DNA from: Actinocatenispora thailandica
GTDB lineage: Bacteria > Actinomycetota > Actinomycetes > Mycobacteriales > Micromonosporaceae
Reading direction: 5' to 3'
Assembly: GCF_016865425.1 (NCBI RefSeq)
Contig: NZ_AP023355.1
Span: 6,818,198-6,882,197, forward strand
DNA length: 64,000 nt
A model generated the notes under the pieces. It was not told the DNA's origin, ran no database searches, and saw only the letters and a program-made list of their open reading frames with translations. Of the stretch, positions 1 through 64,000 are shown piece after piece. The stretch's first letter is position 1. Each line of letters opens with the position of its first letter. A program made the position numbers and the translations under genes.

Positions 1-938
1 AGGTCAGCGAGGCGGAGCTGCTGCAGCACGGGGTGATCATCGGCGAGAAGGAGAACCTGACGCCGGGCCTGTCCGGCACGTTCTCGCTGAAGCTCAAGGC
101 CGGCAAGTACCAGATGTACTGCCCGAACGCGAAGACGGAGCACTGGAACCTCCAGGTCACCGGCAGCGCGGCGGACGCCAGCCAGGACCCGGCTGTACGC
201 AAGGCGCTCGCGGCGGCGACGACCGGGTACCACGACTACGTGGTCGCCGAGGTGGACAAGCTGGTACCGGCGGCGAAGAAGTTCACCGACGCGGTCCGGG
301 CCGGTGACGTCGCGAAGGCCAAGCAGCTGTACTCGCCGGCGCGGTACCACTACGAGGAGGTCGAGCCGGTCGCGGAGAGCTTCGGCAACCTCGACCCGGA
401 CGTGGACGCGCGGGCCAACGACGTCACCGATCCGAGCAAGTGGACCGGCTTCCACCGGATCGAGAAGGCGCTCTGGCAGGACGGGTCCACGAAGGGCATG
501 AAGCCGGTCGCGGACAAGCTGGACGCGGACATCGCGAAGCTGCAGAAGCTGGTGGCGTCGGCGAAGTACCAGCCGGCGCAGCTCGCGAACGGCGCCACCG
601 AGCTGCTCAACGAGGTGGCGTCCAGCAAGATCACCGGCGAGGAGGACCGGTACTCGCACACCGACCTGAACGACTTCGAGGCCAACGTGACCGGCGGCCG
701 GAAGGCGTTCGAGCTGCTCGAACCGGCGCTGGCGAAGACCCACCCGAAGCTGGCCAAGCAGGTGTCGGCGGCGTACCGGCAGGTGACCGACGCGCTGAAG
801 GCGCACCGCGGCAGCTACGCCGGTACGCACTACGTGGACTACTCGACGGTGACGCAGGCGCAGCGCCGCACCCTGACGCAGAAGGTGGACGCGCTCGCCG
901 AACCGCTGTCCCAGGTCGCCGCGAAGGTGACCGGCTGA
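1..938 (+). CDS. efeO: EfeO-type iron uptake lipoprotein/periplasmic component, 5' truncated
   Basis: The reading frame is open to the first bases, so the gene starts before the window; the GTG at 33 is internal. About 301 visible residues end at TGA 936-938. The first 45 are the end of a cupredoxin-like domain with a CPNAKTEH segment near residue 30. The rest is an imelysin/M75-type helical domain whose GFHRIEKALW segment (H141, E144) gives the metal-binding HxxE motif. EfeO works outside the membrane with the permease EfeU and the peroxidase EfeB in ferrous/ferric iron uptake. efeB follows after 51 bp on the same strand, which confirms the assignment. The N-terminal signal and an efeU gene would lie to the left. 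Confidence 0.93.
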   Translation, partial: VSEAELLQHGVIIGEKENLTPGLSGTFSLKLKAGKYQMYCPNAKTEHWNLQVTGSAADASQDPAVRKALAAATTGYHDYVVAEVDKLVPAAKKFTDAVRAGDVAKAKQLYSPARYHYEEVEPVAESFGNLDPDVDARANDVTDPSKWTGFHRIEKALWQDGSTKGMKPVADKLDADIAKLQKLVASAKYQPAQLANGATELLNEVASSKITGEEDRYSHTDLNDFEANVTGGRKAFELLEPALAKTHPKLAKQVSAAYRQVTDALKAHRGSYAGTHYVDYSTVTQAQRRTLTQKVDALAEPLSQVAAKVTG

Positions 939-989
939 CGATCGACCGGCGCCGGGCCGCGCGACGTCCCGGCCTCTGGGGAGGGTTCG

Positions 990-2240
990 ATGGCGAACAC
1001 GGTGCATACCTCGCGGCGCGGGCTGCTGACGCTCGGGACCGCCGCGCTGGCGGGTACCGCGGCGGGCACGCTGACCGCGTGCGGCTCGGATGCCGAGCCG
1101 CCGGCCGCGGCGCCGGCGAAGGTGGAGTTCGGCGGGGACCGGCAGGCCGGCATCGCCACCGCGCAGCAGGACCGGCTGGCCTTCGCCGCGTACGACCTGA
1201 CCGTCGACGGCAGCCCGGAGCAGAACCGGGACGCGTTGCGGCGGCTGCTGAAGACCTGGACGGCGGCGGCCCGCGCGATGTGCGACGGCCGGCCGGTGCC
1301 GGGCGAGAACAAGCTCGGGACAGCACCGCCGGCGGACACCGGCGAGGCGTTCGGTAGCAAGCCGGCGAACCTGACCGTCACGATCGGGTTCGGCCCGTCG
1401 CTGTTCGACAAGCGGTTCGGCCTGGCGGACAGGCGGCCGGCGGCGCTCGCGGAGCTGCCGAAGTTCGCCGGGGAGAACCTGGACGCCGAGAGCAGCAACG
1501 GCGACATCGCGATCCAGGCCTGCTCGGACGACCCGATGGTGGCGTTCCACGCGATCCGCAACCTGGCCCGGCTGGGCCGCGGCACCGTGGTGATGCGCTG
1601 GTCGCAGCTCGGATTCGGGAAGGCCGCGACGACCAGCAGCAAGCAGGAGACGCCGCGGAACCTGTTCGGGTTCAAGGACGGGACCCGCAACATCCACGAC
1701 GCGAAGACGATGGACCGGTGGGTGTTCGTCGGCGCCGACACCGACCAGGCGTGGATGCGGGACGGCAGCTACCTGGTGGCCCGCAAGATCCGGATGCGGA
1801 TCGAGGCGTGGGACCGCGACTTCCTCACCGACCAGCAGAACGTGTTCGGCCGGCACAAGTACACCGGCGCGCCGCTGACCGGCGGCGGCGAGTTCGACCA
1901 GCCGAACTTCGCGGCGAAGAACCCGGACGGGTCGCCGACGATCCCGGTCGGTGCGCACATGCGGCTGGCAGCCCGGGAGAACAACGGAGGGGTGCAGATC
2001 CTGCGCCGCGCGTACAACTACACCGACGGCATGATCGCCGCGTCCGGCGAGCTGGACGCCGGCCTGTTCTTCCTCTGCTACCAGCGCGATCCGCGATCGC
2101 AGTTCGTGGCGTTGCAACGGAAGTTGAGCGCGCACGACGCCCTCAACGAGTACATCACGCACGTCGGTTCCGGCCTGTACGCGTGCCCGCCCGGCGTCGG
2201 CGACCACGAGTACTGGGGCCAGTCCCTGCTCGCGGACTGA
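990..2240 (+). CDS. efeB: EfeB, Tat-exported deferrochelatase/DyP-type heme peroxidase
   Basis: 416 aa. The ATG follows a GGGGAGG ribosome site. The N-terminus has twin arginines (R9-R10 in TSRRGLLTLG) and a hydrophobic stretch ending in LTAC (C31), so this is a Tat substrate that may also be lipidated. The DyP signature GxxDG is GFKDG at residues 227-231, with a probable proximal heme ligand H323 (GAHMRLAA). Family members take iron from heme or oxidise ferrous iron and pass it to EfeO/EfeU. The gene is co-directional with efeO and closes the visible operon. The palindromic repeat at 2256-2313 follows and probably ends the transcript. Confidence 0.95.
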   Translation: MANTVHTSRRGLLTLGTAALAGTAAGTLTACGSDAEPPAAAPAKVEFGGDRQAGIATAQQDRLAFAAYDLTVDGSPEQNRDALRRLLKTWTAAARAMCDGRPVPGENKLGTAPPADTGEAFGSKPANLTVTIGFGPSLFDKRFGLADRRPAALAELPKFAGENLDAESSNGDIAIQACSDDPMVAFHAIRNLARLGRGTVVMRWSQLGFGKAATTSSKQETPRNLFGFKDGTRNIHDAKTMDRWVFVGADTDQAWMRDGSYLVARKIRMRIEAWDRDFLTDQQNVFGRHKYTGAPLTGGGEFDQPNFAAKNPDGSPTIPVGAHMRLAARENNGGVQILRRAYNYTDGMIAASGELDAGLFFLCYQRDPRSQFVALQRKLSAHDALNEYITHVGSGLYACPPGVGDHEYWGQSLLAD

Positions 2241-2255
2241 CTCGCCCCGCCGCTG

Positions 2256-2313
2256 TCGATCATGGCGTTATCAGTCGAGGTAAGCGCTTACTAAGCGGAC
2301 AACACCATGATCA
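2256..2313. repeat. Palindromic intergenic repeat, copy 1
   Basis: Arms at 2258-2269 (GATCATGGCGTT) and 2301-2312 (AACACCATGATC) pair with one mismatch around a 31-nt loop. The loop centre is the palindrome TAAGCGCTTA (2281-2290). It lies between the convergent genes efeB and the MHS transporter. A second copy with perfect arms and the same AAGCGCTT core lies at 40714-40774, also between convergent genes. A bidirectional terminator role is inferred from position and fold. Confidence 0.75.
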
Positions 2314-2325
2314 GGGTCGGGGCGG

Positions 2326-3756
2326 TCAGGGGCGCTGGGCGGCGACGAGGTCCCGGGCCTCGCGCCGGGAGGAGACGGCCGGGGGCGAGCCGCGGAGCGG
2401 CTTGCGGGCCGTCTCGCGCATGAAGAACACCGCGACCCCGCCGATCACCGCGGCGGCCATCAGGTAGAACGCCGGTACCATCGTGCTGCCGGTGGCGCTG
2501 ATCAGCGCCTCGTTGACCAGCGGTGTGGTGCCACCGAACAGCGACACCGACACGTTGAACCCGATCGACATCGCGCCGTAGCGCACCTTCGTCGGGAACA
2601 GCGCCGGCAGCGCGGCCGGCATCGTCGAGGTGAAGCAGACCAGCAGCAGGCACAGCACCAGGACGCCGGCGAAGATCGTGCCGACCGTGGCTATCCGCAT
2701 GAGCAGGAACGCCGGCACCGACAGGACGAAGAACCCGATGCAGCCGGCCATCAGCACCGGGCGCCTGCCGAGGTGGTCGGAGATCCGGCCAGCGAACGTG
2801 ATCACCACCATCATGAGCACCATGCACACCAGCACGATCAGCAACCCGGGCGTCTCCCCGAAGCCGAGCGCCGCGTGCAGGTAGCTCGGCAGGTACGACA
2901 GCAGCATGTAATCGGTGACGTTGAAGACGAGAACCAGCCCGAGGCACAGCAGCATCGCGCGCCACTCGCCGACCAGGATCTCCCGGTACTCGTGCCGTTT
3001 CGGCTTCTGCTCGTCGCTCTGCTTCTTGTCCGCGGTGATCTTCTCGTACGCCGGGGTCTCCTCCAGCCGCAGCCGCAGGTACAGGCCGACCAGGCCGAGC
3101 GGCCCGGCGACCAGGAACGGCAGCCGCCAACCCCAGGACAGCATCGACTGCTCGGACAGTGCCGCGGACAGCAGGGTGACCAGGCCGGCGCCCATCGAGT
3201 AGCCGGTGAGGGTGCCGAACTCCAGCCAGCTGCCCATGAACCCGCGGCGCCGGTCCGGCGCGTACTCGGCGATGAAGGTGGTCGCCCCGCCGTACTCGCC
3301 GCCCGTGGAGAACCCCTGCACCAACCGCGCCACCAGCAGCAACGCCGGCGCGACCAGCCCGATCGTGGCGTAGGAGGGGATGAACGCGATGCTGAACGTA
3401 CCGGCGGCCATCGTGATCATCGTGGTCGCGAGCACCCGCTTGCGGCCGATCCGGTCACCGAGCGGGCCGAAGAAGAGGCCGCCGATGGGCCGGACCAGGA
3501 ACGCCGCGGTGAACGTGGCGAACGTCGAGATCAGCTGCGCCGCCGGGTTCCCGCTCGGGAAGAACACCTTGCCCAGGGTCACCGCGAGGTAGCTGTAGAC
3601 GCCGAAGTCGAACCATTCCATCGTGTTGCCGATGGCCGCCGCGGCGACCGCGCGCCGCAGCGTGTCCGGGTCGACCACGGTGATGTCGTCGACGGTGAGG
3701 CGCCGCCGGTGGCTGCCGGCGAGCCGGCGCGGATCGAGCCGTTTGGACCCTGCCAT
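2326..3756 (-). CDS. MFS transporter of the metabolite:H+ symporter (MHS/ProP-like) type
   Basis: 476 aa, the normal size for the family, with twelve predicted membrane segments. MFS signatures are visible: GDRIGRKR after TM2 and the related SDHLGRRP after TM8. The segment with VQGFSTGGEYGGA and the opening IGNTMEWFDFGVYS are typical of the MHS group (ProP, KgtP, citrate and shikimate carriers). The substrate cannot be told from sequence; betaine/proline or an organic acid are the usual candidates. The start is ATG at 3756; a later start near the VDPDTLRRA segment is possible. It is transcribed alone and converges on efeB. Confidence 0.85.
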   Translation of the reverse strand: MAGSKRLDPRRLAGSHRRRLTVDDITVVDPDTLRRAVAAAAIGNTMEWFDFGVYSYLAVTLGKVFFPSGNPAAQLISTFATFTAAFLVRPIGGLFFGPLGDRIGRKRVLATTMITMAAGTFSIAFIPSYATIGLVAPALLLVARLVQGFSTGGEYGGATTFIAEYAPDRRRGFMGSWLEFGTLTGYSMGAGLVTLLSAALSEQSMLSWGWRLPFLVAGPLGLVGLYLRLRLEETPAYEKITADKKQSDEQKPKRHEYREILVGEWRAMLLCLGLVLVFNVTDYMLLSYLPSYLHAALGFGETPGLLIVLVCMVLMMVVITFAGRISDHLGRRPVLMAGCIGFFVLSVPAFLLMRIATVGTIFAGVLVLCLLLVCFTSTMPAALPALFPTKVRYGAMSIGFNVSVSLFGGTTPLVNEALISATGSTMVPAFYLMAAAVIGGVAVFFMRETARKPLRGSPPAVSSRREARDLVAAQRP

Positions 3757-4112
3757 GGCGCCCCCCGGCTCGCTCGGCAGCGGACCGCTACCGGTCCGCT
3801 GGCCGAACTACCCCGCCGGCGGCAGATCAATCCCTCCGTTCCGCGGATCCGCCGATCAGGACAATTCCGTCATACTTCGCGGGAGCACGCGGTCAGCTCG
3901 GCACGGCGCGCGGCGGGCCCGCGCCGCGGGACAGCCGGTACGGGCAGCCCGCGGGGCGGGCGAGTCGGCACGGCCAGCGCGCGGCGGGCGAGCCGGCACA
4001 GCCAGCGCGCGGCAGAGCAGTCGAGCCCGGTCAGCGCGCGGCAGGGCAGTCGAGCCGCCAGCGCGCGGCAGGGCAGTCGAGCCGCCAGCGCGCGGCAGGC
4101 AGTCGGGCCCGG
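3757..4112. other. Intergenic region with the MHS-transporter promoter and tandem repeats
   Basis: 356 bp between two minus-strand genes. The part next to the transporter start (3757-3900) should hold its promoter; no confident -35/-10 pair was seen. The rest is low-complexity GC-rich sequence leading into the degenerate tandem repeat at 3975-4120. No gene is supported: the frames here give only Arg/Ala/Gly repeats. Confidence 0.6.
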
Positions 4113-4120
4113 TCAGCGCC
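3975..4120. repeat. Degenerate 27-29 bp tandem repeat
   Basis: Copies of a unit starting CAGCGCGCGGCAGGGCAG begin at 3975, 4003, 4032, 4059, 4086 and (diverged) 4114. The two central units are nearly identical, with spacing of 27-29 bp. The array lies just beyond the stop of the spermidine-synthase-like gene and its last unit enters that gene's final codons. Confidence 0.75.
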
Positions 4121-4769
4121 CGCGCCGGGCGAGGTAGACGACATCCGGTTCGCCGCGGGAGACCTCCACCGGCAGCACCCGCACGTCGTGGAACAGCCCG
4201 CCGAGCGTCGCCTCGAACGCCGGCACCGCGGCGGCGCTCCACACCGCGAGGGTGCCACCGGGAGCGAGGGTGGCCCGTACCGCGGTGAGGCCGGCGACGT
4301 CGTAGAGTGCGGCGTTCCCCGGTACGACCGTCCACTGTGGACCATTGTCGATGTCCAGGCAGACCGCGTCGTACCGGTCCGCCGGAGCCTCCGCGTGCAG
4401 CCACCGCACCAGGTCGTCGACCACCACCGTGACCCGTGGATCGGCCAACGCGTCGCCGGAGAACCGGGACAGGTGCGCGCGCTGCCACTCCACCACCACC
4501 GGCTCCCGCTCCAGCACGGTGATCTCGGTCAGCCGCTCGTCCGCCACCGCCTGCGCCAGCGAGAACCCGACCCCCAGGCCACCGATCAGCAGCCGCCGCG
4601 GCGGCTCACCCGCCGCCAGCGCCTCGGTGACCAGCAGCCGCTCCGACCGGCCGTCCGAGGTGTCCATCAGGAACGTGCCGTTGCTGATGATCTCGTACCG
4701 GTCGGCCTGCTCGTCCCGGCGCAACACCAGCTCACCGCGCGGCGTGTCCCGACGTTCGATGGTCTCCAC
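4113..4769 (-). CDS. Spermidine-synthase-like SAM-dependent methyltransferase-fold protein
   Basis: 218 aa from GTG 4769. A Rossmann fold is indicated by the motif I loop GGLGVGF (residues 63-69), an acidic ribose-binding residue in TVLEREP, and CLDIDNGPQW near residue 134, matching the aspartate region of polyamine synthases. It is shorter than true SpeE (about 280 aa) and lacks most of the N-terminal beta domain, so it belongs to the spermidine-synthase-like group common in actinomycetes; enzymatic activity is unproven. The extreme C-terminus overlaps the last unit of a tandem repeat. It is divergent from the quinone oxidoreductase gene across a 236-bp gap. Confidence 0.75.
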   Translation of the reverse strand: METIERRDTPRGELVLRRDEQADRYEIISNGTFLMDTSDGRSERLLVTEALAAGEPPRRLLIGGLGVGFSLAQAVADERLTEITVLEREPVVVEWQRAHLSRFSGDALADPRVTVVVDDLVRWLHAEAPADRYDAVCLDIDNGPQWTVVPGNAALYDVAGLTAVRATLAPGGTLAVWSAAAVPAFEATLGGLFHDVRVLPVEVSRGEPDVVYLARRGR

Positions 4770-5005
4770 GGACGTCGAGCCTAGGTGCCGACGGCGGCCG
4801 GATGCCGGTCGGTGCCGGACGTCGGATTACCTGTCGTGCTCTAGCAGCCCCCACCCTCACCGGGGGCTCCCCGCTTGCCAGCCTATCGGGGTGTCCGGGG
4901 GCCGGCGCGGGGCGCGCGCAATCTGTGGACAACGCGCACCCCTGTGGACAACGCGGTGCGGACGGTCGCCGCGAAACGACCCAGCCCCGGCGGTACGGTG
5001 GCGAC

Positions 5006-5980
5006 GTGCATGCGGTGATCAGGAACGCGGACGGCGGCCCCGAGGTGCTCGACTGGGCCGAGGTACCGGATCCGACCCCCGGCCCGGGTGAGGTCGTCAT
5101 CGAAGTCGCCGCGGCCGGTGTCAACCGCGCCGACATCCAGCAGCGCCGCGGGCTCTACCCGCCGCCGCCCGGCGCACCCGAATACCTCGGCCTGGAATGC
5201 TCCGGCCGGATCTTCGCGGTCGGCGCCGACGTGACCGACTGGCAGCTCGGCGACGAGGTCTGCGCGCTGCTGCCCGGCGGCGGGTACGCGGAGCGGGTCG
5301 CGGTCTCCGCCGACACGGTGCTGCCGGTACCGGCCGGTGTCTCGCTGCGCGACGCGGCCGGCCTGCCCGAGATCGCCTGTACCGTCTGGTCCAACCTGGT
5401 GCAGGCCGGACGGCTGGCCGCCGGTGAAACGCTGCTCGTGCACGGCGGCGGCAGCGGCATCGGTACCTTCGCCATCCAGCTCGCCCGCGCCCTCGACGCG
5501 GTGCCGTACGCGACGGCCCGCACCGTCAAGCACGACGCGTTACGCGCCCTCGGCGTCGAGGAAGTGTTCGACTACACCAGTACCGACTTCGTCGCCGCGC
5601 TCGCCGACGCGACCGGCGGCCACGGCGCCGACGTCATCCTGGACCACATCGGCGCCAAGTACCTGACCCGCAACGTCACCGCGCTCGCCCGCAACGGCCG
5701 GCTCGTCGTCATCGGCTTCCAGGGCGGCCGTACCGCCGAACTCGACCTCGGCCTGCTGATGGCCCGCAACGCGTCCCTGACCGTCACCGGGCTGCGCGCC
5801 CGGCCGCTGCCGGAGAAGGCGGCCATCGTCGGCGAGGTGCGCACCCAGCTGTGGCCGCTCATCACCTCGGGCGCGATCCGCCCTGTCGTCGCCGACACGT
5901 TCCCGCTGCCGGACGCCGCCGAGGCGCACCGCGTGATGGAAGCCAGCTCTCACCTGGGCAAGCTTCTTCTTACCCGCTGA
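5006..5980 (+). CDS. Zinc-independent NAD(P)H quinone oxidoreductase (PIG3/QOR type)
   Basis: 324 aa from GTG 5006; the frame is open upstream, but homology to the family begins at this start. Medium-chain reductase without zinc ligands: GVNRADIQQRRGLYPPPPG (residues 38-56) is the hallmark of the PIG3 branch and HGGGSGIGTFAIQLA (147-161) is the nucleotide-binding loop. These enzymes reduce quinones or unsaturated carbonyls with NADPH in the cytosol. A divergent promoter is shared with the spermidine-synthase-like gene. The large inverted compound repeat begins right after the stop codon. Confidence 0.88.
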   Translation: MHAVIRNADGGPEVLDWAEVPDPTPGPGEVVIEVAAAGVNRADIQQRRGLYPPPPGAPEYLGLECSGRIFAVGADVTDWQLGDEVCALLPGGGYAERVAVSADTVLPVPAGVSLRDAAGLPEIACTVWSNLVQAGRLAAGETLLVHGGGSGIGTFAIQLARALDAVPYATARTVKHDALRALGVEEVFDYTSTDFVAALADATGGHGADVILDHIGAKYLTRNVTALARNGRLVVIGFQGGRTAELDLGLLMARNASLTVTGLRARPLPEKAAIVGEVRTQLWPLITSGAIRPVVADTFPLPDAAEAHRVMEASSHLGKLLLTR

Positions 5981-5983
5981 CCG

Positions 5984-6815
5984 TGAGCGGCTGCGGGGTG
6001 GCAGGCCACCGCAGCCGGCGGTGTGCTGGCTGCCGCCGTGTTCTGTGCGCCTGGGGTGCGGGTGTGAAGGCCACCTCTGTTCGCCGCTGTACCCCCACAT
6101 CCGGGGGCGGCGCCGCTTCGGGGTTGCGGTGTGAAGGCCACCTCTGTTCGCCGCTTTGACCCCGCGTGGGGGGATGCGAGGAGAGGGCTTCGCCCCCTCC
6201 TCGCGCTCCTTCCCCGCCAAGGGGGAAAGCCCCCTTGGCGATCCCCCACCCAGCCCCCGGAACGGCTGCCCCTCGACGCCGAGCAACCGTCGAACAAGGA
6301 CGGGGTCCGGTCCGGCCTTCCCACCACGACACCGCCCGCCACGCCCAACCGCCCGCCGCGTCGAGCCGACCGCGGCGCCCAGGCCGCGCAGACCGACCAC
6401 CAGCACCACACGAGCTTCCGACACGAGCCAGGCGGCGTCCCGACCCAGCCACCGGACCCCGACCTTCCGACACGGGTCAGGCGGCGTCTGGACCCGGGCA
6501 CCGGGCCCCGACCTTCCGAAGCGAGCCAGGCGCAGTCAGGATCTCGTCTCTGTTTGTCCGGCCGGGGGATCGCTAAGGGGGCGACGGCCCCTTAGCGGGG
6601 GAGGGGTGTGGGGAGGGGGCGAAGTCCCCCTCCCCACGCTCCCCCACGCGGGGTCAAAGCGCGAACAGAGGTGGCCTTCACACCCCGCACCCCGAACACA
6701 CAGAACACGGAGGTGGCCTTCACCCCGCCAGCCCATGGGGTCGCCTTTGCACTGCGCACCCAGGCGGTGGCCTTCACACCCGCAGCCCGAGCGCACGGTG
6801 CCGCCGCGGGTCGCC
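5984..6815. repeat. Compound intergenic repeat, locus 1 (large inverted arrangement)
   Basis: Fills the whole gap between convergent genes. The left half carries the head GAAGGCCACCTCTGTTCGC at 6066 and 6133, then a GACCCCGCGTGGGG box, an imperfect TTCG hairpin (6177-6209) and a perfect 10-bp hairpin (6216-6225/6230-6239). The right half carries the same modules in reverse: hairpins 6572-6596 and 6608-6637, heads at 6661-6683, 6711-6725 and 6764-6780. Between them, three reversed units of about 49 bp (near 6420, 6470 and 6520) share the GCCAGGCGGCGTC core with the tail array at 55922. No gene is credible here. Confidence 0.8.
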
Positions 6816-6817
6816 GT

Positions 6818-7696
6818 TCAGCGCAGGGTGAACTGACGACCCAGCAACCCCTGGCGGGACCTCCGCTCCTCGGCGGTGAGCGGCTCGGCGGCCGCCAGGT
6901 ACCGCTGGTACCCGTCGCGGACCGTGCCGAGCGGCGTCTCCCAGTCGGAGGCCGGCCGATCGATCGGCACGTCCCACACCGGGACGAGCAGCCCGTGGGC
7001 GCGGAACATGCCGGCGAACCGGGTGCCGTCGCCGAGGGTCAGCTCGCCGGCGGCGGCGAGCTTGGCGAGCGCGTCCAGCGCCGGGTCCTCGTCCTCGGCG
7101 AGCACCCACCGGACGTGCGCCTTGTCGGGCACCTGGCACCAGTAGGCGCCGGGCGCCGCGGCGAGCTGCTCGGTCGGGTAGATGGACTCGTTGGCCTGGT
7201 CGAGGCTGGCCTTGACGTTGGGGTCCTCGTCGGCGCCGGGGGCGATCCAGAAGTCGAACCCGGTCTCGATGGTCACGTCGAGCGGACCGTCGGCCAGCAC
7301 GTCCTGCAGCCGCGGGCCGGGGCCGGGCAGTGCCGGCACCCCGACGGTCTGGCCGACCTCGGTGTCCAGCGCGCTGAGCAGCGACGCGGCGATGTCGCGG
7401 CTGACGTCGCCGGACTGGAACTGGCGTTGCAGCCCGACGAGCACCGTCCCGTCGCCGCGGACCATCGCCGGCCATGCCATCGGCAGCACGGTGGCGAGGA
7501 CGACCTGCCGGTCCGGGTACTTCGCCGCGTACTCCGCGGACAGCTGCAGCGATGCGGTCGCCGCGGGGACCAGCTCCCGCAGCGCCACCCAGTCGGCCTC
7601 GCTGGCCAGACCCTCGAATGGACGCGCGACGAAGATGTCGCGCACCTTCTCCCGGCGCTCGGCGCGGGAGGCACTGTTTCGGCGACGCTTGCTCAC
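6818..7696 (-). CDS. DUF5926-like conserved actinobacterial protein
   Basis: 292 aa from GTG 7696; the frame continues 13 codons upstream, but SKRRRNSASRAERREKVRD is the usual basic opening of this family. The protein has no membrane segment or signal. It has the conserved opening FVARPFEGLASEADWVALRELVPAA and a DVSRDIAASLL segment. Function is unknown; some relatives carry a SEC-C zinc motif at the N-terminus, absent here. The family name is from memory and moderately sure. It converges on the quinone oxidoreductase across the compound repeat; the next gene upstream (7834) is on the same strand after 137 bp. Confidence 0.7.
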   Translation of the reverse strand: MSKRRRNSASRAERREKVRDIFVARPFEGLASEADWVALRELVPAATASLQLSAEYAAKYPDRQVVLATVLPMAWPAMVRGDGTVLVGLQRQFQSGDVSRDIAASLLSALDTEVGQTVGVPALPGPGPRLQDVLADGPLDVTIETGFDFWIAPGADEDPNVKASLDQANESIYPTEQLAAAPGAYWCQVPDKAHVRWVLAEDEDPALDALAKLAAAGELTLGDGTRFAGMFRAHGLLVPVWDVPIDRPASDWETPLGTVRDGYQRYLAAAEPLTAEERRSRQGLLGRQFTLR

Positions 7697-7833
7697 GGCA
7701 CGCCAGCCTATGCGGTTACGCCCGGTGACCCGCAACCGGCATACGGTACGCGATCGGCCGATCGCTCACCGGGACGCCCGCGCCACCGCCGGCCCGGCGG
7801 AGCCGCCGCGCCGGGCGACGAGGGCGGCAGCCC

Positions 7834-8271
7834 TCAGACGGCGAGCCTGCCGTCGCCGGGGGCGGCAACCAGCTCGGCCCACACCCGGCGGCGACCATCC
7901 TCGGTCTGGACACCCCAGCGGGTGGCGAGCGCGGCGACGATCTGCAGGCCACGGCCGTCGACGGCGTCCCAGTCGGCGGAGCGCAGCGTCGGCGTCTCGG
8001 CCGAGCCGCCGTCGATCACCGCCACCTGGACCCGGTCCGGCAGGACCGACCAGGACACCTCGACCGAGGTGTCCCGCAGCGCGCGGGCGTGTCGGGCGGC
8101 GTTGCCGACCAGCTCGGACACCACCATCACGGCGTCGCTGGCCAGCTCGGCTTCGACGCCGGCGGCGCGGAGACCGGACAGCAGGCGGGTACGGGCGAGG
8201 CTCGCGCCACGGGCGTGATGCGGCACGAAGGTGTGCCGGGCACGCTCCCCAACGCCAGCTGTCACGTTCAC
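7834..8271 (-). CDS. HATPase-domain protein of the RsbW/anti-sigma regulatory type
   Basis: 145 aa from GTG 8271. A single GHKL ATPase domain: N-box VSELVGNAARHA (about 51-62), a D-x-G box VIDGG, and GRGLQIVAALATRWG for the ATP lid/G2 region. No dimerisation histidine is present, so this is not a sensor kinase. Such stand-alone domains in actinomycetes usually act as serine kinases or anti-sigma factors on STAS/sigma partners. No STAS or sigma gene is adjacent, so its partner is unknown. It lies 15 bp downstream of the histidine kinase stop position side (8287) on the same strand, upstream in transcription of the DUF5926-like gene. Confidence 0.8.
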   Translation of the reverse strand: MNVTAGVGERARHTFVPHHARGASLARTRLLSGLRAAGVEAELASDAVMVVSELVGNAARHARALRDTSVEVSWSVLPDRVQVAVIDGGSAETPTLRSADWDAVDGRGLQIVAALATRWGVQTEDGRRRVWAELVAAPGDGRLAV

Positions 8272-8286
8272 GCCTCTCCCCAGACG

Positions 8287-9642
8287 TCACATGCCTGCGC
8301 GAGGCAACCGTACCTCAGCGACCGTTCCGTCCGGATTACGCCGCCGTAACGACACCTCGCCATGCTGGCCCTCCACGATCCGACGTACCAGGTAAAGCCC
8401 GAGGCCAACGCCGCCGAACCGGCGCCGATCGGTCCGTTCCGCCTGCCAGAAGCGGTCGAAGACGCGGCCGGTGTCCTCCGGCCGTACCCCGATGCCGCTG
8501 TCGGCTACCTCGAACCACACTGTGTTGTCGTCCGCACCGGCCGTCAGCGTTATCACTCCGCCATCAGGCGAATATTTGTGGGCGTTCTGGACCAGCTCCG
8601 TCAGTACGGTCGGCACGCTGTCCGGATCGCCGTACGCCGGGGGCAGCCGGTCCGGCAGCACCGTCCGCAGCCGGGCGGCCTCCTCCGAGCCGAGCCGCGC
8701 CACCGCCCCGGACAGCGCCGCCAGCAGGTCGAACTCGCGCGGTTCGAGCAGCGCGTCGACCCGCTCCTCGTCACCGCCGAGCAGCAGCCGGTCCACCAGG
8801 ACGGCGAGCCGGTCGGCGCGCTCGTGGATGGCCCGTACCAGGTCCCGCCGGGTGTCCTCGCCGAGCTGGTCCCACCGGCGGTGCAGCGTGTCGACGTACC
8901 CGCGGATCACCGTGACCGGGGTGCGCAGCTCGTGGCTGGTGGTGGCGACGAACAGGTCCTTCGCCCGTTCCCGCCGGCGCGCCTCGGTGACGTCCCGGAA
9001 CGTCACCACCTGGTCGGTGGACCCGGCGAGCGCGGTACAGGACACCGACAGCACCCGGCCGTCGGCGAGGTCGAGTTCCACGGTGCGGCCCGGCGGCGGT
9101 ACCGCGAACGGCACGGTGCGGCCGACCGCCTGCGCCGCGGTGCGCCCGGTGATCACCTGCGCCGCGGGGTTCCAGCTGCGTACCGTGCCGTCGGCGGCGA
9201 CCACGGCGAGGCCGTCGGCGAGCGCGGCGACGAGCGGGTCGGTCGCCGGCGGGCAGACCACGCCGAGCAGCCGGGCCACCAGCCGTACCGCGTCCTGGTC
9301 GTCCCGGTCGAGTCGCTGGTCCGGGCGCAGGTGGACGCGCAGCACCCCGGCCGGGCGCCCTTCGGCGTCCGGCACCGCGACGGTGACCGTCCCCGTCGCA
9401 TCGGCCGACGGGGTGCCCCCGGCCATCTCCGGCGTACCGGTGCTGCCCAGCGACCAGGCCGCGCCGGGGCTCGCCGCGACCACCCGGGCCACGCCCTCGC
9501 CGGGGACGGCGAACGTGGCGCCGGCGGCACCGAGCGCATCGGACAGGGCGATGAGCAGCTCCCGTACCGCCGGTTTCGGGTGCCGGCCGGCGTCGGTGGC
9601 ACGCAGCACGCCGGCGATCAGTACGGGGAAGTCCACGGCCAT
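8287..9642 (-). CDS. Soluble GAF/PAS sensor histidine kinase
   Basis: 451 aa without membrane segments. Order: GAF-like region (about 9-130), PAS (about 140-222, ending VVTFRDVTEARRRERAKD), HisKA with phosphoacceptor H237 in TTSHELRTPV, and HATPase with N-box ELVQNAHKYS, G1 DSGIGV and G2 GGVGLGLYLV. It should sense a cytosolic signal. No response regulator gene is adjacent, so this is an orphan kinase. The RsbW-like ATPase gene follows on the same strand (15 bp), which suggests co-transcription. Confidence 0.88.
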   Translation of the reverse strand: MAVDFPVLIAGVLRATDAGRHPKPAVRELLIALSDALGAAGATFAVPGEGVARVVAASPGAAWSLGSTGTPEMAGGTPSADATGTVTVAVPDAEGRPAGVLRVHLRPDQRLDRDDQDAVRLVARLLGVVCPPATDPLVAALADGLAVVAADGTVRSWNPAAQVITGRTAAQAVGRTVPFAVPPPGRTVELDLADGRVLSVSCTALAGSTDQVVTFRDVTEARRRERAKDLFVATTSHELRTPVTVIRGYVDTLHRRWDQLGEDTRRDLVRAIHERADRLAVLVDRLLLGGDEERVDALLEPREFDLLAALSGAVARLGSEEAARLRTVLPDRLPPAYGDPDSVPTVLTELVQNAHKYSPDGGVITLTAGADDNTVWFEVADSGIGVRPEDTGRVFDRFWQAERTDRRRFGGVGLGLYLVRRIVEGQHGEVSLRRRNPDGTVAEVRLPRAGM

Positions 9643-9765
9643 CGCGGTCGAGTCTTGCCGGCCGGCAGGCAGGACGCAACCGCGCGGCGGCGACTTCGCC
9701 GCTCATACCTCAAATACGCCGGTTTGGTGCACCGGATAGGGGCAGACGCGCCGCGGTGGACCAGG

Positions 9766-10101
9766 TCAGATGATGCGCGGCGCGTCCTCGCCGGTGCTCT
9801 CCAGCGCGCGGTCGGCCGCGGCCCAGGCGCGCATCCCACCGTCCACGTTGCGGACCTGGTCGAACCCGTTGCCCAGCAGGTACGCGGTGACCTGGGCGGA
9901 GCGGCCACCGGACCGGCAGATCACGTACACGTCGTCGTCCATCGGCACCTCGCCCAGCCGGGCGGGCACGTCCTGCATCGGCAGGTGGTGGGCACCCGGC
10001 GCGTGCCCGGCGGCCCATTCGTCCGGCTCCCGAACGTCGAGCAGGTACGCGTCCGCCGGGACGTCGGCGGTCGACACGGTGGGTACCTCTGGTGCGAACA
10101 C
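9766..10101 (-). CDS. Single-domain rhodanese-like sulfurtransferase
   Basis: 111 aa from GTG 10101, chosen because AGGAGG stands 8 nt upstream; a longer frame to 10194 has no ribosome site. The active-site loop is CRSGGRS with C62 and the substrate-positioning DVREPDEWAAGHAPGA segment is intact. Family members move sulfane sulfur or act as thiol carriers in the cytosol. It is flanked by a histidine kinase and LCP genes on the same strand, with no sulfur-metabolism genes nearby, so the physiological partner is unknown. Confidence 0.88.
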   Translation of the reverse strand: MFAPEVPTVSTADVPADAYLLDVREPDEWAAGHAPGAHHLPMQDVPARLGEVPMDDDVYVICRSGGRSAQVTAYLLGNGFDQVRNVDGGMRAWAAADRALESTGEDAPRII

Positions 10102-10218
10102 GATGGGAGCCTCCTGATGGTCGTCTCCCGCAACGTATACCGCGCCGGACCGGCCGGCCAGGCGGGCACCGCGCCCGGTCGGCCACGCGGGCACCGCCAG
10201 CGGGCCACCCGGGCACCG

Positions 10219-11274
10219 TCAACCGGCGTTCTTGTTGACCAGGGTGGGGTGCGCCGCCGCCCAGGTCGCGAGATCGTCCTCGCGGATCGCGGTGAACAGG
10301 CTGCGGCCGGTGTCGTCGAGTTGCTGGATCGCCTGCCCGTCCGGCGAGTACCCGTCGATCTCCGGCAGCCGCAGCATGGTGATGTCCGAACCGGAGATGT
10401 TGTGCAGCGAGAACACCAGGTCGGGCAGCGGGGTGCCGTTGGTGTCGACGGTGAGGTCGTCGCCGACCGCGCGGATCACCCGGTCCAGCTTCGCCGGATT
10501 CGACGACAGCCCCTGGCGCTCGGCCTCCCCGGCCGCCGCCTTGATCAGCTGCTGCTGGTGTCGCTGCCGGCCGTAGTCGCCGTCCGGCAGGTCCTCGCGC
10601 TGCCGCACGTAGTCGAGTGCCTCGGCGCCGGTGAAGTGGTGGCAACCGACGGTGAACAGCCGTCCGGTGTGGATCGACCTGCTGCGCTCGTCGACGCACA
10701 GCCGGATCCCGCCGAGCGCGTCGACGACCCGGTCGAACCCCTGGAAGCTGACGATGACCATGCCGTCCAGCGACACACCGGTGAGCTGCTCGACGGTACG
10801 GGCGGTCAGCTTCGGCCCGCCGAAGACGTACGCGGCGTTGATCTTCGCCGTGCAACCGGCACCCTGGCCGCAGTCGTCGATGGGTACCCACAGGTCACGC
10901 GGGATCGAGATCAGGTACGCGTGCCGGTGGTCGGCGGTGACGTGCGCGATCATGATCGTGTCGGACCGGCCCAGGTCACCGGTGGTGTCGGTGGGCCGCT
11001 TGTCCGATCCGAGCAGCAGGTAGTCGAACGCGCCGTCGATCACCTCGTGCCCCGACGACCCGTCGATCAGGTCCGCCCGGTGCACGCTGCTGTCGTACCG
11101 GTGCAGCAGCGCGGCGCCGGCCGCCATCGTGCCGCCGGACAGCACCAGCAGCACCGCGCCGACCCACACCAGCAACCGGGCCCACAGCGGCGACTTGCGC
11201 CGCCCGTCCCGCCCGGTCCGCGCCCTGGCCACGGCCCGCCTCCCCGTCGCCGGGGCAGCGATCGGCCCCGGCAC
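10219..11274 (-). CDS. LytR-CpsA-Psr (LCP) family ligase 1
   Basis: 351 aa with one N-terminal membrane anchor (about 31-53) and an extracellular LCP domain: LLLGSDKRPTD, GRSDTIMIAHV, SIPRDLWVPI, the NAAYVFGG helix and the basic DYVRQREDL segment that contacts the polyprenyl pyrophosphate. LCP enzymes transfer undecaprenyl-linked glycopolymers to peptidoglycan. A second LCP gene lies 50 bp upstream in the same direction, so the two are probably co-transcribed paralogs. Extra cysteines (DDCGQGAGC) could form an extracellular disulfide. Confidence 0.92.
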   Translation of the reverse strand: MPGPIAAPATGRRAVARARTGRDGRRKSPLWARLLVWVGAVLLVLSGGTMAAGAALLHRYDSSVHRADLIDGSSGHEVIDGAFDYLLLGSDKRPTDTTGDLGRSDTIMIAHVTADHRHAYLISIPRDLWVPIDDCGQGAGCTAKINAAYVFGGPKLTARTVEQLTGVSLDGMVIVSFQGFDRVVDALGGIRLCVDERSRSIHTGRLFTVGCHHFTGAEALDYVRQREDLPDGDYGRQRHQQQLIKAAAGEAERQGLSSNPAKLDRVIRAVGDDLTVDTNGTPLPDLVFSLHNISGSDITMLRLPEIDGYSPDGQAIQQLDDTGRSLFTAIREDDLATWAAAHPTLVNKNAG

Positions 11275-11324
11275 GAGTCATTGTGTGTCGGGGCCGTCGC
11301 GCTCCGTCTCGGAAGTGCGGGTTG

Positions 11325-12545
11325 TTACTTCTTCTGAGGGTTGTCCTTCAACCACTTGGCGACGCTGTCGTTGGTGACCGCGTCGTACAGCGAGGACGCC
11401 TTCTGCTTGTCCGACAGCACCACGCTCTGCCCGTCCATCGTGCCGGTGCCGTCGTTCGGGCTGGTCAGGAACGTGATGTCGTTGCTGCGCAGGTTGCGGA
11501 ACTGCACCGCCTCGTCGATCAGCTGGAAGCTCTTGTCCACCTGGATCACCTTGACGACCGCCTGCAGGAAGTCGTTCAGCTTCTTCGGGTTGGACAGTGT
11601 GCCGCTGCTCGCCGCCTTGTTCAGCAGCGCCTTGAGGAACTGCTGCTGGTGCTTCTGCCGGGCGAAGTCGCCGGTGGCGAACTGGTACCGCTGGCGGCAG
11701 TAGTCGAGGGCCTGCGCGCCGTCGAAGGTGTGCCAGCCCTTGGTGAACTTGCGGTGCGGCGGATGGATCGACGTGATCGTCTGGTCCACGTACATCCGGA
11801 CCCCGCCCAGCGCGTCGGTGACCTGCTGGAAGCCCTGGAAGTTCATGATCGCGACGTGGTCGATCCGGACCCCGGTGAAACCCTCCACCGTCTTGACCAT
11901 CAGCGGGGTGCCGCCCCAGGCGAACGCGGCGTTGATCTTCGCGTTGGTGCCGCCGCCGTTGGCGCCCTTCATCTCCGGCACGTACACCCAGGTGTCGCGC
12001 GGGATGGAGACCACGTAGGCGTGATTGTGGTCGGCGTCGATGTGCAGCAGCATGATCGTGTCGGTGCGCGGCTTCTCGCCGCTCTTCTTCCAGCTCGTGC
12101 GCATGTCGCTGCCGAGCATCAGGATGTTCTGCGCGCCGTCGACCTTCTTCGCCGGCCGGCCGCCGGTCAACCCGGCGAACGCGTCGGTGCGGTGCAGCTT
12201 GCTGTCCAGCGAGCTGGCGTACGCCCAGACGCCGACGGTGCCGACGCCGGCCAGCACCACCAGCGCCAGCACGATGACCAGGATGCGCCGGCCCCAGCGT
12301 GGCCGGCGCTTGCCGCGGTACTGGTTGCCCCCGCCGCCCCCGCCGCCACCGCCCGGGCGCCGCGGGCCGCGTGGGCCGCCGGGGCCGCCGCCGCTGGGGG
12401 CGGGCCGGGCCGAGCCGCGGGCTGGGCGGCTCTGCCCGCCCAGGTAGCTGCGCGGCACGGTGCCGTGCGACATCCCCTCGCGGCCGGGTGTCCGGCCGGA
12501 GCGGACCCGGGCGGAGCCGCGCGCGTTCGGGGGTGTGGAAGCCAT
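11325..12545 (-). CDS. LytR-CpsA-Psr (LCP) family ligase 2
   Basis: 406 aa. A long basic, Gly/Pro/Arg-rich cytosolic tail (about 1-85, with a run of nine glycines) precedes the single membrane span (about 87-110). The extracellular LCP domain has LMLGSDMRTSW, RTDTIMLLHID, SIPRDTWVYVP, NAAFAWGG and DYCRQRYQF. The function is the same class of reaction as the neighbouring paralog. The disordered tail is a frequent target for phosphorylation or protein contacts in actinomycete LCPs (family knowledge). It is the first gene of the pair; its promoter should lie in 12546-12650. Confidence 0.92.
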   Translation of the reverse strand: MASTPPNARGSARVRSGRTPGREGMSHGTVPRSYLGGQSRPARGSARPAPSGGGPGGPRGPRRPGGGGGGGGGNQYRGKRRPRWGRRILVIVLALVVLAGVGTVGVWAYASSLDSKLHRTDAFAGLTGGRPAKKVDGAQNILMLGSDMRTSWKKSGEKPRTDTIMLLHIDADHNHAYVVSIPRDTWVYVPEMKGANGGGTNAKINAAFAWGGTPLMVKTVEGFTGVRIDHVAIMNFQGFQQVTDALGGVRMYVDQTITSIHPPHRKFTKGWHTFDGAQALDYCRQRYQFATGDFARQKHQQQFLKALLNKAASSGTLSNPKKLNDFLQAVVKVIQVDKSFQLIDEAVQFRNLRSNDITFLTSPNDGTGTMDGQSVVLSDKQKASSLYDAVTNDSVAKWLKDNPQKK

Positions 12546-12990
12546 GGACCCAGCGTACGGGCAGTAGTCCCGGTACGAATGGCGCCACGACGACAGTACC
12601 GGCAGATCGGACAGCTGCCGCGGCTCGCGATCATGCCGCTGACGAGCGAAGACGCCCGGGAAGCCGGCGGTACCTCAGAGGTTGCTGCGAATTTCGCGGC
12701 GCGGCGGTCGCCGCCGGGCGGCCGGGACCCACCGTGCTTGGTCCCCCCGGACCACCCGACCGCCCCGCGACGACCTGTCTGCACACCCACACCCGCCGGC
12801 CGGCGGCGGGCCCCCGGTGGTGCGTCGTGATGCGTGCCGGCGGCCCCGGGAGCCGAGAGGCACGCAATCGAACCTAATCAGGGCCGGCGTTCCACCGCAG
12901 GGACCAAAGTCCCGGAAAGCGCCGATGTTCGGCGGATCCACCCGATGCCGCCCGCGGCTCCGGTAGCGGGCCGGATCGGACGGGACGCGA
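12546..12990. other. Intergenic region upstream of LCP ligase 2
   Basis: 445 bp with no supported gene; all frames through it are antisense shadows or Arg/Pro-rich. The LCP promoter is expected near 12546-12650. A small hairpin GGGACcaaaGTCCC lies near 12900-12913, just beyond the stop of the flavin reductase gene that ends at 12991, and may belong to its terminator. Confidence 0.5.
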
Positions 12991-13524
12991 TCAGGGGGTG
13001 CCGACCGTCAGGTAGCGGCCACGGCGGTACACCAGGGTCGGTTCGTCGGCGGCCAGCGTCACCTGCCGCACCGTCGCGTCGATTCGCCGGCTCCAGCCGA
13101 CCTCCGCCGCCCCGTCGTACCGGCAGCCGAGCCAGCTGGTGCCCGCGGCGAGCACCGGCCCCCACTCGGTGTCCGTCCAGTCCTGCTGTGCGAACAGCCC
13201 GCCCGGCGCCGGGGCGAGGCCGCCGAACCGGTCGGCCAGCACCCGGTGCCGGTCGCCGAGCAGTTGCACGGCGAACCGGCCGGTCGACTCGATCGCGTCG
13301 GCGAGGTCGCTGTCCGGGTCGATCATGCCGACCAGCCGGGCCGGGTCGCCGTCGACGACCAGCGTCGACGCGACGGTCAGCCCGGCCCGGCCACGCCCGG
13401 CCCCGGTGGTCCACAGCGTCACCGGTACCGCGAGCCGGCCCCGGAACCGGCGCAGCGGGTCGCGCTGGCCGGCAGGGGTCGCGTACGGGTGCTCGGCGTG
13501 GATCTGCGCACCGGGTTCGTCCAT
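12991..13524 (-). CDS. Flavin reductase-like (FMN-binding split barrel) protein A
   Basis: 177 aa. The FMN-binding split-barrel fold is suggested by GLTVASTLVVDGDPARLVGMIDP, ATGRFAVQLLGDRHRVLADRF and the C-terminal LVYRRGRYL. Related proteins bind FMN and reduce it, or act as unassigned flavin-binding proteins. No monooxygenase partner is adjacent. It is followed upstream by a second split-barrel protein on the same strand (48-bp gap); the two are only distantly alike. Confidence 0.75.
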   Translation of the reverse strand: MDEPGAQIHAEHPYATPAGQRDPLRRFRGRLAVPVTLWTTGAGRGRAGLTVASTLVVDGDPARLVGMIDPDSDLADAIESTGRFAVQLLGDRHRVLADRFGGLAPAPGGLFAQQDWTDTEWGPVLAAGTSWLGCRYDGAAEVGWSRRIDATVRQVTLAADEPTLVYRRGRYLTVGTP

Positions 13525-13572
13525 CCCGCCATTCTCTGCCGCCCGCGGCGATGACCGACGGGGTACGGCCGG

Positions 13573-14217
13573 TCAGCTCGCGGTCTCGGAACGGAACGTG
13601 TGCCCCAGCTCCGCTCCGAGCCCGAAGTAGTGCCGGAAGTTGTAGATCAACGGTTGCCACCGCGCCGGATCCACATGGTCGGTGCCGGGTACGACCAGTT
13701 CCGCCGCGGCGTGCACCCGCAGCACGTCGGCCTCGACGATCACGAACGACTCGTCCTGCGCCGGCCGCACCCGCCCCGCCCGGGCCTCCAACTGCAGCGG
13801 GCACTCGGCGACCCGCGGCGGCCGGACCAGCTCGGCCGGTGCCGGTGTCAGCCCGGCGGCGGCGAACTTCGCCGGCTCGTACCGGAACTGGCCGGCCTTG
13901 GCGGCCGGCACCGGGTCGCGGCCGGTGAGCGGCGCGAGCCGTTCCACCGCCCGCCACAGCGCCGGGCCGGGCAGGTTGATCACCAGGTCGGGGCGCTGCG
14001 CCAGGTTCACCGCGGTCTGGCCGGCGGCGCCGAGGCCGAGCACGACGGTACGGCCGAGTGCCCACGCCGAGGACATCGGCGCCAGGTTGGCGGTACCGTC
14101 CGCGTTCTCGGTGGACAGCAGCACCACCGGGGTGCCGAAGTACAGGATGTTCGGCTCGATGGTCAGGTGCGGCCCGGGCGACTGGGTGGGGGCCGGGGCG
14201 GTCGGTGCTTCGGTCAT
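13573..14217 (-). CDS. Flavin reductase-like (FMN-binding split barrel) protein B
   Basis: 214 aa from ATG 14217. The segments VVLLSTENADGTANLAPMSS and VNLAQRPDLVINLPG are typical of the flavin-reductase-domain group in which flavin sits at the split barrel. The C-terminal part (YNFRHYFGLGAELGHTF) is conserved in relatives annotated as flavin reductase family. It is probably co-transcribed with the smaller split-barrel gene. The substrate is unknown. Confidence 0.75.
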   Translation of the reverse strand: MTEAPTAPAPTQSPGPHLTIEPNILYFGTPVVLLSTENADGTANLAPMSSAWALGRTVVLGLGAAGQTAVNLAQRPDLVINLPGPALWRAVERLAPLTGRDPVPAAKAGQFRYEPAKFAAAGLTPAPAELVRPPRVAECPLQLEARAGRVRPAQDESFVIVEADVLRVHAAAELVVPGTDHVDPARWQPLIYNFRHYFGLGAELGHTFRSETAS

Positions 14218-14292
14218 GCGGCGACGCTAGGACGCGGACCGTTCGGCGCCCGCCGAAGCGTTCCGCGCCGGGAGTCGAAGCGGGCAGCCGGG

Positions 14293-15858
14293 TCAGTAGG
14301 CGCCGCGGCGGGCCAGCACCACGCCGAGGGTGCGCCAGAGGATCAGCAGGTCGAAGGTGAGCGACCAGTTGTCCACGTAGTACAGGTCGAGCCGGACCGC
14401 GTCGTCCCAGGACAGGTCGGAGCGGCCGGACACCTGCCACAGCCCGGTGATGCCGGGCCGCACCAGCAACCGGCGCCGTACGTCGCCGAGGAAGTCGCCG
14501 TCCTCCGCCGGCAGCGGCCGCGGGCCGACCAGCGACATCTCCCCGAACAGCACGTTGATCAGCTGCGGCAGCTCGTCCAGCGAGGTGCGGCGGAGGAACC
14601 GGCCGATCGGGATGACCCGCGGATCGTTGCGGATCTTGAACAGCAGCCCGTCGGTCTCGTTCTGGTCGGCGAGCAGCGCCAGCCGCTCCTCGGCGTCGGA
14701 GTACATGGTGCGGAACTTCCACACCTGGAACTGGTTGCCCTCGCGGCCGACCCGCGGCTGCCGGAAGAACACCGGGCCCGGGTCGGAGATCTTGATCGCG
14801 ATCGCGATCACGGCGAACAGCGGGGACAGCACCAGCAGGCCGAGCGCCGAGGCGACCCGGTCCAGCAGGTTCTTCGCCACCCAGCCGATGCCGGAGATCG
14901 TCGGCTCTTCCACGTGCAGCAGCGGCAGGCCCTCGACCGGCCGGATGTGCACCCGGGGGCCGGCGACGTCGGTCAGCTGCGGCGCCACCACCAGGTCGAT
15001 GCCGGTGCCCTCCAGCTGCCAGGCCAGCTTGCGCAGGCCGCCCTCCTCCTGCCGGGCGGTGCCGCACATCGCGATGGTGTCGGCGCCGATCTCGCCGACC
15101 ACCTCGATCAGGTCGCGCCCCGCGTACAGCGGGACGGGCGCCTCGACGCCGCGCGCGCCGGCCCGGCCCTCGGTGAGGAAGATGCCGGTCGGCACCAGCC
15201 CGGCGTTCGGGTTGCGGGTGATCGCCCGGTACACCTCCATCGCCTCCGGCAGCGTGCCGACCAGCAGCAGTTGCTGGGAGGCGCCGCCGCGGCGACGGAT
15301 CACGTACAGCACGATGCGGGCGACGCAGCGGGCGAACAGCACGTAGCCGAAGGCGGTCAGCAGCGCGGTACCGACGGAGATCCGGGACAGGTCGTACTTG
15401 AACGCCATCACCACGAACGACACGACCGCGACGACGATCAGCCCGCCGCGCACGACCCGCTTGAACTCCTCGGTCCCGATGCCGAGGTAGCGACGTTCGT
15501 ACGCACGGCTGCCCCAGAACGTGATCGACCAGCCGAGCGGCAGGACGATCAGCCCCCAGACGTACATCGAGACCGGGTGCACGGTGAAGCCGTCGCTGAA
15601 ACCGGCGTCCGGGTGGTCGGTGACCAGGATCGAGGTCAGCCCGCCGAGCGAGGTGAGGATCAGCTCCACGAGTGCCAGCACCAGCGCGTACGTCCGGTCC
15701 CAGCTCGGCCGGCGCTTCCGGTCGCGCAGCCAGAAGGAGCGGGTGATGCCGTTGTTGTCGTGTCCGTTCGGTGACATCTTCCGCGCCGCTCGTGTCGTCG
15801 CGGGCTCCGTCTTGGCCTGGCCCGGTGTGGTGTCCGGCCGTTCGAGGCTCGTGGTCAC
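14293..15858 (-). CDS. Polyprenyl-phosphate sugar-1-phosphate transferase (WcaJ/exopolysaccharide type)
   Basis: 521 aa from GTG 15858, chosen for the upstream GGGAGG; the frame runs on to 16014. An N-terminal four-to-five-span membrane part and a central CoA-binding-like Rossmann region precede a fifth span and the catalytic domain: KISDPGPVFFRQPRVGREG, KFRTMYSDAEE, RRTSLDELPQL and MSLVGPRPLP. It starts glycan assembly by putting a sugar-1-phosphate on undecaprenyl phosphate at the inner membrane face. Nearby LCP ligases, a GT4 glycosyltransferase and a flippase fit one envelope polymer pathway, although the polymer is unknown. Confidence 0.92.
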   Translation of the reverse strand: MTTSLERPDTTPGQAKTEPATTRAARKMSPNGHDNNGITRSFWLRDRKRRPSWDRTYALVLALVELILTSLGGLTSILVTDHPDAGFSDGFTVHPVSMYVWGLIVLPLGWSITFWGSRAYERRYLGIGTEEFKRVVRGGLIVVAVVSFVVMAFKYDLSRISVGTALLTAFGYVLFARCVARIVLYVIRRRGGASQQLLLVGTLPEAMEVYRAITRNPNAGLVPTGIFLTEGRAGARGVEAPVPLYAGRDLIEVVGEIGADTIAMCGTARQEEGGLRKLAWQLEGTGIDLVVAPQLTDVAGPRVHIRPVEGLPLLHVEEPTISGIGWVAKNLLDRVASALGLLVLSPLFAVIAIAIKISDPGPVFFRQPRVGREGNQFQVWKFRTMYSDAEERLALLADQNETDGLLFKIRNDPRVIPIGRFLRRTSLDELPQLINVLFGEMSLVGPRPLPAEDGDFLGDVRRRLLVRPGITGLWQVSGRSDLSWDDAVRLDLYYVDNWSLTFDLLILWRTLGVVLARRGAY

Positions 15859-16018
15859 CTCTGTGTGCCCTCCCGCACCCCGCGCACCGTGATCGTCAGG
15901 GCCATCAGTGTGCCACGGGTTGCTGTGTACTCCCCGTGACCCGCCCGACCGCCGCAACCGGCCCGAGCCGCCGAAGCGGGCCGGGCGTGCGCGACGCTGC
16001 CGCTCGTCGCTCACCTGA

Positions 16019-16882
16019 TCACTTCAGCAACCTGGACATCCGGCGGTCGGCCAGCGGCCGACCGGACGTCTGGCACGTCGGACAGTACTGAAGGCTGGTG
16101 TCGCTGAACGACACCTCACGGACAGTATCACCGCAAACCGGGCAGGGAAGACCGGCCCGGCCGTGCACCGCCAATCCGGATCGTTTTTCTGCCTTCAATG
16201 TTGCGGAGCGTTGCCCCACGGCTCGTTTCAGTGCATCGGTCAGCACCGCCCGCATCGCCTCGTACAGCCGGGACACCGCCGCCTCGTCGAGCCGGTCGGA
16301 CAGCGCGAACGGGGACAGCTTCGCGGCGTGCAGGATCTCGTCCGAGTACGCGTTGCCCACGCCGGCGAGCGTCCGCTGATCGGTGAGCACCCCCTTGATC
16401 TGACGGTGCGTACCGGCGAGCAGCTCGGCGAACCGCTCCGCGGGCACCTCCAGCGCGTCCGGCCCGAGCCGCGCGACGCCCGGTACCTGCAACGGGTCGG
16501 TGACCACGTAGGCGGCGAGCCGCTTCTGCGTACCGGCCTCGGTGAGGTCGAAGCCGGACCCGTCGTCGATGCGTACCCGCAGGGCGATCGGGCCCTTGCC
16601 GGGGCGCGGCGGGGTGGCCGGCAGCGAGTCGCGGTAGTGCAGCCAGCCGGCCCGGGACAGGTGCACCACCAGGTGCAGCTCCGGCGTGCCGGAGAAGCGG
16701 ACGTCGAGGAACTTCCCGTGCCGGCCGGCGCCGGCCAGCTCGCGGCCGACCAGCGCCGACAGCGGCGGGTCGTAGGTTTTCAGGGCGCTGAACGCGACCG
16801 GGTCGGCCCGGTCGACCCGGTGCCCCGCGGCGCGCTCGGTGAGGTAGGCGGCCAACGCCGCGACCTCCGGCAACTCCGGCAT
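16019..16882 (-). CDS. Fpg/Nei family DNA glycosylase/AP lyase
   Basis: 287 aa. It begins MPELPEV, giving the catalytic P2/E3 of the family after methionine removal. K58-type region RHGKFLDVRF, the H2TH segment GVGNAYSDEILHAA, and a C-terminal zinc finger with CPVCGD and CPTC pairs are present. The protein removes oxidised bases and cleaves the abasic site. The zinc finger indicates the Fpg/Nei1 group rather than zinc-less Nei. It is transcribed toward the sugar transferase and divergent from the glycosyltransferase (107-bp shared upstream region). Confidence 0.9.
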   Translation of the reverse strand: MPELPEVAALAAYLTERAAGHRVDRADPVAFSALKTYDPPLSALVGRELAGAGRHGKFLDVRFSGTPELHLVVHLSRAGWLHYRDSLPATPPRPGKGPIALRVRIDDGSGFDLTEAGTQKRLAAYVVTDPLQVPGVARLGPDALEVPAERFAELLAGTHRQIKGVLTDQRTLAGVGNAYSDEILHAAKLSPFALSDRLDEAAVSRLYEAMRAVLTDALKRAVGQRSATLKAEKRSGLAVHGRAGLPCPVCGDTVREVSFSDTSLQYCPTCQTSGRPLADRRMSRLLK

Positions 16883-16989
16883 CCGTCCAGTTCAGCAGGT
16901 CGACGCGGCGCCGTCCAACCGGTCGGGCAAAACGGGTCGGTAGGGTCTGGACGCACGGTTGGTCGGCGAGCGGGCAGGGGAAAACCGGT

Positions 16990-18210
16990 ATGAAGGTTGT
17001 CATCGCGCACAACCTCTACTCTTCGGCGCAGCCGTCCGGGGAGAACGAGATCGTCGAGGCGGAGTCGCGGCAGCTCGCCGCGGCCGGCATCACCGTGCTC
17101 CCGCTGCTGCGCCGGTCCGACGACATCGCCGCGCTGCCGGCCGCCCGCAAGGCGCTGCTGCCGTTCTCGCCGATCTACAACGCCGGCGCGCAGCGCGAGC
17201 TGACCGCGCTGATCCGGCGGGAACGCCCGGACGTGCTGCACCTGCACAACCCGTACCCGCTGCTGTCGCCGTGGGTGGTCCGGACCGCGCACCGGCACGG
17301 GGTGCCGGTGGTGCAGACGGTGCACAACTACCGGCACGTGTGCGCCGCGGCGACCTACTTCCGGGACGGGCATCCCTGCCACGACTGCCTCGGCAGGCGC
17401 TTCCCGACGCCGGCGATCCGGCACTCCTGCTACCGCGGGTCCACCGCGCAGTCGGTCGTGATGGCGACCACCCTGGCGGTACACCGGCCGACCTGGCGCA
17501 GCGTCGACCGGTACGTGGCGCTCGCTCCGCACCTCGCCGACCACCTGAAGACGTTCGGCATCACCGACGAGCAGATCACCGTCAAGCCGAACGGGATCCC
17601 GGACCCCGGGCCGCTCGACGACAGCACCGGCGACGGCTTCCTGTTCTTCGGCCGGCTCACCCCGGAGAAGGGCGTCGACCTGCTGCTGGACGCCTGGCAG
17701 CGGCACGCCGACGGCGATGCCGGCACGCTGCGGATCGCCGGCGACGGCCCGCTGCGGGGCCGGGTCGAGGCGGTGGCCGCCGCCCGTGCCGACGTCGAGT
17801 ACCTGGGCCTGGTCGACCACACCGAGGTGGTACCGGGGCTGATCCGCGCGGCGAGCGTCGTGGTGGTGCCCTCCACGTACGCGGATGCGCTGCCGACGGT
17901 GATCCTGGAAGCGCTGGCCAGCGGCCGGCCGGTGCTCGGCACCGACGTCGGCGGCACGCCCTACCTGCTGGGGCTCGACCCGGCGCACCAGCCGGCCGAC
18001 CCGGCGCCCGGCTGGGTGGTCGAGCCGGAACCGGCCGCGCTGGCCGAGGCGCTCGCGATGGCCCGGCTGCGCGCGGCACCGCTGCGGCCCGCGGCCCGGC
18101 ACCGCTACCAGACGGCGTTCGCCCCGGACGTGCTGCTGCGCCGGCTCATCGACCTGTACGAGGAGGTCGCCGCGGACACCGCCACGGCGACCAATCAGGA
18201 CGTTCGGTAG
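16990..18210 (+). CDS. GT4-type glycosyltransferase (GT-B fold)
   Basis: 406 aa. The N-terminal Rossmann domain has HNLYSSAQPSGENEIVE (an open SGxN acceptor loop) and DVLHLHNPYPLLSP. The C-terminal domain has the sugar-nucleotide site: FFGRLTPEKGVDLLLDAW and the ExxxxxxE motif in STYADALPTVILEALASG. No signal peptide; it acts on the cytosolic membrane face. The donor sugar is not predictable. Its last 16 nt overlap the 3' end of the convergent relE-type gene. Confidence 0.88.
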   Translation: MKVVIAHNLYSSAQPSGENEIVEAESRQLAAAGITVLPLLRRSDDIAALPAARKALLPFSPIYNAGAQRELTALIRRERPDVLHLHNPYPLLSPWVVRTAHRHGVPVVQTVHNYRHVCAAATYFRDGHPCHDCLGRRFPTPAIRHSCYRGSTAQSVVMATTLAVHRPTWRSVDRYVALAPHLADHLKTFGITDEQITVKPNGIPDPGPLDDSTGDGFLFFGRLTPEKGVDLLLDAWQRHADGDAGTLRIAGDGPLRGRVEAVAAARADVEYLGLVDHTEVVPGLIRAASVVVVPSTYADALPTVILEALASGRPVLGTDVGGTPYLLGLDPAHQPADPAPGWVVEPEPAALAEALAMARLRAAPLRPAARHRYQTAFAPDVLLRRLIDLYEEVAADTATATNQDVR

Positions 18211-18476
18211 ATGTCTGCCCGATGATCCACGTCGAGGACGTGCACCGTGTGCGCACTCTCGTCGATGCGGTAAACGATGCGATAGGTCCCGCGCCGCGCG
18301 CCATGACAACCGGTTAGCGGGCCGAACAGGGGTTTGCCGACCCGATGCGGGTTGGCAGCCAAGGCGCCGGCACAGAACTCCAGCACGGCGGCAGCCACGG
18401 ACTCGGGGAGGCGCTGGCTGATCGCGCGGCGGGCGGACGACTGGAAGCGAACCCGGTATGGATCGTCAGAGCTCAT
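18195..18476 (-). CDS. RelE/ParE-superfamily toxin
   Basis: 93 aa. YRVRFQSSARRAISQRLP at the start, GKPLFGPLTGCHGARRGTYRIVYRID in the middle and VHVLDVDHRADIYR at the end are the RelE fold signatures with the basic RNA-contacting patch. RelE toxins cleave mRNA at the ribosome. The gene overlaps the antitoxin gene by 4 nt (ATGA), antitoxin first, the usual order for a Phd/RelE pair. Its last codons overlap the glycosyltransferase gene on the other strand. Confidence 0.9.
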   Translation of the reverse strand: MSSDDPYRVRFQSSARRAISQRLPESVAAAVLEFCAGALAANPHRVGKPLFGPLTGCHGARRGTYRIVYRIDESAHTVHVLDVDHRADIYRTS

Positions 18477-18772
18477 GCGCCGGTGGCTCGGCGGCGGGCC
18501 AGGTCAGCACGCATAGTTTCGAGATCCACCCCTTCGTCTCCACGGCCGAGTTCAGCCAAACTCTCGGAGATCCGGGCGACCGCGTTAGCGTTGCCCAGGA
18601 TCTCCAGAGTCATCTCCAGCCCTTCAAGATCGTCAGTCGACAGCAACACGGCCTCGGGCTCGCCGTTGCGGGTCAACGTGATGCGTTCGTGCTCCCGACG
18701 CACTCGACGGGCTAGTTCAGAAAGATGCGCCTTGGCCTCCGACAGAGGCACGGGCGTCGCTGCGATCGTCAT
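18473..18772 (-). CDS. Phd/YefM-type antitoxin
   Basis: 99 aa from ATG 18772; the frame extends much further upstream but only this part is typical. N-terminal DNA-binding segment VPLSEAKAHLSELARRV and ITLTRNGEPEAVLLSTDDLEGLE are classic for the Phd/YefM fold. The C-terminal part (ISESLAELGRGDEG) would wrap the toxin. It neutralises the RelE-type toxin encoded immediately downstream and normally represses the operon. The inverted repeat at 18794-18811 is a probable operator. Confidence 0.9.
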   Translation of the reverse strand: MTIAATPVPLSEAKAHLSELARRVRREHERITLTRNGEPEAVLLSTDDLEGLEMTLEILGNANAVARISESLAELGRGDEGVDLETMRADLARRRATGA

Positions 18773-18793
18773 GGTCCTGATGTTACCTCGTGC

Positions 18794-18811
18794 TGGTCTG
18801 AATATCGACCA
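18794..18811. promoter_or_regulatory. Candidate toxin-antitoxin operator
   Basis: TGGTC (18794-18798) and GACCA (18807-18811) form a 5-bp inverted repeat around TGAATATC, 22 bp upstream of the antitoxin ATG and in an AT-richer patch. Position and symmetry fit autorepression by the Phd-type antitoxin. Confidence 0.45.
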
Positions 18812-18825
18812 ACACGGGCCCCTTC

Positions 18826-19395
18826 TCAGGGGTGGATCTTCTCGCCGGCGGCGAGCATCGCGACGAACTTCTCGATCCGGCGGACCCGCGTCTCGGGCCG
18901 CTTCGCGTCCTGGATGCGGTGCAGCACTGCGTAACGGTTCTGGCTGTCCAGGGTGGCGAAGAACTCGGCGGCCGCCGGCTGCTGCTCGAACGCGGCGGCC
19001 AGGTCCGGCGGGATCGTCGCACCGGCGGGCCCGTCGTACGCCGCGTCCCACCGGCCGTCCGCGCGAGCGGCGTCGATCGCGCGCTGCCCGGCCGGCAGCA
19101 TCCGGCCCGCCTCGATCAGCGCCTCGGCCTTGGCGCGGTTGCGCTTGGACCACTTGCTGCGCGGACCGCGCGGGGTCCAGCGCTGCCGGTACGACTCGTC
19201 GTCGATGCGGCGCACCTGACCGTCGATCCAGCCGACCCGCAGCGCCTCCTCCAGCGCCTCGTCGTAGCGCACCGTGGGGCGACCGGTCGCCTTCTTCGCG
19301 AACCGGATCCACACCCCGGTCGCGGTCTCGTGCTCGGCCGCGAGCCAGTCGGCCCACTCCGCCTGGTCGGCGAAGCTGCGCTCCTCCTCGTCCAT
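18826..19395 (-). CDS. YdeI/OmpD-associated family protein
   Basis: 189 aa from ATG 19395. The conserved segments are GVWIRFAKKATG, VRYDEALEEALRVGWIDGQV, RWTPRGPRSKWSKRN and the C-terminal RRIEKFVAMLAAGEKIHP. The family is cytosolic and poorly characterised; some relatives protect against cationic peptides. It has no clear operon partner: the antitoxin gene follows 53 bp downstream and a serine hydrolase gene lies 127 bp upstream. Confidence 0.85.
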   Translation of the reverse strand: MDEEERSFADQAEWADWLAAEHETATGVWIRFAKKATGRPTVRYDEALEEALRVGWIDGQVRRIDDESYRQRWTPRGPRSKWSKRNRAKAEALIEAGRMLPAGQRAIDAARADGRWDAAYDGPAGATIPPDLAAAFEQQPAAAEFFATLDSQNRYAVLHRIQDAKRPETRVRRIEKFVAMLAAGEKIHP

Positions 19396-19522
19396 GCCGC
19401 CGACCGTACCGCCCCGGTCCGACAACCCGCCCGGCTCGGGCCGAGCCGGTTGCCGCGCGCTCACCTCGGCGGCGGCGCCTCGCTGCTCGCCGTGCCTGCA
19501 CCGCCGGCGGGGCCGGGCGGCA

Positions 19523-21151
19523 CTATCGGTCGATCGGCAGGTCCGGCACGCCGGACCGGTCCGGGCGGGTGACCAGCGGCGCCCGCAGCTGCGGCAGCAG
19601 CGGCGGCCCGACCAGTGGTACCAGATTCCACGCCACGGTCGCGCCGGCCGGGCCGACGGTGACCCGGACCCGGCTCGGGCTGGTGACCACGACCAGGTCG
19701 GCCACGAAGACCGAACCCTGCCAGGCGCCCGCGGCCGCCACCGGGCGCCCCAGCGGCGCGCTCGACCACCAGTCGCCGTGCCCGACCGGTACCTCGAACG
19801 CCTCGGTACCGGCCTCGATCCGCATCGTCCAACCACCTGGCCGCGGCTCGACCCCGATCGACGACCCCGCCGGCAGTACCGGCCCCGTCGGCCCGGGCTC
19901 GGCGGACGCCGGCGCGGTGTCGTCGGCGGCGACGGTCGCGGCGGCGCGGCGGTCGGGGCGATGCTCGCCGGGCACCGGCGGCAGCGCGAGCCGCGCCAGC
20001 CGGTCGGCCAGCTCGCGCTCCGCCCGAGCCACCGCGGCCGGCCCGAGCCGGTCCGGCGCCGGGCCGTCCGCCGAGCCACCCGCGTTCGCGGCCGGATCGT
20101 CCGACGCGCCACCGCCCGCGCCGTCGGGGATCGCGGCCGGATCGTTCGCCGGGCCGGGGCCCGCCCCGCGGGGTGCCGCGGTCGGCGTGCCGTCCAGCGC
20201 CGGGAGCAGGCAGTCCCACACGGCGTCGAGGATGACCTGGGTCCGCCAGGTCGCCGCGGTGACCGCGACCACCAGGCCGTACTCCGGTACCACCAGGCAG
20301 AGCTGGCCCATCGCACCGTCGCCGCGGTAGCCGTGCCGGGACCGCCAGAACTGGTACCCGTAGCCCACCAGCCAGTCCGCCTCCCGGGTCCCGTCCGCGA
20401 ACTGGCGGGTCCCGACGTGCCGCCGGGTGGCCAGCGCGACCCACTCGGCCGGTATCAGCTGGCGGCCCTGCCACCGGCCGCCGCGCAGCAGCAACTCGCC
20501 GAACGCCGCGACCGCCTCGGTGGTCAGGTACAGGCCGTGGAAGCCGAACGTGGCGCCACCGCGGAGCCGTTCCCACGTCACGTCGGTCACGCCCATCGGG
20601 CCGAACACCCGCTCCGCCAGCAGATCCGGCACGGTACGGCCGAGGGCCCGCTCGATCATCCGGGTCAACAGGTACGTGGTGGTGTTGTCGTAGGCGTGCC
20701 GAGCCCCGGGCGGCTCGTCCGGCGGCAGGCGCAGGAACCCGCGCACCAGGTCGTCGGGTTCCAGCGCCCAGGCCCGTTCCAGCGTGTCCGACCGGTGCCC
20801 GGTGGTCATCGACAGCAGGTGGTGCACGGTGAGTTGGGCGGCCCGCGGCGACACCGACTCCGGTACGTGGTCGGGCAGCACGTCGACGATCCGGTCGTCC
20901 AGCCGCAGCCGGCCGGACTCGATCGCCAGCCCCACCGCGATCGAGCCGAACGACTTGGTCAGCGAGTAGAGCAGGTGCGGCCGCTCCGGCGAGTACGGCG
21001 TCCACCAGCCTTCCGCGACGACGTGCCCGTGCCGCACCACCATCAGCGAGTGGCACTCCACCCCGGCCGCGGCAACCCGCTCCAACAGCGCCGACACCCC
21101 GTCGGCGGCAGTCCCCGCCGCCGCCCGCGGCAACACCCGATCGCTTCTCAC
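19523..21151 (-). CDS. Class C beta-lactamase/serine hydrolase family protein
   Basis: 542 aa from GTG 21151 (VRSDRVLPRAAAG); the frame also has an ATG at 21280. The catalytic motif SLTK (S63, K66) and the second motif YDN (Y154) are intact. The family includes esterases and D-Ala peptidases. After the hydrolase domain comes a Gly/Ala/Pro-rich linker (about 345-410) and a beta-rich C-terminal domain of about 110 residues. No signal peptide was seen, so it may be cytosolic. It is the last gene of a minus-strand run with the flippase, CDP-alcohol transferase and nucleotidyltransferase; a role in that pathway is only inferred. Confidence 0.78.
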   Translation of the reverse strand: MRSDRVLPRAAAGTAADGVSALLERVAAAGVECHSLMVVRHGHVVAEGWWTPYSPERPHLLYSLTKSFGSIAVGLAIESGRLRLDDRIVDVLPDHVPESVSPRAAQLTVHHLLSMTTGHRSDTLERAWALEPDDLVRGFLRLPPDEPPGARHAYDNTTTYLLTRMIERALGRTVPDLLAERVFGPMGVTDVTWERLRGGATFGFHGLYLTTEAVAAFGELLLRGGRWQGRQLIPAEWVALATRRHVGTRQFADGTREADWLVGYGYQFWRSRHGYRGDGAMGQLCLVVPEYGLVVAVTAATWRTQVILDAVWDCLLPALDGTPTAAPRGAGPGPANDPAAIPDGAGGGASDDPAANAGGSADGPAPDRLGPAAVARAERELADRLARLALPPVPGEHRPDRRAAATVAADDTAPASAEPGPTGPVLPAGSSIGVEPRPGGWTMRIEAGTEAFEVPVGHGDWWSSAPLGRPVAAAGAWQGSVFVADLVVVTSPSRVRVTVGPAGATVAWNLVPLVGPPLLPQLRAPLVTRPDRSGVPDLPIDR

Positions 21152-21304
21152 ACCCGGAATTCTCGTCCGCCCGGCCACCGATTTTCCCGGTGCCGGCTCG
21201 CCGGAGCGGGCACCGCGCTTCGGCACCCACCCGGTCAGCGACGGCGCCCGGTCCCCCGGCGACGGAACCCGCCTCGGCATCGGCCCCTGCGGCGACGGCA
21301 GCGG

Positions 21305-22588
21305 CTATCCGGCGAGGGCGCCCGACCCACCCGCGACCGCACCCGGCGTTCCGGCGACGGTCGCGAGCGCGCGCACCGCGATCCGGTACAGCGAGGCCTG
21401 CACGGCGGTGCCGACCGCGGCGCCGGACATCAGCCCCCACGCCGCCCCGGGCAACCCGCCGAGCAGCGCGCCGAGCACCAGCCCACCGAGCGTCGCCGAC
21501 GAGTACACGACGTACTGGGCGAACAGCATCCGGGCCCGGTGCATCCCGCGCATCGCCACGGTGAACGGGATCTGCAGCAGGTACAGGCAGGCCTGCAACG
21601 CGATCGGCAGCGCGATCGCCGCGACCGGCAGGTACGCCCCGGACCGGTACAGCGACAGCACCGGATGGGCCAGCGGTACCGCGACGGCGACGATGCCGGC
21701 ACCGATCGCCGCGTTGACCGCCAGCACGGTACGGGTCTGCCGGCGCAGCCCGGCCGGGTCCCCGGCGCCGGCCAGCGCGGACGCCCGCGGCACCAGCAAC
21801 CCGTTGAGCGCCATGGTGAAGCTCTGCGCCGGCTGCAGCACCACGATCTGCACCAGTCGCAGCCCGGAGTAGGCGGTGGCGCTGAGGATGCCCTGCACCA
21901 GGCTGGCGATCAGCAGCGTGGTCAGCTGCGCGAGCACCCCGGTCCCGGTGAACCAGCCGAGCAGGTGCCGGGTGTCGCGCAACCATCGGGCCGGCCGGCC
22001 GGCGAGCGGGTTGATCCGGGTCCGGCCGTAGAACACCAGGGCGCCGGCGGTCGCGCCGATCCCCCAGCAGGCGATCAGCGGGCCGCCACCGACGTGCCCG
22101 GTCAGCAGCAGTACCGCGACGCAGGTGCCCTGCACGATCACCCAGCAGCCGTCGATGATCAGCGCCTGGGACTGCCGGCCGCGGCTCTGGTAGGTGTAGC
22201 GGGCCAGGTCCTGCAGCAGGATCGACGGCACGAACGGCGCGCACCACACCAGGTCGCCGACGTAGTGCCGTGGACCGAGCAGCCAGCCGGCGAGCAGTAC
22301 GACGACGCCGAGCAGGCCGAGCAACCCGCTGGTGGCGTGCGCGTTGGCGAACTGGCGGTGCCGGTCGCCGGCGGCGGCGAACCGCGGTACGTGCGCGAGC
22401 AGCACGTCGCCGACGAACGCGCGGCCGAGCCCCTGCACGAACATCAGCACGGCCACCGCGTACAGCATCAGGCCGGCCTCGCCGACCGGCAGCACGCTGG
22501 TACCGAGCAGGCCGGTGCCGGCGGTGGTCAGCGCGACGAGCGCCTGGTCGGCCAGGCCGGCGACGGTGCGGCCACGCAGCCCGCTCAC
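21305..22588 (-). CDS. Polysaccharide flippase-like (MOP/Wzx-type) membrane protein
   Basis: 427 aa, about 12 hydrophobic segments, typical of oligosaccharide flippases or MurJ-like proteins. The opening LADQALVALTTAGTGLLG and GRAFVGDVLL fit the first helices. It would move a lipid-linked intermediate across the membrane. Its start overlaps the stop of the CDP-alcohol transferase gene by 4 nt, so the two are translationally coupled and the transported molecule may be that enzyme's product (inference). Confidence 0.78.
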   Translation of the reverse strand: MSGLRGRTVAGLADQALVALTTAGTGLLGTSVLPVGEAGLMLYAVAVLMFVQGLGRAFVGDVLLAHVPRFAAAGDRHRQFANAHATSGLLGLLGVVVLLAGWLLGPRHYVGDLVWCAPFVPSILLQDLARYTYQSRGRQSQALIIDGCWVIVQGTCVAVLLLTGHVGGGPLIACWGIGATAGALVFYGRTRINPLAGRPARWLRDTRHLLGWFTGTGVLAQLTTLLIASLVQGILSATAYSGLRLVQIVVLQPAQSFTMALNGLLVPRASALAGAGDPAGLRRQTRTVLAVNAAIGAGIVAVAVPLAHPVLSLYRSGAYLPVAAIALPIALQACLYLLQIPFTVAMRGMHRARMLFAQYVVYSSATLGGLVLGALLGGLPGAAWGLMSGAAVGTAVQASLYRIAVRALATVAGTPGAVAGGSGALAG

Positions 22589-23337
22589 CGCAGGCTGGCC
22601 CGCCCCGCCGCCGCGACACTCGCCGCCAGGAACAGACAGTTGACCACCGCGAACAGCACCATCACCCAGATCATCCCGGCCGGCCAGGCGGCCATCACCA
22701 GGCCGATCAGGAACAGCATCGCGCCGTAGTCGCGGATCAGCTTGACGATCCGCACCGGCAGCGAGGACGAGCTGACCAGGCTCTCGTTGGTGCCTTCCTT
22801 GGCCATCACCGAGGTGACCAGGTTGATCATCCAGGACGACGCGAAGACCGCGACCAGCCAGACCGGCGTGCTCGGCCGTTGCGCGACCGCCACCGATCCG
22901 ACCGCGGCGACCAGCGAGATCTGCACCGCGACGTCGACCAGCACGTCGACTCGGGCGCCGGCCGCGCTGCCGGTCCCGGCCACCCGGGCGAGCTGCCCGT
23001 CGGCGCAGTCCAGCGCGTACGCCACGTGCCAGATCAGGAACGCCAGCACGCCGACGAGCCAGGCCGGCAGGTGGCCGGCGGCGACCGGGCCGGCGGTGAG
23101 CACGACGGCGACCGAGGTGGCCACCCCGATGACCAGGTTGGCCGCGGTCAGCGCGGTCGGCGGCAGCCCGAGCCGGTACGCGGCCAGCGCGAACACGGCG
23201 CCGAGCCGCTGGTCGAACGTCTCGGTGAACAGCCCGCCGCCGCGGTTGACGGCGAGGAAGTCGGCCGCGGTGGGCCGGGGCTTCGCCGCGGGCCCGGTCT
23301 CCGGCTCGGGCACGAGCCGGGTCTCAGTCCCGGACAC
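22585..23337 (-). CDS. CDP-alcohol phosphatidyltransferase family enzyme
   Basis: 250 aa with about six membrane spans. The full family motif is present: D113-G114-x2-A117-R118-x8-G127-x3-D131-x3-D135. The enzyme joins an alcohol to a phosphoryl group from a CDP-activated donor in the membrane. The 14-bp overlap with the upstream nucleotidyltransferase gene suggests that the donor is made by that enzyme. A comparable pair is the inositol-phosphate cytidylyltransferase with its CDP-alcohol transferase partner in other organisms (established, other taxa); the polyol here is unknown. Confidence 0.85.
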   Translation of the reverse strand: MSGTETRLVPEPETGPAAKPRPTAADFLAVNRGGGLFTETFDQRLGAVFALAAYRLGLPPTALTAANLVIGVATSVAVVLTAGPVAAGHLPAWLVGVLAFLIWHVAYALDCADGQLARVAGTGSAAGARVDVLVDVAVQISLVAAVGSVAVAQRPSTPVWLVAVFASSWMINLVTSVMAKEGTNESLVSSSSLPVRIVKLIRDYGAMLFLIGLVMAAWPAGMIWVMVLFAVVNCLFLAASVAAAGRASLR

Positions 23338-24043
23338 CGGGCTCGGTCGAATCGAGCTCGTTGGCCTTGGTCAGGTCGGGCTCGAAGTCGACCTCGACGC
23401 ACCCGTACGCGGAGATGTCGATCGCCGACACCTTCATCCCGGCGGTGCGGATGGCACCCTCGATGCCGCCCTCGAAGTACTCCTGGTCGTCGACGAGTTC
23501 GAGGTGTTCGATCAGCGTCGCCTTGTCGGCCGCGGAGACGTGGTTGATGCCGACCGCCTCGCCGAGGCCGCCGACCACCTTCTTGGACAGCTCGGCGATG
23601 TAGCCGGCCGAGTCCAGCGTGTACTTGACCTCTTCGTCGGCCACGCTCTCGGTGTTGACCGCGACGAAGCTGCGGTCGGCGTCGATCGCCGGGCGCAGCT
23701 CGTCGAGCAGGCCGGGCACGAAGACCACGTCGCCGTTCATCCACAGCACCCCGCCGGGCGGGGACAGCCGCAGCGCCTTGAGCAGGCTCTTGGAGGTGTT
23801 GGTCTGGTCGTACGACTCGTTGTAGACGAAGCTCGCCCGGTCGCCGGACTCCTCCATGATCAGGTCCTTCTTGAACCCGACCACGACGGTGACGTGCGCG
23901 TCGTCACCGAAGGCGGCGCGCAGGTGGTCGAGTTGCTGGCGCTGGATCGTGCGCCCGTCGGCGAGCCTGGTCAGCGGCTTGGGGTGCGGTCGCCCCAGCC
24001 GGGTGCCCATTCCCGCGGCGAGGATGACGACATTGAGCGGCAC
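23324..24043 (-). CDS. Sugar/polyol-phosphate nucleotidyltransferase (NTP transferase)
   Basis: 239 aa from GTG 24043, preceded by GAAGGGAG. The signature LAAGMGTRLGRPHPKPL (residues 8-24), VVVGFKKDLI, NESYDQTNTSKSLLKAL and LWMNGDVVF (metal-binding Asp) mark the phosphocholine/inositol-phosphate cytidylyltransferase-like branch. It activates a phosphorylated alcohol or sugar with CTP or another NTP. First gene of the operon with the CDP-alcohol transferase (14-bp overlap), flippase and hydrolase. Divergent from the CBS-domain gene. Confidence 0.83.
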   Translation of the reverse strand: MPLNVVILAAGMGTRLGRPHPKPLTRLADGRTIQRQQLDHLRAAFGDDAHVTVVVGFKKDLIMEESGDRASFVYNESYDQTNTSKSLLKALRLSPPGGVLWMNGDVVFVPGLLDELRPAIDADRSFVAVNTESVADEEVKYTLDSAGYIAELSKKVVGGLGEAVGINHVSAADKATLIEHLELVDDQEYFEGGIEGAIRTAGMKVSAIDISAYGCVEVDFEPDLTKANELDSTEPGVRD

Positions 24044-24370
24044 GTCCCGGCTCCCTTCGACTGACCGATCACTCGGGCGAGGATATCCCCGCCGATCCGT
24101 GACCATCCGTGCATCTCGGTCCGCACTGCCGGCCTGGGGCCCGGTACCGGGCCCGTCGGCGCGCGGCGGCATCCCGCGACGGTACCGCCCGGCGCTCGGT
24201 GGCCTCCGCCGACCGCCGACCCGGGCCCGAACGGGCAGGTCGACCCCGATCGAGTCGAAACCCTTGTGACTTGCGCCACGGGCGGGACAATACCGGTAAG
24301 GGGAGCACAGCGCCCGGCATGTCAGCTTTGCTCGGAATCGTCGATGCTGCGGTGAATGGAGTGAGATGCC
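24044..24370. other. Divergent intergenic region, nucleotidyltransferase/CBS gene
   Basis: 327 bp without a supported gene. A possible promoter for the CBS gene is TTGTGA (24265-24270), 17 nt, ACAATA (24288-24293), which would give a leader of about 70 nt. The promoter for the minus-strand operon should be near 24050-24110; no convincing boxes were found there. Confidence 0.4.
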
Positions 24371-24769
24371 ATGCAGGTACGCGAGGCCATGAACCCGGTC
24401 CTGGTGTCCATCGGTCCGGGTCACACCGTCCGGCAGGCCGCCGCGCTGATGTCGCAGCGCGGCGTCGGCGCGGCCGTGGTGATCGATCCCGACGCGTACG
24501 GGCCGGGCATCCTGACCGAGCGCGACGTGCTGCGCGCGATCGGCGCCGGGCTCGACCCGGACGTCGAGACCGTCGAGTCGCACCACACCCGGGACCTGGT
24601 GTTCGCCGGTCCGGAGTGGACCCTGATCGACGCGGCCCAGGCGATGATCCGGGGCGGGTTCCGGCACCTGATCGTCATCGAGCACGACGACGTCGTCGGC
24701 ATCCTGTCGGTACGCGACATCATCCGGCACTGGTCCCGGGCCGCCGCGGACCTTCGTACGACAGCCTGA
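24371..24769 (+). CDS. Tandem CBS-domain protein
   Basis: 132 aa made of two CBS motifs: MQVREAMNPVLVSIGPGHTVRQAAALMS to TERDVLRAI, then FAGPEWTLIDAAQAMIRGGFRHLIVIEHDDVVGILSVRDIIRHW. Such two-CBS proteins bind adenine nucleotides and act as energy sensors or regulators of partners. No fused catalytic domain and no clear partner nearby. It converges on a MarR gene 96 bp away. Confidence 0.88.
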   Translation: MQVREAMNPVLVSIGPGHTVRQAAALMSQRGVGAAVVIDPDAYGPGILTERDVLRAIGAGLDPDVETVESHHTRDLVFAGPEWTLIDAAQAMIRGGFRHLIVIEHDDVVGILSVRDIIRHWSRAAADLRTTA

Positions 24770-24864
24770 GCCGGCACCCGATCGCCGGGCGGCCCGCGCC
24801 GACCACCACGGGATCCCGGACCGCGTCGCCGGCGCCGGGGTCGCGGCGCGGGAGCACGGCCGGG

Positions 24865-25398
24865 TCAGTCGCCGGCGGCGGCGTGCTGCGGCTCGGCGGG
24901 CCGTTCCAGGCAGGCGCGCTCGACCTCGCCGGTGACACCGGCGGTCGAGCTGGGGCGGACCGCGTCGCGCACGGTGCGCAGGGTGTCCTCCAGCGCGGCC
25001 AGCCGGTCGGCGTCGAGCAGGCCGGTGAACCAGGTCTCGATCAGCGCGTTGTGTTCCGGCAGGATCCGCTCGACGCGGTCCTGACCGGCCTCGGTGAGCA
25101 CCGCGAAGAAGCCGCGCCGGTCGCTCGGACAGGTCTCCCGGGCGACCAGGCCGTCGCGTTCGAGCCGGTCGACGACCCGGGTGACACCGCTGGTGGACAG
25201 GATCGTCTGGGCGGCCAGGTCGCTCATCCGAAGCCGGTATCGGGGGGAACGGGCCAGGCGGATCAACACGTCGAATTCGGCCAGCGAGAGCTTGTGCGCC
25301 GCCAGCAACGGTTGGAACTTCTCGTTCAGCCCGGCGTGCACCTCGTTCAGCAGCCCCATCGCAGTGATCCGCGGGTCCGCGAAGACCTCCTTCGTCAT
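24865..25398 (-). CDS. MarR family transcriptional regulator
   Basis: 177 aa. Winged-helix segment LSLAEFDVLIRLARSPRYRLRMSDLAAQTILSTSGVTRVVDRLERDGLVAR and the wing with DRRGFFAVLTEAG. Divergent from yceI across 95 bp, so it very likely controls yceI and itself. The ligand is unknown. The C-terminal tail (VERACLERPAEPQHAAAGD) is a short extension. Confidence 0.9.
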   Translation of the reverse strand: MTKEVFADPRITAMGLLNEVHAGLNEKFQPLLAAHKLSLAEFDVLIRLARSPRYRLRMSDLAAQTILSTSGVTRVVDRLERDGLVARETCPSDRRGFFAVLTEAGQDRVERILPEHNALIETWFTGLLDADRLAALEDTLRTVRDAVRPSSTAGVTGEVERACLERPAEPQHAAAGD

Positions 25399-25417
25399 GC
25401 CTCCAGGCTAGCAGTAG

Positions 25418-25447
25418 TTGACGAACGAAATATTTGCTGAGTAGATT
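25418..25447 (+). promoter_or_regulatory. Promoter of the YceI gene
   Basis: TTGACG (25418-25423), 18-nt spacer and TAGATT (25442-25447) lie in an unusually AT-rich patch, placing transcription about 40 nt before the yceI ATG. The same patch is the only plausible site for the divergent MarR gene's promoter and operator. Confidence 0.55.
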
Positions 25448-25493
25448 GTTGTTGAGGCAAGTACAACTGCCAGCGCCTGGAGAGGACGAGGAC

Positions 25494-26072
25494 ATGAGCG
25501 AGAGCACCCTGGCCACCCGCGAGTGGGACGGCACCACCATCCCGCAGCCCGGCAACTACACGCTGGACGTCGCGCACACCCGGGTGGGCTTCGTCGTCAA
25601 GCACATGATGGTGAGCAAGGTTCGGGGCCAGTTCGGCGAGTTCGACGCCAACATCACGGTCGCCGAGGACCCGGCACGGTCCAGCGTCGCCGCCACCATC
25701 AAGATCGCCAGTGTCAGCACCGGCCAGCAGGGTCGCGACGACCACCTGCGCACCGGCGACTTCTTCGAGGCGGAGAAGTACCCCGAGATGACGTTCACCA
25801 GCACCGGGATCACCGGGCACCGGGGCGACGTCTTCACCCTGGCGGGCGAGCTCACCATCAAGGACGTGACCCAGCCGGTCGAGCTGAAGGTCGAGCTGGA
25901 GGGCGTGGCCCTCAGCCCGTACGGGCATCAGGTGTTCGGCTTCACCGCCACCACCGAGATCGACCGCGAGGCGTTCGGCCTGACGTACAACACGACGCTG
26001 GAGACCGGCGGCGTGATGATCGGCAAGCAGGTCAAGATCGAGATCGAGGGCGAAGCGGTCGCCGCTTCCTGA
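25494..26072 (+). CDS. YceI family protein
   Basis: 192 aa from ATG 25494 with GGAGAGG upstream; an in-frame ATG at 25434 is too far from any ribosome site and lies in the promoter. The lipocalin-like YceI barrel is seen from NYTLDVAHTRVGFVVKHMMVSKVRGQF through DDHLRTGDFFEAEKYPEMTF to DREAFGLTYN. It binds isoprenoid-like hydrophobic molecules in homologs. No signal peptide here, so cytosolic. Controlled probably by the divergent MarR. Confidence 0.92.
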   Translation: MSESTLATREWDGTTIPQPGNYTLDVAHTRVGFVVKHMMVSKVRGQFGEFDANITVAEDPARSSVAATIKIASVSTGQQGRDDHLRTGDFFEAEKYPEMTFTSTGITGHRGDVFTLAGELTIKDVTQPVELKVELEGVALSPYGHQVFGFTATTEIDREAFGLTYNTTLETGGVMIGKQVKIEIEGEAVAAS

Positions 26073-26425
26073 CCCCCGGTCCACGCAACGGCGCCGCACG
26101 CTCCCCCACCTGCGGCGCCGTTGGCGTGTCCGGACCCGGTGGCTCCGCGGCTCGCGCCCGCGACGGTGCCGCTCTCGGCGGGCGCGGGTTTACCCACCGG
26201 GCGCGGCGGGCACGAAACTGTCCGCGTCCCGACAGTACGGCCCGGCCCGGACACCGGATGCGAGACGGGAGGCACGCCCGGTACCAGGGGGAACGGCCGG
26301 GCGACGCGGGCGCCGGGGGATGCTGCCGGATCGGTCGAGGCGCTGCCGGCTCGAACGGCTGTAGCGTCCCGGTGACCGTCCGGTTACGGTTGACTCGCAC
26401 CACATCGGGTGACGCGGGAGGACCG
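26073..26425. other. Intergenic region between yceI and the glutamate-cysteine ligase gene
   Basis: 353 bp. It holds the yceI terminator at 26086-26123 and the upstream region of the ligase gene. No supported gene. A weak TTGACT box lies near 26390. Confidence 0.5.
26086..26123 (+). terminator. Terminator of yceI
   Basis: CAACGGCGCCGCA (26086-26098) and TGCGGCGCCGTTG (26111-26123) are perfect 13-bp complementary arms with a 12-nt loop, 14 nt after the yceI stop codon. There is no U-tract, as is usual in high-GC actinomycetes. Confidence 0.75.
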
Positions 26426-27904
26426 ATGGGTAAGCAGTTCGACACGCACACGTTCACCCGCCAGGATCGCCAGCACTACCGGGAAAAGGTGCGCCGCTGT
26501 CTGGACGTCTTCGCGTTGATGCTCAACGACTTCGCGTTCGACTCGGACAAGCCGCTGACCGGGCTGGAGGTCGAGATCAGCCTGGTCGACGACGACGCGA
26601 ACCCGGCCATGGTCAACGCGGACGTGCTGGCCCGGGTGGACGACCCGATGCTGCAGCCGGAGCTGGGTCGGTTCAACATGGAGCTCAACGTGGCGCCCCG
26701 GCTGATCGCCGGTGACGGCTTCGACGACTACCGGCGCGACATCAGCGGCCGGCTGGCCCGCGCCGAGCAGTCCGCCAGCGAGATCGGCGCGCACCTGTGC
26801 CTCGTCGGTACCCTGCCGACGCTGCGCGAGGAGCAGACCGGCACCGAGGCGCTGTCCCGCGGCGAGCGGTACCACCAGCTCAACCAGCAGATCATCCAGG
26901 CGCGCGGGGAAGACCTGAGCATCGACATCCGTGGCCTGGAACGGCTGACCACGATGACCGACTCGATCGTTCCCGAGGCCGCCTGCACCAGCCTGCAGTT
27001 CCACCTGCAGGTCGCACCGGACGCGTTCGCCGACACCTGGAACGCCGCGCAGGCGGTCGCCGGCGTGCAGTGCGCGCTCGGCGCCAACTCGCCGTACCTG
27101 TTCGGCCGGGAGCTGTGGGCGGAGACCCGGATCGCCCTGTTCGAGCAGGCCACCGACACCCGGCCGGCCGAGCTGAAGGCGCAGGGGGTGCGCCCCCGGG
27201 TGTGGTTCGGCGAGCGGTGGATCACCTCGATCTTCGACCTGTTCGAGGAGAACGTGCGCTACTTCCCGCCGCTGCTGCCGATCCTCGACGACGAGGACCC
27301 GGAGCACGTGCTGGCCGCCGGTGGCGTGCCCAAGCTCGGTGAGCTGCGGCTGCACAACGGCACCGTCTACCGGTGGAACCGCCCGGTGTACGACATCATG
27401 AACGGCCGGCCGCACCTGCGGGTGGAGAACCGCGTCCTGCCGTCCGGGCCGACCGTGGCCGACATGGTGGCGAACGCCGCGTTCTTCTACGGTGTGGTCC
27501 GGCAGCTGTGCGAACAGGACCGTCCTATTTGGACGCAGATGACGTTCAGCTCGGCCGAGGAGAACTTCCACACCGCCGCCCGGGACGGCATCGAGTCGCG
27601 GCTGCTGTGGCCGGCGCTGGGCGAGGTGTCGGCCACCGAGCTGGTGCTGCGTCACCTGCTTCCGTTGGCGTACCAGGGACTCGACGAGTTCGGCGTCGAC
27701 CCGGCGGTACGCGACCGGCTGCTCGGCATCATCGAGGGCCGCTGCCGTACCGGCCTCAACGGCGCGCAGTGGCAGGCCGAGACGGTCGCGAAGCTGGAGG
27801 ACGACCGGCAGCTCGACCGGCAGCAGGCGCTGTCCGCGATGCTGCAGCGCTACTGCGAGCACATGCGCGGCGGCGAACCGGTGCACACCTGGCCGATCGG
27901 CTGA
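26426..27904 (+). CDS. Glutamate-cysteine ligase family protein (GCS2-like)
   Basis: 492 aa from ATG 26426 with GCGGGAGGA upstream. ATP-grasp-related GCS fold: GLEVEISLVDDDANPAM, FNMELNV, ACTSLQFHLQV, NSPYLFGRELWAETRIALFEQ and RPHLRVENRVLPSGPTVADM. This actinomycete branch is annotated as glutamate-cysteine ligase, but mycothiol rather than glutathione is the main thiol in these organisms. An ergothioneine (EgtA) or other gamma-glutamyl role is therefore possible; no egtBCD genes are adjacent. A 60-bp sequence after its stop is repeated after the next gene. Confidence 0.82.
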   Translation: MGKQFDTHTFTRQDRQHYREKVRRCLDVFALMLNDFAFDSDKPLTGLEVEISLVDDDANPAMVNADVLARVDDPMLQPELGRFNMELNVAPRLIAGDGFDDYRRDISGRLARAEQSASEIGAHLCLVGTLPTLREEQTGTEALSRGERYHQLNQQIIQARGEDLSIDIRGLERLTTMTDSIVPEAACTSLQFHLQVAPDAFADTWNAAQAVAGVQCALGANSPYLFGRELWAETRIALFEQATDTRPAELKAQGVRPRVWFGERWITSIFDLFEENVRYFPPLLPILDDEDPEHVLAAGGVPKLGELRLHNGTVYRWNRPVYDIMNGRPHLRVENRVLPSGPTVADMVANAAFFYGVVRQLCEQDRPIWTQMTFSSAEENFHTAARDGIESRLLWPALGEVSATELVLRHLLPLAYQGLDEFGVDPAVRDRLLGIIEGRCRTGLNGAQWQAETVAKLEDDRQLDRQQALSAMLQRYCEHMRGGEPVHTWPIG

Positions 27905-27962
27905 CCGTACGGATCCCGTTCGCAGCCTGGCGGTACCCGGGCCGTGGGCAGGCAGCCGCGAG
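27902..27962 (+). repeat. Left direct repeat flanking the nuclease-like gene
   Basis: The sequence starting TGACCGTACGGATCCCGTTC right at the ligase stop codon matches 28902-28963, right at the stop codon of the next gene, with about three quarters identity over some 60 bp. The copies are 1000 bp apart and enclose one gene. Confidence 0.65.
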
Positions 27963-28040
27963 CATGCCCCTGCGACCGACTGCTTCTGCATGCATCGCCG
28001 TTCGCGGCTCTTGTCGTACCGTGTTTGTAACGTCACGTTC

Positions 28041-28904
28041 ATGCCTTCTGTCATGCATGAAGCGTTGATTGCGGTCTTTCACCAGAATCCGTCCCTGGCG
28101 GCCGTGCTGCTCGGCGACGTGCTCGGCGTCAAGGTGCCCGATTGGCACAATGCGCGTCTGGATGCCGGCGAAACCAACGAGTTGCCGCACACGGAATACC
28201 GGGCCGACGCGGTCGTGACCCTCTGCGAGGCCGACCGGCCGGTCCTGTCGGTCGTCGTGGAGGTCCAGCTGCGGCGGGACCCGGCCAAACGATGGAGTTG
28301 GCCGGTCTATCTGGCCACGCTGCGAGCCAGACTTCAGTGCCCGGTCGCGCTGCTCGTGGTCTGCCCCGACACTCGCGCCGCAGCATGGTGTGGAGAACCC
28401 ATCGAGTTGGGCCATCCGGGCTGGATGCTGCAACCGTTGGTGGCCGGCCCGAACCAGATCCCCGTTCAGTCGGACACCGCAGAGTTGGCGGTGCTGTCCG
28501 GCCTCGCTCATGCGGCCGGTCCGGACTGCCGACAGGCCCTCGACGCGGCGAACGTCGCGCTCGACACGATCGACCCCGACCTGGCCGTCCGTTACATTGA
28601 AATCATGCTCGCGGCGCTGCCCGAGGCGGCACGTCGCTACCTGGAGGCAAAGATGTCCACCCACACCTTCGAATTCCAGAGCGACTACGCCCGCCGGCTC
28701 CGCGCCGAGGGGCGCACCGAGGGGCGCACCGAGGGGCGCGCCGAGGGGGAGGCCGCCGCATTGCTGATGTTGTTCGATGCCCGTGGGTGGGTCGTCTCCG
28801 ACGAGATCCGGCGTCGGCTCGACGGCTGCACGGATGTCGACCAACTCGACCGTTGGCTCCGGCGCGCCGCTAACGCCGCCTCGCTGGACGAGGTCTTCGA
28901 CTGA
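28041..28904 (+). CDS. Rpn/PD-(D/E)XK nuclease-like hypothetical protein
   Basis: 287 aa from ATG 28041. The N-terminal half has EYRADAVVTLCEADRPVLSVVVEVQLRRDPAKRWSW, with the D...ExQ pattern of PD-(D/E)XK nuclease folds seen in Rpn-like recombination-promoting nucleases and related transposon-derived proteins. The C-terminal half holds a repeated charged RTEG tetrapeptide (three 12-bp units near 28706-28745) and a short helical tail. These proteins are common orphan genes of actinomycetes with no assigned function. Direct repeats flank it, which suggests acquisition or excision as a unit. Confidence 0.65.
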   Translation: MPSVMHEALIAVFHQNPSLAAVLLGDVLGVKVPDWHNARLDAGETNELPHTEYRADAVVTLCEADRPVLSVVVEVQLRRDPAKRWSWPVYLATLRARLQCPVALLVVCPDTRAAAWCGEPIELGHPGWMLQPLVAGPNQIPVQSDTAELAVLSGLAHAAGPDCRQALDAANVALDTIDPDLAVRYIEIMLAALPEAARRYLEAKMSTHTFEFQSDYARRLRAEGRTEGRTEGRAEGEAAALLMLFDARGWVVSDEIRRRLDGCTDVDQLDRWLRRAANAASLDEVFD

Positions 28905-28963
28905 CCGTACGGATTCCGCTCACGGCCTGATGGGGTGCCGGGCTGCGGGCAGGGCAGCAGGCG
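28902..28963 (+). repeat. Right direct repeat flanking the nuclease-like gene
   Basis: Starts TGACCGTACGGATTCCGCTC at the stop codon of the nuclease-like gene and matches 27902-27962. It runs up to the terminator of the neighbouring DUF397 gene. Confidence 0.65.
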
Positions 28964-28965
28964 AC

Positions 28966-28995
28966 GCGCCCCCGGCCGGATTCGGCCGGGGGCGC
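28966..28995. terminator. Bidirectional terminator hairpin
   Basis: GCGCCCCCGGCCG (28966-28978), loop GATT, CGGCCGGGGGCGC (28983-28995): a perfect 13-bp stem between the convergent nuclease-like gene and the DUF397 gene, 13 nt beyond the DUF397 stop. Confidence 0.85.
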
Positions 28996-29008
28996 CTGTC
29001 GCGGCTCG

Positions 29009-29209
29009 CTACAGGTGCTCGGTCTTCACGGCCTCCGCGAACGCCACGAACGACCGCGGGTCGACCACCAGCGCCGGCCCGCTCGGGTCCTTGCTGTCCC
29101 GAACGGCAACAACACCAGGCAGGTTCGACGCCACCTCGACGCAGTTCCCCGACGTGCCGCTCCGGCTGCTCTTGCGCCATAGGGCACGGGTGAGGTCCTG
29201 ACTTGCCAC
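29009..29209 (-). CDS. DUF397 domain protein
   Basis: 66 aa. WRKSSRSGTSGNCVEVASN, VAVRDSKDPSGPALVVDPRSF and VAFAEAVK are the DUF397 pattern. In actinomycetes this small protein is typically encoded next to an XRE/DUF5753 regulator, the pair acting as an antagonist/regulator module in development. Here the upstream partner is the regulator broken by the IS element, so this gene has probably lost its functional partner and perhaps its transcription, since the IS separates it from the upstream promoter. Confidence 0.9.
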   Translation of the reverse strand: MASQDLTRALWRKSSRSGTSGNCVEVASNLPGVVAVRDSKDPSGPALVVDPRSFVAFAEAVKTEHL

Positions 29210-29533
29210 CCGGCCCTCCTTTCTGGAGTTCGTCAGGTCTAATCGACCATTGCCTTAGCGAGCTTACGGAGTCGATCGACGGTGTCGGAAGTCGCTTGTG
29301 ACGCACGCCCGAGCTGTTCGAACGCCGCCGTATACGCGGCAACGGACTGTGGGTCGTCATGCCACAGCGCGCCAACCAGCGTATCGACGTAGACCACCCT
29401 GTCGTACGCAGTGACAGCGGGAAACCCTTCGGGAGGCGGCGGGAAGTCCATCACCACGAAGCTGCCGTCGAGGCCGACCCCGGCGCTGAACGTCTTGATC
29501 TGAATGTCGACGTTGGGCCGCTCCGCCGCCTCA

Positions 29534-30558
29534 GAGGCTGTTGGGTAGCCGGCTGACTGCGGGGCGTGGTGGCGCGATGGCGGCCGGCGCGTCGGCTGGA
29601 AAACAAGATCATCCCCGCCAGGATCGCGTTGTGTGTGCAACTGTTCAGCTGGCGGGGATGACCGCCGCTCATGCTATCCGTCCAGCCTGTCCGATGCGGT
29701 GTGGGCGCTGATCGAGCCGTTGATGCCGGTGCGAGACCGCAGCAAGGGCGGCGCGGCGCGCACGTACGGTGATCGGCTGGTGCTGGACGCGATCTTGTTC
29801 GTGGTGCGCTCAGGCTGCCAGTGGCGGATGATCCCGCACGATCTGCTGCCCTGGGACGCCGCGTACCGCTGGTATCGGGCGTGGATCGCCGACGGCACCT
29901 GGGACCGGGTCCATGACGCGCTACGCGATCAGGTCCGCCAGCGTGCCGGGCGTGAATGCAACCCGTCGGCGGCGGTGATCGATGCCCAGTCGATCAAGTC
30001 CAGTGAAGGCGGCCAGCACCGCGGCTACGACGCCGGTAAACGCACCACGGGCCGTAAACGCCACATCGTGGTCGACACGTTGGGGCTGCTGCTGGTCGTG
30101 GGCGTCACTGCCGCCAGCGTCCAGGACCGGCCCGGCGGCAGGACAGTGCTTTCCGTTCTGGCGCAACGATTCTGCTCGATCGCGTTGGTGTGGGCCGACG
30201 GCGGCTACGCCAACTCGATCGACAACAGCCTGATCGGCTGGGCTCGACAGAAACTGGGCCTGGTGCTCCAGATCGTCAAGCGAACCGACGACGTGAAGGG
30301 CTTTCAGGTGCTACCGCGTCGCTGGGTCGTCGAGAGAACCTTCGGCTGGCTGGTCCGCCACCGGCGCCTGGCCCGTGACTATGAACGCCTGGCCACCAAC
30401 TCCGAAGCCATGATCAAGATAGCGATGATCCGGCTGATGGCCACCCGCCTGGCCGGTCAGAGCATCCGATGGTCCAACGCCACCGAACGCGAGGCAGCCT
30501 GCCGGGCCACCATCGAAGCTCACCTCACAGCGTGATCACCCGCATACCCAACAGCCTC
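29534..30558 (+). mobile_element. IS5-family insertion sequence (1025 bp)
   Basis: Terminal inverted repeats GAGGCTGTTGGGTA at 29534-29547 and its complement at 30545-30558 are perfect over 14 bp. The target duplication is TCA (29531-29533 and 30559-30561), matching the TNA target of IS5-family elements. One transposase ORF fills the element. The intact ends, exact duplication and clean frame of the target gene indicate a recent insertion. Confidence 0.96.
29633..30535 (+). CDS. IS5-family DDE transposase
   Basis: 300 aa from GTG 29633. N-terminal DUF4096-like part (LSDAVWALIEPLMP...RSGCQWRMIPHDLLPW) then the DDE catalytic domain: D117 in VIDAQSIKSSE, D189 in VWADGGY and E234 in VVERTFGWLVRHRRLARDYE. 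All three acidic residues and the Y-(2)-R-(3)-E-(6)-K-like region are intact, and there is no frameshift. It should be active. Confidence 0.95.
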   Translation: MCNCSAGGDDRRSCYPSSLSDAVWALIEPLMPVRDRSKGGAARTYGDRLVLDAILFVVRSGCQWRMIPHDLLPWDAAYRWYRAWIADGTWDRVHDALRDQVRQRAGRECNPSAAVIDAQSIKSSEGGQHRGYDAGKRTTGRKRHIVVDTLGLLLVVGVTAASVQDRPGGRTVLSVLAQRFCSIALVWADGGYANSIDNSLIGWARQKLGLVLQIVKRTDDVKGFQVLPRRWVVERTFGWLVRHRRLARDYERLATNSEAMIKIAMIRLMATRLAGQSIRWSNATEREAACRATIEAHLTA

Positions 30559-31197
30559 TCAGCCAGATGCTCCACCTGCTGCCGCATGACGCCTGGTCCG
30601 CCGATCTGTTGCAGGACCACGCTCTCGTCCATGACGACCAGGAGGGAGAGGTCGGGCCGATCGAGGTTCTTCTGTCGCTCCATACGTAGTGCCACGAGCC
30701 GATCGGTCTCGTCCGGAGGGACCGGAACAGGCGCTACGGCGATCGTCGCGCGTGCATACGCCTCGGTCTGGAGCAGCCCCGGTACGACCTGGCATTCGTA
30801 GTTCCTCAGCACCGTGGCGTTGGACTCCAAGCCAACGAAGTCTACGAACCAATCCGGCAAGACGCCGGAGAACGGCTGCCACCACCCACGCTTCTTCGCG
30901 CCACGAGCCATCTCGATGAGGGCTGGCCGATGGTCCCCTGGCACGTCATAGATTTCCAGCAGGGCCTTGACGTCATTGATTCCTGGCCGGACTTCCCCAC
31001 GCTCGATCTTGGAGAGCCACGATCCTTCGTGCTCAGCCTGGTGGCTGGCATCAACGGCCCGCATGCCCTTGTTCTCCCGCAGCTTTCGCAGCGTCAACGC
31101 GAGGCGGCGACGGTTGAGCGTCGGGCTCGTCCACGGGTTACCGGATCGGTTGGTGACCATCTCCGCAGCATAGTCACGATCTGGCTTCTTCACGACA

Positions 31198-31226
31198 CTA
31201 GAAATCCGCTACTTGCGTATTTCTAG
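31198..31226. promoter_or_regulatory. Candidate operator of the XRE/DUF5753 regulator
   Basis: CTAGAAAT (31198-31205) and ATTTCTAG (31219-31226) form a perfect 8-bp inverted repeat around 13 nt, in the AT-richest patch of the area and only 4 nt before the GTG start of the regulator. It is well placed for autorepression and for control of the divergent triad. Confidence 0.6.
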
Positions 31227-31453
31227 AAGCCAGGTATTGTCCTGACTGTCGGACGTGACGCTTATCGACAGACAAGATGACCGGGCGTGACGTTTGATGG
31301 GTGTCCGCAGGCCTCGAACTGGACCTGGCGGTCCTGTGACGCCCGCGATGACGACGGCCGGACCGTGCCTGTGCCCTGTGGTAGCCGGCCGGTGTCGGTC
31401 AGAAAGCGGGGCCCGGTCGCCGCCGTACCCGGCGGCTGGCCCCAGAAAGGGTT

Positions 31454-31490
31454 GGGCGCGGTGCCCTGCCTGCAAGCTCGCACCGCGCCC
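31454..31490 (+). terminator. Leader hairpin upstream of the small-gene triad
   Basis: GGGCGCGGTGC (31454-31464) and GCACCGCGCCC (31480-31490), a perfect 11-bp stem with a 15-nt loop, ends 27 nt before the first triad ATG. It could be an attenuator/terminator in the leader. It does not cover the GGAG ribosome site. Confidence 0.45.
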
Positions 31491-31517
31491 CGCCCCATCG
31501 AGGATTGGAGACCACCG

Positions 31518-31631
31518 ATGGAGCGGTACCACCGTACCGTGCGCGCGCTCGGCCGACTCGCCGCGCGCGTCCGTGCCTGGCGCGACGAGATCGCCGCCCG
31601 CCCGATCGACCCGGACGGGTGGTGGCGGTGA
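31518..31631 (+). CDS. Small basic protein, first gene of a coupled triad
   Basis: 37 aa from ATG 31518 with GGAG upstream. Arg-rich amphipathic helix (MERYHRTVRALGRLAARV) ending in PDGWWR. No family recognised. Its TGA overlaps the ATG of the next gene by one base (31631). Codon use is GC3-rich like neighbouring genes, which supports coding. Confidence 0.6.
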   Translation: MERYHRTVRALGRLAARVRAWRDEIAARPIDPDGWWR

Positions 31632-31858
31632 TGGACGCGGCAACCTACGCCGCGCTGCTCGGCACCGTCCTGGTGCTGGGCGCCGCGACCCTCGCCGGCC
31701 TGGCGATCTACCTGCTCGACCGGCTGACCACCCGCCGGCACCGGCCGGCACCGCGGCTGCCCGACCCGTACGCCGAGGCGCGGGCACTCGCCGCCCGCCG
31801 CCGCGATCCCGTCGTCGTACGGCCGGCCGGATCGCTGGCGCCGTCATGGCGACGGTGA
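31631..31858 (+). CDS. Small single-span membrane protein, second gene of the triad
   Basis: 75 aa. One membrane span (about residues 5-29, TYAALLGTVLVLGAATLAGL) and a basic, Pro/Arg-rich cytosolic tail. Starts on the stop codon of the 37-aa gene and overlaps the third gene by 13 nt. No family recognised; overlap and codon bias support it. Confidence 0.65.
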   Translation: MDAATYAALLGTVLVLGAATLAGLAIYLLDRLTTRRHRPAPRLPDPYAEARALAARRRDPVVVRPAGSLAPSWRR

Positions 31859-32073
31859 CCGGCTACCGGCCGCGGGTCGGTGACCTGGTCGGCCTGCCCG
31901 CCTACCTGTCCGACCGGCCGTACCGGGTGCTCGCCGTGTCCGACAGCCGCATCCCCGGCTGGGTGCACCTCGCCGGCTACCTCATCCACCCCGACCTGAC
32001 CCAGTGGCACTGCGAGCAGGACGTCCCGACCAACCAGGTGCGTAAGCTGCCCGACCCGGTCTGGCCGGACTGA
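31846..32073 (+). CDS. Small soluble hypothetical protein, third gene of the triad
   Basis: 75 aa. A compact beta-rich pattern: YRPRVGDLVGLPAYLSDRPYRVLAVSD, then WVHLAGYLIHPD and the polar tail VPTNQVRKLPDPVWPD. The opening resembles an SH3-like barrel, but no family is recognised. It overlaps the membrane-protein gene and ends the triad, which converges on the GNAT gene. Confidence 0.62.
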   Translation: MATVTGYRPRVGDLVGLPAYLSDRPYRVLAVSDSRIPGWVHLAGYLIHPDLTQWHCEQDVPTNQVRKLPDPVWPD

Positions 32074-32229
32074 CAGCCGGCATCGAGCCACGGCCACCGC
32101 CCCGGCCGGGTCACCTGCTCCGGGGCCGGTCACCGATGAGCCGGCCGGGCGCCGGCACCCCGGCAGGGCACCGGTGCTCCGACCGGGATCACCGGTGCTT
32201 CGGGAAGGGCACACAGGCCCCCGGCCGGG

Positions 32230-33138
32230 TCACAGGTGGCGGACGCAGCGCCACTGGGTGGCGCACTCGCGGTAGCCGAGCCGCGCGTTGATCGCCAGCA
32301 TCGGCGCGTTCTGCTCGTCGTTGCCGGTGAAGGCCTCGGTCAGGCCGCGCTCGACCGCGCGCCGCAGCGACGCCACCTTCACCAGCGTGCCGAGACCCCG
32401 GCCGCGGTACGCCCGGCGGGTGCCGGTCATGCCCGACCAGTACCGCGGCGGGTCCGTCTGGGCCAGCGTGAACGCGGCGACCGTACCGTCCACGACCGCC
32501 GCCATGCTCAGCTCCCGGTCGGTGTCCGGCGGCTGCCAGGCGGACGCCAGCCACCCCTCGTACGGGATGTCGTCCACCGGCACGTCGCCGGGCTCGTCCC
32601 GGCTGGCGTCCGCGTCGGCCGCCCACAGCGGGTGCGGATCATCCGCGAACGCCGACCACGGCCGCAGCTCCACCCCGGCGGGCGGCGCCACCGCGGGCAA
32701 CTCGGCGAGCGCCAACCGCTGGTACCGGGCGAGCCGTCGGCGCTGGTAGCCGTGCCGGTCGGCGAACCGTTCGGACGCCGGGTCGGTCGACCCCCAGGCC
32801 TGCACGTCCCGGACACCGAGGCCGCGCAGGTAGTCCTCGGCGGCGGCCAGCAGCGCCGTCCCGGCACCACGCCCGCGGTAGCCCGGCAGCACCGAGACGT
32901 GCGCGAACCCCTGACCGGGTACCGACGTCTCCCAGTCCAGGCCGCACCGCACCAGGCCGACCGGTACCCCGTCGAGTTCACCGACGAACACCCGGAACCG
33001 CTGCGGCGCCGGCGCGTGCGCGAACTGCCACGCCAGCCCGTCCCGGCTGCGTACCAGGTAGGGGTGCACCGTGCGGATGATCTCGTGCAGGCGGTCGAGG
33101 TCGGTGTCGGACCCCAGGTCCCGTACGGCCGCTGGCAT
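32230..33138 (-). CDS. Two-domain GNAT N-acetyltransferase
   Basis: 302 aa. Two GNAT folds in tandem: the first has the acetyl-CoA loop VLPGYRGRGAGTALL (about 83-97), the second RRAYRGRGLGTLVKV (about 246-260) with the terminal NARLGYRE helix. The Q/RxxGxG/A loop is intact in both. Mycothiol synthase has a similar double architecture, but its other hallmarks were not verified, so the substrate is left open. Converges on the small-gene triad. Confidence 0.85.
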   Translation of the reverse strand: MPAAVRDLGSDTDLDRLHEIIRTVHPYLVRSRDGLAWQFAHAPAPQRFRVFVGELDGVPVGLVRCGLDWETSVPGQGFAHVSVLPGYRGRGAGTALLAAAEDYLRGLGVRDVQAWGSTDPASERFADRHGYQRRRLARYQRLALAELPAVAPPAGVELRPWSAFADDPHPLWAADADASRDEPGDVPVDDIPYEGWLASAWQPPDTDRELSMAAVVDGTVAAFTLAQTDPPRYWSGMTGTRRAYRGRGLGTLVKVASLRRAVERGLTEAFTGNDEQNAPMLAINARLGYRECATQWRCVRHL

Positions 33139-33180
33139 GCCCGCACGCTACCGTGCGAGGCAGGCGGTACAGGAGGGGCG

Positions 33181-33459
33181 ATGGTGACGACACTGGCGTG
33201 GGCGGTGATCGGCGGTGCGGTCATCGGGGTGCTGGCCCGGCTGGTCATCCCCGGCCGGCAGCCGGTGTCCTGGTGGGCCAGCATCGTGGTCGGCGTCGCC
33301 GCCGCCTTCGTCGGTACGGGCATCGCCCAGGTCTTCGGGTTCCGCGACACGCCCGGCATCGACTGGAAGAAGCACGTCCTGCAGCTGGGCCTGGCGGTGA
33401 TCGGCATCCTGCTGCTCACCGGCATCAACCGGCGCCGGCACCCGGCCGGCCGCCGCTGA
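33181..33459 (+). CDS. GlsB/YeaQ/YmgE family membrane protein
   Basis: 92 aa with three membrane spans. WAVIGGAVIGVLARLVIPGRQP and the Gly-rich second helix VVGVAAAFVGTGIAQVFG are the transglycosylase-associated (GlsB/YeaQ) pattern. Members are small stress-linked membrane proteins of uncertain function. Divergent from the GNAT gene with a 42-bp gap, so promoters overlap. Confidence 0.88.
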   Translation: MVTTLAWAVIGGAVIGVLARLVIPGRQPVSWWASIVVGVAAAFVGTGIAQVFGFRDTPGIDWKKHVLQLGLAVIGILLLTGINRRRHPAGRR

Positions 33460-33606
33460 CCGGCCGGCGGGACCACCCGGGCCGATGATCGAGCCACCGG
33501 CGACCTGGACCGGCCCGGACCGGCCACCCCGGCGGCCCGGCCCGACGGCCGGGCCCGACGGCTTGGCCCGACGGGTCCCGCGCCGGCCGGGTCGGGCGAG
33601 AACGCG

Positions 33607-34071
33607 TCAGGACTGGCCGACGGTGATCCAGGCCCGTTCGTCCTCGGTGAGCTGCTGGACCGCGGCCGGCAGCCGACCGCTCACCACGTGCCCGAGCGTG
33701 ACGGTCTCCAGGATCGACCGCTCGCTCGCCCGCAGCGCGATCCACACCTCCTGCAGCGGCCGGGCCGCCCCGCTGTAGTCGACGCTCTCCGGCCGCTCGC
33801 CGCGCACCCCGAGCAGCGGGCCGTCGACCGCCCGGATGATGTCGGCCAGCGAGATCTCCTCCGGCGGCCGGGCCAGCCAGTAGCCGCCGACCGGGCCGCG
33901 CTGGCTGCGCACCAGACCGGCCCGGCGCAGCTGGTTGAGGATGTGCTCCAGGAACTTGCCGGGTATCTCCTGCGCGCGAGCCAACTGCTCGGAGGTGACC
34001 GGCGACTCCGTCGCGGCGGCCAGCTCGGCGGCGGCACGCAGCGCGTAATCGACTCGGGCGGACAACCTCAT
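33607..34071 (-). CDS. Rrf2 family transcriptional regulator without cysteines
   Basis: 154 aa. MRLSARVDYALRAAAELA, the recognition region LARAQEIPGKFLEHILNQLRRAGLV and RGPVGGYWLARPPEEISLADIIRAVDGPL are unmistakable Rrf2 features. There is no cysteine in the whole protein, so it cannot hold the Fe-S cluster of IscR/NsrR; it fits the CymR-like cluster-free group. The target is unknown. It converges on GlsB; the ClpP-like operon ends 9 bp upstream of it on the same strand, so it may be read through from that operon. Confidence 0.88.
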   Translation of the reverse strand: MRLSARVDYALRAAAELAAATESPVTSEQLARAQEIPGKFLEHILNQLRRAGLVRSQRGPVGGYWLARPPEEISLADIIRAVDGPLLGVRGERPESVDYSGAARPLQEVWIALRASERSILETVTLGHVVSGRLPAAVQQLTEDERAWITVGQS

Positions 34072-34079
34072 GAGCCCGA

Positions 34080-34790
34080 TTATCGTCCGCTGCCGGGCGC
34101 CGACTGGGGCCGGCCTGGGATCAACCTGTGTACCAGGCCGAAATCGATGGCGGCCGATGCCGACAGATCCCGCCGATCGGACAGCGCGCTCTCGACCTCC
34201 GACTGGCTGTGACCGGTACGGTCGGCGAGCCGGACCGCGAAGTCCTCCAGCAGCCGCAGGTGGGCGCCCGCCGCCCGGGTGACGTCCTCGGCGGTGCCGG
34301 CCAGCTCGTCCACCCGCGGCTCGGCCAGCACGAACCTGGCATGCGGGTACGCGAGGCGCTCACCCGCCGCGGCATAGACGCCGACGGCCGCGCCGCCGAC
34401 CGTACCGAGGGCCACCGCCCGGACCGGAGTCTGCATCAGCTCCAGCACGTCGATCAGGCCGAACGCGGCGGACAGCTCGCCGTCCGGGCTGGACACGTGC
34501 ATGGTGATCGAACCACGCGGCCCGGCCAGCGCGTCCAGGGTCATCAGCGCGGCGCTGACCCGGGAGGTCAGCTCGGCGGTGATCGGACCGGACACCGACA
34601 CCGTCTGCTGCTCGAACATCCGCTGTTCCAGCCAGGACGCGGGCCCGCCGGCCGCGACGTGTTCCGGCGCGGCGAACCGGGACGGCTCGCCGGGCACCCC
34701 GCCCGGTCGCCGGCCCGGCACGTCGCCCGGATCGCCGGGCGGTCGCCAGTCGGGAATCCCGCCGTACCGCGCCATCACGCCGTAGCTCAT
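34080..34790 (-). CDS. ClpP-like protein lacking the catalytic Ser and His
   Basis: 236 aa from ATG 34790 (GGAGGAAGG upstream). After a Gly/Pro-rich N-terminus (about 1-55) comes a ClpP/crotonase fold: RMFEQQTVSVSGPITAEL, SPDGELSAAFGLIDVLELM, VRAVALGTVGGAAVGVYAAAG and ERLAYPHARFVLAEPR. Aligned to ClpP, the nucleophile position of ASMG is Gly and the catalytic His of IHQP is Ala, so proteolysis is not expected. Non-catalytic ClpP paralogs (ClpR-like) modulate other Clp rings. Its start overlaps the stop of the last 26-codon ORF (ATGA), the final link of a coupled chain from the XRE gene. Confidence 0.85.
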   Translation of the reverse strand: MSYGVMARYGGIPDWRPPGDPGDVPGRRPGGVPGEPSRFAAPEHVAAGGPASWLEQRMFEQQTVSVSGPITAELTSRVSAALMTLDALAGPRGSITMHVSSPDGELSAAFGLIDVLELMQTPVRAVALGTVGGAAVGVYAAAGERLAYPHARFVLAEPRVDELAGTAEDVTRAAGAHLRLLEDFAVRLADRTGHSQSEVESALSDRRDLSASAAIDFGLVHRLIPGRPQSAPGSGR

Positions 34791-34867
34791 CGACCTTCCT
34801 CCTTCGTCGGAAGCCCGACGAGGCACCACACACAGCACCCATGATTCGCTCGCTGACGCTCACTCAT
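34787..34867 (-). CDS. 26-aa ORF, repeat unit 3, coupled to the ClpP-like gene
   Basis: Starts ATG 34867 on the stop of unit 2 and ends TGA 34787-34789 inside the ATGA of the ClpP-like start. The product has a CCVWC centre (residues 11-15) and ends PTKEEGR. Codons (AGT, CGA, AAT, TGT, AAG) are unlike the GC3-rich genome, so a functional peptide is uncertain; a leader or coupling role is as likely. Confidence 0.5.
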   Translation of the reverse strand: MSERQRANHGCCVWCLVGLPTKEEGR

Positions 34868-34944
34868 CGGCCTTCCTCCTCCGTCGGAAGCCCGACGAGG
34901 CACCACACACAGCACCCATGACTCGCTCGCTGACGCTCACTCAT
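34864..34944 (-). CDS. 26-aa ORF, repeat unit 2
   Basis: Starts ATG 34944 overlapping the stop of unit 1, ends 34864 overlapping the ATG of unit 3. CCVWC centre and end PTEEEGR. Two residues differ from unit 3. Confidence 0.5.
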   Translation of the reverse strand: MSERQRASHGCCVWCLVGLPTEEEGR

Positions 34945-35021
34945 CGGCCTTCCTCCTCCGTCGGAAGCCCGATGAGGCACCACGCGCAGCACCCATGATT
35001 CGCTCGCTGATGCTCGCTCAT
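34941..35021 (-). CDS. 26-aa ORF, repeat unit 1, coupled to the XRE gene
   Basis: ATG 35021 overlaps the TGA of the XRE gene (ATGA), ends 34941. CCAWC centre; His, Asn, Ala and Ile replace residues of unit 2. The most diverged of the three copies. Confidence 0.5.
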   Translation of the reverse strand: MSEHQRANHGCCAWCLIGLPTEEEGR

Positions 35022-35296
35022 TGGGGCTTCTCTCCGCCGTCGCGTAGCCGCAGGTCGAGCCGCCGGTGCACGGCGCCCGCATAACGCTCCAATGTGGACA
35101 GTCGGGCGTCGACGGTGCCGGACTCCAACCGGGCGACGGCCGACTGCGAGGTACCCATCCGGGCGGCGACCTCGGCCTGGGACAGCCCGGCAGACCGCCG
35201 CTGCGCCACCAGCTCGGCGAGCAGGCCGCGACGCCGCTCCGCCATCCCCCGGAAACCGGGAAAGACCGGCAGCTCCTCGTCGTCGTCCGGCGCCAT
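35018..35296 (-). CDS. XRE-type helix-turn-helix regulator (HigA/antitoxin-like)
   Basis: 92 aa from ATG 35296. HTH segment SAGLSQAEVAARMGTSQSAVARLESGTVDARLSTLERYAGAV is complete. The size matches small XRE regulators and HigA-like antitoxins, but no HigB toxin gene adjoins it. It heads the chain of coupled ORFs that ends in the ClpP-like gene. The near-palindrome ATATTTGATAT just upstream (35292-35302) could be an operator or -10 region. Confidence 0.82.
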   Translation of the reverse strand: MAPDDDEELPVFPGFRGMAERRRGLLAELVAQRRSAGLSQAEVAARMGTSQSAVARLESGTVDARLSTLERYAGAVHRRLDLRLRDGGEKPQ

Positions 35297-35302
35297 ATCA
35301 AA
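35292..35302 (-). promoter_or_regulatory. Candidate promoter/operator of the XRE gene
   Basis: ATATCAAATAT (plus strand), a near-palindrome touching the ATG of the XRE gene in an AT-rich patch. The closeness to the start suggests a leaderless transcript or an autoregulatory site. Confidence 0.4.
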
Positions 35303-35407
35303 TATGCTATCCCGGTCGGCCGGCCGCGACCACGCGAAAGAGCGACCCGGCCACGGCGGACCACCCCCGGAGTGGCGGGCGGCCGGCGACTTCGGCAGGC
35401 TGTCCGC

Positions 35408-35698
35408 ATGGATCTCGTGCCGGACAACGTCGGCCGCGACGGCGCCGACGGCTTCAACTTCCACAACTCGGCGACCGGGCAGCCGGTCCCGATCAACGGA
35501 GCCGCGCACCGCGCGGCCGACCAGGCCGCCACCGAGGCCGTCGCGGCCATCGACGACCCGCAGGTGGCCGACCACCCGCTCGTTCAGGGGCTGCTCGCCG
35601 AGCTGCCGGACCGCGACGCGCGGCTGCCCGACGGCTGGCTGGATCGCTGGTTGGAAGCGGCCCGCGCGGTGCTGGAGCTGCTCTACACCCGCCGGTGA
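35408..35698 (+). CDS. Hypothetical protein, 96 aa
   Basis: From ATG 35408; no obvious SD. GC3-rich codons support coding. It contains FNFHNSATGQPVPINGAAHRAADQAATEAVAAID and a C-terminal amphipathic helix LDRWLEAARAVLELLYTRR. No signal, no membrane span and no family recognised. Divergent from the XRE gene (111-bp gap), which may therefore control it. A hairpin terminator follows at 35770-35806. Confidence 0.6.
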   Translation: MDLVPDNVGRDGADGFNFHNSATGQPVPINGAAHRAADQAATEAVAAIDDPQVADHPLVQGLLAELPDRDARLPDGWLDRWLEAARAVLELLYTRR

Positions 35699-35769
35699 GA
35701 GAACCGGCGTGGCGGGCGGCGCGCCAGCGGCGCCAGGACCATCCACAAAGGACGATTGGACGGAGCAAC

Positions 35770-35806
35770 GGCCCGGGGCAACGCCCCCCAACATCAGCCC
35801 CGGGCC
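35770..35806 (+). terminator. Terminator hairpin after the 96-aa gene
   Basis: GGCCCGGGGC (35770-35779) and GCCCCGGGCC (35797-35806) pair perfectly over 10 bp around a 17-nt loop, 71 nt beyond the stop. Confidence 0.5.
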
Positions 35807-35984
35807 ATCCGCCAGATCGGCGGCGTGCTCCGCGCCGATGACGTTATCGACCGATGCTGCCAAGAACCTGAACGCCAGCATCGGGTTGCCTCACAGCGAG
35901 GGCTGGTACCGGAATCGCCCCGTCACCAAGCGAAACCGTTGTCGCCGCTGGTGATCAGAAGGCGACCGGTCGTGCCCTGACTCG

Positions 35985-36737
35985 TCAGATCACCAGCCGG
36001 CCGACCGCGTTCCGGTACGAGTCCATCGCCATCCGCCACAACGCCCCGCCGGCAGAGATCCGCGCCACACCCAGCTCGGCCAGCTCGGCCGGGGACGGGC
36101 CGTCCGGCCGCCAGTGCACGTTGACCGCACCATCGATGCCCGCCACCAGCCGAGACACCGTCTCCGGCGGGCAGAAGATCGGGTACACGCAGTCCGCGCC
36201 GGCGGCCAGATACCGCTCGGCGCGGGCGATCGCGGCGTCCACCAGCTCGGCCTCGTCCGCGCCGGTCGAGCGCAGGAACACGTCGATCCGCGCGTTGAGC
36301 ACCAGCGGAACGCCGGCCGCCACCGCCGCCGCGCGGATGCCCGCCAGCCGGGCCGCCTGAGTGTCCACATCGGACAACACGCCGCCGGTGGAGTCCTCGA
36401 CGTTCGCACCGACCGCGCCGGCCGCCAGCAGCGCGGCGACCAGGTCCGCGGCGGGCAGCCCGTACCCGTCCTCGGCGTCGACGGTCACCGGCAGGTCCAC
36501 CGCGCGGGCGATCCGGCCCGCCGCGGCGAACATCAGCTCGGCCGGCGCACCGCCGCCGTCCCGGTAGCCGAGCGACTCGGCGACCGCGATGCTGCTGGTC
36601 GCGACCGCCGGGAAGCCCCGCTCGGCGACGATGCGCGCGCTGTACGCATCCCAGGCGTTCGGCAGCACGACCGGGTTGCCCGGCCGATGCAGCGCCCGGA
36701 AAGCCGCCGCCGCGGCGGCCAGACCCGGCGCGGTCAC
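35985..36737 (-). CDS. Isocitrate lyase/PEP mutase family protein
   Basis: 250 aa. TIM-barrel signatures: VLPNAWDAYSARIVAERGFPAVATSS, VTVDAEDGYG (metal-binding acidic pair), GANVEDST and LNARIDVFLR. This oxaloacetate-decarboxylase/PEP-mutase-like subgroup lacks the ICL KKCGH motif, so it is not isocitrate lyase. Possible reactions are phosphonopyruvate or 2-methylisocitrate chemistry; no phosphonate genes are nearby. Followed upstream by an AhpD-like gene (58 bp), same strand, possibly one transcript. Confidence 0.85.
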   Translation of the reverse strand: MTAPGLAAAAAAFRALHRPGNPVVLPNAWDAYSARIVAERGFPAVATSSIAVAESLGYRDGGGAPAELMFAAAGRIARAVDLPVTVDAEDGYGLPAADLVAALLAAGAVGANVEDSTGGVLSDVDTQAARLAGIRAAAVAAGVPLVLNARIDVFLRSTGADEAELVDAAIARAERYLAAGADCVYPIFCPPETVSRLVAGIDGAVNVHWRPDGPSPAELAELGVARISAGGALWRMAMDSYRNAVGRLVI

Positions 36738-36795
36738 GCGCGGGCCCCCGCGGGCACCGGCACGGCACCGCCCCGCCCCCGGGACCGCCGCGCGG

Positions 36796-37275
36796 TCACG
36801 CCGTCGCCCGATCGAGCGGCTTGCGCTGCGACACGTACGACCCGGGCACCGTGCGGCCGGTCACCGCCAGCCGGTTGAACGCGTTGATCACCACCGTCGC
36901 CCACACCACCGCCGACACCTCGACCGGCTCCAACACCGCCGCTGCCGCGTCGTACACCTCGTCCGGGACGAACCCGTCGGTGAGCACCGTCACCGACTCG
37001 GCCAGCGCCAGCGCGGCCCGCTCCCGCTCGGTGAAGAACGGGGTCTCCCGCCACGCGCTCAACGCGTAGATGCGCTGCTCGGTCTCGCCCAGCGCGCGGG
37101 CGTCCTTGGTGTGCATGTCGATGCAGAACGCGCAGTGGTTGATCTGCGAGCACCGGATCTTCAGCAACTCGATCAGGAACGGGTCCAGGCCGGCGGCCTC
37201 GCTGCGCCGGTGCAGCTCGCGCAGCGTCTCGTACATCTCCGGGTGGGTCGCAGTCATGCTCGTCCGCGTGGTCAT
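36796..37275 (-). CDS. Carboxymuconolactone decarboxylase/AhpD-like alkylhydroperoxidase protein
   Basis: 159 aa. The redox pair and proton relay are intact: CSQINHCAFCIDMHTKDAR has CxxC and the downstream His. Such proteins act as peroxidase adaptors or small reductases. The N-terminal half (MYETLRELHRRSEAAGLDPFLIELLKIR) is standard for the branch. Divergent from the MocR gene across 46 bp, so MocR could control it; co-directional with the PEP mutase family gene. Confidence 0.9.
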   Translation of the reverse strand: MTTRTSMTATHPEMYETLRELHRRSEAAGLDPFLIELLKIRCSQINHCAFCIDMHTKDARALGETEQRIYALSAWRETPFFTERERAALALAESVTVLTDGFVPDEVYDAAAAVLEPVEVSAVVWATVVINAFNRLAVTGRTVPGSYVSQRKPLDRATA

Positions 37276-37321
37276 GCCTCGACACTAGGTCGCCGACGAC
37301 CCCCGGATAGGGTCCAATTCG

Positions 37322-38713
37322 ATGTCCGAACCATGGTCCATTCCCGGCGTCGACCTGCACGTCGACCTCGGTACCGGCGGCCGCCGGGAAGGGCTCACCG
37401 ACGCCCTGCGCGAGGCGGTACGAGCCGGCCGGCTCGCGCCGGGCACCCGGCTGCCGGCGAGCCGGGTGCTCGCCGCCGACCTCGGACTGTCCCGGGGCAC
37501 CGTCACCGCCGCGTACAGCCAGCTCGCCGCCGAGGGTTACCTGGTGGCACGGCCCGGCGCCGGCACCGTCGTGGCGCCCCGGGCCGCCGCGGCGCATCGC
37601 CGGCCGGCAGCGGCACCGCCGCGCCCGCCGGTCCGGTACGACCTGCGGCCCGGGCTGCCGGACCTGTCGGCGTTCCCGCGGCGCGACTGGCTCGCCTCGG
37701 CCCGCGCCGCACTGGCCGCGGCCGACCATGCCGCGCTCGGCTGGGGCGACCCGCGCGGCCACCCCGAGCTGCGCGCCGAGCTGGCCGGCTACCTCGGCCG
37801 GGTCCGGGACGTACGCACCGAGCCGGACGCCGTGATGGTCTGCGCCGGGTTCGCGCACGGGCTGGCGCTGGTGTGCGCGGTGCTGCGGGACCGCGGGGTG
37901 CGCGCGATCGCGCTGGAGGACCCGTACCTGCCGCCGTACCGGGAGGTCGCCGAGGCCTCCGGGCTGCGTACCGTGCCGGTCCCGGTCGACGCGGACGGAA
38001 TCCTGGTGGACCGGCTGGCCGGCGCGGACGTCGGCGCCGTCGTGGTGACGCCGGCGCACCAGTTCCCGCTCGGCGTGGCGCTCACGCCCGACCGGCGGCT
38101 GCAGCTCGTCGACTGGGCCCGGCAGACCGGCGCGCTGCTGGTCGAGGACGACTACGACGGCGAGTACCGCTACGACCGGGAACCGCTCGGCGCGCTGCAG
38201 GGCCTGGCCCCGGAGCACACCGTGTACCTCGGCACCACCAGCAAGACGCTCGCGCCGGGGCTGCGACTCGGCTGGCTCGCCGCACCGCCCGGCCTGGTCG
38301 CCCCGCTGGTCCGGCAGCGCCGGTACACCGACCGGCACACCGGGATCCTGGAGCAGCTCACGTTCGCCGAGCTGATCCGGTCCGGCCGGTACGACCGGCA
38401 CGTGCGGCGCAGCCGGGCCACCTACCGGCGGCGCCGGGACGAACTGGTCGCCGCGCTGCCGGCCGGCCTGCCGGTCACCGGCATCGCGGCCGGCCTGCAC
38501 CTGCTCGTCGGCCTGCCGCCCGGCGTGAGCGAGGCGGCGCTGGTCGGCGCGGCGCGGCGACGCTCGCTCGGCCTGGCGGGGCTCTCGTCGCACTACGGGC
38601 GGTCCGGCCGGCGGCCACCGCAGCTGGTCGTCGGCTACGGCACCCCGCCCGAGCACGCGTTCCGGCCGGCGCTGCGGGCGCTCGTCGAACTGCTCGACCG
38701 GTACCCGCGGTGA
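37322..38713 (+). CDS. MocR/PdxR-type GntR regulator with aminotransferase domain
   Basis: 463 aa. Winged helix (about 20-85: LTDALREAVRAGRLAPGTRLPASRVLAADLGLSRGTVTAAYSQL), linker, then a fold type I PLP domain with PLP lysine in YLGTTSKTLAPGLRLGW and the VVTPAHQFPLG segment. PdxR-like regulators sense PLP to control vitamin B6 synthesis; others control amino-acid genes. No pdxST is adjacent. The AhpD-like gene opposite is the closest candidate target. Its stop is 3 nt from the stop of the convergent PAP2 gene. Confidence 0.92.
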   Translation: MSEPWSIPGVDLHVDLGTGGRREGLTDALREAVRAGRLAPGTRLPASRVLAADLGLSRGTVTAAYSQLAAEGYLVARPGAGTVVAPRAAAAHRRPAAAPPRPPVRYDLRPGLPDLSAFPRRDWLASARAALAAADHAALGWGDPRGHPELRAELAGYLGRVRDVRTEPDAVMVCAGFAHGLALVCAVLRDRGVRAIALEDPYLPPYREVAEASGLRTVPVPVDADGILVDRLAGADVGAVVVTPAHQFPLGVALTPDRRLQLVDWARQTGALLVEDDYDGEYRYDREPLGALQGLAPEHTVYLGTTSKTLAPGLRLGWLAAPPGLVAPLVRQRRYTDRHTGILEQLTFAELIRSGRYDRHVRRSRATYRRRRDELVAALPAGLPVTGIAAGLHLLVGLPPGVSEAALVGAARRRSLGLAGLSSHYGRSGRRPPQLVVGYGTPPEHAFRPALRALVELLDRYPR

Positions 38714-38716
38714 CGG

Positions 38717-39520
38717 TCAGGAGCCGGACTCCGGCGCGGACCGCAAGGCGACCGTCTCGCTGACCGGCCGCAGCAGCCGGAGCAGGCCGACCCCGCACGC
38801 GGTGACCAGCGCGCCCCCCGCCAGGTCGATCACGAAGTGGTTGCCGGTGGCCAGCACCACCAGGCCGGTGCACGCCGGGTAGCAGACCGCCAGGAACCGC
38901 ACGTACCACCGCCGGACCAGCCAGAACACCATCGCGCCGGACCACAGCGCCCAGCTGAAGTGCAGGCTCGGGAACGCCGCGAACTGGGCGGCGGTGTGCG
39001 CCATCGCGCCGCTGGAGAAGTCGGTGACGCCGGGGAACGCCGCCATCGTGTCGACGATCCCGGAGTCCGGCACCAGCCGGGGCGGCGCCACCGGTACCGC
39101 GTAGTACAGGACGAAACCGAGCAGCGTCGGCACCGCGAGCAGGAACCGGGCGTACGGGTAGGCGGCGCGGCGGCGCAGGAACAGCCAGAGGATCACCAGC
39201 GGCGTGAGGACCTCGTGCAGCAGCACGTAGTAGCAGTTCGCCAGGGTGGCGAGCGCCGGATGACCGACCAGCGCGCCGTTCAGCGGTGCCTCCACGTCGA
39301 TGCCCAGCCACCGTTCCGCGGCCAGGAACGCGTTCGCATGCCGTACCGCCGGGGCCGGGGAGACGTTGATCTGGTGCTGGATGAACGTGTAGAGGCCGAA
39401 GCCGATCCCGATGATCAGCAGTTCCCGCCACCACCGCGCCGACGCCAGCCACCAGCGGGGCCGGGCCACCGGCTCCGTCCCCTCTTTCGCGGCTTCCTCG
39501 GTCACGGTCACGACTTCCAT
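38717..39520 (-). CDS. PAP2-superfamily membrane phosphatase/inositolphosphotransferase-like
   Basis: 267 aa from ATG 39520 (an upstream ATG at 39553 is in frame). Six membrane spans. Catalytic motifs: FPSLHFSW (PSxH) and GNHFVIDLAGG (conserved His and Asp), and RLVPDSG before them. This resembles the group used by AUR1/inositol-phosphoryl transferases and lipid phosphatases; the substrate is unknown. Tail-to-tail with MocR, and upstream-divergent from adenosine deaminase. Confidence 0.82.
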   Translation of the reverse strand: MEVVTVTEEAAKEGTEPVARPRWWLASARWWRELLIIGIGFGLYTFIQHQINVSPAPAVRHANAFLAAERWLGIDVEAPLNGALVGHPALATLANCYYVLLHEVLTPLVILWLFLRRRAAYPYARFLLAVPTLLGFVLYYAVPVAPPRLVPDSGIVDTMAAFPGVTDFSSGAMAHTAAQFAAFPSLHFSWALWSGAMVFWLVRRWYVRFLAVCYPACTGLVVLATGNHFVIDLAGGALVTACGVGLLRLLRPVSETVALRSAPESGS

Positions 39521-39708
39521 CGTCCAACGAAGATCACCGAGCGCCCACGGCATTGCCGAATCTCACCCCCCGGCAGGGCGGCGCCGCGTGCGGCGGACGC
39601 GGCCCGGCCTCGTGGCGAGCGCCGGCACATGTGACCGAGTACACACACCTGGATGCCGGCGACGCGGCCCGACCCAGCCGTGTCCCGCGACCCGTTAGGT
39701 TCGCAGGC

Positions 39709-40695
39709 GTGTCGAACTATCCGAAGATCGAGCTGCACGTCCATCTGGAAGGCGCGATCCGGGCGCACACGCTGCTCGACATCGCGCGCCGCAACGGCGA
39801 GACGCTGCCCGCGGACACCGTCGAGGGCCTGGCCGAGCTGTACGAGTTCACCGACTTCGCGCACTTCATCCGGGTCTGGCAGCTGACCACGAACTGCCTG
39901 CGCACCGCGCCGGACTTCGAGCAGATCGTGGTCGACTACGCCGCCGAGGCGGCCGGGTACGGCGCGGTCTACGTGGAGGGGATCTTCTCCCCGCCGGAGC
40001 GGGTCCAGCAGGGTGTCGACTGGGCCACCATGTTCGAGGGGTACTGCGACGGCATCGCCGCGGCCCGCGAGAGGCACGGCGTCGAGGTGCGACTCACCCC
40101 CGACCTGTACCGCAACGGTTGCCCGGTGGACCTCGCCGAGGAGTGTGCGCGCTGGTCGGTGCGGTACGCCGACCGCGGCATCGTGGGCCTGGGCGTCGGG
40201 GGGATGGAGGTCGGCCACTCGGTCCGGCCGTACGTCCGGGCGTTCGACATCGCCCGCGACGGCGGGCTCGCGATCGTGCCGCACGCCGGCGAGACGGTCG
40301 GGCCGGAGTCGATCCGGGAGGTGCTCGACCTGCTGCGACCGGACCGCATCCGGCACGGCATCAGCGCCGCGCAGGACCCGGCGCTGCTGGCCGAGCTCGT
40401 CGACGCCGGCATCGTGCTGGACGTCTGCCCGACCTCGAACCTGCGTACCCGGGTGGTCACCGACCCGGCCGAACATCCGCTGCCGGCACTGCTCGCGGCC
40501 GGCGCGCGCTGCACGGTCAACACCGACGACCCGGCGATGTTCGACACCGACCTGGGCCGGGAGTACGAGCTGGCGGAGAAGCTCGGCGTGACGCCGCGCT
40601 CCGCGTTCGACGCGGGTATCGCGGGCGCCGCCTGCGACGAGCCGACCCGGGCTCGGCTGCGCGCCCTGTCCGCCGCCACCTGGCCCACCGCCTGA
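39709..40695 (+). CDS. add: Adenosine deaminase
   Basis: 328 aa from GTG 39709; the frame is open further upstream but family homology begins at SNYPKIELHVHLEGAIR, which holds the first zinc histidines. Other active-site parts are PHAGE (near residue 193), RIRHGI and NTDDP. It deaminates adenosine to inosine in purine salvage. A second palindromic repeat follows 18 bp after the stop codon. Confidence 0.93.
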   Translation: MSNYPKIELHVHLEGAIRAHTLLDIARRNGETLPADTVEGLAELYEFTDFAHFIRVWQLTTNCLRTAPDFEQIVVDYAAEAAGYGAVYVEGIFSPPERVQQGVDWATMFEGYCDGIAAARERHGVEVRLTPDLYRNGCPVDLAEECARWSVRYADRGIVGLGVGGMEVGHSVRPYVRAFDIARDGGLAIVPHAGETVGPESIREVLDLLRPDRIRHGISAAQDPALLAELVDAGIVLDVCPTSNLRTRVVTDPAEHPLPALLAAGARCTVNTDDPAMFDTDLGREYELAEKLGVTPRSAFDAGIAGAACDEPTRARLRALSAATWPTA

Positions 40696-40713
40696 CCCCT
40701 ACCCCTCCGCTTT

Positions 40714-40774
40714 GTCGATCATGGCGTCATCTCGGGAGGCAAGCGCTTTCCAACCAGCTGACGCCATGATCGAC
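40714..40774. repeat. Palindromic intergenic repeat, copy 2
   Basis: GTCGATCATGGCGTCA (40714-40729) and TGACGCCATGATCGAC (40759-40774) are perfect 16-bp arms around a 29-nt loop that contains AAGCGCTT (40741-40748), the same core as copy 1 at 2256-2313. Located between convergent add and the GbsR/MarR-like gene. Confidence 0.85.
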
Positions 40775-40815
40775 CGGGCGGCCGGGGCAGTCACCGGACG
40801 GTCGGGCGGCGGGGG

Positions 40816-41310
40816 TCAGGTGGAGTGGAGGGCCGCGCGGTGTTCCTCCCAGCGCTTCATCAGGCCGGCCATCTCGCTGCGCAGGAACTCGAAGAAGTCG
40901 GCGGTCTCGGTGGCCCGGCGGCCGGCGCGGCTGTCCGGGCCGACCAGCTGGACACCCTCCCGCATCGCGTCCTCCATCCGCTTCATGGTCGGCTCGCGAG
41001 CGGCGATGGCCTGCTGCCACAACGTGTTGGTGACCACGTAGTGGTCGCGACGGCTGCCGGGATCGCGCTCGCGCAGGACCATCCCGACACCGGTCAGGTA
41101 GCGGATCGCCCCGGACACCGCGGCGGCGCTGACCTGGAGGGCGGCGGCGATCTCGCCGGCGGTCATCCGGCCGGACTCGTCGACGAACAGCGCCGCGAAC
41201 ACCCGGGACGGCATCCGTTGAATCCCCAGCGACATGAACATCGAGGCGAGCCGCTCCCGGTATCGCTCCACCGCGGTAGCTCGCTGCTCGTCGCTGCCGG
41301 CCCTGGTCAC
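40816..41310 (-). CDS. GbsR/MarR-like transcriptional regulator
   Basis: 164 aa. Winged helix MPSRVFAALFVDESGRMTAGEIAAALQVSAAAVSGAIRYLTGVGMVLRERDPGSRRDHY, then a helical dimerisation tail. Typical of repressors divergent from ABC-2 exporters in actinomycetes. The 18-bp palindrome at 41365-41382 between it and the exporter gene is the probable binding site. Confidence 0.88.
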   Translation of the reverse strand: MTRAGSDEQRATAVERYRERLASMFMSLGIQRMPSRVFAALFVDESGRMTAGEIAAALQVSAAAVSGAIRYLTGVGMVLRERDPGSRRDHYVVTNTLWQQAIAAREPTMKRMEDAMREGVQLVGPDSRAGRRATETADFFEFLRSEMAGLMKRWEEHRAALHST

Positions 41311-41364
41311 GTCGCCCCCTCGCCTGGTCCCGTCCTCGCGTCACCAGCCTATGTGGTTTACAAC

Positions 41365-41382
41365 ATTCACAAATTTGTGAAT
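41365..41382. promoter_or_regulatory. Operator palindrome ATTCACAAATTTGTGAAT
   Basis: Perfect 18-bp palindrome, strongly AT-rich in this 70% GC region, 20 nt upstream of the ABC ATPase start and 55 nt upstream of the divergent regulator. It is positioned to block both promoters and is the best operator candidate in the window. Confidence 0.85.
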
Positions 41383-41401
41383 TCAGTGTAGCTTCGAATC
41401 C

Positions 41402-42304
41402 ATGGACAACGCCATCTCCGTGGCCGGGCTGGTCAAGCAGTTCGGCCGCACCAGGGCCCTCGACGGGCTCGATCTGCACGTCGCCACCGGCGAGGTGCAC
41501 GGCTTCCTCGGTCCGAACGGCGCGGGCAAGTCGACCACCATCCGCGTCCTGCTCGGTCTGCTGAGCGCCGACGAGGGCACCGCCACCCTGCTCGGCGGCG
41601 ACCCCTGGCGCGACGCAACCACCCTGCACCGCCGCCTCGCGTACGTGCCGGGCGACGTCAACCTGTGGCCCACCCTGTCCGGCGGCGAGGTGATCGACCT
41701 GCTCGGCCGGCTCCGCGGCGGGCTGGACCCGGTGCGCCGCAAGGACCTCCTCGACCGGTTCGACCTGGACCCGCGCAAGAAGGCCCGGACCTACTCGAAG
41801 GGCAACCGGCAGAAGGTCGCCCTGGTCGCCGCGCTCGCCTCCGACTGCGAACTGCTGATCCTGGACGAGCCGACCTCCGGCCTCGACCCGCTGATGGAGC
41901 AGGTCTTCGCCGACTGCATCCAGGCCGAACGCAAGAGCGGCCGGACCGTACTGCTGTCCAGCCACATCCTGTCCGAGGTCGAAGCGCTCTGCGACCGGGT
42001 GAGCATCATCCGCAGCGGCCGCACCGTGGAGACCGGCACCCTCGCCGAACTGCGCCACCTCACCCGCACCTCGGTCACCGCGGAACTCGCCGGGCCGGTC
42101 GACGGCGTCGCCACCATGCCCGGGGTGTACGACCTGATCGCCGAGGGCAACCGGCTGACCTGCGAGGTCGACACGGTCAAGCTGGACGAGCTGCTCCGGC
42201 ACCTCACCTCGGTCGGGGTGCGCAGCCTCACCAGCCAGCCACCGACCCTGGAAGAGCTGTTCCTGCGCCACTACGAGCAGGACGAACCGGCGGTGACGGC
42301 ATGA
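41402..42304 (+). CDS. ABC exporter ATP-binding protein
   Basis: 300 aa. Walker [11 protein letters not shown], signature YSKGNRQK (a variant of LSGGQ common in DrrA-like exporters), Walker [13 protein letters not shown] and H-loop SSHILSEVE. The C-terminal extension of about 80 aa fits the drug-exporter group. Its last base overlaps the permease start (ATGA). Regulated probably by the divergent GbsR-like protein. Confidence 0.92.
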
Positions 42305-43986
42305 CCAGCACCCGCCGCGCACCCGCCCGCGGCGGCGGTACCGACACCGCCGACCGCACGCCGGTGCCCGCGCCGGCCACCGAGCCCGGCCGCGGACAAC
42401 ACTCCTTCGTCGGTACCGGCACCCTGTTCCGGCTCGCGCTGCGGCGCGACCGCCTGATGGTGCCGATCTGGCTCGGCGTGCTGTTCCTGTTCACGATCGC
42501 GTCCTCGGTGAGCGTCAAGAACCTCTTCGGGTCCGCGGCGTCGCGCGACCAGCTCGCCGGCAGCGCCGGCGCCACCCCGGCGACCGTCGCCATGTACGGG
42601 CCGTCCTGGGACGTCGGCACCCTCGGCGGCCTGTCCACCTGGAAGATGAACACGATGGGCGCGGTGCTGCTCGCCCTGCTCAGCATCTTCGTCGTCACCC
42701 GGCACACCCGCGGCGACGAGGAACCCGGCCGGCTGGAGCTGATCCGCGCCGGCGTCGCCGGCCGGTACGCGGGGCTCACCGCCGGCGTGCTCGTCGCGCT
42801 GCTCACCAACCTGGTGTCGGTCCCGCTGGTCGCGCTCGGGCTGATGGCCGGCAGCATCGGTACCGGCCCCTCGTTCGGCTACGCGCTGGCCCTCGCGCTG
42901 GTGGGGTTCGTGTTCACCGGCGTCGCCGCGCTCACCGCGCAACTCACCGAGAGTTCCCGCGCCGCCAACGGGATCGCCGCCGCCGTGCTGGCGGTCGCGT
43001 TCCTGCTCCGCGCGCTCGGCGACACCACCAGCCAGATCTCCTGGCTGGACTGGCTGTCCCCGCTGGGCTGGCTGGTCCGGTTCCGCGCGTTCGCACCCGA
43101 ACCGCACTGGTGGGTGCTGGCACCGCCGGTGGTCGCGATGCTCGCCCTGCTGGCCATCGGGTACCTGCTGGCCGGCCGCCGCGACCTCGGCGCCGGGCTG
43201 CTGCCGGCGCGGCTGGGCCGGCCGGCGGCGAGCCGGGCGCTGTCCGGGCCGTTCGGGCTCGCCTGGCGACTGCACCGCGGTACGTTGCTCGGCTGGTCGA
43301 TCGGCTTCGCCGTGCTCGGCGGCGCGCTCGGCAGCGTGTCCAACGGGCTGGACGACTTCGCCGCCAGCCAGGGCGTCCGGGACATGCTCCGGGCGCTGGG
43401 CGGCCAGCAGGCGCTGGTCGACTCGTACCTGTCGTTCACCATGGCGCTCGCCGCACTGGTGGTGGCGGTGTACCTGATCCAGGCGCTGCTGCGGATGCGC
43501 AGCGAGGAGACCGCGTACCGGGCCGAGCCGGTGCTCGCCACCCCGGTCGGCCGGCTCCGCTGGGCCGCCAGCCACCTGACCGTCGCCGTCCTGGGCGCCG
43601 CCTGGCTGCTCGCGCTGATGGGCCTGTTCGCCGGCCTCGGCCGGGGCGGCGACGACGTCGGCCACCAGATCGCCCGGCTGCTCGGCGCGGCCCTGGCGCA
43701 GCTCCCCGCCGCGCTGGTCCTCGCCGGCATCACGGTCGCGCTGATCGGCCTGCTGCCGCGCTGGTCGGTGGCAGCCTGGGGGGTGCTCGGACTGTTCGTG
43801 GCGATCGGGCAGTTCGGCGACCTGCTCAAGCTGAACCAGCGGGTCCGGGACATCTCCCCGTTCACCCACACGCCGGCGCTGCCCGGCGGCACGCTGACCG
43901 CGACCCCGCTGATCGTCCTGTCGGTGGTGGCGATCGGGCTGACCGCGCTCGGTCTGCTCGGCCTGCGCCGCCGCGACATCGGCTGA
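42301..43986 (+). CDS. ABC-2 type exporter permease, two-module
   Basis: 561 aa from ATG 42301, with 12 or so membrane spans arranged as two six-span modules, the size seen in permeases annotated as exporters of polyketide-type antibiotics. Partner of the ATPase encoded just upstream, overlapping by 4 nt. The N-terminal 40 residues are a charged, disordered tail. The exported compound is unknown. Confidence 0.88.
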
Positions 43987-43990
43987 CCCC

Positions 43991-44028
43991 GCGGGTCGGC
44001 CGGGCGGGGCCCCGCCCGGCCGGCCCGC
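43991..44028 (+). terminator. Terminator after the ABC-2 permease
   Basis: A 38-nt near-perfect palindrome, GCGGGTCGGCCGGGCGGGG with its complement (one mismatch), begins 5 nt after the stop codon. Confidence 0.8.
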
Positions 44029-44051
44029 GATGCGCCAAGCCCACACCCGAC

Positions 44052-44087
44052 GACGGCGGTGGGCCGGCACCCCGGCCCACCGCCGTC
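44052..44087 (-). terminator. Terminator of the MacB-type operon
   Basis: GACGGCGGTGGGCCGG (44052-44067), loop CACC, CCGGCCCACCGCCGTC (44072-44087): perfect 16-bp stem overlapping the stop codon of the MacB-type permease gene. Confidence 0.85.
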
Positions 44088-45306
44088 ACGGCGCGGTCAG
44101 CGCCTCGGTCGGCGCCAGCCGGGACGCCCGCCACGCCGGGTACAGCCCGGCCAGGCCACCGATCACCAGCGTGGCGACCAGCCCACCGACGGTCGCCCAC
44201 GGCGGTACCACCGACGGCCAGCCCTGGTACGTCGCGTAGCCCGCGGTCACCGCGATGCCGCCGAGCACACCCGCCAGCCCGCCGAGCAACGACAGCAGCA
44301 GCGACTCGGCCAGGAACTGCACCCGGATCTGGCCCCGGGTGGCCCCGAGCGAGCGGCGCAGCCCGATCTCCGCCCGCCGTTCGAGCACCGAGATGACCAT
44401 CGTGTTGGCCACCCCGACGCCGCCGACCAGCAGCGCGACCGCACCCAGGCCGACCAGCAGCCCGGTGAACGCGTCGTCGCTGGCCTGCTTGGCGGCCAGC
44501 GCGTCCGACGGCCGCGACACCTGCACCTGCTCCGGGTGCTCCGGATTGGCGGTCGCCGCCAGCACCGACCGCACCGCACCCACCGCATCCGGCCGGGCCC
44601 GGGTGTACACCGTGCTCGGGTAGCCGTCGAAGCCCAGCTGCTGCTGCGCCTCCGGCCAGCCGACCAGCGCCGCCGAGTCGAGCTCCGGCGCCAGCGGCAC
44701 CGGATCGAGCACGCCGACCACGCTGAACCGCCGACCACCGAGGAAGATCAGCACGTTCGGGTCGGCACGCGTGACGCCGAGCTGCGCCGCGGTGGCCGCG
44801 CCGAGTACCACCGCCGGGTAGCGGCCGGTCGCCGCGTTGAGCCAGCTGCCGGACGCGACGGTCGCGCCGACGGTCCCGAGCAGGTCGGTACGGGCAGCCA
44901 GCACCGCAAGGCCGCCGGTCTCGCCGGCGGGGACCCGGTCCGACCGGTACACGTGCGCGTCGACCTGGCCGGTCGCCGTCGCCGCCTGCACCGGGGCGAT
45001 CCGCTGGATCATCCCGACCGCGCTGTCCGGCAGGTGGGACTGGTCACCGAACACCGACCGGCCGGGCGACACCGTCAACAGGTTGGTCCCCAACCTGTCG
45101 AGCGTGCGGTCGAGATCCGCCGAACTCGACGTCGAGATCCCGACCACCGAGATCATCGCCGCGATGCCGATGGCGATCCCCAGCGCGGAGAGGAACACCC
45201 GCAGCGGCCGGGTGCGCAGGCCGGCGCCACCGACCCGGAACAGGTCCCCGGCCCGCAGCCTGGCCGGTACCAGCGCGCGGCGCGGCACCGAACGGTCCGC
45301 GGTCAC
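44086..45306 (-). CDS. MacB-type ABC transporter permease
   Basis: 406 aa. N-terminal span, a large MacB periplasmic-like domain and three C-terminal spans, with the conserved FtsX motif region [27 protein letters not shown] before the second span. Works with the ATPase and the adaptor encoded upstream (all coupled by 4-nt overlaps). Last gene of the operon; the hairpin at 44052-44087 covers its stop codon. Confidence 0.9.
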
Positions 45307-46016
45307 CAGACCACCCCCGTACCGGCGGGCCGCGAGTCCGGCGCCCCGGAGTCCCGGACGATCCGGCCGTCGCGCATCTCGACCTTCCGGCCGAGCCCGG
45401 CCGCGATGTCCCGGTGGTGCGTGATGATCACGACGGTGGTACCGGCGGCGTGCAGCTCGTCCAGCAGCTCCAGCACCTCGGCGCCGGACGACGAGTCGAG
45501 ATTGCCGGTCGGCTCGTCGGCGAGCAGCACCGCCGGGTCGCCGACGACCGCCCGGGCGATGGCCACCCGCTGGCGTTCCCCGCCGGACAGCTGGTTCGGG
45601 CGGTGTCCCAGCCGGTGGCCCAGCCCGACCCGGGCCAGCGCCGCCTCGGCCTGCTGTCGCCGCCGCCGGACCGGCACCCCGGCGTACAACAGTCCGTCCG
45701 CGACGTTGTCCACCGCGGGCACCCCCGCGGCCAGGTGGAACTGCTGGAAGACGAACCCGATCGTCGCCGCCCGCAGCGCGGACAGCTGCCGGTCGGCCAG
45801 CGACGCGACGGGGTGCCCGGCGATCGTGACCGTGCCGGTACTCGGCCGGTCGAGCGTGCCGATCAGGTGCAGCATCGTCGACTTGCCGGAACCGGACGGC
45901 CCGACGATGCCGACCTGCTCGCCGTACCCGACGGACAGCGTCACGTCACGCAGCGCGGTCACCCCGCCCGGATACCGCTTGCCGATCCGGTCCAGCTCGA
46001 TCACCGGGCCGGTCAC
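45303..46016 (-). CDS. MacB/LolD-type ABC transporter ATP-binding protein
   Basis: 237 aa from GTG 46016. Walker [11 protein letters not shown]-loop FVFQQFHL, signature [14 protein letters not shown], Walker [13 protein letters not shown] and H-loop ITHHRD. Typical of MacB/LolD ATPases. Overlaps the adaptor gene stop and the permease gene start by 4 nt each. Confidence 0.93.
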
Positions 46017-47080
46017 GAGGCCACCCCGACCCGGGTACCGGCGGCGACACCGGAACCGCTGATCTCCACCCTGCCGGCGGCGAACATCCCGGTGTGCACC
46101 GGCACGTACCGCACCGTCGAACCGTGCACCACCTGGACGCCGTAGCCGCCCTCGGCCAGCGCCACCAACGCACCGACCGGCACCACCAGCACGTTGCGGT
46201 GCGTCTGGGCGACCACCGTGACGTCGACCGGCGCGCCGTCCAGGGTGCCGAGCTTCTGCTGGTCGCCGATCGAGATGGTCAGCGGCAGCGTCGGGGTGGC
46301 GTCCTGCCCGCCGCCGCCCTGCCCGCTGCTGCTGTCGCCGCCGACCACGGTGCCGACCTCGGTGATCCGGCCGGCCACGGTCGACTGGTCCGGCAGCGTC
46401 ACGGTCGCCCGCGCACCGACCCTGGCCACCTGCTGCTTCGCGGTGTCCAGATCGACCGTCACGACCCGGCTGGTACCGGTGCGGTCGTACAGCGGGCCGG
46501 CGGCCGGCGAGCCGGGCGTCGCTCGATGCTGCGCGACCCTGATCGCGTGCGGGGCCAGCGCGACCTGGTCGATGCCGACGACGCCGGTCCGGTCGAGGCC
46601 GAGATCGCCCTGCCACCGCTCGACCGCCGCCGCGGTGGCCCAGGTGAAGTCGTCGTCGACGGTGAAACCCCGGTAGCCGAGCCGCTGCAGGTTGCGTTCC
46701 AGCTCGCGCACGTCCGCACCGGAGACGCCGGCCTGCAGGGTGCGGTACAGCGGCAGCGTGCCGTACAGCAGCGGGACCGGCCGGTCGTCGACCCGGTACG
46801 CGGGTCTGCCCCGGGACACCACGGCGCCCTCCGCCGGCAGCCAGGTCAGCGTGCCGTGGCCGTTCGGCGCGCGCAACGTCGTCGCCGTGCCGTACCCGAG
46901 CGTGCCGGCCGCCGTGTCCGTACTCGACAGGTTCGTCCGCTGCACCGCGACCGTCTTCGGCGGGCGCGGGCCGGCCGCCGGGGCCTCCCGCACCTGACCG
47001 CCGTAGCCGAGTGCCGCCGCCGCGCCGGCCGCCGCGACCAGCACCGCGCCGGCGCCGATCAGCCATCCGCGCGCGCCCAT
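46013..47080 (-). CDS. HlyD-like adaptor with a peptidoglycan-binding domain
   Basis: 355 aa. N-terminal membrane anchor (about 5-25), then a beta region, a PG_binding_1 module ([39 protein letters not shown], about 118-157) and the C-terminal membrane-fusion beta domain ([36 protein letters not shown]). The wall-binding insert is the actinomycete form of these adaptors, linking the MacB-type pump to the cell wall. Starts right after the lipoprotein gene stop. Confidence 0.88.
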
Positions 47081-47608
47081 TCAGTTCGCCTCCGTGGTCT
47101 TGCCGGCCTTCGGGCCGTACTTCTTGCACGTGTCCATCGCTGCCTTGAAGGCCAGATCGCCCGGATCGAGGCCACCACCCTTGGTGATCCGGAACCCACC
47201 GTCCGGGCCCGGATCGGGGAAGTCGGGCACCCCGTTGGCCCGCATGCAGGCGGCGAGCTTGCGGGCCGCCGCCAGTTGCTGCGGGTTCGCCTTCCGCGGC
47301 TGCCCGCCGTTCGGCAGGTACCGCCTGCACGCCTGCAACGCGGCCTTGGCGGCGCCGCTGCCCTTCCTCCCGCCGGCCTTCAGCGTGATCTTCGGGTCGT
47401 TCGGATCCGGGTCGTCCATCTGCACCCCGTGCGACCGCATGCAGTTGCCGAACTCGTGCCACTGCGCCGCACGGTCCAGCGACGGTGACGCACTCGGGTG
47501 CCCGGTCGAACCGTCCGCCGTCGCCACTCCCGGCCCGGCCGCCCGGCCGCAACCGGCCAGCGCGAGCCCCATCAGCGGTACCGCCACCATCAGCGGAACG
47601 CGTCTCAT
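47081..47608 (-). CDS. Secreted lipoprotein, first gene of the MacB-type operon
   Basis: 175 aa from ATG 47608, preceded by GGAGGGCAGGG. Signal peptide with lipobox LAGC (C20). The mature part has two related Cys-bearing repeats: [18 protein letters not shown] and [22 protein letters not shown]. It is a common companion of these pumps in actinomycetes, function unknown. Divergent from the two-component system across a promoter region that carries four 34-bp repeats. Confidence 0.85.
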
Positions 47609-47668
47609 CCCTGCCCTCCTGCCGTTGCCCACCAGCTGCCCGTGCCGTTCCGCGCCCGGTCCGGCATC

Positions 47669-47804
47669 GGCCCGGACGTCCCTGCCGGCCGGACGCCGGA
47701 CCGGCCCGGACGTCCCTGCCCGCCGGACGCCGGACCGGCCCGGACGTCCCTGCCTGCCGGACGCCGGACCGGCCCGGACGTCCCTGCCCGCCGGACGTCG
47801 AGGC
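47669..47804. repeat. Four 34-bp tandem repeats in the divergent promoter region
   Basis: Units begin GGCCCGGACGTCCCTGCC at 47669, 47703, 47737 and 47771, exactly 34 bp apart, differing at one or two positions each. They lie between the lipoprotein gene start (47608) and the response-regulator gene start (47908). Confidence 0.88.
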
Positions 47805-47827
47805 GAGATCCAGTACACGGTGGGGGC

Positions 47828-47868
47828 GATAAGGGCGGCGTCAGCGGCGGACTTACGGCGGCCTTATC
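47828..47868. promoter_or_regulatory. Imperfect inverted repeat upstream of the two-component system
   Basis: GATAAGG (47828-47834) and CCTTATC (47862-47868) pair perfectly over 7 bp, extending imperfectly inwards, about 40 nt before the regulator start. A candidate control site for the system. Confidence 0.45.
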
Positions 47869-47907
47869 CGGCCACCGGCGAGGATGGCTCCCGAAGGAGG
47901 TGCGCCC

Positions 47908-48567
47908 GTGGTACGGATCCTGGTCGTCGAGGACGAGCCGCTGCTGGCCGACGCGATCGCGGAGGGCCTGCGACAGGAGGCGTTCGCGGTGGACGTCGCG
48001 CTCGACGGCGACGCCGCGCTGGAGCGGATCGGGGTCAACGAGTACGACGTGCTGGTCCTCGACCGAGACCTCCCCGCCGTGCCCGGCGACGAGGTGTGCC
48101 GCGTCGTCGTCGACTCCGGCGCCTACACCCGGATCCTGATGCTGACCGCCGCGGCCGAGCTGGCCGACCGGGTCGACGGGCTGGGCCTGGGCGCGGACGA
48201 CTACCTGACCAAACCGTTCGCCTTCGCCGAGTTGGTCGCCCGGGTGCGGGCGCTGGGCCGCCGGGCGGCGGCGCCGCTGCCCCCGGTACTGGACCGCGCC
48301 GGGATCACGCTCGATCCGAACCGACGCACGGTGCGCCGGGACGGCCGCACCGTGGACCTCTCCCGGAAGGAGTTCGCCCTGCTCGAACAGCTGCTCCGGG
48401 CCGCCGGGGCGGTGGTCAGCGCCGAGCAGTTGCTGGAGAAGGTCTGGGACGAGCACATCGACCCGTTCAGCAACGTCGTCCGGGTGACGGTGATGACCCT
48501 GCGCCGTAAGCTCGGCGACCCGCCCGTCGTCCAGACCGTACCGGGAGTGGGGTACCAGATCCCGTGA
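47908..48567 (+). CDS. OmpR/PhoB-type response regulator
   Basis: 219 aa from GTG 47908, selected because AAGGAGG lies 7 nt before it and inside the longer ATG frame. Receiver domain with phosphoacceptor D52 in VLVLDRDLP, acidic pocket VVEDE and LTKPF lysine, then a winged helix (LSRKEFALLEQLLRAAGAVVS...VVRVTVMTLRRKL). Overlaps the histidine kinase gene by 4 nt (GTGA). Divergent from the MacB-type operon, its likely target. Confidence 0.94.
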   Translation: MVRILVVEDEPLLADAIAEGLRQEAFAVDVALDGDAALERIGVNEYDVLVLDRDLPAVPGDEVCRVVVDSGAYTRILMLTAAAELADRVDGLGLGADDYLTKPFAFAELVARVRALGRRAAAPLPPVLDRAGITLDPNRRTVRRDGRTVDLSRKEFALLEQLLRAAGAVVSAEQLLEKVWDEHIDPFSNVVRVTVMTLRRKLGDPPVVQTVPGVGYQIP

Positions 48568-49751
48568 TCCGCAACGTTCGGCGCTGGTCGATCCGCGCCC
48601 GCCTCAGCCTCACCTTCGGCGCCCTGTTCGTGCTTGCCGGCCTCGCCATGATGGTCGTGACCTACCTGCTCGTGCAGCAGAGCCTGACCACCGGGCAGAC
48701 CAACAAGACCATGCTCGTCACCGCCCCGATCCAGAAGTCCGGCGGCGGTACCGAGAAGTTCGTCGTCGACGGCAAACCCATGACGGCGGCACAGCTGAAG
48801 CAGGCGCTCGTCGACCAGCAGCGCGCGTACCGGGCGGCGACGCTGGATTCGCTGCTCACCCGCTCCGGGATCGCGCTCGCCATCACCTCGATCGGTGCCG
48901 TCGGCCTGGGCTGGCTGGTCGCCGGCCGGGCGTTGCGCCCGGTGCACCGGATCACCGCCACCGCCCGGCGGGTCGCCGACCGCAGCCTGCACGAGCGGAT
49001 AGCGCTCCGCGGCCCGCGTGACGAGATCCGGGAACTGGCCGACACCTTCGACGACATGCTGGCCCGACTCGACCGGTCCTTCGACAGCCAACGCCGGTTC
49101 GTCGCCAACGCCTCGCACGAACTGCGCACCCCGCTGGCCATCAACCGGACCCTGATCGAGGTGGCGATGGCCCGGCCCAACGCCCCGACGGAGCTGACCC
49201 GCCTGGGCGAGAACCTGCTCGCCGTCAACACCAGGCACGAACGACTCATCGACGGACTGCTCACGCTGGCCCACTCCGATCACGGACTGACCACCCGGAC
49301 CGACGTCGATCTCGCCACCCTCGTGCAGCGCGCCGTGCCGGCCACCGGCGACCGGTCCATCGCCGTCGTCACGGAGCTGGCGCCGGCGCCCACCAGCGGC
49401 GACCCGCTGCTGCTCGAACGGCTGGTGCGTAACCTCGTCGACAACGCGCTCCGGTACAACACCCCGGCCGGTTCGGTGTGGATCCGGACCGAGGCGACGG
49501 CGGACACCGCGACCCTCGTCGTCGAGAACACCGGCCCGGAACTCGCCGACACCGACCTCGGGCTGCTGTTCGAGCCGTTCCGGCGGGCCGAGGGGGACCG
49601 CACCCGCTCCGCCACCGGTACCGGGCTGGGGTTGTCGATCGTCCGCGCGGTGACCCAGGCGCACGCCGGTGCCGTCACCGCGACGCCACGCGCCGGCGGC
49701 GGTCTCACCGTCACCCTCGACCTCCCGACCCGGCCCGCGCCGGCGACCTGA
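48564..49751 (+). CDS. Membrane sensor histidine kinase
   Basis: 395 aa from GTG 48564. Two spans (about 14-38 and 103-122) around a small extracellular sensor, HAMP (to about 172), HisKA with H185 in ASHELRTPLA and HATPase (NLVDNALRYNTP, VENTGPELAD, GTGLGLSIVRAV). The partner of the response regulator encoded just upstream. The signal is likely envelope damage or the pump substrate (inference from linkage to the MacB-type operon). Confidence 0.93.
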   Translation: MIRNVRRWSIRARLSLTFGALFVLAGLAMMVVTYLLVQQSLTTGQTNKTMLVTAPIQKSGGGTEKFVVDGKPMTAAQLKQALVDQQRAYRAATLDSLLTRSGIALAITSIGAVGLGWLVAGRALRPVHRITATARRVADRSLHERIALRGPRDEIRELADTFDDMLARLDRSFDSQRRFVANASHELRTPLAINRTLIEVAMARPNAPTELTRLGENLLAVNTRHERLIDGLLTLAHSDHGLTTRTDVDLATLVQRAVPATGDRSIAVVTELAPAPTSGDPLLLERLVRNLVDNALRYNTPAGSVWIRTEATADTATLVVENTGPELADTDLGLLFEPFRRAEGDRTRSATGTGLGLSIVRAVTQAHAGAVTATPRAGGGLTVTLDLPTRPAPAT

Positions 49752-49819
49752 ACCCCCCGCCGCTCCGCGGATGTCCGGACCGTTCGACCGATCGCGGCCG
49801 GCGCCGGCCGCCGGACCGT

Positions 49820-49889
49820 CAGGCGCTGGCCGGCAGGCGCTGGCCGGCAGGCGCTGGCCGTCAGGCGCTGGCCGTCAGGCGGCGGCGAG
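49820..49889. repeat. Five 14-bp tandem repeats at the 3' end of the MDR exporter gene
   Basis: Units of CAGGCGCTGGCCGG start at 49820, 49834, 49848, 49862 and 49876 (the last diverged). The array fills the convergent gap after the kinase gene and runs into the final codons of the exporter gene ending at 49875. Confidence 0.8.
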
Positions 49890-51623
49890 GGCGGCGTACC
49901 GGTCGCCGGCGGCGATCAACTCGTCGTGGGTACCGGACTCGGCCACCCGCCCGCCGTCCAGCACCACGATCCGGTCCGCGTGCCGGATCGTGGAGAGCCG
50001 GTGCGCGATCGCGATCGTGGTACGGCCCTCGGCCAGGGTGTCCAGCGCCCGCTGCACGTCCCGCTCGGTACGGGTGTCCAGCGCGCTGGTCGCCTCGTCC
50101 AGGATCAGGATCGGCGGGTTGCGCAGCAGCATCCGGGCGATGGCGATGCGCTGCTTCTCGCCGCCGGAGAACCGGTAGCCGCGCTCGCCGACGACCGTCT
50201 GGTACCCGTCCGGCAGCGCCGCGATCTGCTCGTGGATCCGGGCCGCCCGGCACGCCGCGACCAGCTCCTCGTCGGTCGCGTCCGCCTTGGCGAACCGCAG
50301 GTTCTCCGCCACCGACGCGTGGAACAGGTACGTCTCCTGGGACACCACGCCGACCGCGCCGGTCAGCGACGCGGTGTCCAGCTCCCGTACGTCGACGCCG
50401 TCGATGGTCACCGCACCGCCGGTCACGTCGTACAGCCGGGCCACCAGGTAGCCGAGCGTCGTCTTGCCGGAGCCCGTCGCGCCGACCACCGCCAGCGTGG
50501 ACCCCGCCGGTACGGTCAGGTCGATGCCGGCGAGCGCCGCCGCGCCGCCGTCCGGGTCGTACGAGAACCGCACGTCGTGGAGGGCGACCTCGCCGCGCAC
50601 GGCCGGCAGCGACCGCGGGCCGGGCGCCAGGTCGACCGGCAGGTCGAGGTACTCGAAGACGCGGCCGAACAGGGCGAGCGAGGTCTGCACCTCGACGCCG
50701 ACGCCGAGCAGCGAGACCAGCGGCCGGAACAGCCGGGTCTGCAGGGTGGTGAAGGCGACCAGGGTCCCGATGGACACCAGGGTGCCGCCGTGCGCGAGGC
50801 TCAGGCCGGCCACCCAGTAGACGACGGCGGGCAGCACCGCGTAGGTGATGGTCACCGCGGACATCCGCCACCGGCCGGCCATCACCGCGTCCACCTGCAA
50901 CCCGGACAGCCGGTCGGACTCGGCGGCGAAGCGGTCCGTCAGCACCGAGCTGCGGCCGAGCGTCTTGCCGAGCAGGATGCCGGAGACCGACAGCGACTCC
51001 TCGACCAGCGCGGACATCGCGGCGAGCTGCTGCTGGTTGCGCCGGCGGATCGCCTTGCGCTCGGCGCCGACCCGGCGGGCCAGAGCGACGAACACCGGCA
51101 GCAGCGCGAGCGACAGCACGGCGAGCCGCCAGTCCAGCGCGATCATCGCGACGACCGCGGCGATCACCGTGGTGACGTTGCCGACGGTCGAGGTGATCGT
51201 CGAGGTCAGCACGTTCTGCACGCCGCCGATGTCGTTGGCCAGCCGGGACTGCACCTCGCCGGTGCGGGTGCGGGTGAAGAACGCCAGCGACATCCGTTGC
51301 AGGTGCCGGTACACGCCGGTACGCAGGTCGTGCATGACGCGCTGGCCGACGGTGTTGGACAGCCAGGACTGCCAGACCTCGGCGGCACTGGTGACCACCG
51401 GTACCGCGATCATGCCGAGCACCAGCCAGGTCAGCAGCCACACGTCGCGCTGCGGGATCGCTCGGTCGAGCACCGCCCGGAGCAGGAACGGCGACACCGT
51501 CGACAGGGCGGCCGACGCCACGATCAGCGCCAGTACCAGGAAGAGCCGGCGCCGGTACGGCCGGAACAACCGGCCGATGCGCCTCAGCGAGGGACGTTCG
51601 TTGCGGGAGTCGTCATCGGTCAC
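49875..51623 (-). CDS. ABC multidrug exporter (fused permease-ATPase half-transporter)
   Basis: 582 aa. Six membrane spans in the first 310 residues and an ATPase domain with Walker A VVGATGSGKTT, signature FSGGEKQRIAIARM, Walker B ILILDEATSALD and H-loop IAIAHRLSTI. Half-transporters of this size work as dimers; no second half-transporter gene is adjacent, so probably a homodimer. Divergent from a MarR gene (169-bp gap), the likely regulator. Confidence 0.92.
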   Translation of the reverse strand: MTDDDSRNERPSLRRIGRLFRPYRRRLFLVLALIVASAALSTVSPFLLRAVLDRAIPQRDVWLLTWLVLGMIAVPVVTSAAEVWQSWLSNTVGQRVMHDLRTGVYRHLQRMSLAFFTRTRTGEVQSRLANDIGGVQNVLTSTITSTVGNVTTVIAAVVAMIALDWRLAVLSLALLPVFVALARRVGAERKAIRRRNQQQLAAMSALVEESLSVSGILLGKTLGRSSVLTDRFAAESDRLSGLQVDAVMAGRWRMSAVTITYAVLPAVVYWVAGLSLAHGGTLVSIGTLVAFTTLQTRLFRPLVSLLGVGVEVQTSLALFGRVFEYLDLPVDLAPGPRSLPAVRGEVALHDVRFSYDPDGGAAALAGIDLTVPAGSTLAVVGATGSGKTTLGYLVARLYDVTGGAVTIDGVDVRELDTASLTGAVGVVSQETYLFHASVAENLRFAKADATDEELVAACRAARIHEQIAALPDGYQTVVGERGYRFSGGEKQRIAIARMLLRNPPILILDEATSALDTRTERDVQRALDTLAEGRTTIAIAHRLSTIRHADRIVVLDGGRVAESGTHDELIAAGDRYAALAAA

Positions 51624-51792
51624 AGCAGGAGCACTCCGAGGGGTGAAGAGGACAGGTGATCGGCCCGGGGCGGTCTCGACGTCAGCGTGCCGGCCCCGAT
51701 CGGGCGTAACCGAGACTAGCTCTTAAGGAGGTAGGCTCGCAATCAGGTTTCGGCCGCTAGACTACCGACACCCGAGCACCAGGAGCCCGACG

Positions 51793-52233
51793 GTGACCAC
51801 GCCCGACAGTTCGACCGCGCAGCTCGCCGACCTGTTCTTCCGGCTGGGCAAACGGATCCGGCACCGGTCCGCCGAGCACCTCGCCCCGGTCGGGCTGACC
51901 CCGGCACAGGCCCGCGCGCTGCGGGTCATCTCGCACAGCGACCGCCCGCTGCGCATCGTCGCGCTCGCCGCCCGGCTCGACATCGTGCCGCGCTCCGCGA
52001 CCGCCGTCGTCGACGCGCTGGAGGAGCTGGGCCTCGTCGCCCGCGCCCCCGATCCGGACGACCGGCGCTCGGTGCTCGTCGCCCTCACCCCCGCCGGTAC
52101 CGAACTGCTCCAGCGGCTGCGGGACACCCGCCGGCAGGCTGCCGAGGACCTGTTCCTCGCCCTCTCCCCGACCGACCGCGCCGAACTGACCCGCCTGCTC
52201 CTCACCCTCCACGAAGCCACCGACCCCAGCTAG
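51793..52233 (+). CDS. MarR family transcriptional regulator
   Basis: 146 aa from GTG 51793 with AGGAG upstream. HTH/wing segment LRIVALAARLDIVPRSATAVVDALEELGLVARAPDPDDRRSVLVALTPAG. Divergent from the MDR exporter gene, which it probably represses; the gap (51624-51792) contains an AT-richer stretch CTCTTAAGGAGGTAG near 51720 that could hold the operator. Confidence 0.9.
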   Translation: MTTPDSSTAQLADLFFRLGKRIRHRSAEHLAPVGLTPAQARALRVISHSDRPLRIVALAARLDIVPRSATAVVDALEELGLVARAPDPDDRRSVLVALTPAGTELLQRLRDTRRQAAEDLFLALSPTDRAELTRLLLTLHEATDPS

Positions 52234-52652
52234 CGGTGTGCCGCCCGAGCGGTACGACCACACTCTCGGCGGCGAAGGCCACCTCTGCTCCTTGTTTCCA
52301 CCCCTTGACCATCCCCGCCGGGGACCCGGTCCCGAGATCCCGACGCCGCCTGGCCCGCCTCGGAACTACGGGCGCCGGTGCGGCCTGGTCATCGCCGCCG
52401 AGCCGCTTCGACGCTTCGCTCGCGCGCGCTGCCGGCGGCCGGGTGACGGCGCTGCGGCGTGGTAGAGGCCCCTGCTGTTCCCCGGGACGGGGGATTCTCA
52501 AGGGGTGTCCCCTTGAGCGTGGAGAGAGCGCGAGAGAGGAGCGGAGCTCTTCTCTCGCACGCACCCAGCGGTGGGCAACGGCGGACCGCGAAGGGCGAAG
52601 CGAACCGGGACCAGACGACACACGCTGTGCCCGGGTGACCGCAACCGCGGCG
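52234..52652. repeat. Compound intergenic repeat, locus 2
   Basis: Fills the gap between the convergent MarR and TetR genes. A degraded head CGAAGGCCACCTCTGCTCC (52274-52292), one tail unit GACGCCGCCTGGCCCGCCTC (near 52341), then a reversed part with hairpins CTCAAGGGG/CCCCTTGAG (52497-52517) and GCGAGAGAGGAGC/GCTCTTCTCTCGC (52530-52558, one mismatch). Order and orientation match locus 1 (head, tail, reversed head). No gene is supported here. Confidence 0.7.
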
Positions 52653-53231
52653 TCAGCTGGGGTGCAGGTAGGTGAGGAGGTCGTCGATGAGGGTGGGTGC
52701 GTCGGCGTGGCCCTTGCCGTCGGGGGCGAGGTGGCCGGCGAGCTCGAGGTCGGCGGCGCCGTGCGCGAGCGCGCGGAGCAGCGCGAGCAGCCGCTCCGGG
52801 TCGCCGGGCGGGAGCGCGCCGCCGGCCTGCGCCGCCCGTACCGCGGTGAGCAGCTGCGCGGACGCCGCGTGTGCCGCCTCGGCGAGTTCGTCGGAGTGGG
52901 TGGTCCACCGCCCGTAGATCAGCTTGAACCGGGCCGGGTACTCCTGCGCCCATTCGGCGTAGCGGCGCAGCGACCGGCGCAGTACCTGCTCGGGCGGTTC
53001 GGCGCCGGCGAGGGCGGTGGTGAGCCGGTCCCGGCGGCGGCGCAGTTCGCGGGCGGCGATCGCGGCGAGCAGCGCCTCCTTGTTCGCGAAGTGCTTGTAC
53101 GGCGCGTTGTGCGAGACGCCGGACCGCCGACCGACTTCGCGCAGCGTCACCGCCTCGACGCCGCCGGCGTCGAGCAGCTGCTCGGCCGCGTCCAGCAGCA
53201 GGTCACGCGTCGTTCGGGTCACGAGCGTCAC
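52653..53231 (-). CDS. TetR family regulator
   Basis: 192 aa from GTG 53231 (GTG 53222 and an ATG at 53255 are alternatives). HTH segment AGGVEAVTLREVGRRSGVSHNAPYKHFANKEALLAAIAAREL (residues 20-62). A C-terminal ligand domain of normal size. Divergent from an SDR gene across a region with three operator-like palindromes (53241-53312), which it probably binds. The ATG at 53255 would put the start inside the first palindrome, so GTG 53231 is preferred. Confidence 0.88.
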   Translation of the reverse strand: MTLVTRTTRDLLLDAAEQLLDAGGVEAVTLREVGRRSGVSHNAPYKHFANKEALLAAIAARELRRRRDRLTTALAGAEPPEQVLRRSLRRYAEWAQEYPARFKLIYGRWTTHSDELAEAAHAASAQLLTAVRAAQAGGALPPGDPERLLALLRALAHGAADLELAGHLAPDGKGHADAPTLIDDLLTYLHPS

Positions 53232-53240
53232 CCTATCCCT

Positions 53241-53312
53241 GGTTGACGGCGTCAACCTGGCCCCGCTAGGTTGACGATGTCAACCTGAATCGTCGGGTTG
53301 GCGATGTCGACC
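53241..53312. promoter_or_regulatory. Three phased TetR operator palindromes
   Basis: GGTTGAC-GGC-GTCAACC (53241-53257), AGGTTGAC-GAT-GTCAACCT (53268-53286) and the degenerate GGTTGGC-GAT-GTCGACC (53296-53312). Centres are 28 and 27 bp apart. They occupy the TetR/SDR divergent promoter region and the TTGAC arms may double as -35 boxes. Confidence 0.85.
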
Positions 53313-53325
53313 AAGGAGGATTCCC

Positions 53326-54183
53326 ATGCGAGCCGTGGTCACCGGCGCCACCAACGGCATCGGCGAGGCGATCGCCCGGCGCCTGGCCACCGAGGGCGCG
53401 GCGGTCACCCTGGTCGGCCGCAGCGACGAGCGACTGCGAGCCGCCCGCGACCGGATCCTCGCCACGACGCCCGACGCGGAGCTGAGCCTGGAACGGGCCG
53501 ACCTCGCCGATCTCGACCAGGTCCGCGCGCTCGCGGACCGGCTGCTGGCGACACCGCCGGACGCCGTGATCAGCAACGCCGCGCTGGTGACCCCGCTGGA
53601 CCGCCGTACCGCCGGCGTGCCGCGCGTGCTGACCGTCAACCATCTCGCCCCCTACCTGTTGTTGCGCACGCTGGCCGACGCCGTCGAGCGGGCCAGGTTC
53701 GTGGTGGTCGGCGCCGACCCGGTGTCCCTCGCGCGCTCCCCCGTCGACCTGGACGACCTGCTCTTCGAGCACCCGGAGCGGCTCGGCGAGCCGGTCGGGC
53801 TGCGCCCGTTCCGGGCGTACGGCCGGACCAAGAACATGAACGCGATGTTCGTGTTCGCGCTGGCCCGGCGGCTGGCCGGGACCGGCGTCACGGTCAATGG
53901 CGCGCATCCCGGCATCATCGGTGGTACCGGGCTCGCCGGCGAGGCGCCCGAGGTGAGCGAGATCGTCGCCCGTACCTTCCAGTTCGATCCGGCCTCGTTG
54001 CCCGGCGCGGACGTCGGCGCCGACACCCCTGCCTGGCTGGCCACCGCGCCGGAACTGGCCGGCGTGACCGGCCGGTTCTACGTCGACCGCAGGCCGGTGG
54101 AGACCGCCGCGCACACCACCGATCCGGCGCGCGGCGACCGGTTGTGGGCCGAGTCGGCGCGACTGGTCGGCCTCCCCGCCTGA
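53326..54183 (+). CDS. Short-chain dehydrogenase/reductase family protein
   Basis: 285 aa from ATG 53326 with AAGGAGGA upstream. Rossmann motif TGATNGIG (residues 6-13), NAALV segment and YxxxK (AYGRTKNMN) are in place. The protein resembles the retinol/protochlorophyllide-reductase-like SDRs that act on lipophilic substrates. Under the control of the divergent TetR protein by position. Confidence 0.88.
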   Translation: MRAVVTGATNGIGEAIARRLATEGAAVTLVGRSDERLRAARDRILATTPDAELSLERADLADLDQVRALADRLLATPPDAVISNAALVTPLDRRTAGVPRVLTVNHLAPYLLLRTLADAVERARFVVVGADPVSLARSPVDLDDLLFEHPERLGEPVGLRPFRAYGRTKNMNAMFVFALARRLAGTGVTVNGAHPGIIGGTGLAGEAPEVSEIVARTFQFDPASLPGADVGADTPAWLATAPELAGVTGRFYVDRRPVETAAHTTDPARGDRLWAESARLVGLPA

Positions 54184-54217
54184 GCATCGCGCGGCTCGGG
54201 CGGCCGGCACCCCGTTA

Positions 54218-54233
54218 TTGACCTCAAGGTCTA
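54218..54233. promoter_or_regulatory. Operator/promoter of the second TetR gene
   Basis: TTGACCT-CA-AGGTCTA, an inverted repeat that also supplies TTGACC as -35; TAGCGT (54241-54246) follows after 17 nt as -10, which would start transcription at about the ATG 54253 (leaderless message). The same motif recurs at 54873. Confidence 0.65.
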
Positions 54234-54252
54234 GAACTGCTAGCGTACCGGC

Positions 54253-54828
54253 ATGGCCAGGCCGCGGAAGTTCGACGACGACGAGGTGATCGATCGTGCG
54301 ATGGACGCGTTCTGGACCAACGGCTACTTCAACACCTCGCCCGCACAGCTCGCGGAAGCGACCGGAATCGGAAAGGGCAGCCTCTACAACGCCTTCAACA
54401 GCAAGCGCGAACTGTTCGACCGCGCCCTGAACCGCTACGACGTGCTCGGCGCCGAGTTCGCCGAGAAGTGCCTGTCCGAGCCGGGCAGCACCCGGGAGAA
54501 CATCGCCGGCTTCCTGAACGCGCTGGTCACCGCCGATCTCGCCGGCCCGGTCCGGCGCGGCTGTCTCGCCGTCAACACGTCGGTCGAGCTGGCCGGGCAG
54601 GACCCGGAGATCGAGCGCGCGGTGCGCCGGATGCAGGAACGCACCATCGCCGCGCTCGCCGACCGGATCGCCCGCGGCCGACGGGACGGCGACGTCGACC
54701 CCGGCGTGGACCCCCGCGCGTACGCGGAGTTCCTGATGAACACGATCGTCGGCCTGCGGGTCATGGCGAAGACGAACGACGCACCCATGCTCCATCGCAT
54801 CATCGACTCGGCCCTCGCCGCGCTCTGA
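54253..54828 (+). CDS. TetR family regulator (AcrR-like)
   Basis: 191 aa. HTH segment VIDRAMDAFWTNGYFNTSPAQLAEATGIGKGSLYNAFNSKRELFDRAL, then a C-terminal domain typical of the TetR_C_16/YcdC-like group. Followed 74 bp later by an SDR gene on the same strand with a matching operator, so the regulator controls itself and the SDR gene. The predicted promoter makes its transcript leaderless. Confidence 0.9.
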   Translation: MARPRKFDDDEVIDRAMDAFWTNGYFNTSPAQLAEATGIGKGSLYNAFNSKRELFDRALNRYDVLGAEFAEKCLSEPGSTRENIAGFLNALVTADLAGPVRRGCLAVNTSVELAGQDPEIERAVRRMQERTIAALADRIARGRRDGDVDPGVDPRAYAEFLMNTIVGLRVMAKTNDAPMLHRIIDSALAAL

Positions 54829-54872
54829 CCTTCTCGTACCACCCTGGTCGGGGCCGACGTGTACCCAAATTT

Positions 54873-54888
54873 TTGTCCTGTAGGTCAA
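54873..54888. promoter_or_regulatory. Operator of the second SDR gene
   Basis: TTGTCCT-GT-AGGTCAA: same 7-2-7 layout as 54218-54233, directly upstream of the SDR ribosome site GAAAGGA. It probably binds the same TetR protein. Confidence 0.65.
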
Positions 54889-54902
54889 GAAAGGAAACTC
54901 GG

Positions 54903-55691
54903 ATGGAACTCGCACTCACCGGAAAGACCGCCGTCGTCACCGGCGCCAGCCGCGGCATCGGCCTCGCCGTCGTCGAGGCGCTCGCCGACGAGGGCGTCCA
55001 GGTCCTCGGCGCCGCCCGCACCGTCACGCCGGAGCTGGCGAAGCACGCCGCGGTGACCGTCCCCGCCGACCTGTCCACCCGGGAGGGAGCGACCTCGGTG
55101 GTGGACACCGCGCTGGCCGAACTCGGCGGGATCGACATCCTGGTCAACAACGTCGGCGGCGGCGACGCCGACAAGATGACCCTCGGCGGCGTCCTCGACA
55201 TCGGCGACCAGCAGTGGCGGCAGATGTTCGACCTCAACCTGTTCAGCGCCGTGTGGACCACCCGCGCGGCACTGCCCAGCCTGCTCGACCGCCGCGGCGC
55301 GGTCGTCACGGTGTCGTCGATCAACTCCCGGCTGCCGGCCGCCGGCCCGGTCGGGTACAGCGAGGCCAAGGCGGCGCTCACCGCGTTCGGCAAGCGGTTG
55401 AGCGAGGAGTACGGGCCGCGCGGGCTCCGGGTCAACACCGTCTCGCCGGGCGTGGTGGGCAGCTCGCTGTGGCGTGGCGAGAACGGGTTCGGCGCGAAGG
55501 TCGCCGCCGCCAGCGGGGTCGACCACCAGGAGTTCCTGGCGGCGATCCCCCAGCAGTTCGGGATGGCGTCGCCGCGGATCACCGAGCCGGCCGAGGTCGC
55601 GGCGCTGGTCACGTTCCTCGCTTCCGAAGCGGCCGGCAACATCCTGGGGTCCGACTTCGTGATCGACGGGGGCACGGTGAAGACCGCTTAG
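54903..55691 (+). CDS. Short-chain dehydrogenase/reductase (classical SDR)
   Basis: 262 aa from ATG 54903. TGASRGIG (14-21), NNVGGG, catalytic S/Y/K with YSEAKAAL, and the C-terminal GSDFVIDGG typical of 3-ketoacyl-ACP-reductase-like enzymes. The substrate is not known. Second part of a TetR/SDR module with operator sites before both genes. Followed by the repeat locus 3. Confidence 0.92.
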   Translation: MELALTGKTAVVTGASRGIGLAVVEALADEGVQVLGAARTVTPELAKHAAVTVPADLSTREGATSVVDTALAELGGIDILVNNVGGGDADKMTLGGVLDIGDQQWRQMFDLNLFSAVWTTRAALPSLLDRRGAVVTVSSINSRLPAAGPVGYSEAKAALTAFGKRLSEEYGPRGLRVNTVSPGVVGSSLWRGENGFGAKVAAASGVDHQEFLAAIPQQFGMASPRITEPAEVAALVTFLASEAAGNILGSDFVIDGGTVKTA

Positions 55692-56434
55692 CGGGTTTCA
55701 CCGTGCCGGGCTGGCGGGCTGACGGGCTGACGGGCTGACGGGCTAGCGGGCTGGCGGGCTGGCGGGCTGGCGGGCTGGCGGGGCAAAGGCCACCTCTGTT
55801 CGCTGGCTGCACCCCGCGTGGGGAGATGTGGGGAGGGGCTTCGCCCCTCCCCACGCCCCTCCCTGCCAAGGGGGCAGTCGCCCCCTTGGCGATCCCCCGT
55901 CGGGGGCCGGTGATCGGGAAGGACGCCGCCTGGCCGCCTCGACACGTCGGGAACCGGTGCTCGGAGCCCGACGCCGCCTGGCCGCCTCGGAACCGCGGGG
56001 ACCGGTGACGGAATCGACGCCGCCTGGCCGCCTCGGAACCGCGGGGACCGGTGACGGAATCGACGCCGCCTGGCCGCCTCGGAACCGCGGGGACCGGTGA
56101 CGGAATCGACGCCGCCTGGCCGCCTCGGCACGTCGGGAACCGGTGACGGAACCAGGGCCGCCCGGCCCGGTTCGGAGCATCGGGGACGGTGGAGGGACCG
56201 GCGGTGGCGGCCCGGTTCGCCACCTCGGGGCTCTGCCCAGCGGTTCCGTCCCGGTGTCCCCCGCCCGCGCAGCGGGCCGGGGGATGCCAGGCGTTGGTCG
56301 AAGACCACGCCGGGCACGGCAGAAGGCTGCGGAACACGCAACGCGGGGGTCCGGGGGGCTCGGCCCCCGGGCTGGCATAAGGAAGGCGACCCGGCTCGCG
56401 CTTTCCGCGAGCACAGGCCGCCAGAGCCTTCCGG
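55692..56434. repeat. Compound intergenic repeat, locus 3, with tail arrays
   Basis: Between the convergent SDR gene and tRNA-Leu. First an 8-bp array (GGCGGGCT, about nine copies, 55708-55783), then the head AAAGGCCACCTCTGTTCGC (55785-55803), ACCCCGCGTGGGG, a perfect 12-bp hairpin (55828-55839/55843-55854) and a 10-bp hairpin (55865-55874/55881-55890), then the tail of five 46-48-bp units starting GACGCCGCCTGGCCGCCTCG (55922, 55970, 56016, 56062, 56108). A further hairpin CCGGGGG/CCCCCGG lies at 56351-56370. No gene. Confidence 0.85.
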
Positions 56435-56517
56435 TGGGGAAGGAGGGAGTTGAACCCTCACGCCCTTTCGGGCACACGGACCTGAACCGTGCGCGTCTGC
56501 CATTCCGCCACTTCCCC
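56435..56517 (-). tRNA. tRNA-Leu (anticodon CAG)
   Basis: 83 nt, minus strand. Acceptor GGGGAAG pairs with CTTCCCC; anticodon stem CACGG/CCGTG with loop TTCAGGT gives CAG; the long variable arm TGCCCGAAAGGGCG confirms a class II leucine tRNA; T-arm GAGGG-TTCAACT-CCCTC. The 3' CCA is not encoded. Divergent from fhaA with a 220-bp gap, the arrangement also seen in mycobacteria (leuT next to fhaA). Confidence 0.95.
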
Positions 56518-56737
56518 AGTGGCCGCACCCGTCATCCAGTGGATTTCTGGGGGCGTTCGCGGGTACATAGGTTACAGTGCCCGCCGGACCAGGAAGCCGA
56601 TGGCCCCGGGTCCGCTCTCCGAGCCACATGGTGCAAGCTCAGACAGCGGCGAAAGCCTAGCACGAGGAGGAACGCTCCTGCCGACGGGAGTGGTCTCGCC
56701 CGATACCATCGGGGTCACGGATGCCGAGGAGGAGCCG

Positions 56738-57526
56738 GTGAGCGTTCTGCAACGCTTCGAGAAGCGGTTGGAGAACTTGGTGGAGGGCACCTTCGCCAAG
56801 GTCTTCAGGGGGGTCGTCCACCCGGTGGAGATCGCCAGTGCCATGCAGCGTGAGGCCGAGGCGCACAAGGCGATTCTCGCCGGTGGGCGCACGTTGGTCC
56901 CCAACCGGTACGTGATCGATCTCTCGCCCTACGACCACAGTCGCCTCGCGCCGTACGCGGCGGCGCTGGCGCAGGAGCTGGCCCAGACCCAGGCCGAGTT
57001 CATCGGCGAGCAGGGCTGGACGGTGTACGGGGACGTCATCGTCGAGATCGAGCGCGGCGAGGGGCTCGACACCGGCATGTTCCGGGTGACCGCCGAGGTC
57101 TACACCGGCGGGCAGCAGCCCGAGCAGCCGCCCCAGCAGCAGGGCTACGACCAGCAGTACCAGCAGGGTCCGCCGCCGCCCGGTCCGGGCCCGGAGGCGT
57201 ACCAGACGTCCGGCCCGCCGGCCCCGCCGATGGGCCAGGGCACGCCGAACGCCCGGATGGTGTCGAACGACGGCCGGCAGTTCGCGCTGGCGATCGGGTC
57301 GACGATCATCGGCCGGGGTGAGCAGGCGCAGCTGCGGCTGGCCGACGTCGGCATCTCGCGCCGGCACGCCCGGCTCGACTTCGACGGCACCCGGGTGGTG
57401 TTGACGGACCTCGGTTCGACCAACGGCACGGTGGTGAACGGGCAGCGCATCTCGGCGGTGGCGCTGCGGCCCGGTGACGTGATCCAGTTCGGTACGACGT
57501 CGCTGACGTTCCACGTGGACGGCTGA
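56738..57526 (+). CDS. fhaA: FhaA, FHA-domain protein with DUF3662
   Basis: 262 aa from GTG 56738 (GAGGAGG upstream); the longer frame crosses the tRNA promoter region. N-terminal DUF3662 region (SVLQRFEKRLENLVEGTFAKVFRGVVHPVEIASAMQREAE to GDVIVEIERG), a Pro/Gln/Tyr-rich linker (about 128-170) and a C-terminal FHA domain (about 185-262) with ISRRHARLDF and LGSTNGTVVNG. It binds phosphothreonines of kinase targets, in mycobacteria MviN/FhaA. The linker is much shorter than in M. tuberculosis (527 aa). Coupled to fhaB by a one-base stop/start overlap. Confidence 0.93.
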   Translation: MSVLQRFEKRLENLVEGTFAKVFRGVVHPVEIASAMQREAEAHKAILAGGRTLVPNRYVIDLSPYDHSRLAPYAAALAQELAQTQAEFIGEQGWTVYGDVIVEIERGEGLDTGMFRVTAEVYTGGQQPEQPPQQQGYDQQYQQGPPPPGPGPEAYQTSGPPAPPMGQGTPNARMVSNDGRQFALAIGSTIIGRGEQAQLRLADVGISRRHARLDFDGTRVVLTDLGSTNGTVVNGQRISAVALRPGDVIQFGTTSLTFHVDG

Positions 57527-58011
57527 TGCCGGAGATCGTCCTGGTCGTTGCCCGGTTCGGGTTCCTGGCGCTGCTGTGGATCTTCGTGTTCGCGGTCGTC
57601 GGGGTGGTGCGGCGGGACCTGTGGTCGTCCTCGCGCGGCAACAGGCTGGTGGCGGCGCCCCCGCGCGGGGCGCAGCCGGCGTCGGTGCCACCGCCGTCGC
57701 GACCGCGCGCCACGCCGGGGCGGCCCCGGCTGCTGGTGGTCACCGAGGGTCCGCTGGCCGGCACCCAGATCACCCTGGGGGATCATCCGATCACGATGGG
57801 CCGGGCGGAGAACTCCACCCTGGTGTTGAGCGACGACTATGCGTCCACCCGGCATGCCCGGCTGGTGGCACGCAACGGGGACTGGTTCGTCGAAGACCTT
57901 GGCTCGACCAACGGCACGTATCTGGATCGCGCTAAGGTCTCCGGACCGACCCCTGTCCCCCTCGGTGTACCGATTCGGATCGGTCGCACCGCCCTTGAGC
58001 TACGGCCGTGA
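57526..58011 (+). CDS. fhaB: FhaB, membrane-anchored FHA-domain protein
   Basis: 161 aa. N-terminal membrane span (about 5-25) and a C-terminal FHA domain (about 80-160: MGRAENSTLVLSDDYASTRHARLVARNG, LGSTNGTYLD). Size and layout match mycobacterial FhaB (FipA), which is phosphorylated by PknA/PknB and links to the divisome. Start A is shared with the fhaA stop TGA. Confidence 0.93.
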   Translation: MPEIVLVVARFGFLALLWIFVFAVVGVVRRDLWSSSRGNRLVAAPPRGAQPASVPPPSRPRATPGRPRLLVVTEGPLAGTQITLGDHPITMGRAENSTLVLSDDYASTRHARLVARNGDWFVEDLGSTNGTYLDRAKVSGPTPVPLGVPIRIGRTALELRP

Positions 58012-58114
58012 CTATGACCTTCCGGTGTCCCGTTCCATTCCGTCCCCCCGGTGAACGCGTCTCCGGTGCTGCGGTGACCCGTTTCCCGCCGCTCGGCTCG
58101 CGCGGAGGTCCCCC

Positions 58115-58177
58115 GTGACAGTGTTCTCCAGCGCCGTCCTCCGCACCCCGATGCTCGCCCCGGAGGACGCCTCATGA
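58115..58177 (+). CDS. Leader ORF 1 upstream of pstP (20 codons)
   Basis: GTG 58115 with GCGGAGG ahead; ends MLAPEDAS-stop at 58177, whose TGA lies in the ATGA start of leader ORF 2. Same opening codons (GTG/ATG ACA GTG) and the same last eight residues as leader ORF 2, so one arose by duplication. May serve translational coupling rather than make a functional peptide. Confidence 0.5.
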   Translation: MTVFSSAVLRTPMLAPEDAS

Positions 58178-58261
58178 CAGTGCGCCCCGGCAGCCTCCCC
58201 CGTTGCGCTCCGCCCTCGCCGACGATCGCCGCGATGCTCGCTCCGGAGGACGCCTCATGAC
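58151..58261 (+). repeat. Duplicated translation-start module before pstP
   Basis: ATGCTCGCYCCGGAGGACGCCTCATGAC occurs at 58151-58178 and 58234-58261, 83 bp apart, one difference. Each copy carries an SD (GGAGGA) and an ATGA stop/start. The second copy starts pstP. Confidence 0.9.
58174..58260 (+). CDS. Leader ORF 2 upstream of pstP (28 codons)
   Basis: ATG 58174 overlaps the stop of leader ORF 1 and ends in the ATGA that starts pstP at 58257. SD GGAGGA upstream. Pro/Arg/Ser-rich product ending MLAPEDAS. Codons are GC-rich like the genome, so coding is possible but small size and duplication origin leave function open. Confidence 0.5.
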   Translation: MTVRPGSLPRCAPPSPTIAAMLAPEDAS

Positions 58262-59657
58262 GCTCACCCTCCGCTTCGCCGCGCATTCGGATCGCGGCCT
58301 GATCCGGGACGGCAACCAGGACTCGGTGTTCGCCGGGCCGCGGCTGCTGGCGGTCGCCGACGGCATGGGTGGCATGGCCGCCGGTGACGTCGCGAGCAAC
58401 ATCGTGATCGGCACGCTGGCACCGCTGGACGACGACGTGCCCGGGTCGGACCTGGTCGACGTGCTGCGCAACGCCGTGTCCGAGGCGAACCAGCGGCTGC
58501 GCGCCACGGTGGCGGCCAACCCGCAGATGGAGGGCATGGGTACGACGCTGACCGCGTTGCTGTTCTCCGGCACCCGGTTCGGCTTGATACACGTCGGCGA
58601 CTCCCGGTGCTACCTGCTGCGCGACGGGCAGTACGCGCAGATCACCAAGGACGATTCGTACGTGCAGATGCTGGTCGACGAGGGCCGCATCACGCCGGAG
58701 GAGGCGACGAACCACCCGCAGCGGTCGCTGATCACCCGCGCGCTGCAGGGCGAGGACGTCGAGCCCGAGTTCTCGGTACGCGAGGCGCGCGCCGGCGACC
58801 GCTACCTGGTCTGCAGCGACGGCCTGCACGGCTTCGTCAGCGACGAGACGATCGGCGAGACGATCCGCTCGATCCCGGACACCCAGGAGTGCGTGGACCG
58901 GCTGATCCAGCTGGCGCTGCGGGCCGGCGGCCCGGACAACGTCACGGTGATCATCGCCGACGTGGTGGAGGGCGTGTTCCCGGAGCAGTCCCCGATCGTC
59001 GGCGGTGCCGCCGCGCAGGACCGCGGCAACGTCACGGTGGCGGACCCGAACAGCCCGGCGGCGCGGGCCGCGCTGGCCCAGCAGCCGCAGCGGCCGGCGA
59101 CCCCGCCGGAGCAGGCGGAGCCCGACGATGCCGATGCGCGGACCCGGCACCCGGTGCGCAACAGCCTGATCGTGCTCGCGGTGCTGGTGGTGCTCGCCGG
59201 CGGCGGCTTCGGCGTGTGGCGCTACACCCAGGCGCAGTACTACGTGGGCGCCACCGACGACGGTTACGTGGCGGTGTTCCGCGGCGTACCCGGCAAGGTC
59301 GTCGGCCTGCAGCTGTCCACTGTCGACGTCCGGAGCGACACCAAGACCAGCGAGTTGACCCAGCTGGTGCGCAACCGGGTGGCGCAGGGCATCGACAGCC
59401 CGAACCGCACCGCCGCCCTGAACACGCTGCGCGAGCTGACCGACGACAGTACCGGCAACCCGAACATGCTGCCGGTCTGCGCGACCCCGACGCCGACCCC
59501 GACGCCCAGCTCGACGCCGAGCGGCAGCCACTCGCCGAAGCCGACCGGTGCGGCCGGGTCGAAGTCCAGGTCGGCGAAGCCGTCGCACTCGGCGACCAGC
59601 TCGCCGTCGTCCTCCCCGTCCCCGGTGCCGTCCGGCGCCTGCCGACCGGCCCGGTAG
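58257..59657 (+). CDS. pstP: PstP, membrane-anchored PP2C-family Ser/Thr phosphatase
   Basis: 466 aa from ATG 58257 (SD GGAGGA); the frame is open upstream to 58203. PP2C catalytic domain (about 1-240) with HSDRGLIRDGNQDSV, VADGMGGMAAGD, GDSRCYLLRDG and GGPDNVTVIIAD carrying the metal-binding aspartates. One span (about 302-322), then an extracellular part of about 140 residues with a Ser/Thr/Pro-rich tail. It reverses the phosphorylation by the kinases of the cluster. Two leader ORFs precede it. rodA follows after 4 nt. Confidence 0.94.
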   Translation: MTLTLRFAAHSDRGLIRDGNQDSVFAGPRLLAVADGMGGMAAGDVASNIVIGTLAPLDDDVPGSDLVDVLRNAVSEANQRLRATVAANPQMEGMGTTLTALLFSGTRFGLIHVGDSRCYLLRDGQYAQITKDDSYVQMLVDEGRITPEEATNHPQRSLITRALQGEDVEPEFSVREARAGDRYLVCSDGLHGFVSDETIGETIRSIPDTQECVDRLIQLALRAGGPDNVTVIIADVVEGVFPEQSPIVGGAAAQDRGNVTVADPNSPAARAALAQQPQRPATPPEQAEPDDADARTRHPVRNSLIVLAVLVVLAGGGFGVWRYTQAQYYVGATDDGYVAVFRGVPGKVVGLQLSTVDVRSDTKTSELTQLVRNRVAQGIDSPNRTAALNTLRELTDDSTGNPNMLPVCATPTPTPTPSSTPSGSHSPKPTGAAGSKSRSAKPSHSATSSPSSSPSPVPSGACRPAR

Positions 59658-59661
59658 ATCC

Positions 59662-61146
59662 GTGACCTCACCCAACCTCGCCTTCCCGGCCGCGGCACCC
59701 ACCGGTGCCGCGGCCGGCGGACGCGTGCGCACCGGCCGGAACACCGAACTGTTGCTGTTGCTGTTCGGCTTCGTGATCACGGTGGTGCTGTCCGCGGCGA
59801 GCCAGGGTGCGCTGATCAACACGATCCGGCTGGACAGCCTGGTGCTGCCGCTGCTGGTGCTGATGCTGGGGTTGCTGGCGCACGTGCTGATCCGGATCTT
59901 CGCGCCGTACGCGGACCCGGTGCTGCTGCCGCTGGCGACGCTGATCAACGGCATCGGGGTGGTGGTGATCCACCGGGTCGACGTGCCGAGCGAGACCGAC
60001 GACTCGTTCAGCAAGTTCGCCAGCATCGGCCCGTTCGACGGTCTCGGCATCCAGCAGGTGCTGTGGTCCGCCGTGGCGGTGGTGTGCTTCTGCATCGTGC
60101 TGGCCGTGGTGCGCGACCACCGCTCGCTGTCCCGGTACGCGTACACGCTGGGGTTGGTCGGCATCGTGCTGGTGGCCATCCCGGCGCTGCTGCCCGGCCG
60201 GTTCAGCGAGGTCAACAGCGCCAAGGTGTGGATCACCATTCCCGGGGTGGCGAGCGTGCAGCCCGGCGAGTTCGCGAAGCTGGCGCTGTTCGTGTTCTTC
60301 GCCTACTACCTGGTGCGCAAGCGCGAGGTGCTGTCGCTGGCCAGCAAGCGGGTGCTCGGGATCGAGTTCCCGCGACCCCGGGACCTGGGCCCGGTGCTGG
60401 TGGTGTGGGTGCTCAGCGTGCTGATCCTGGTGGTGGAGAAGGACCTCGGGTCGTCGCTGCTCTATCTCGGCACGTTCGTGGTGATGCTCTACATCGCCAC
60501 CGAGCGGCGCAGCTGGCTGGTCATCGGTGCGATCCTGTTCGGGTTCGGCGCGGTGGCGGCCTACTCGCTCGGCACCTGGCTCGGCCCGTTCCGCAACTTC
60601 CACGACCGGGTCAACTACTGGCTCGACCCGATGTCCGACCCGCTGGGCAACACCTACCAGCTGTCCCACTCGCTGATCAGCCTCGGCGTCGGCGGCCTGC
60701 TCGGCACCGGACCGGGCGCCGGTGATCCGACCTCGGTGCCGCTGCCGCGCAGCGACTTCATCGTCGCCACCATCGGCGAGGAGCTCGGCATGTTCGGGCT
60801 GACCGCGCTGCTGCTCATCTACCTGCTGATCGTGTTGCGCGGGGTGAAGGCCGGCACGATGGCCCGCGACCCGTTCGGCAAGTTGCTCGCCGGCGGCCTG
60901 GCGTTCTCCGTGGCGTTGCAGGTGTTCGTCATCGTGGGTGGCGTGACCGATCTGATTCCGGCGACCGGTCTGACCACACCGTTCCTGTCCTACGGCGGTT
61001 CGTCCCTGGTGGCGAACTGGATCCTGATCGCGATGCTGATCCGGATCTCGAACGACTCACGTGCGCCCGGGCAGGTGACCGGTGGCGGCCGCGGCAACCC
61101 ACCGCCGCAGCTGCAGAGCGTCGCGACGGAGGTGATCAGGCTGTGA
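59662..61146 (+). CDS. rodA: RodA/FtsW-family SEDS peptidoglycan glycosyltransferase
   Basis: 494 aa from GTG 59662; weak ribosome site but 4 nt from the pstP stop, so coupled. Ten or so membrane spans with the SEDS features: PGEFAKLALFVFFAYYL, the catalytic loop region LGNTYQLSHSLISLGVGGLLGTGPG with the conserved Asp in the SDPLGN segment, and PFLSYGGSSLVANW near the C-terminus. It polymerises glycan from lipid II with its partner PbpA. The stop overlaps the pbpA start (GTGA). Confidence 0.94.
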   Translation: MTSPNLAFPAAAPTGAAAGGRVRTGRNTELLLLLFGFVITVVLSAASQGALINTIRLDSLVLPLLVLMLGLLAHVLIRIFAPYADPVLLPLATLINGIGVVVIHRVDVPSETDDSFSKFASIGPFDGLGIQQVLWSAVAVVCFCIVLAVVRDHRSLSRYAYTLGLVGIVLVAIPALLPGRFSEVNSAKVWITIPGVASVQPGEFAKLALFVFFAYYLVRKREVLSLASKRVLGIEFPRPRDLGPVLVVWVLSVLILVVEKDLGSSLLYLGTFVVMLYIATERRSWLVIGAILFGFGAVAAYSLGTWLGPFRNFHDRVNYWLDPMSDPLGNTYQLSHSLISLGVGGLLGTGPGAGDPTSVPLPRSDFIVATIGEELGMFGLTALLLIYLLIVLRGVKAGTMARDPFGKLLAGGLAFSVALQVFVIVGGVTDLIPATGLTTPFLSYGGSSLVANWILIAMLIRISNDSRAPGQVTGGGRGNPPPQLQSVATEVIRL

Positions 61147-62606
61147 ACCGTACCCTGCGACGCTCCGCGCTGGTGGTGTTCGTGCTGTTCCTGGCGCTGC
61201 TCGGGAACCTGACCCGGGTGCAGTTCTTCCAGGCCCGCAGCCTGGCGGAGAACCCGGCGAACCCGCGCATCCTGAAGGACGCGTACGACACGCCCCGTGG
61301 CGCGATCATGGTCGGCCGGGACCCGGTGGCGTACAGCAAGGACACCGGCGGCGTGCTGCGCTACCAGCGGTACTACCCGAAGGGTGCGGAGTACGCGCCG
61401 ATCACCGGGTACACGTCGCTGGTCTACGGCAGTACCGGCATCGAGCGGTACGAGAACTCGATGCTCAACGGCACCGACGACACGCTGCTGACGCAGAAGC
61501 TGTCCGACACCGTCACCGGCAAGAAGTCGGCCGGGGCGAACGTGCTGCTCACGATCAACGCGAAGGCCCAGGACGCGGCCTGGAACGCGTTGAAGGGCCG
61601 CAAGGGTGCCGCGGTCGCGATGGACCCGAAGACCGGGAAGATCCTCGCGCTGGTCACCTCGCCCAGCTACGACCCGAACCCGCTGGCCAGCCACGACCAG
61701 GACACGATCAAGAAGGCCTGGAACTCGTACGACCCGAACAGCGGCTCCGGTCCGATGGCGAACCGGGCGCTGGGCGGCGGCGGCCCGTGGCCGCCCGGGT
61801 CGACGATGAAGGTGATCGTCTCCGCCGCCGCGCTGGAAAACGGCTACAATCCGGACACCAACATCCCGGCCGGGCCGAAGTACCAGCCGTCCGACGGGGG
61901 TAACGAGATCCACAACGACGTGCCGCAGATCTGCCCGCAGGCGCAGGTGACGATGCTGGTCGCGCTGCGTGATTCGTGCAACACCGGGTTCGCCCGGCTC
62001 GGGGTGCATCTCGGCGCCGACACGGTGATCAACAAGGCGGAGCAGTTCGGGCTGAACAAGTCGATGACGATTCCGATGCTCGGCCAGGATCAGGGGATGC
62101 CGGTCGCGAAGAGCGTCACCGGCGACCCGAAGGGCGACTCGCAGATCGCGCAGTCCTCGATCGGGCAGTTCAACGTGGCGGAGACGCCGCTGCAGGAGGC
62201 GATGATCGCCGGTGCGGTGGCGAACGACGGTACCGAGATGACGCCGTACCTGGTGCAGGAGATCCAGTCTTCCGACTACTCTGCGTTGCGGACTGCGCAG
62301 GAACACAAGTACGGTCAGCCGATCAGCGCCGACACCGCGGGCAAGCTGCGCGAGATGATGAACGCGGTCGTCTCGTCCGGAACGGGGCGAAACGCACAGA
62401 TCGACGGGATCGAGGTCGGCGGCAAGACGGGTACCGCCGAGCACGGCAACGGGGCGCCGGAGCACGGCTGGTTCATGGGTTACGCGCGCGACAACGGCGA
62501 CCCGAAGGTGGCCGTGGGCGTGTTTCTTGAGTCGGCCGGCGAGAGCGGCAGCGGGGACGCCACCCAGATCGGCGGCGACATCATGAAGGCGGTGCTGGGC
62601 AAGTGA
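61143..62606 (+). CDS. pbpA: PbpA, class B penicillin-binding protein (transpeptidase)
   Basis: 487 aa from GTG 61143. One N-terminal membrane anchor (about 8-22), a dimerisation domain (about 40-150) and the transpeptidase domain with S220-T-M-K223, S278-C-N280 and K428-T-G430. It cross-links the wall with RodA. Overlaps rodA by 4 nt, as in the mycobacterial rodA-pbpA pair. The kinase gene begins 38 nt later. Confidence 0.95.
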   Translation: MNRTLRRSALVVFVLFLALLGNLTRVQFFQARSLAENPANPRILKDAYDTPRGAIMVGRDPVAYSKDTGGVLRYQRYYPKGAEYAPITGYTSLVYGSTGIERYENSMLNGTDDTLLTQKLSDTVTGKKSAGANVLLTINAKAQDAAWNALKGRKGAAVAMDPKTGKILALVTSPSYDPNPLASHDQDTIKKAWNSYDPNSGSGPMANRALGGGGPWPPGSTMKVIVSAAALENGYNPDTNIPAGPKYQPSDGGNEIHNDVPQICPQAQVTMLVALRDSCNTGFARLGVHLGADTVINKAEQFGLNKSMTIPMLGQDQGMPVAKSVTGDPKGDSQIAQSSIGQFNVAETPLQEAMIAGAVANDGTEMTPYLVQEIQSSDYSALRTAQEHKYGQPISADTAGKLREMMNAVVSSGTGRNAQIDGIEVGGKTGTAEHGNGAPEHGWFMGYARDNGDPKVAVGVFLESAGESGSGDATQIGGDIMKAVLGK

Positions 62607-62643
62607 CCACGACCGCGCGCGCGAGAACGAAGGGATCGAGCAC

Positions 62644-64000
62644 ATGCTGACGCCCGGGGGCACACTGGGCGGTCGCTACCGGCTGACCGAACGGATCGCC
62701 AGTGGCGGCATGGGCGACGTGTGGAAGGCGGAGGACACCGTCCTCGGCCGCGAGATCGCGGTGAAGATCCTGCAATCCGCGTTGTTGTCCGAGCCGGGTT
62801 TCGTCGAGCGGTTCCGCGCCGAGGCCCGGGTGATGGCCACGATCAACCATCCCGGCGTGGTCAAGGTGTACGACTACGGCGAGACCGACATCGACGGCGG
62901 CGGCCAGATCGCCTACCTGGTGATGGAGTACGTCGAGGGCGAGGCGCTGGCCACCACGCTGGCCCGGGTGGGCCGGCTCACCCCGGCCCGCACGATGGAC
63001 CTGCTGGCGCAGGCCGGCGAGGCGCTGCAGGCGGCACACGAGCACGGCATCGTGCACCGCGACGTGAAGCCGGGCAACCTGCTGGTCCGCCCGGACGGGC
63101 GGCTGGTGCTCACCGACTTCGGCATTGCCCGCTCGGCGATGTCCGGCCAGCTCACCACCGCCGGTTCCATCCTCGGCACCGCGTCGTACGTGTCGCCCGA
63201 GCAGGCCACCGGCAACGGCAACATCACCGCCGCCTCGGACGTCTACTCGCTCGGCGTGGTCGGCTACCAGTGCCTGTCCGGGCACCGGCCGTTCGAGGGC
63301 GAGAACCCGATCCAGGTCGCGATGAAGCACATCCGGGACGTGCCACCGCCACTGCCCGCGGACGTACCGCAGGGCGCCCGCGAGGTGGTCGACCGGGCGA
63401 TGGCGAAGGACGTCGCGGCCCGCTGGCCGAGCGCGTCGGCGATGGCGGACGCCGCCCGCCGGGTCGCGTCCGGCGCGCCGACCGCGTCGTTCGGCGCCGG
63501 CGCGGCGGCGGCCGGCGGCCCGCAGCACACCTCGGTGATGCCGGCCGGCGCACCGACCAGCGGCCCCGGTGGGTACGCACCGACCAGCGGTGCGGGCGGC
63601 TACTCGCGCGGCGCCGCGATGGTGCCGTCCGGGCCGCCGGCGAACACCGGCTACGAGCGCAGCGACGAGTACACCGGCGCCGCACCGCGCCGCGGTGGCA
63701 ACGGCCGGGGCCTGCGGATCGCCGCGATCGTGCTCGCAGTGGTCGTCGTGCTCGGCGGCATCGGCGCCATCGCGTACGCGCTGACCAGCGGAAACGGTGA
63801 CAACAACCGCGCCGATGGCAACCCGCCGACGTCACCCAGCGCGCAGGCCTCGAAGAGCAGCACGGTCGACTTCGACATGAACACGTGTCCGGGCAGGTCG
63901 TGGGACGAGGTCCAGCAGCAGCTGACCAAGAAGGGCCTCAACCCGATCCGCAAGGACAAGGCGAACTTCAAGGTGCCGGCCGGCACGGTGATCAGCTGCG
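62644..64000 (+). CDS. Hanks-type Ser/Thr kinase with TM and PASTA-like region, 3' truncated
   Basis: 452 residues visible from ATG 62644; the frame is open at the window end. Kinase domain (about 12-275): Gly loop IASGGMGDV, K41 in AVKIL, HRDVKPGN with D140, DFG with D158. Then a Gly/Ala/Ser/Thr/Pro linker (about 278-355), one membrane span (about 357-380), a Ser-rich stretch and the start of a PASTA-like module (WDEVQQQLTKKGLNPI...VPAGTVIS). By place it is PknA, whereas the extracellular region is PknB-like; since PASTA-bearing kinases directly follow pbpA in some actinomycetes, the pknA/pknB label is left open. Confidence 0.9.
   Translation, partial: MLTPGGTLGGRYRLTERIASGGMGDVWKAEDTVLGREIAVKILQSALLSEPGFVERFRAEARVMATINHPGVVKVYDYGETDIDGGGQIAYLVMEYVEGEALATTLARVGRLTPARTMDLLAQAGEALQAAHEHGIVHRDVKPGNLLVRPDGRLVLTDFGIARSAMSGQLTTAGSILGTASYVSPEQATGNGNITAASDVYSLGVVGYQCLSGHRPFEGENPIQVAMKHIRDVPPPLPADVPQGAREVVDRAMAKDVAARWPSASAMADAARRVASGAPTASFGAGAAAAGGPQHTSVMPAGAPTSGPGGYAPTSGAGGYSRGAAMVPSGPPANTGYERSDEYTGAAPRRGGNGRGLRIAAIVLAVVVVLGGIGAIAYALTSGNGDNNRADGNPPTSPSAQASKSSTVDFDMNTCPGRSWDEVQQQLTKKGLNPIRKDKANFKVPAGTVISC

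Follow-up and report, generated by a model that had tools for sequence, protein, structure and literature searches.

Three tandem copies of a MIRU-like, putatively mobile repeat at a start codon in Actinocatenispora thailandica

A chain of overlapping reading frames upstream of a ClpP-like gene

The window analysed here, a stretch of 64,000 nucleotides of Actinocatenispora thailandica DNA, carries on its minus strand a compact chain of five ORFs, namely an XRE-family gene, three unit ORFs and a ClpP-like gene, in which each pair of neighbours shares an ATGA (Table 1). An earlier sequence-only reading had described this chain and placed its last overlap at the start of the ClpP-like gene, in agreement with our coordinates. 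Its assignment of the two outer genes was borne out by Pfam as well, with HTH_3 (E 2e-10) for the XRE gene and CLP_protease (PF00574, E 3.1e-22) for the ClpP-like gene. Unit 1 had no Pfam match and the three unit peptides had no NCBIfam match, while an Rfam search gave no match at the gathering score and one weak match, inside the ClpP-like gene.

Table 1. Positions of genes, unit ORFs and predicted hairpins at the XRE/ClpP-like locus of the window
Feature	Position	Strand	Remarks
XRE-family (Cro/C1-type HTH) gene	35018..35296	-	its TGA overlaps the ATG of the first unit; Pfam
Unit 1, 26-codon ORF MSEHQRANHGCCAWCLIGLPTEEEGR	34941..35021	-	stop overlaps the start of unit 2
Unit 2, 26-codon ORF MSERQRASHGCCVWCLVGLPTEEEGR	34864..34944	-	ORF and sequence comparison
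Unit 3, 26-codon ORF MSERQRANHGCCVWCLVGLPTKEEGR	34787..34867	-	stop overlaps the ClpP-like start
Unit 1 hairpin (predicted)	34941..34975	-	next ATGA and part of the SD AGGAGGA (34957-34951) paired; first four SD bases in the loop
Unit 2 hairpin (predicted)	34864..34898	-	SD 34880-34874
Unit 3 hairpin (predicted)	34787..34821	-	SD 34803-34797; closes on the ClpP-like start codon
ClpP-like gene, 236 codons	34080..34790	-	element sits at its start codon

Each unit ORF consists of 26 codons plus a stop, with start-to-start distances of 77, 77 and 77 nt, and the array has the top score (419) among the 34 tandem-repeat rows of the window. The units had been called exact 77-bp tandem units, which is right for their equal length and 77-nt spacing but not for their sequence: over 85 nt, the middle unit is 96% and the 5′ unit 91% identical to the 3′ unit. 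As had been claimed, every one of the three has a strong ribosome site of its own, an AGGAGGA upstream of the next ATG, and encodes a peptide with a CCxWC centre. The unusual codon use ascribed to them can be recognized against their immediate neighbours, with a GC3 of 0.73, 0.65 and 0.62 in the units compared with 0.90 in the ClpP-like gene and 0.87 in the XRE gene. When the ClpP-like protein was aligned pairwise with 6hwm, Gly and Ala were found at the places that we take to be those of the catalytic Ser and His of active ClpP; without these two residues, it is unlikely to be active as a peptidase.

The unit belongs to a family dispersed in Actinocatenispora

A search for the unit in relatives, set beforehand as a check of the sequence-only reading, revealed dispersed copies. 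Using one unit as the blastn query, we obtained 30 matches in the window's genome (G000) and found the unit in all 4/4 Actinocatenispora genomes, the others being A. comari (G001), A. rupis (G002) and a fourth genome of the genus (G003); outside Actinocatenispora, 1/57 genomes had a weak match. An exact pattern occurred in 23 stretches of the named collection, which may exclude records of the window's own species, all of them from A. comari or A. rupis. At an E of 0.01, and with up to 150 candidates scored per genome, a covariance model built from 66 units matched G000 83 times, G001 86 times, G002 26 times and G003 73 times. Because the unit family is dispersed, a chance origin of the window array is excluded.

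Within the window, the covariance-model scan lists units 1 and 3 without unit 2, probably because the latter overlaps both. Three other tandem arrays (47668-47799, 34 bp x 3.8; 55707-55782, 8 bp x 9.5; 55901-56151, 46 bp x 5.4) are absent from its list. A weak match on the minus strand at 5627-5706 (10.2 bits, E 0.19) is possibly a decayed unit or due to chance.

From 76 gathered loci, profile matches were merged into 80 element sites, the window among them. At 65 of these 80 sites the profile was matched to its end and was followed by an ATG or GTG opening an ORF of at least 50 codons. Scatter over non-genic places without conservation of frame, which the sequence-only reading had named as evidence against itself, was not found to be the rule; the 15/80 sites that failed the start-codon filter lie at the ends of contigs, are truncated or decayed, or have short ORFs, and 3 of them lead to ORFs of >150 codons. 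Under a stricter rule (an ORF of 60 or more codons with a GC3 of 0.75 or more), 63/80 element sites qualified, all counted among the 65 that had passed the filter, versus 107/265 ATGAG control sites from the same loci.

The genes behind these starts are a varied group. Pfam matched 15 of 19 downstream genes of G000, with four lacking a match at the cut-offs used; the matches include the small chain of carbamoyl-phosphate synthase, chain 6 of NADH dehydrogenase, galactokinase, peptide deformylase and a lyase, as well as ABC and MFS transporters, LacI-type regulators and others, and no common function is apparent among them. Clustering placed 34/47 downstream-gene clusters in one genome only, a figure that is overstated since only gathered sites were compared; by flank alignment, a second species carries the unit at L032, L042, L047 and L048 at least.

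Empty sites place the repeat at start codons

For nine G000 sites, the two flanks were put together and used as queries across the genus, and eight of these sites plus the window locus were examined by alignment. The empty sites at carA, nuoJ, L047 and L048 are clean. The carA site is empty in G003 and G002 and holds one 77-bp unit in G001. The nuoJ site is empty in G003, in G001 (3 nt shorter) and in G002 (flank 30 nt shorter). L048 is empty in G002 and has the unit in both G001 and G003. At L049, G003 is empty, G002 lacks the unit and has a flank that is 20 nt shorter, and the unit of G001 is shortened. Both G001 and G003 carry the unit at L032, with a contiguous flank match in G002. At the transporter gene of L047, the copy number is two in G000, one in G001, one in G003 and none in G002. 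The flanks of L035 and L037 aligned poorly and were left out of the empty-site count.

As for the window locus itself, the XRE and ClpP-like genes of A. rupis are joined by a direct ATGA overlap and have no unit between them; the units present at this junction in A. comari and G003 are degenerate. The absence from A. rupis could represent loss of the unit instead of a site that was never invaded. At the junction in A. comari (L060), a GCGA is found where the window has ATGA; the original XRE stop has therefore been lost there.

The codon at the left boundary was GTG in 9/54 cases and that at the right boundary in 2/65; the carA start in the two empty relatives is GTG as well. An SD-like tetramer precedes 32/54 leftmost unit starts, and 26/54 of these starts overlap the stop of the upstream gene, a count for which a genome-wide rate for comparison is not at hand. 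Comparison of the species at several sites shows the repeat, as read from the aligned flanks, to lie exactly at gene start codons.

Frame and spacing are kept while the peptide varies

Counts of frame were made on the 82 units with both ends present, out of 88 near-full unit matches. The distance from DTGA to ATGA is 77 in 37 of these units and 80 in 29, and the spacing is 2 mod 3 in 72/82, with 10/82 deviating. Stops are found in the unit ORF frame of 0/82 full units, as opposed to 31/82 in frame 2. One locus of G003, L087, has five 78-bp units that are mutually in frame, and the unit ORFs there are therefore fused into one longer coding stretch; an array of seven unit matches lies at L087:1958-2492.

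For the encoded peptide, a high ratio of silent to amino-acid changes among the copies had been put forward as a sign of function. This was not what we found, since dN/dS over the whole unit was 0.70 and 0.80, compared to 0.77-0.93 in the control (wrong) frames, which would fit weak selection on the peptide. The 5′ half of the unit alone gave 0.63 and 0.66; the control-frame values cover the whole unit. The CCxWC motif occurs in 4/82 units, the three of the window and one that A. comari has at the corresponding locus. In the 26-residue form of the peptide (n=37), Arg6 is present in 37/37, Cys15 in 36/37, Pro20 in 36/37 and Thr21 in 34/37, and the codons of Arg6 and Cys15 lie outside the hairpin part of the unit.

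A covarying hairpin at the 3′ end of the unit

In the 66-unit alignment, columns 50-62 pair with columns 72-84, such that CTC[A/G]T and a variable stem face the next ATGA and a portion of the SD, with the first four bases of AGGAGGA lying in the loop. Of the alignment cells in this hairpin, 91.7% are able to pair versus 83.7% after shuffling, and 58 cells are changed on both sides versus 16.2 in shuffles. The covariation score of 0.277 compares with 0.142 for shuffled alignments and at most 0.077 for slid controls; it was reached in 0/500 shuffles, a count that is not a probability because related copies share changes. In each of columns 54-57, four or five kinds of standard pair are seen. The number of pairs with both-side change, 6 versus 4.9 shuffled and reached in 117/500 shuffles, is unremarkable. 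In a count addressing pairing as RNA versus single-stranded DNA, G.U was seen 62 times and A.C 8 times, where the column make-up leads one to expect 75.3 and 18.5. By its covariation, the 3′ third of the unit is shown to be able to form a hairpin in which the start codon and a portion of the SD are base-paired.

When units were folded separately, the pairing probability of the start codon exceeded 0.8 in 69/82 Actinocatenispora units and in 41/67 units of other genera, compared with 15 and 5, respectively, when the upstream sequence was shuffled; for the SD positions, pairing is close to one half (0.54 and 0.58). At seven empty sites, pairing of the start codon ranges from 0.01 to 0.99, one being highly paired (0.99). 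Folds of longer stretches were only mildly more stable than those of shuffles, the z-scores of five stretches being -1.6 to -2.4 with one of +1.0; the exception is the carA unit, whose best fold is a different one from the hairpin.

Related units outside the genus

The 5′ motif of the unit was found in 82/200 genomes of the family (18/44 genera) and in 62/397 genomes of the order, four other families included; the reversed control pattern had no match among the matches listed in the family and order searches. Outside Actinocatenispora, a small ORF with a DTGA overlap at its end is present at 69/70 distinct motif sites, and 64/70 lead to a gene-like ORF or a further unit. Among control short ATG ORFs from the same loci, 231/563 have a DTGA overlap and 86/563 lead to a gene-like ORF or unit. 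The spacings of these sites, 35 to 92 nt, were dropped as evidence, being derived from the ORF and therefore 2 mod 3 by construction of the count. In a genome of another genus (G111), five 77-bp units stand in tandem. The peptides of the unit relatives in other genera are quite different. The genome G449, from another family, retains a 35-nt piece of the motif at L238, with its ATGA end still on a long ORF.

Discussion

We consider it very probable that the window holds, as three copies in tandem, a short, non-autonomous and MIRU-like mobile repeat, which in the genus is mostly 77 or 80 bp long and resides at start codons. The name-giving MIRUs, mycobacterial interspersed repetitive units, reportedly go back to Supply et al. 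1997. Both the translation of the unit ORFs and the mobility of the repeat are what we infer from unit anatomy and occupancy.

As the comparison of species at several sites shows, the repeat sits exactly on the start codon of a gene (DTGA), and the old start becomes that of the small ORF. The repeat brings along a new SD and a new ATGA, the latter serving as the gene's new start, and the small ORF ends in this same ATGA with a 4-nt overlap. In the proposed mechanism, a ribosome arriving from the gene's original SD and leader, or coupled from an upstream gene (here XRE), would then translate the small ORF, melt the hairpin, terminate at the TGA and, judging from the anatomy of the unit, re-initiate at the overlapping ATG with the help of the unit's SD. 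The insertion may thus be nearly neutral for the gene and yet tie its translation to translation upstream. Such re-initiation would explain how insertion can be tolerated at genes such as carA, nuoJ and peptide deformylase, and also the retention of frame and hairpin alongside a drifting peptide. At the window locus, a unit presumably inserted into the XRE/ClpP ATGA junction before the lineages of the window's species, A. comari and G003 separated; it would have decayed in the latter two and, in the window's species, been expanded or homogenised to three copies. The coupled chain of the sequence-only reading is upheld in part: frame, spacing and hairpin conservation at many sites lend the predicted coupling good support; specificity for XRE and ClpP finds no support.

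Our search of the open-access literature found no account of the element in Micromonosporaceae. Calling it an undescribed system was nevertheless too strong, given that mycobacterial MIRUs are described as doing likewise in the available excerpts of PMC12548453, where they occur in 'many mycobacteria', appear mobile, insert at start codons and couple the MIRU ORF to the gene with a -4 nt spacing. According to an excerpt of PMC4213456, three MIRUs, identical and 77 bp long, lie between senX3 and regX3 in strain H37Rv, MIRUs at this place being restricted to M. leprae and the M. tuberculosis complex. MIRUs measure 40-100 bp and occupy 41 loci in M. tuberculosis H37Rv, with copy number differing between isolates at 12/41; MIRU-type repeats serve in tuberculosis strain typing, and their exact function is called not well understood (PMC2734929, excerpt).

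Set beside these partial descriptions, the Actinocatenispora units are likewise short, dispersed and often in tandem (77/80 bp; 83 model matches in G000), their ORF is spaced for coupling at -4 nt in 72/82 full units, and empty sites at several genes parallel the apparent insertion of MIRUs at start codons. Copy number varies between isolates for MIRUs and between species, the level compared here, for our unit. The two differ in their hosts, mycobacteria versus Actinocatenispora and other genera and families of the order. In the Actinocatenispora unit, a covarying hairpin is predicted to pair the new start codon; the comparison with MIRUs covered the layout described in the excerpts. As far as these excerpts go, then, the architecture is by analogy the same as that of mycobacterial MIRUs, in another lineage and with a hairpin that would lock the start. 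We call the unit MIRU-like, not a MIRU, because the taxa differ and the likeness is one of architecture.

Other classes of small repeats were considered too. MITEs are marked by terminal inverted repeats; by eye, none were found in the 66-unit alignment, the conserved inverted repeat being the 3′ hairpin, and membership in this class was rejected as the unit ends are not inverted copies of each other. REP and REPIN elements with their RAYTs are short, dispersed, hairpin-bearing and non-autonomous, all of which applies to the Actinocatenispora units, and their hallmark is a Y1 (TnpA-REP) transposase in the genome. Our units differ from them in their conserved ORF and start-codon overlap, and G000 and G002 have no Y1 match. 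Stable hairpins and open reading frames are found as well in the small mobile RU-1, RU-2 and RU-3 sequences of enterobacteria, but these are described as intergenic or as in-frame fusions to other reading frames, and the term 'start codon' is absent from the available part of the text (PMC2759123).

How the repeat moves bears on one of the rival explanations, in which REP-type repeats would be mobilised by an IS200/IS605-like Y1 (RAYT) transposase acting on the hairpin. We regard this as quite improbable. The 3′ hairpin does adjoin a short fixed boundary, and GTG is more frequent at the left than at the right boundary, as if the right start had come with the element; however, PF01797 had no match in the single-contig G000 (96.6% complete) or in G002. 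In the 200 family genomes, 52 of which have Y1 transposases, these enzymes, looked for as candidate mobilisers, were not associated with the motif (21/52 Y1-positive genomes with motif versus 82/200 overall, counted by eye). As the share of motif-bearing genomes among those with Y1 is about the overall one, and G000 and G002 have no match to the enzyme, a RAYT is unlikely to be needed now.

The remaining alternatives concern what the units do. That they are a selected regulatory device, in which chosen genes would answer, through the locked hairpin, to translation upstream or to ribosome status and extra tandem copies would tune output, in line with the metering suggested by the sequence-only reading, is rather unlikely in our view: compensatory changes in the hairpin, the variation of copy number among species at one site and the seven-unit array all speak for it, but the downstream genes have mixed functions, sister species have several sites empty or decayed, and most downstream-gene clusters, even if their count overstates the matter, come each from one genome only. 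Still less do we favour peptides that act in trans, as the metal binders or Clp adaptors that the sequence-only reading had envisaged. While the absence of in-frame stops from 82/82 units, the near-invariant Arg6, Cys15, Pro20 and Thr21, two of them encoded outside the hairpin, and the lower dN/dS of the 5′ half would suit such a role, which we consider highly improbable, the whole-unit values close to those of wrong frames, the scarcity of CCxWC and the quite different peptides of other genera argue against it. A private XRE/unit/ClpP operon system is hardly credible despite the gene order and coupling at the window locus and the remnants at the same place in A. comari and G003, since dozens of other loci carry the unit and the XRE/ClpP pair of A. 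rupis does without it; the dispersed sites, the empty sites and the A. rupis junction refute such a system as what the unit does in general.

Beyond the MIRU-like repeat of Actinocatenispora, it is quite possible, albeit not something we would yet count on, that the units belong to a large and unnamed superfamily of start-codon-targeting mobile micro-elements that spans Micromonosporaceae and several other families of the order and of which MIRUs may be one branch. Its members would be portable re-initiation cassettes, made of a small ORF and a start-locking hairpin that is opened by the translating ribosome and possibly doubles as a recombinase recognition site. If this is true, such elements rewire the translation of many genes into obligatory coupling.

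For the biology of these organisms, the unit would constitute a natural cassette for translational coupling. Its occurrence also calls for caution, since start codons and small ORFs in such genomes can stem from insertions, which could explain small ORFs beginning with MSERQRANH or MSERSERI. A family that offers soil actinomycetes with dozens of copies, with sites left empty and with copy numbers that differ makes the movement of such repeats and their effects on genes testable.
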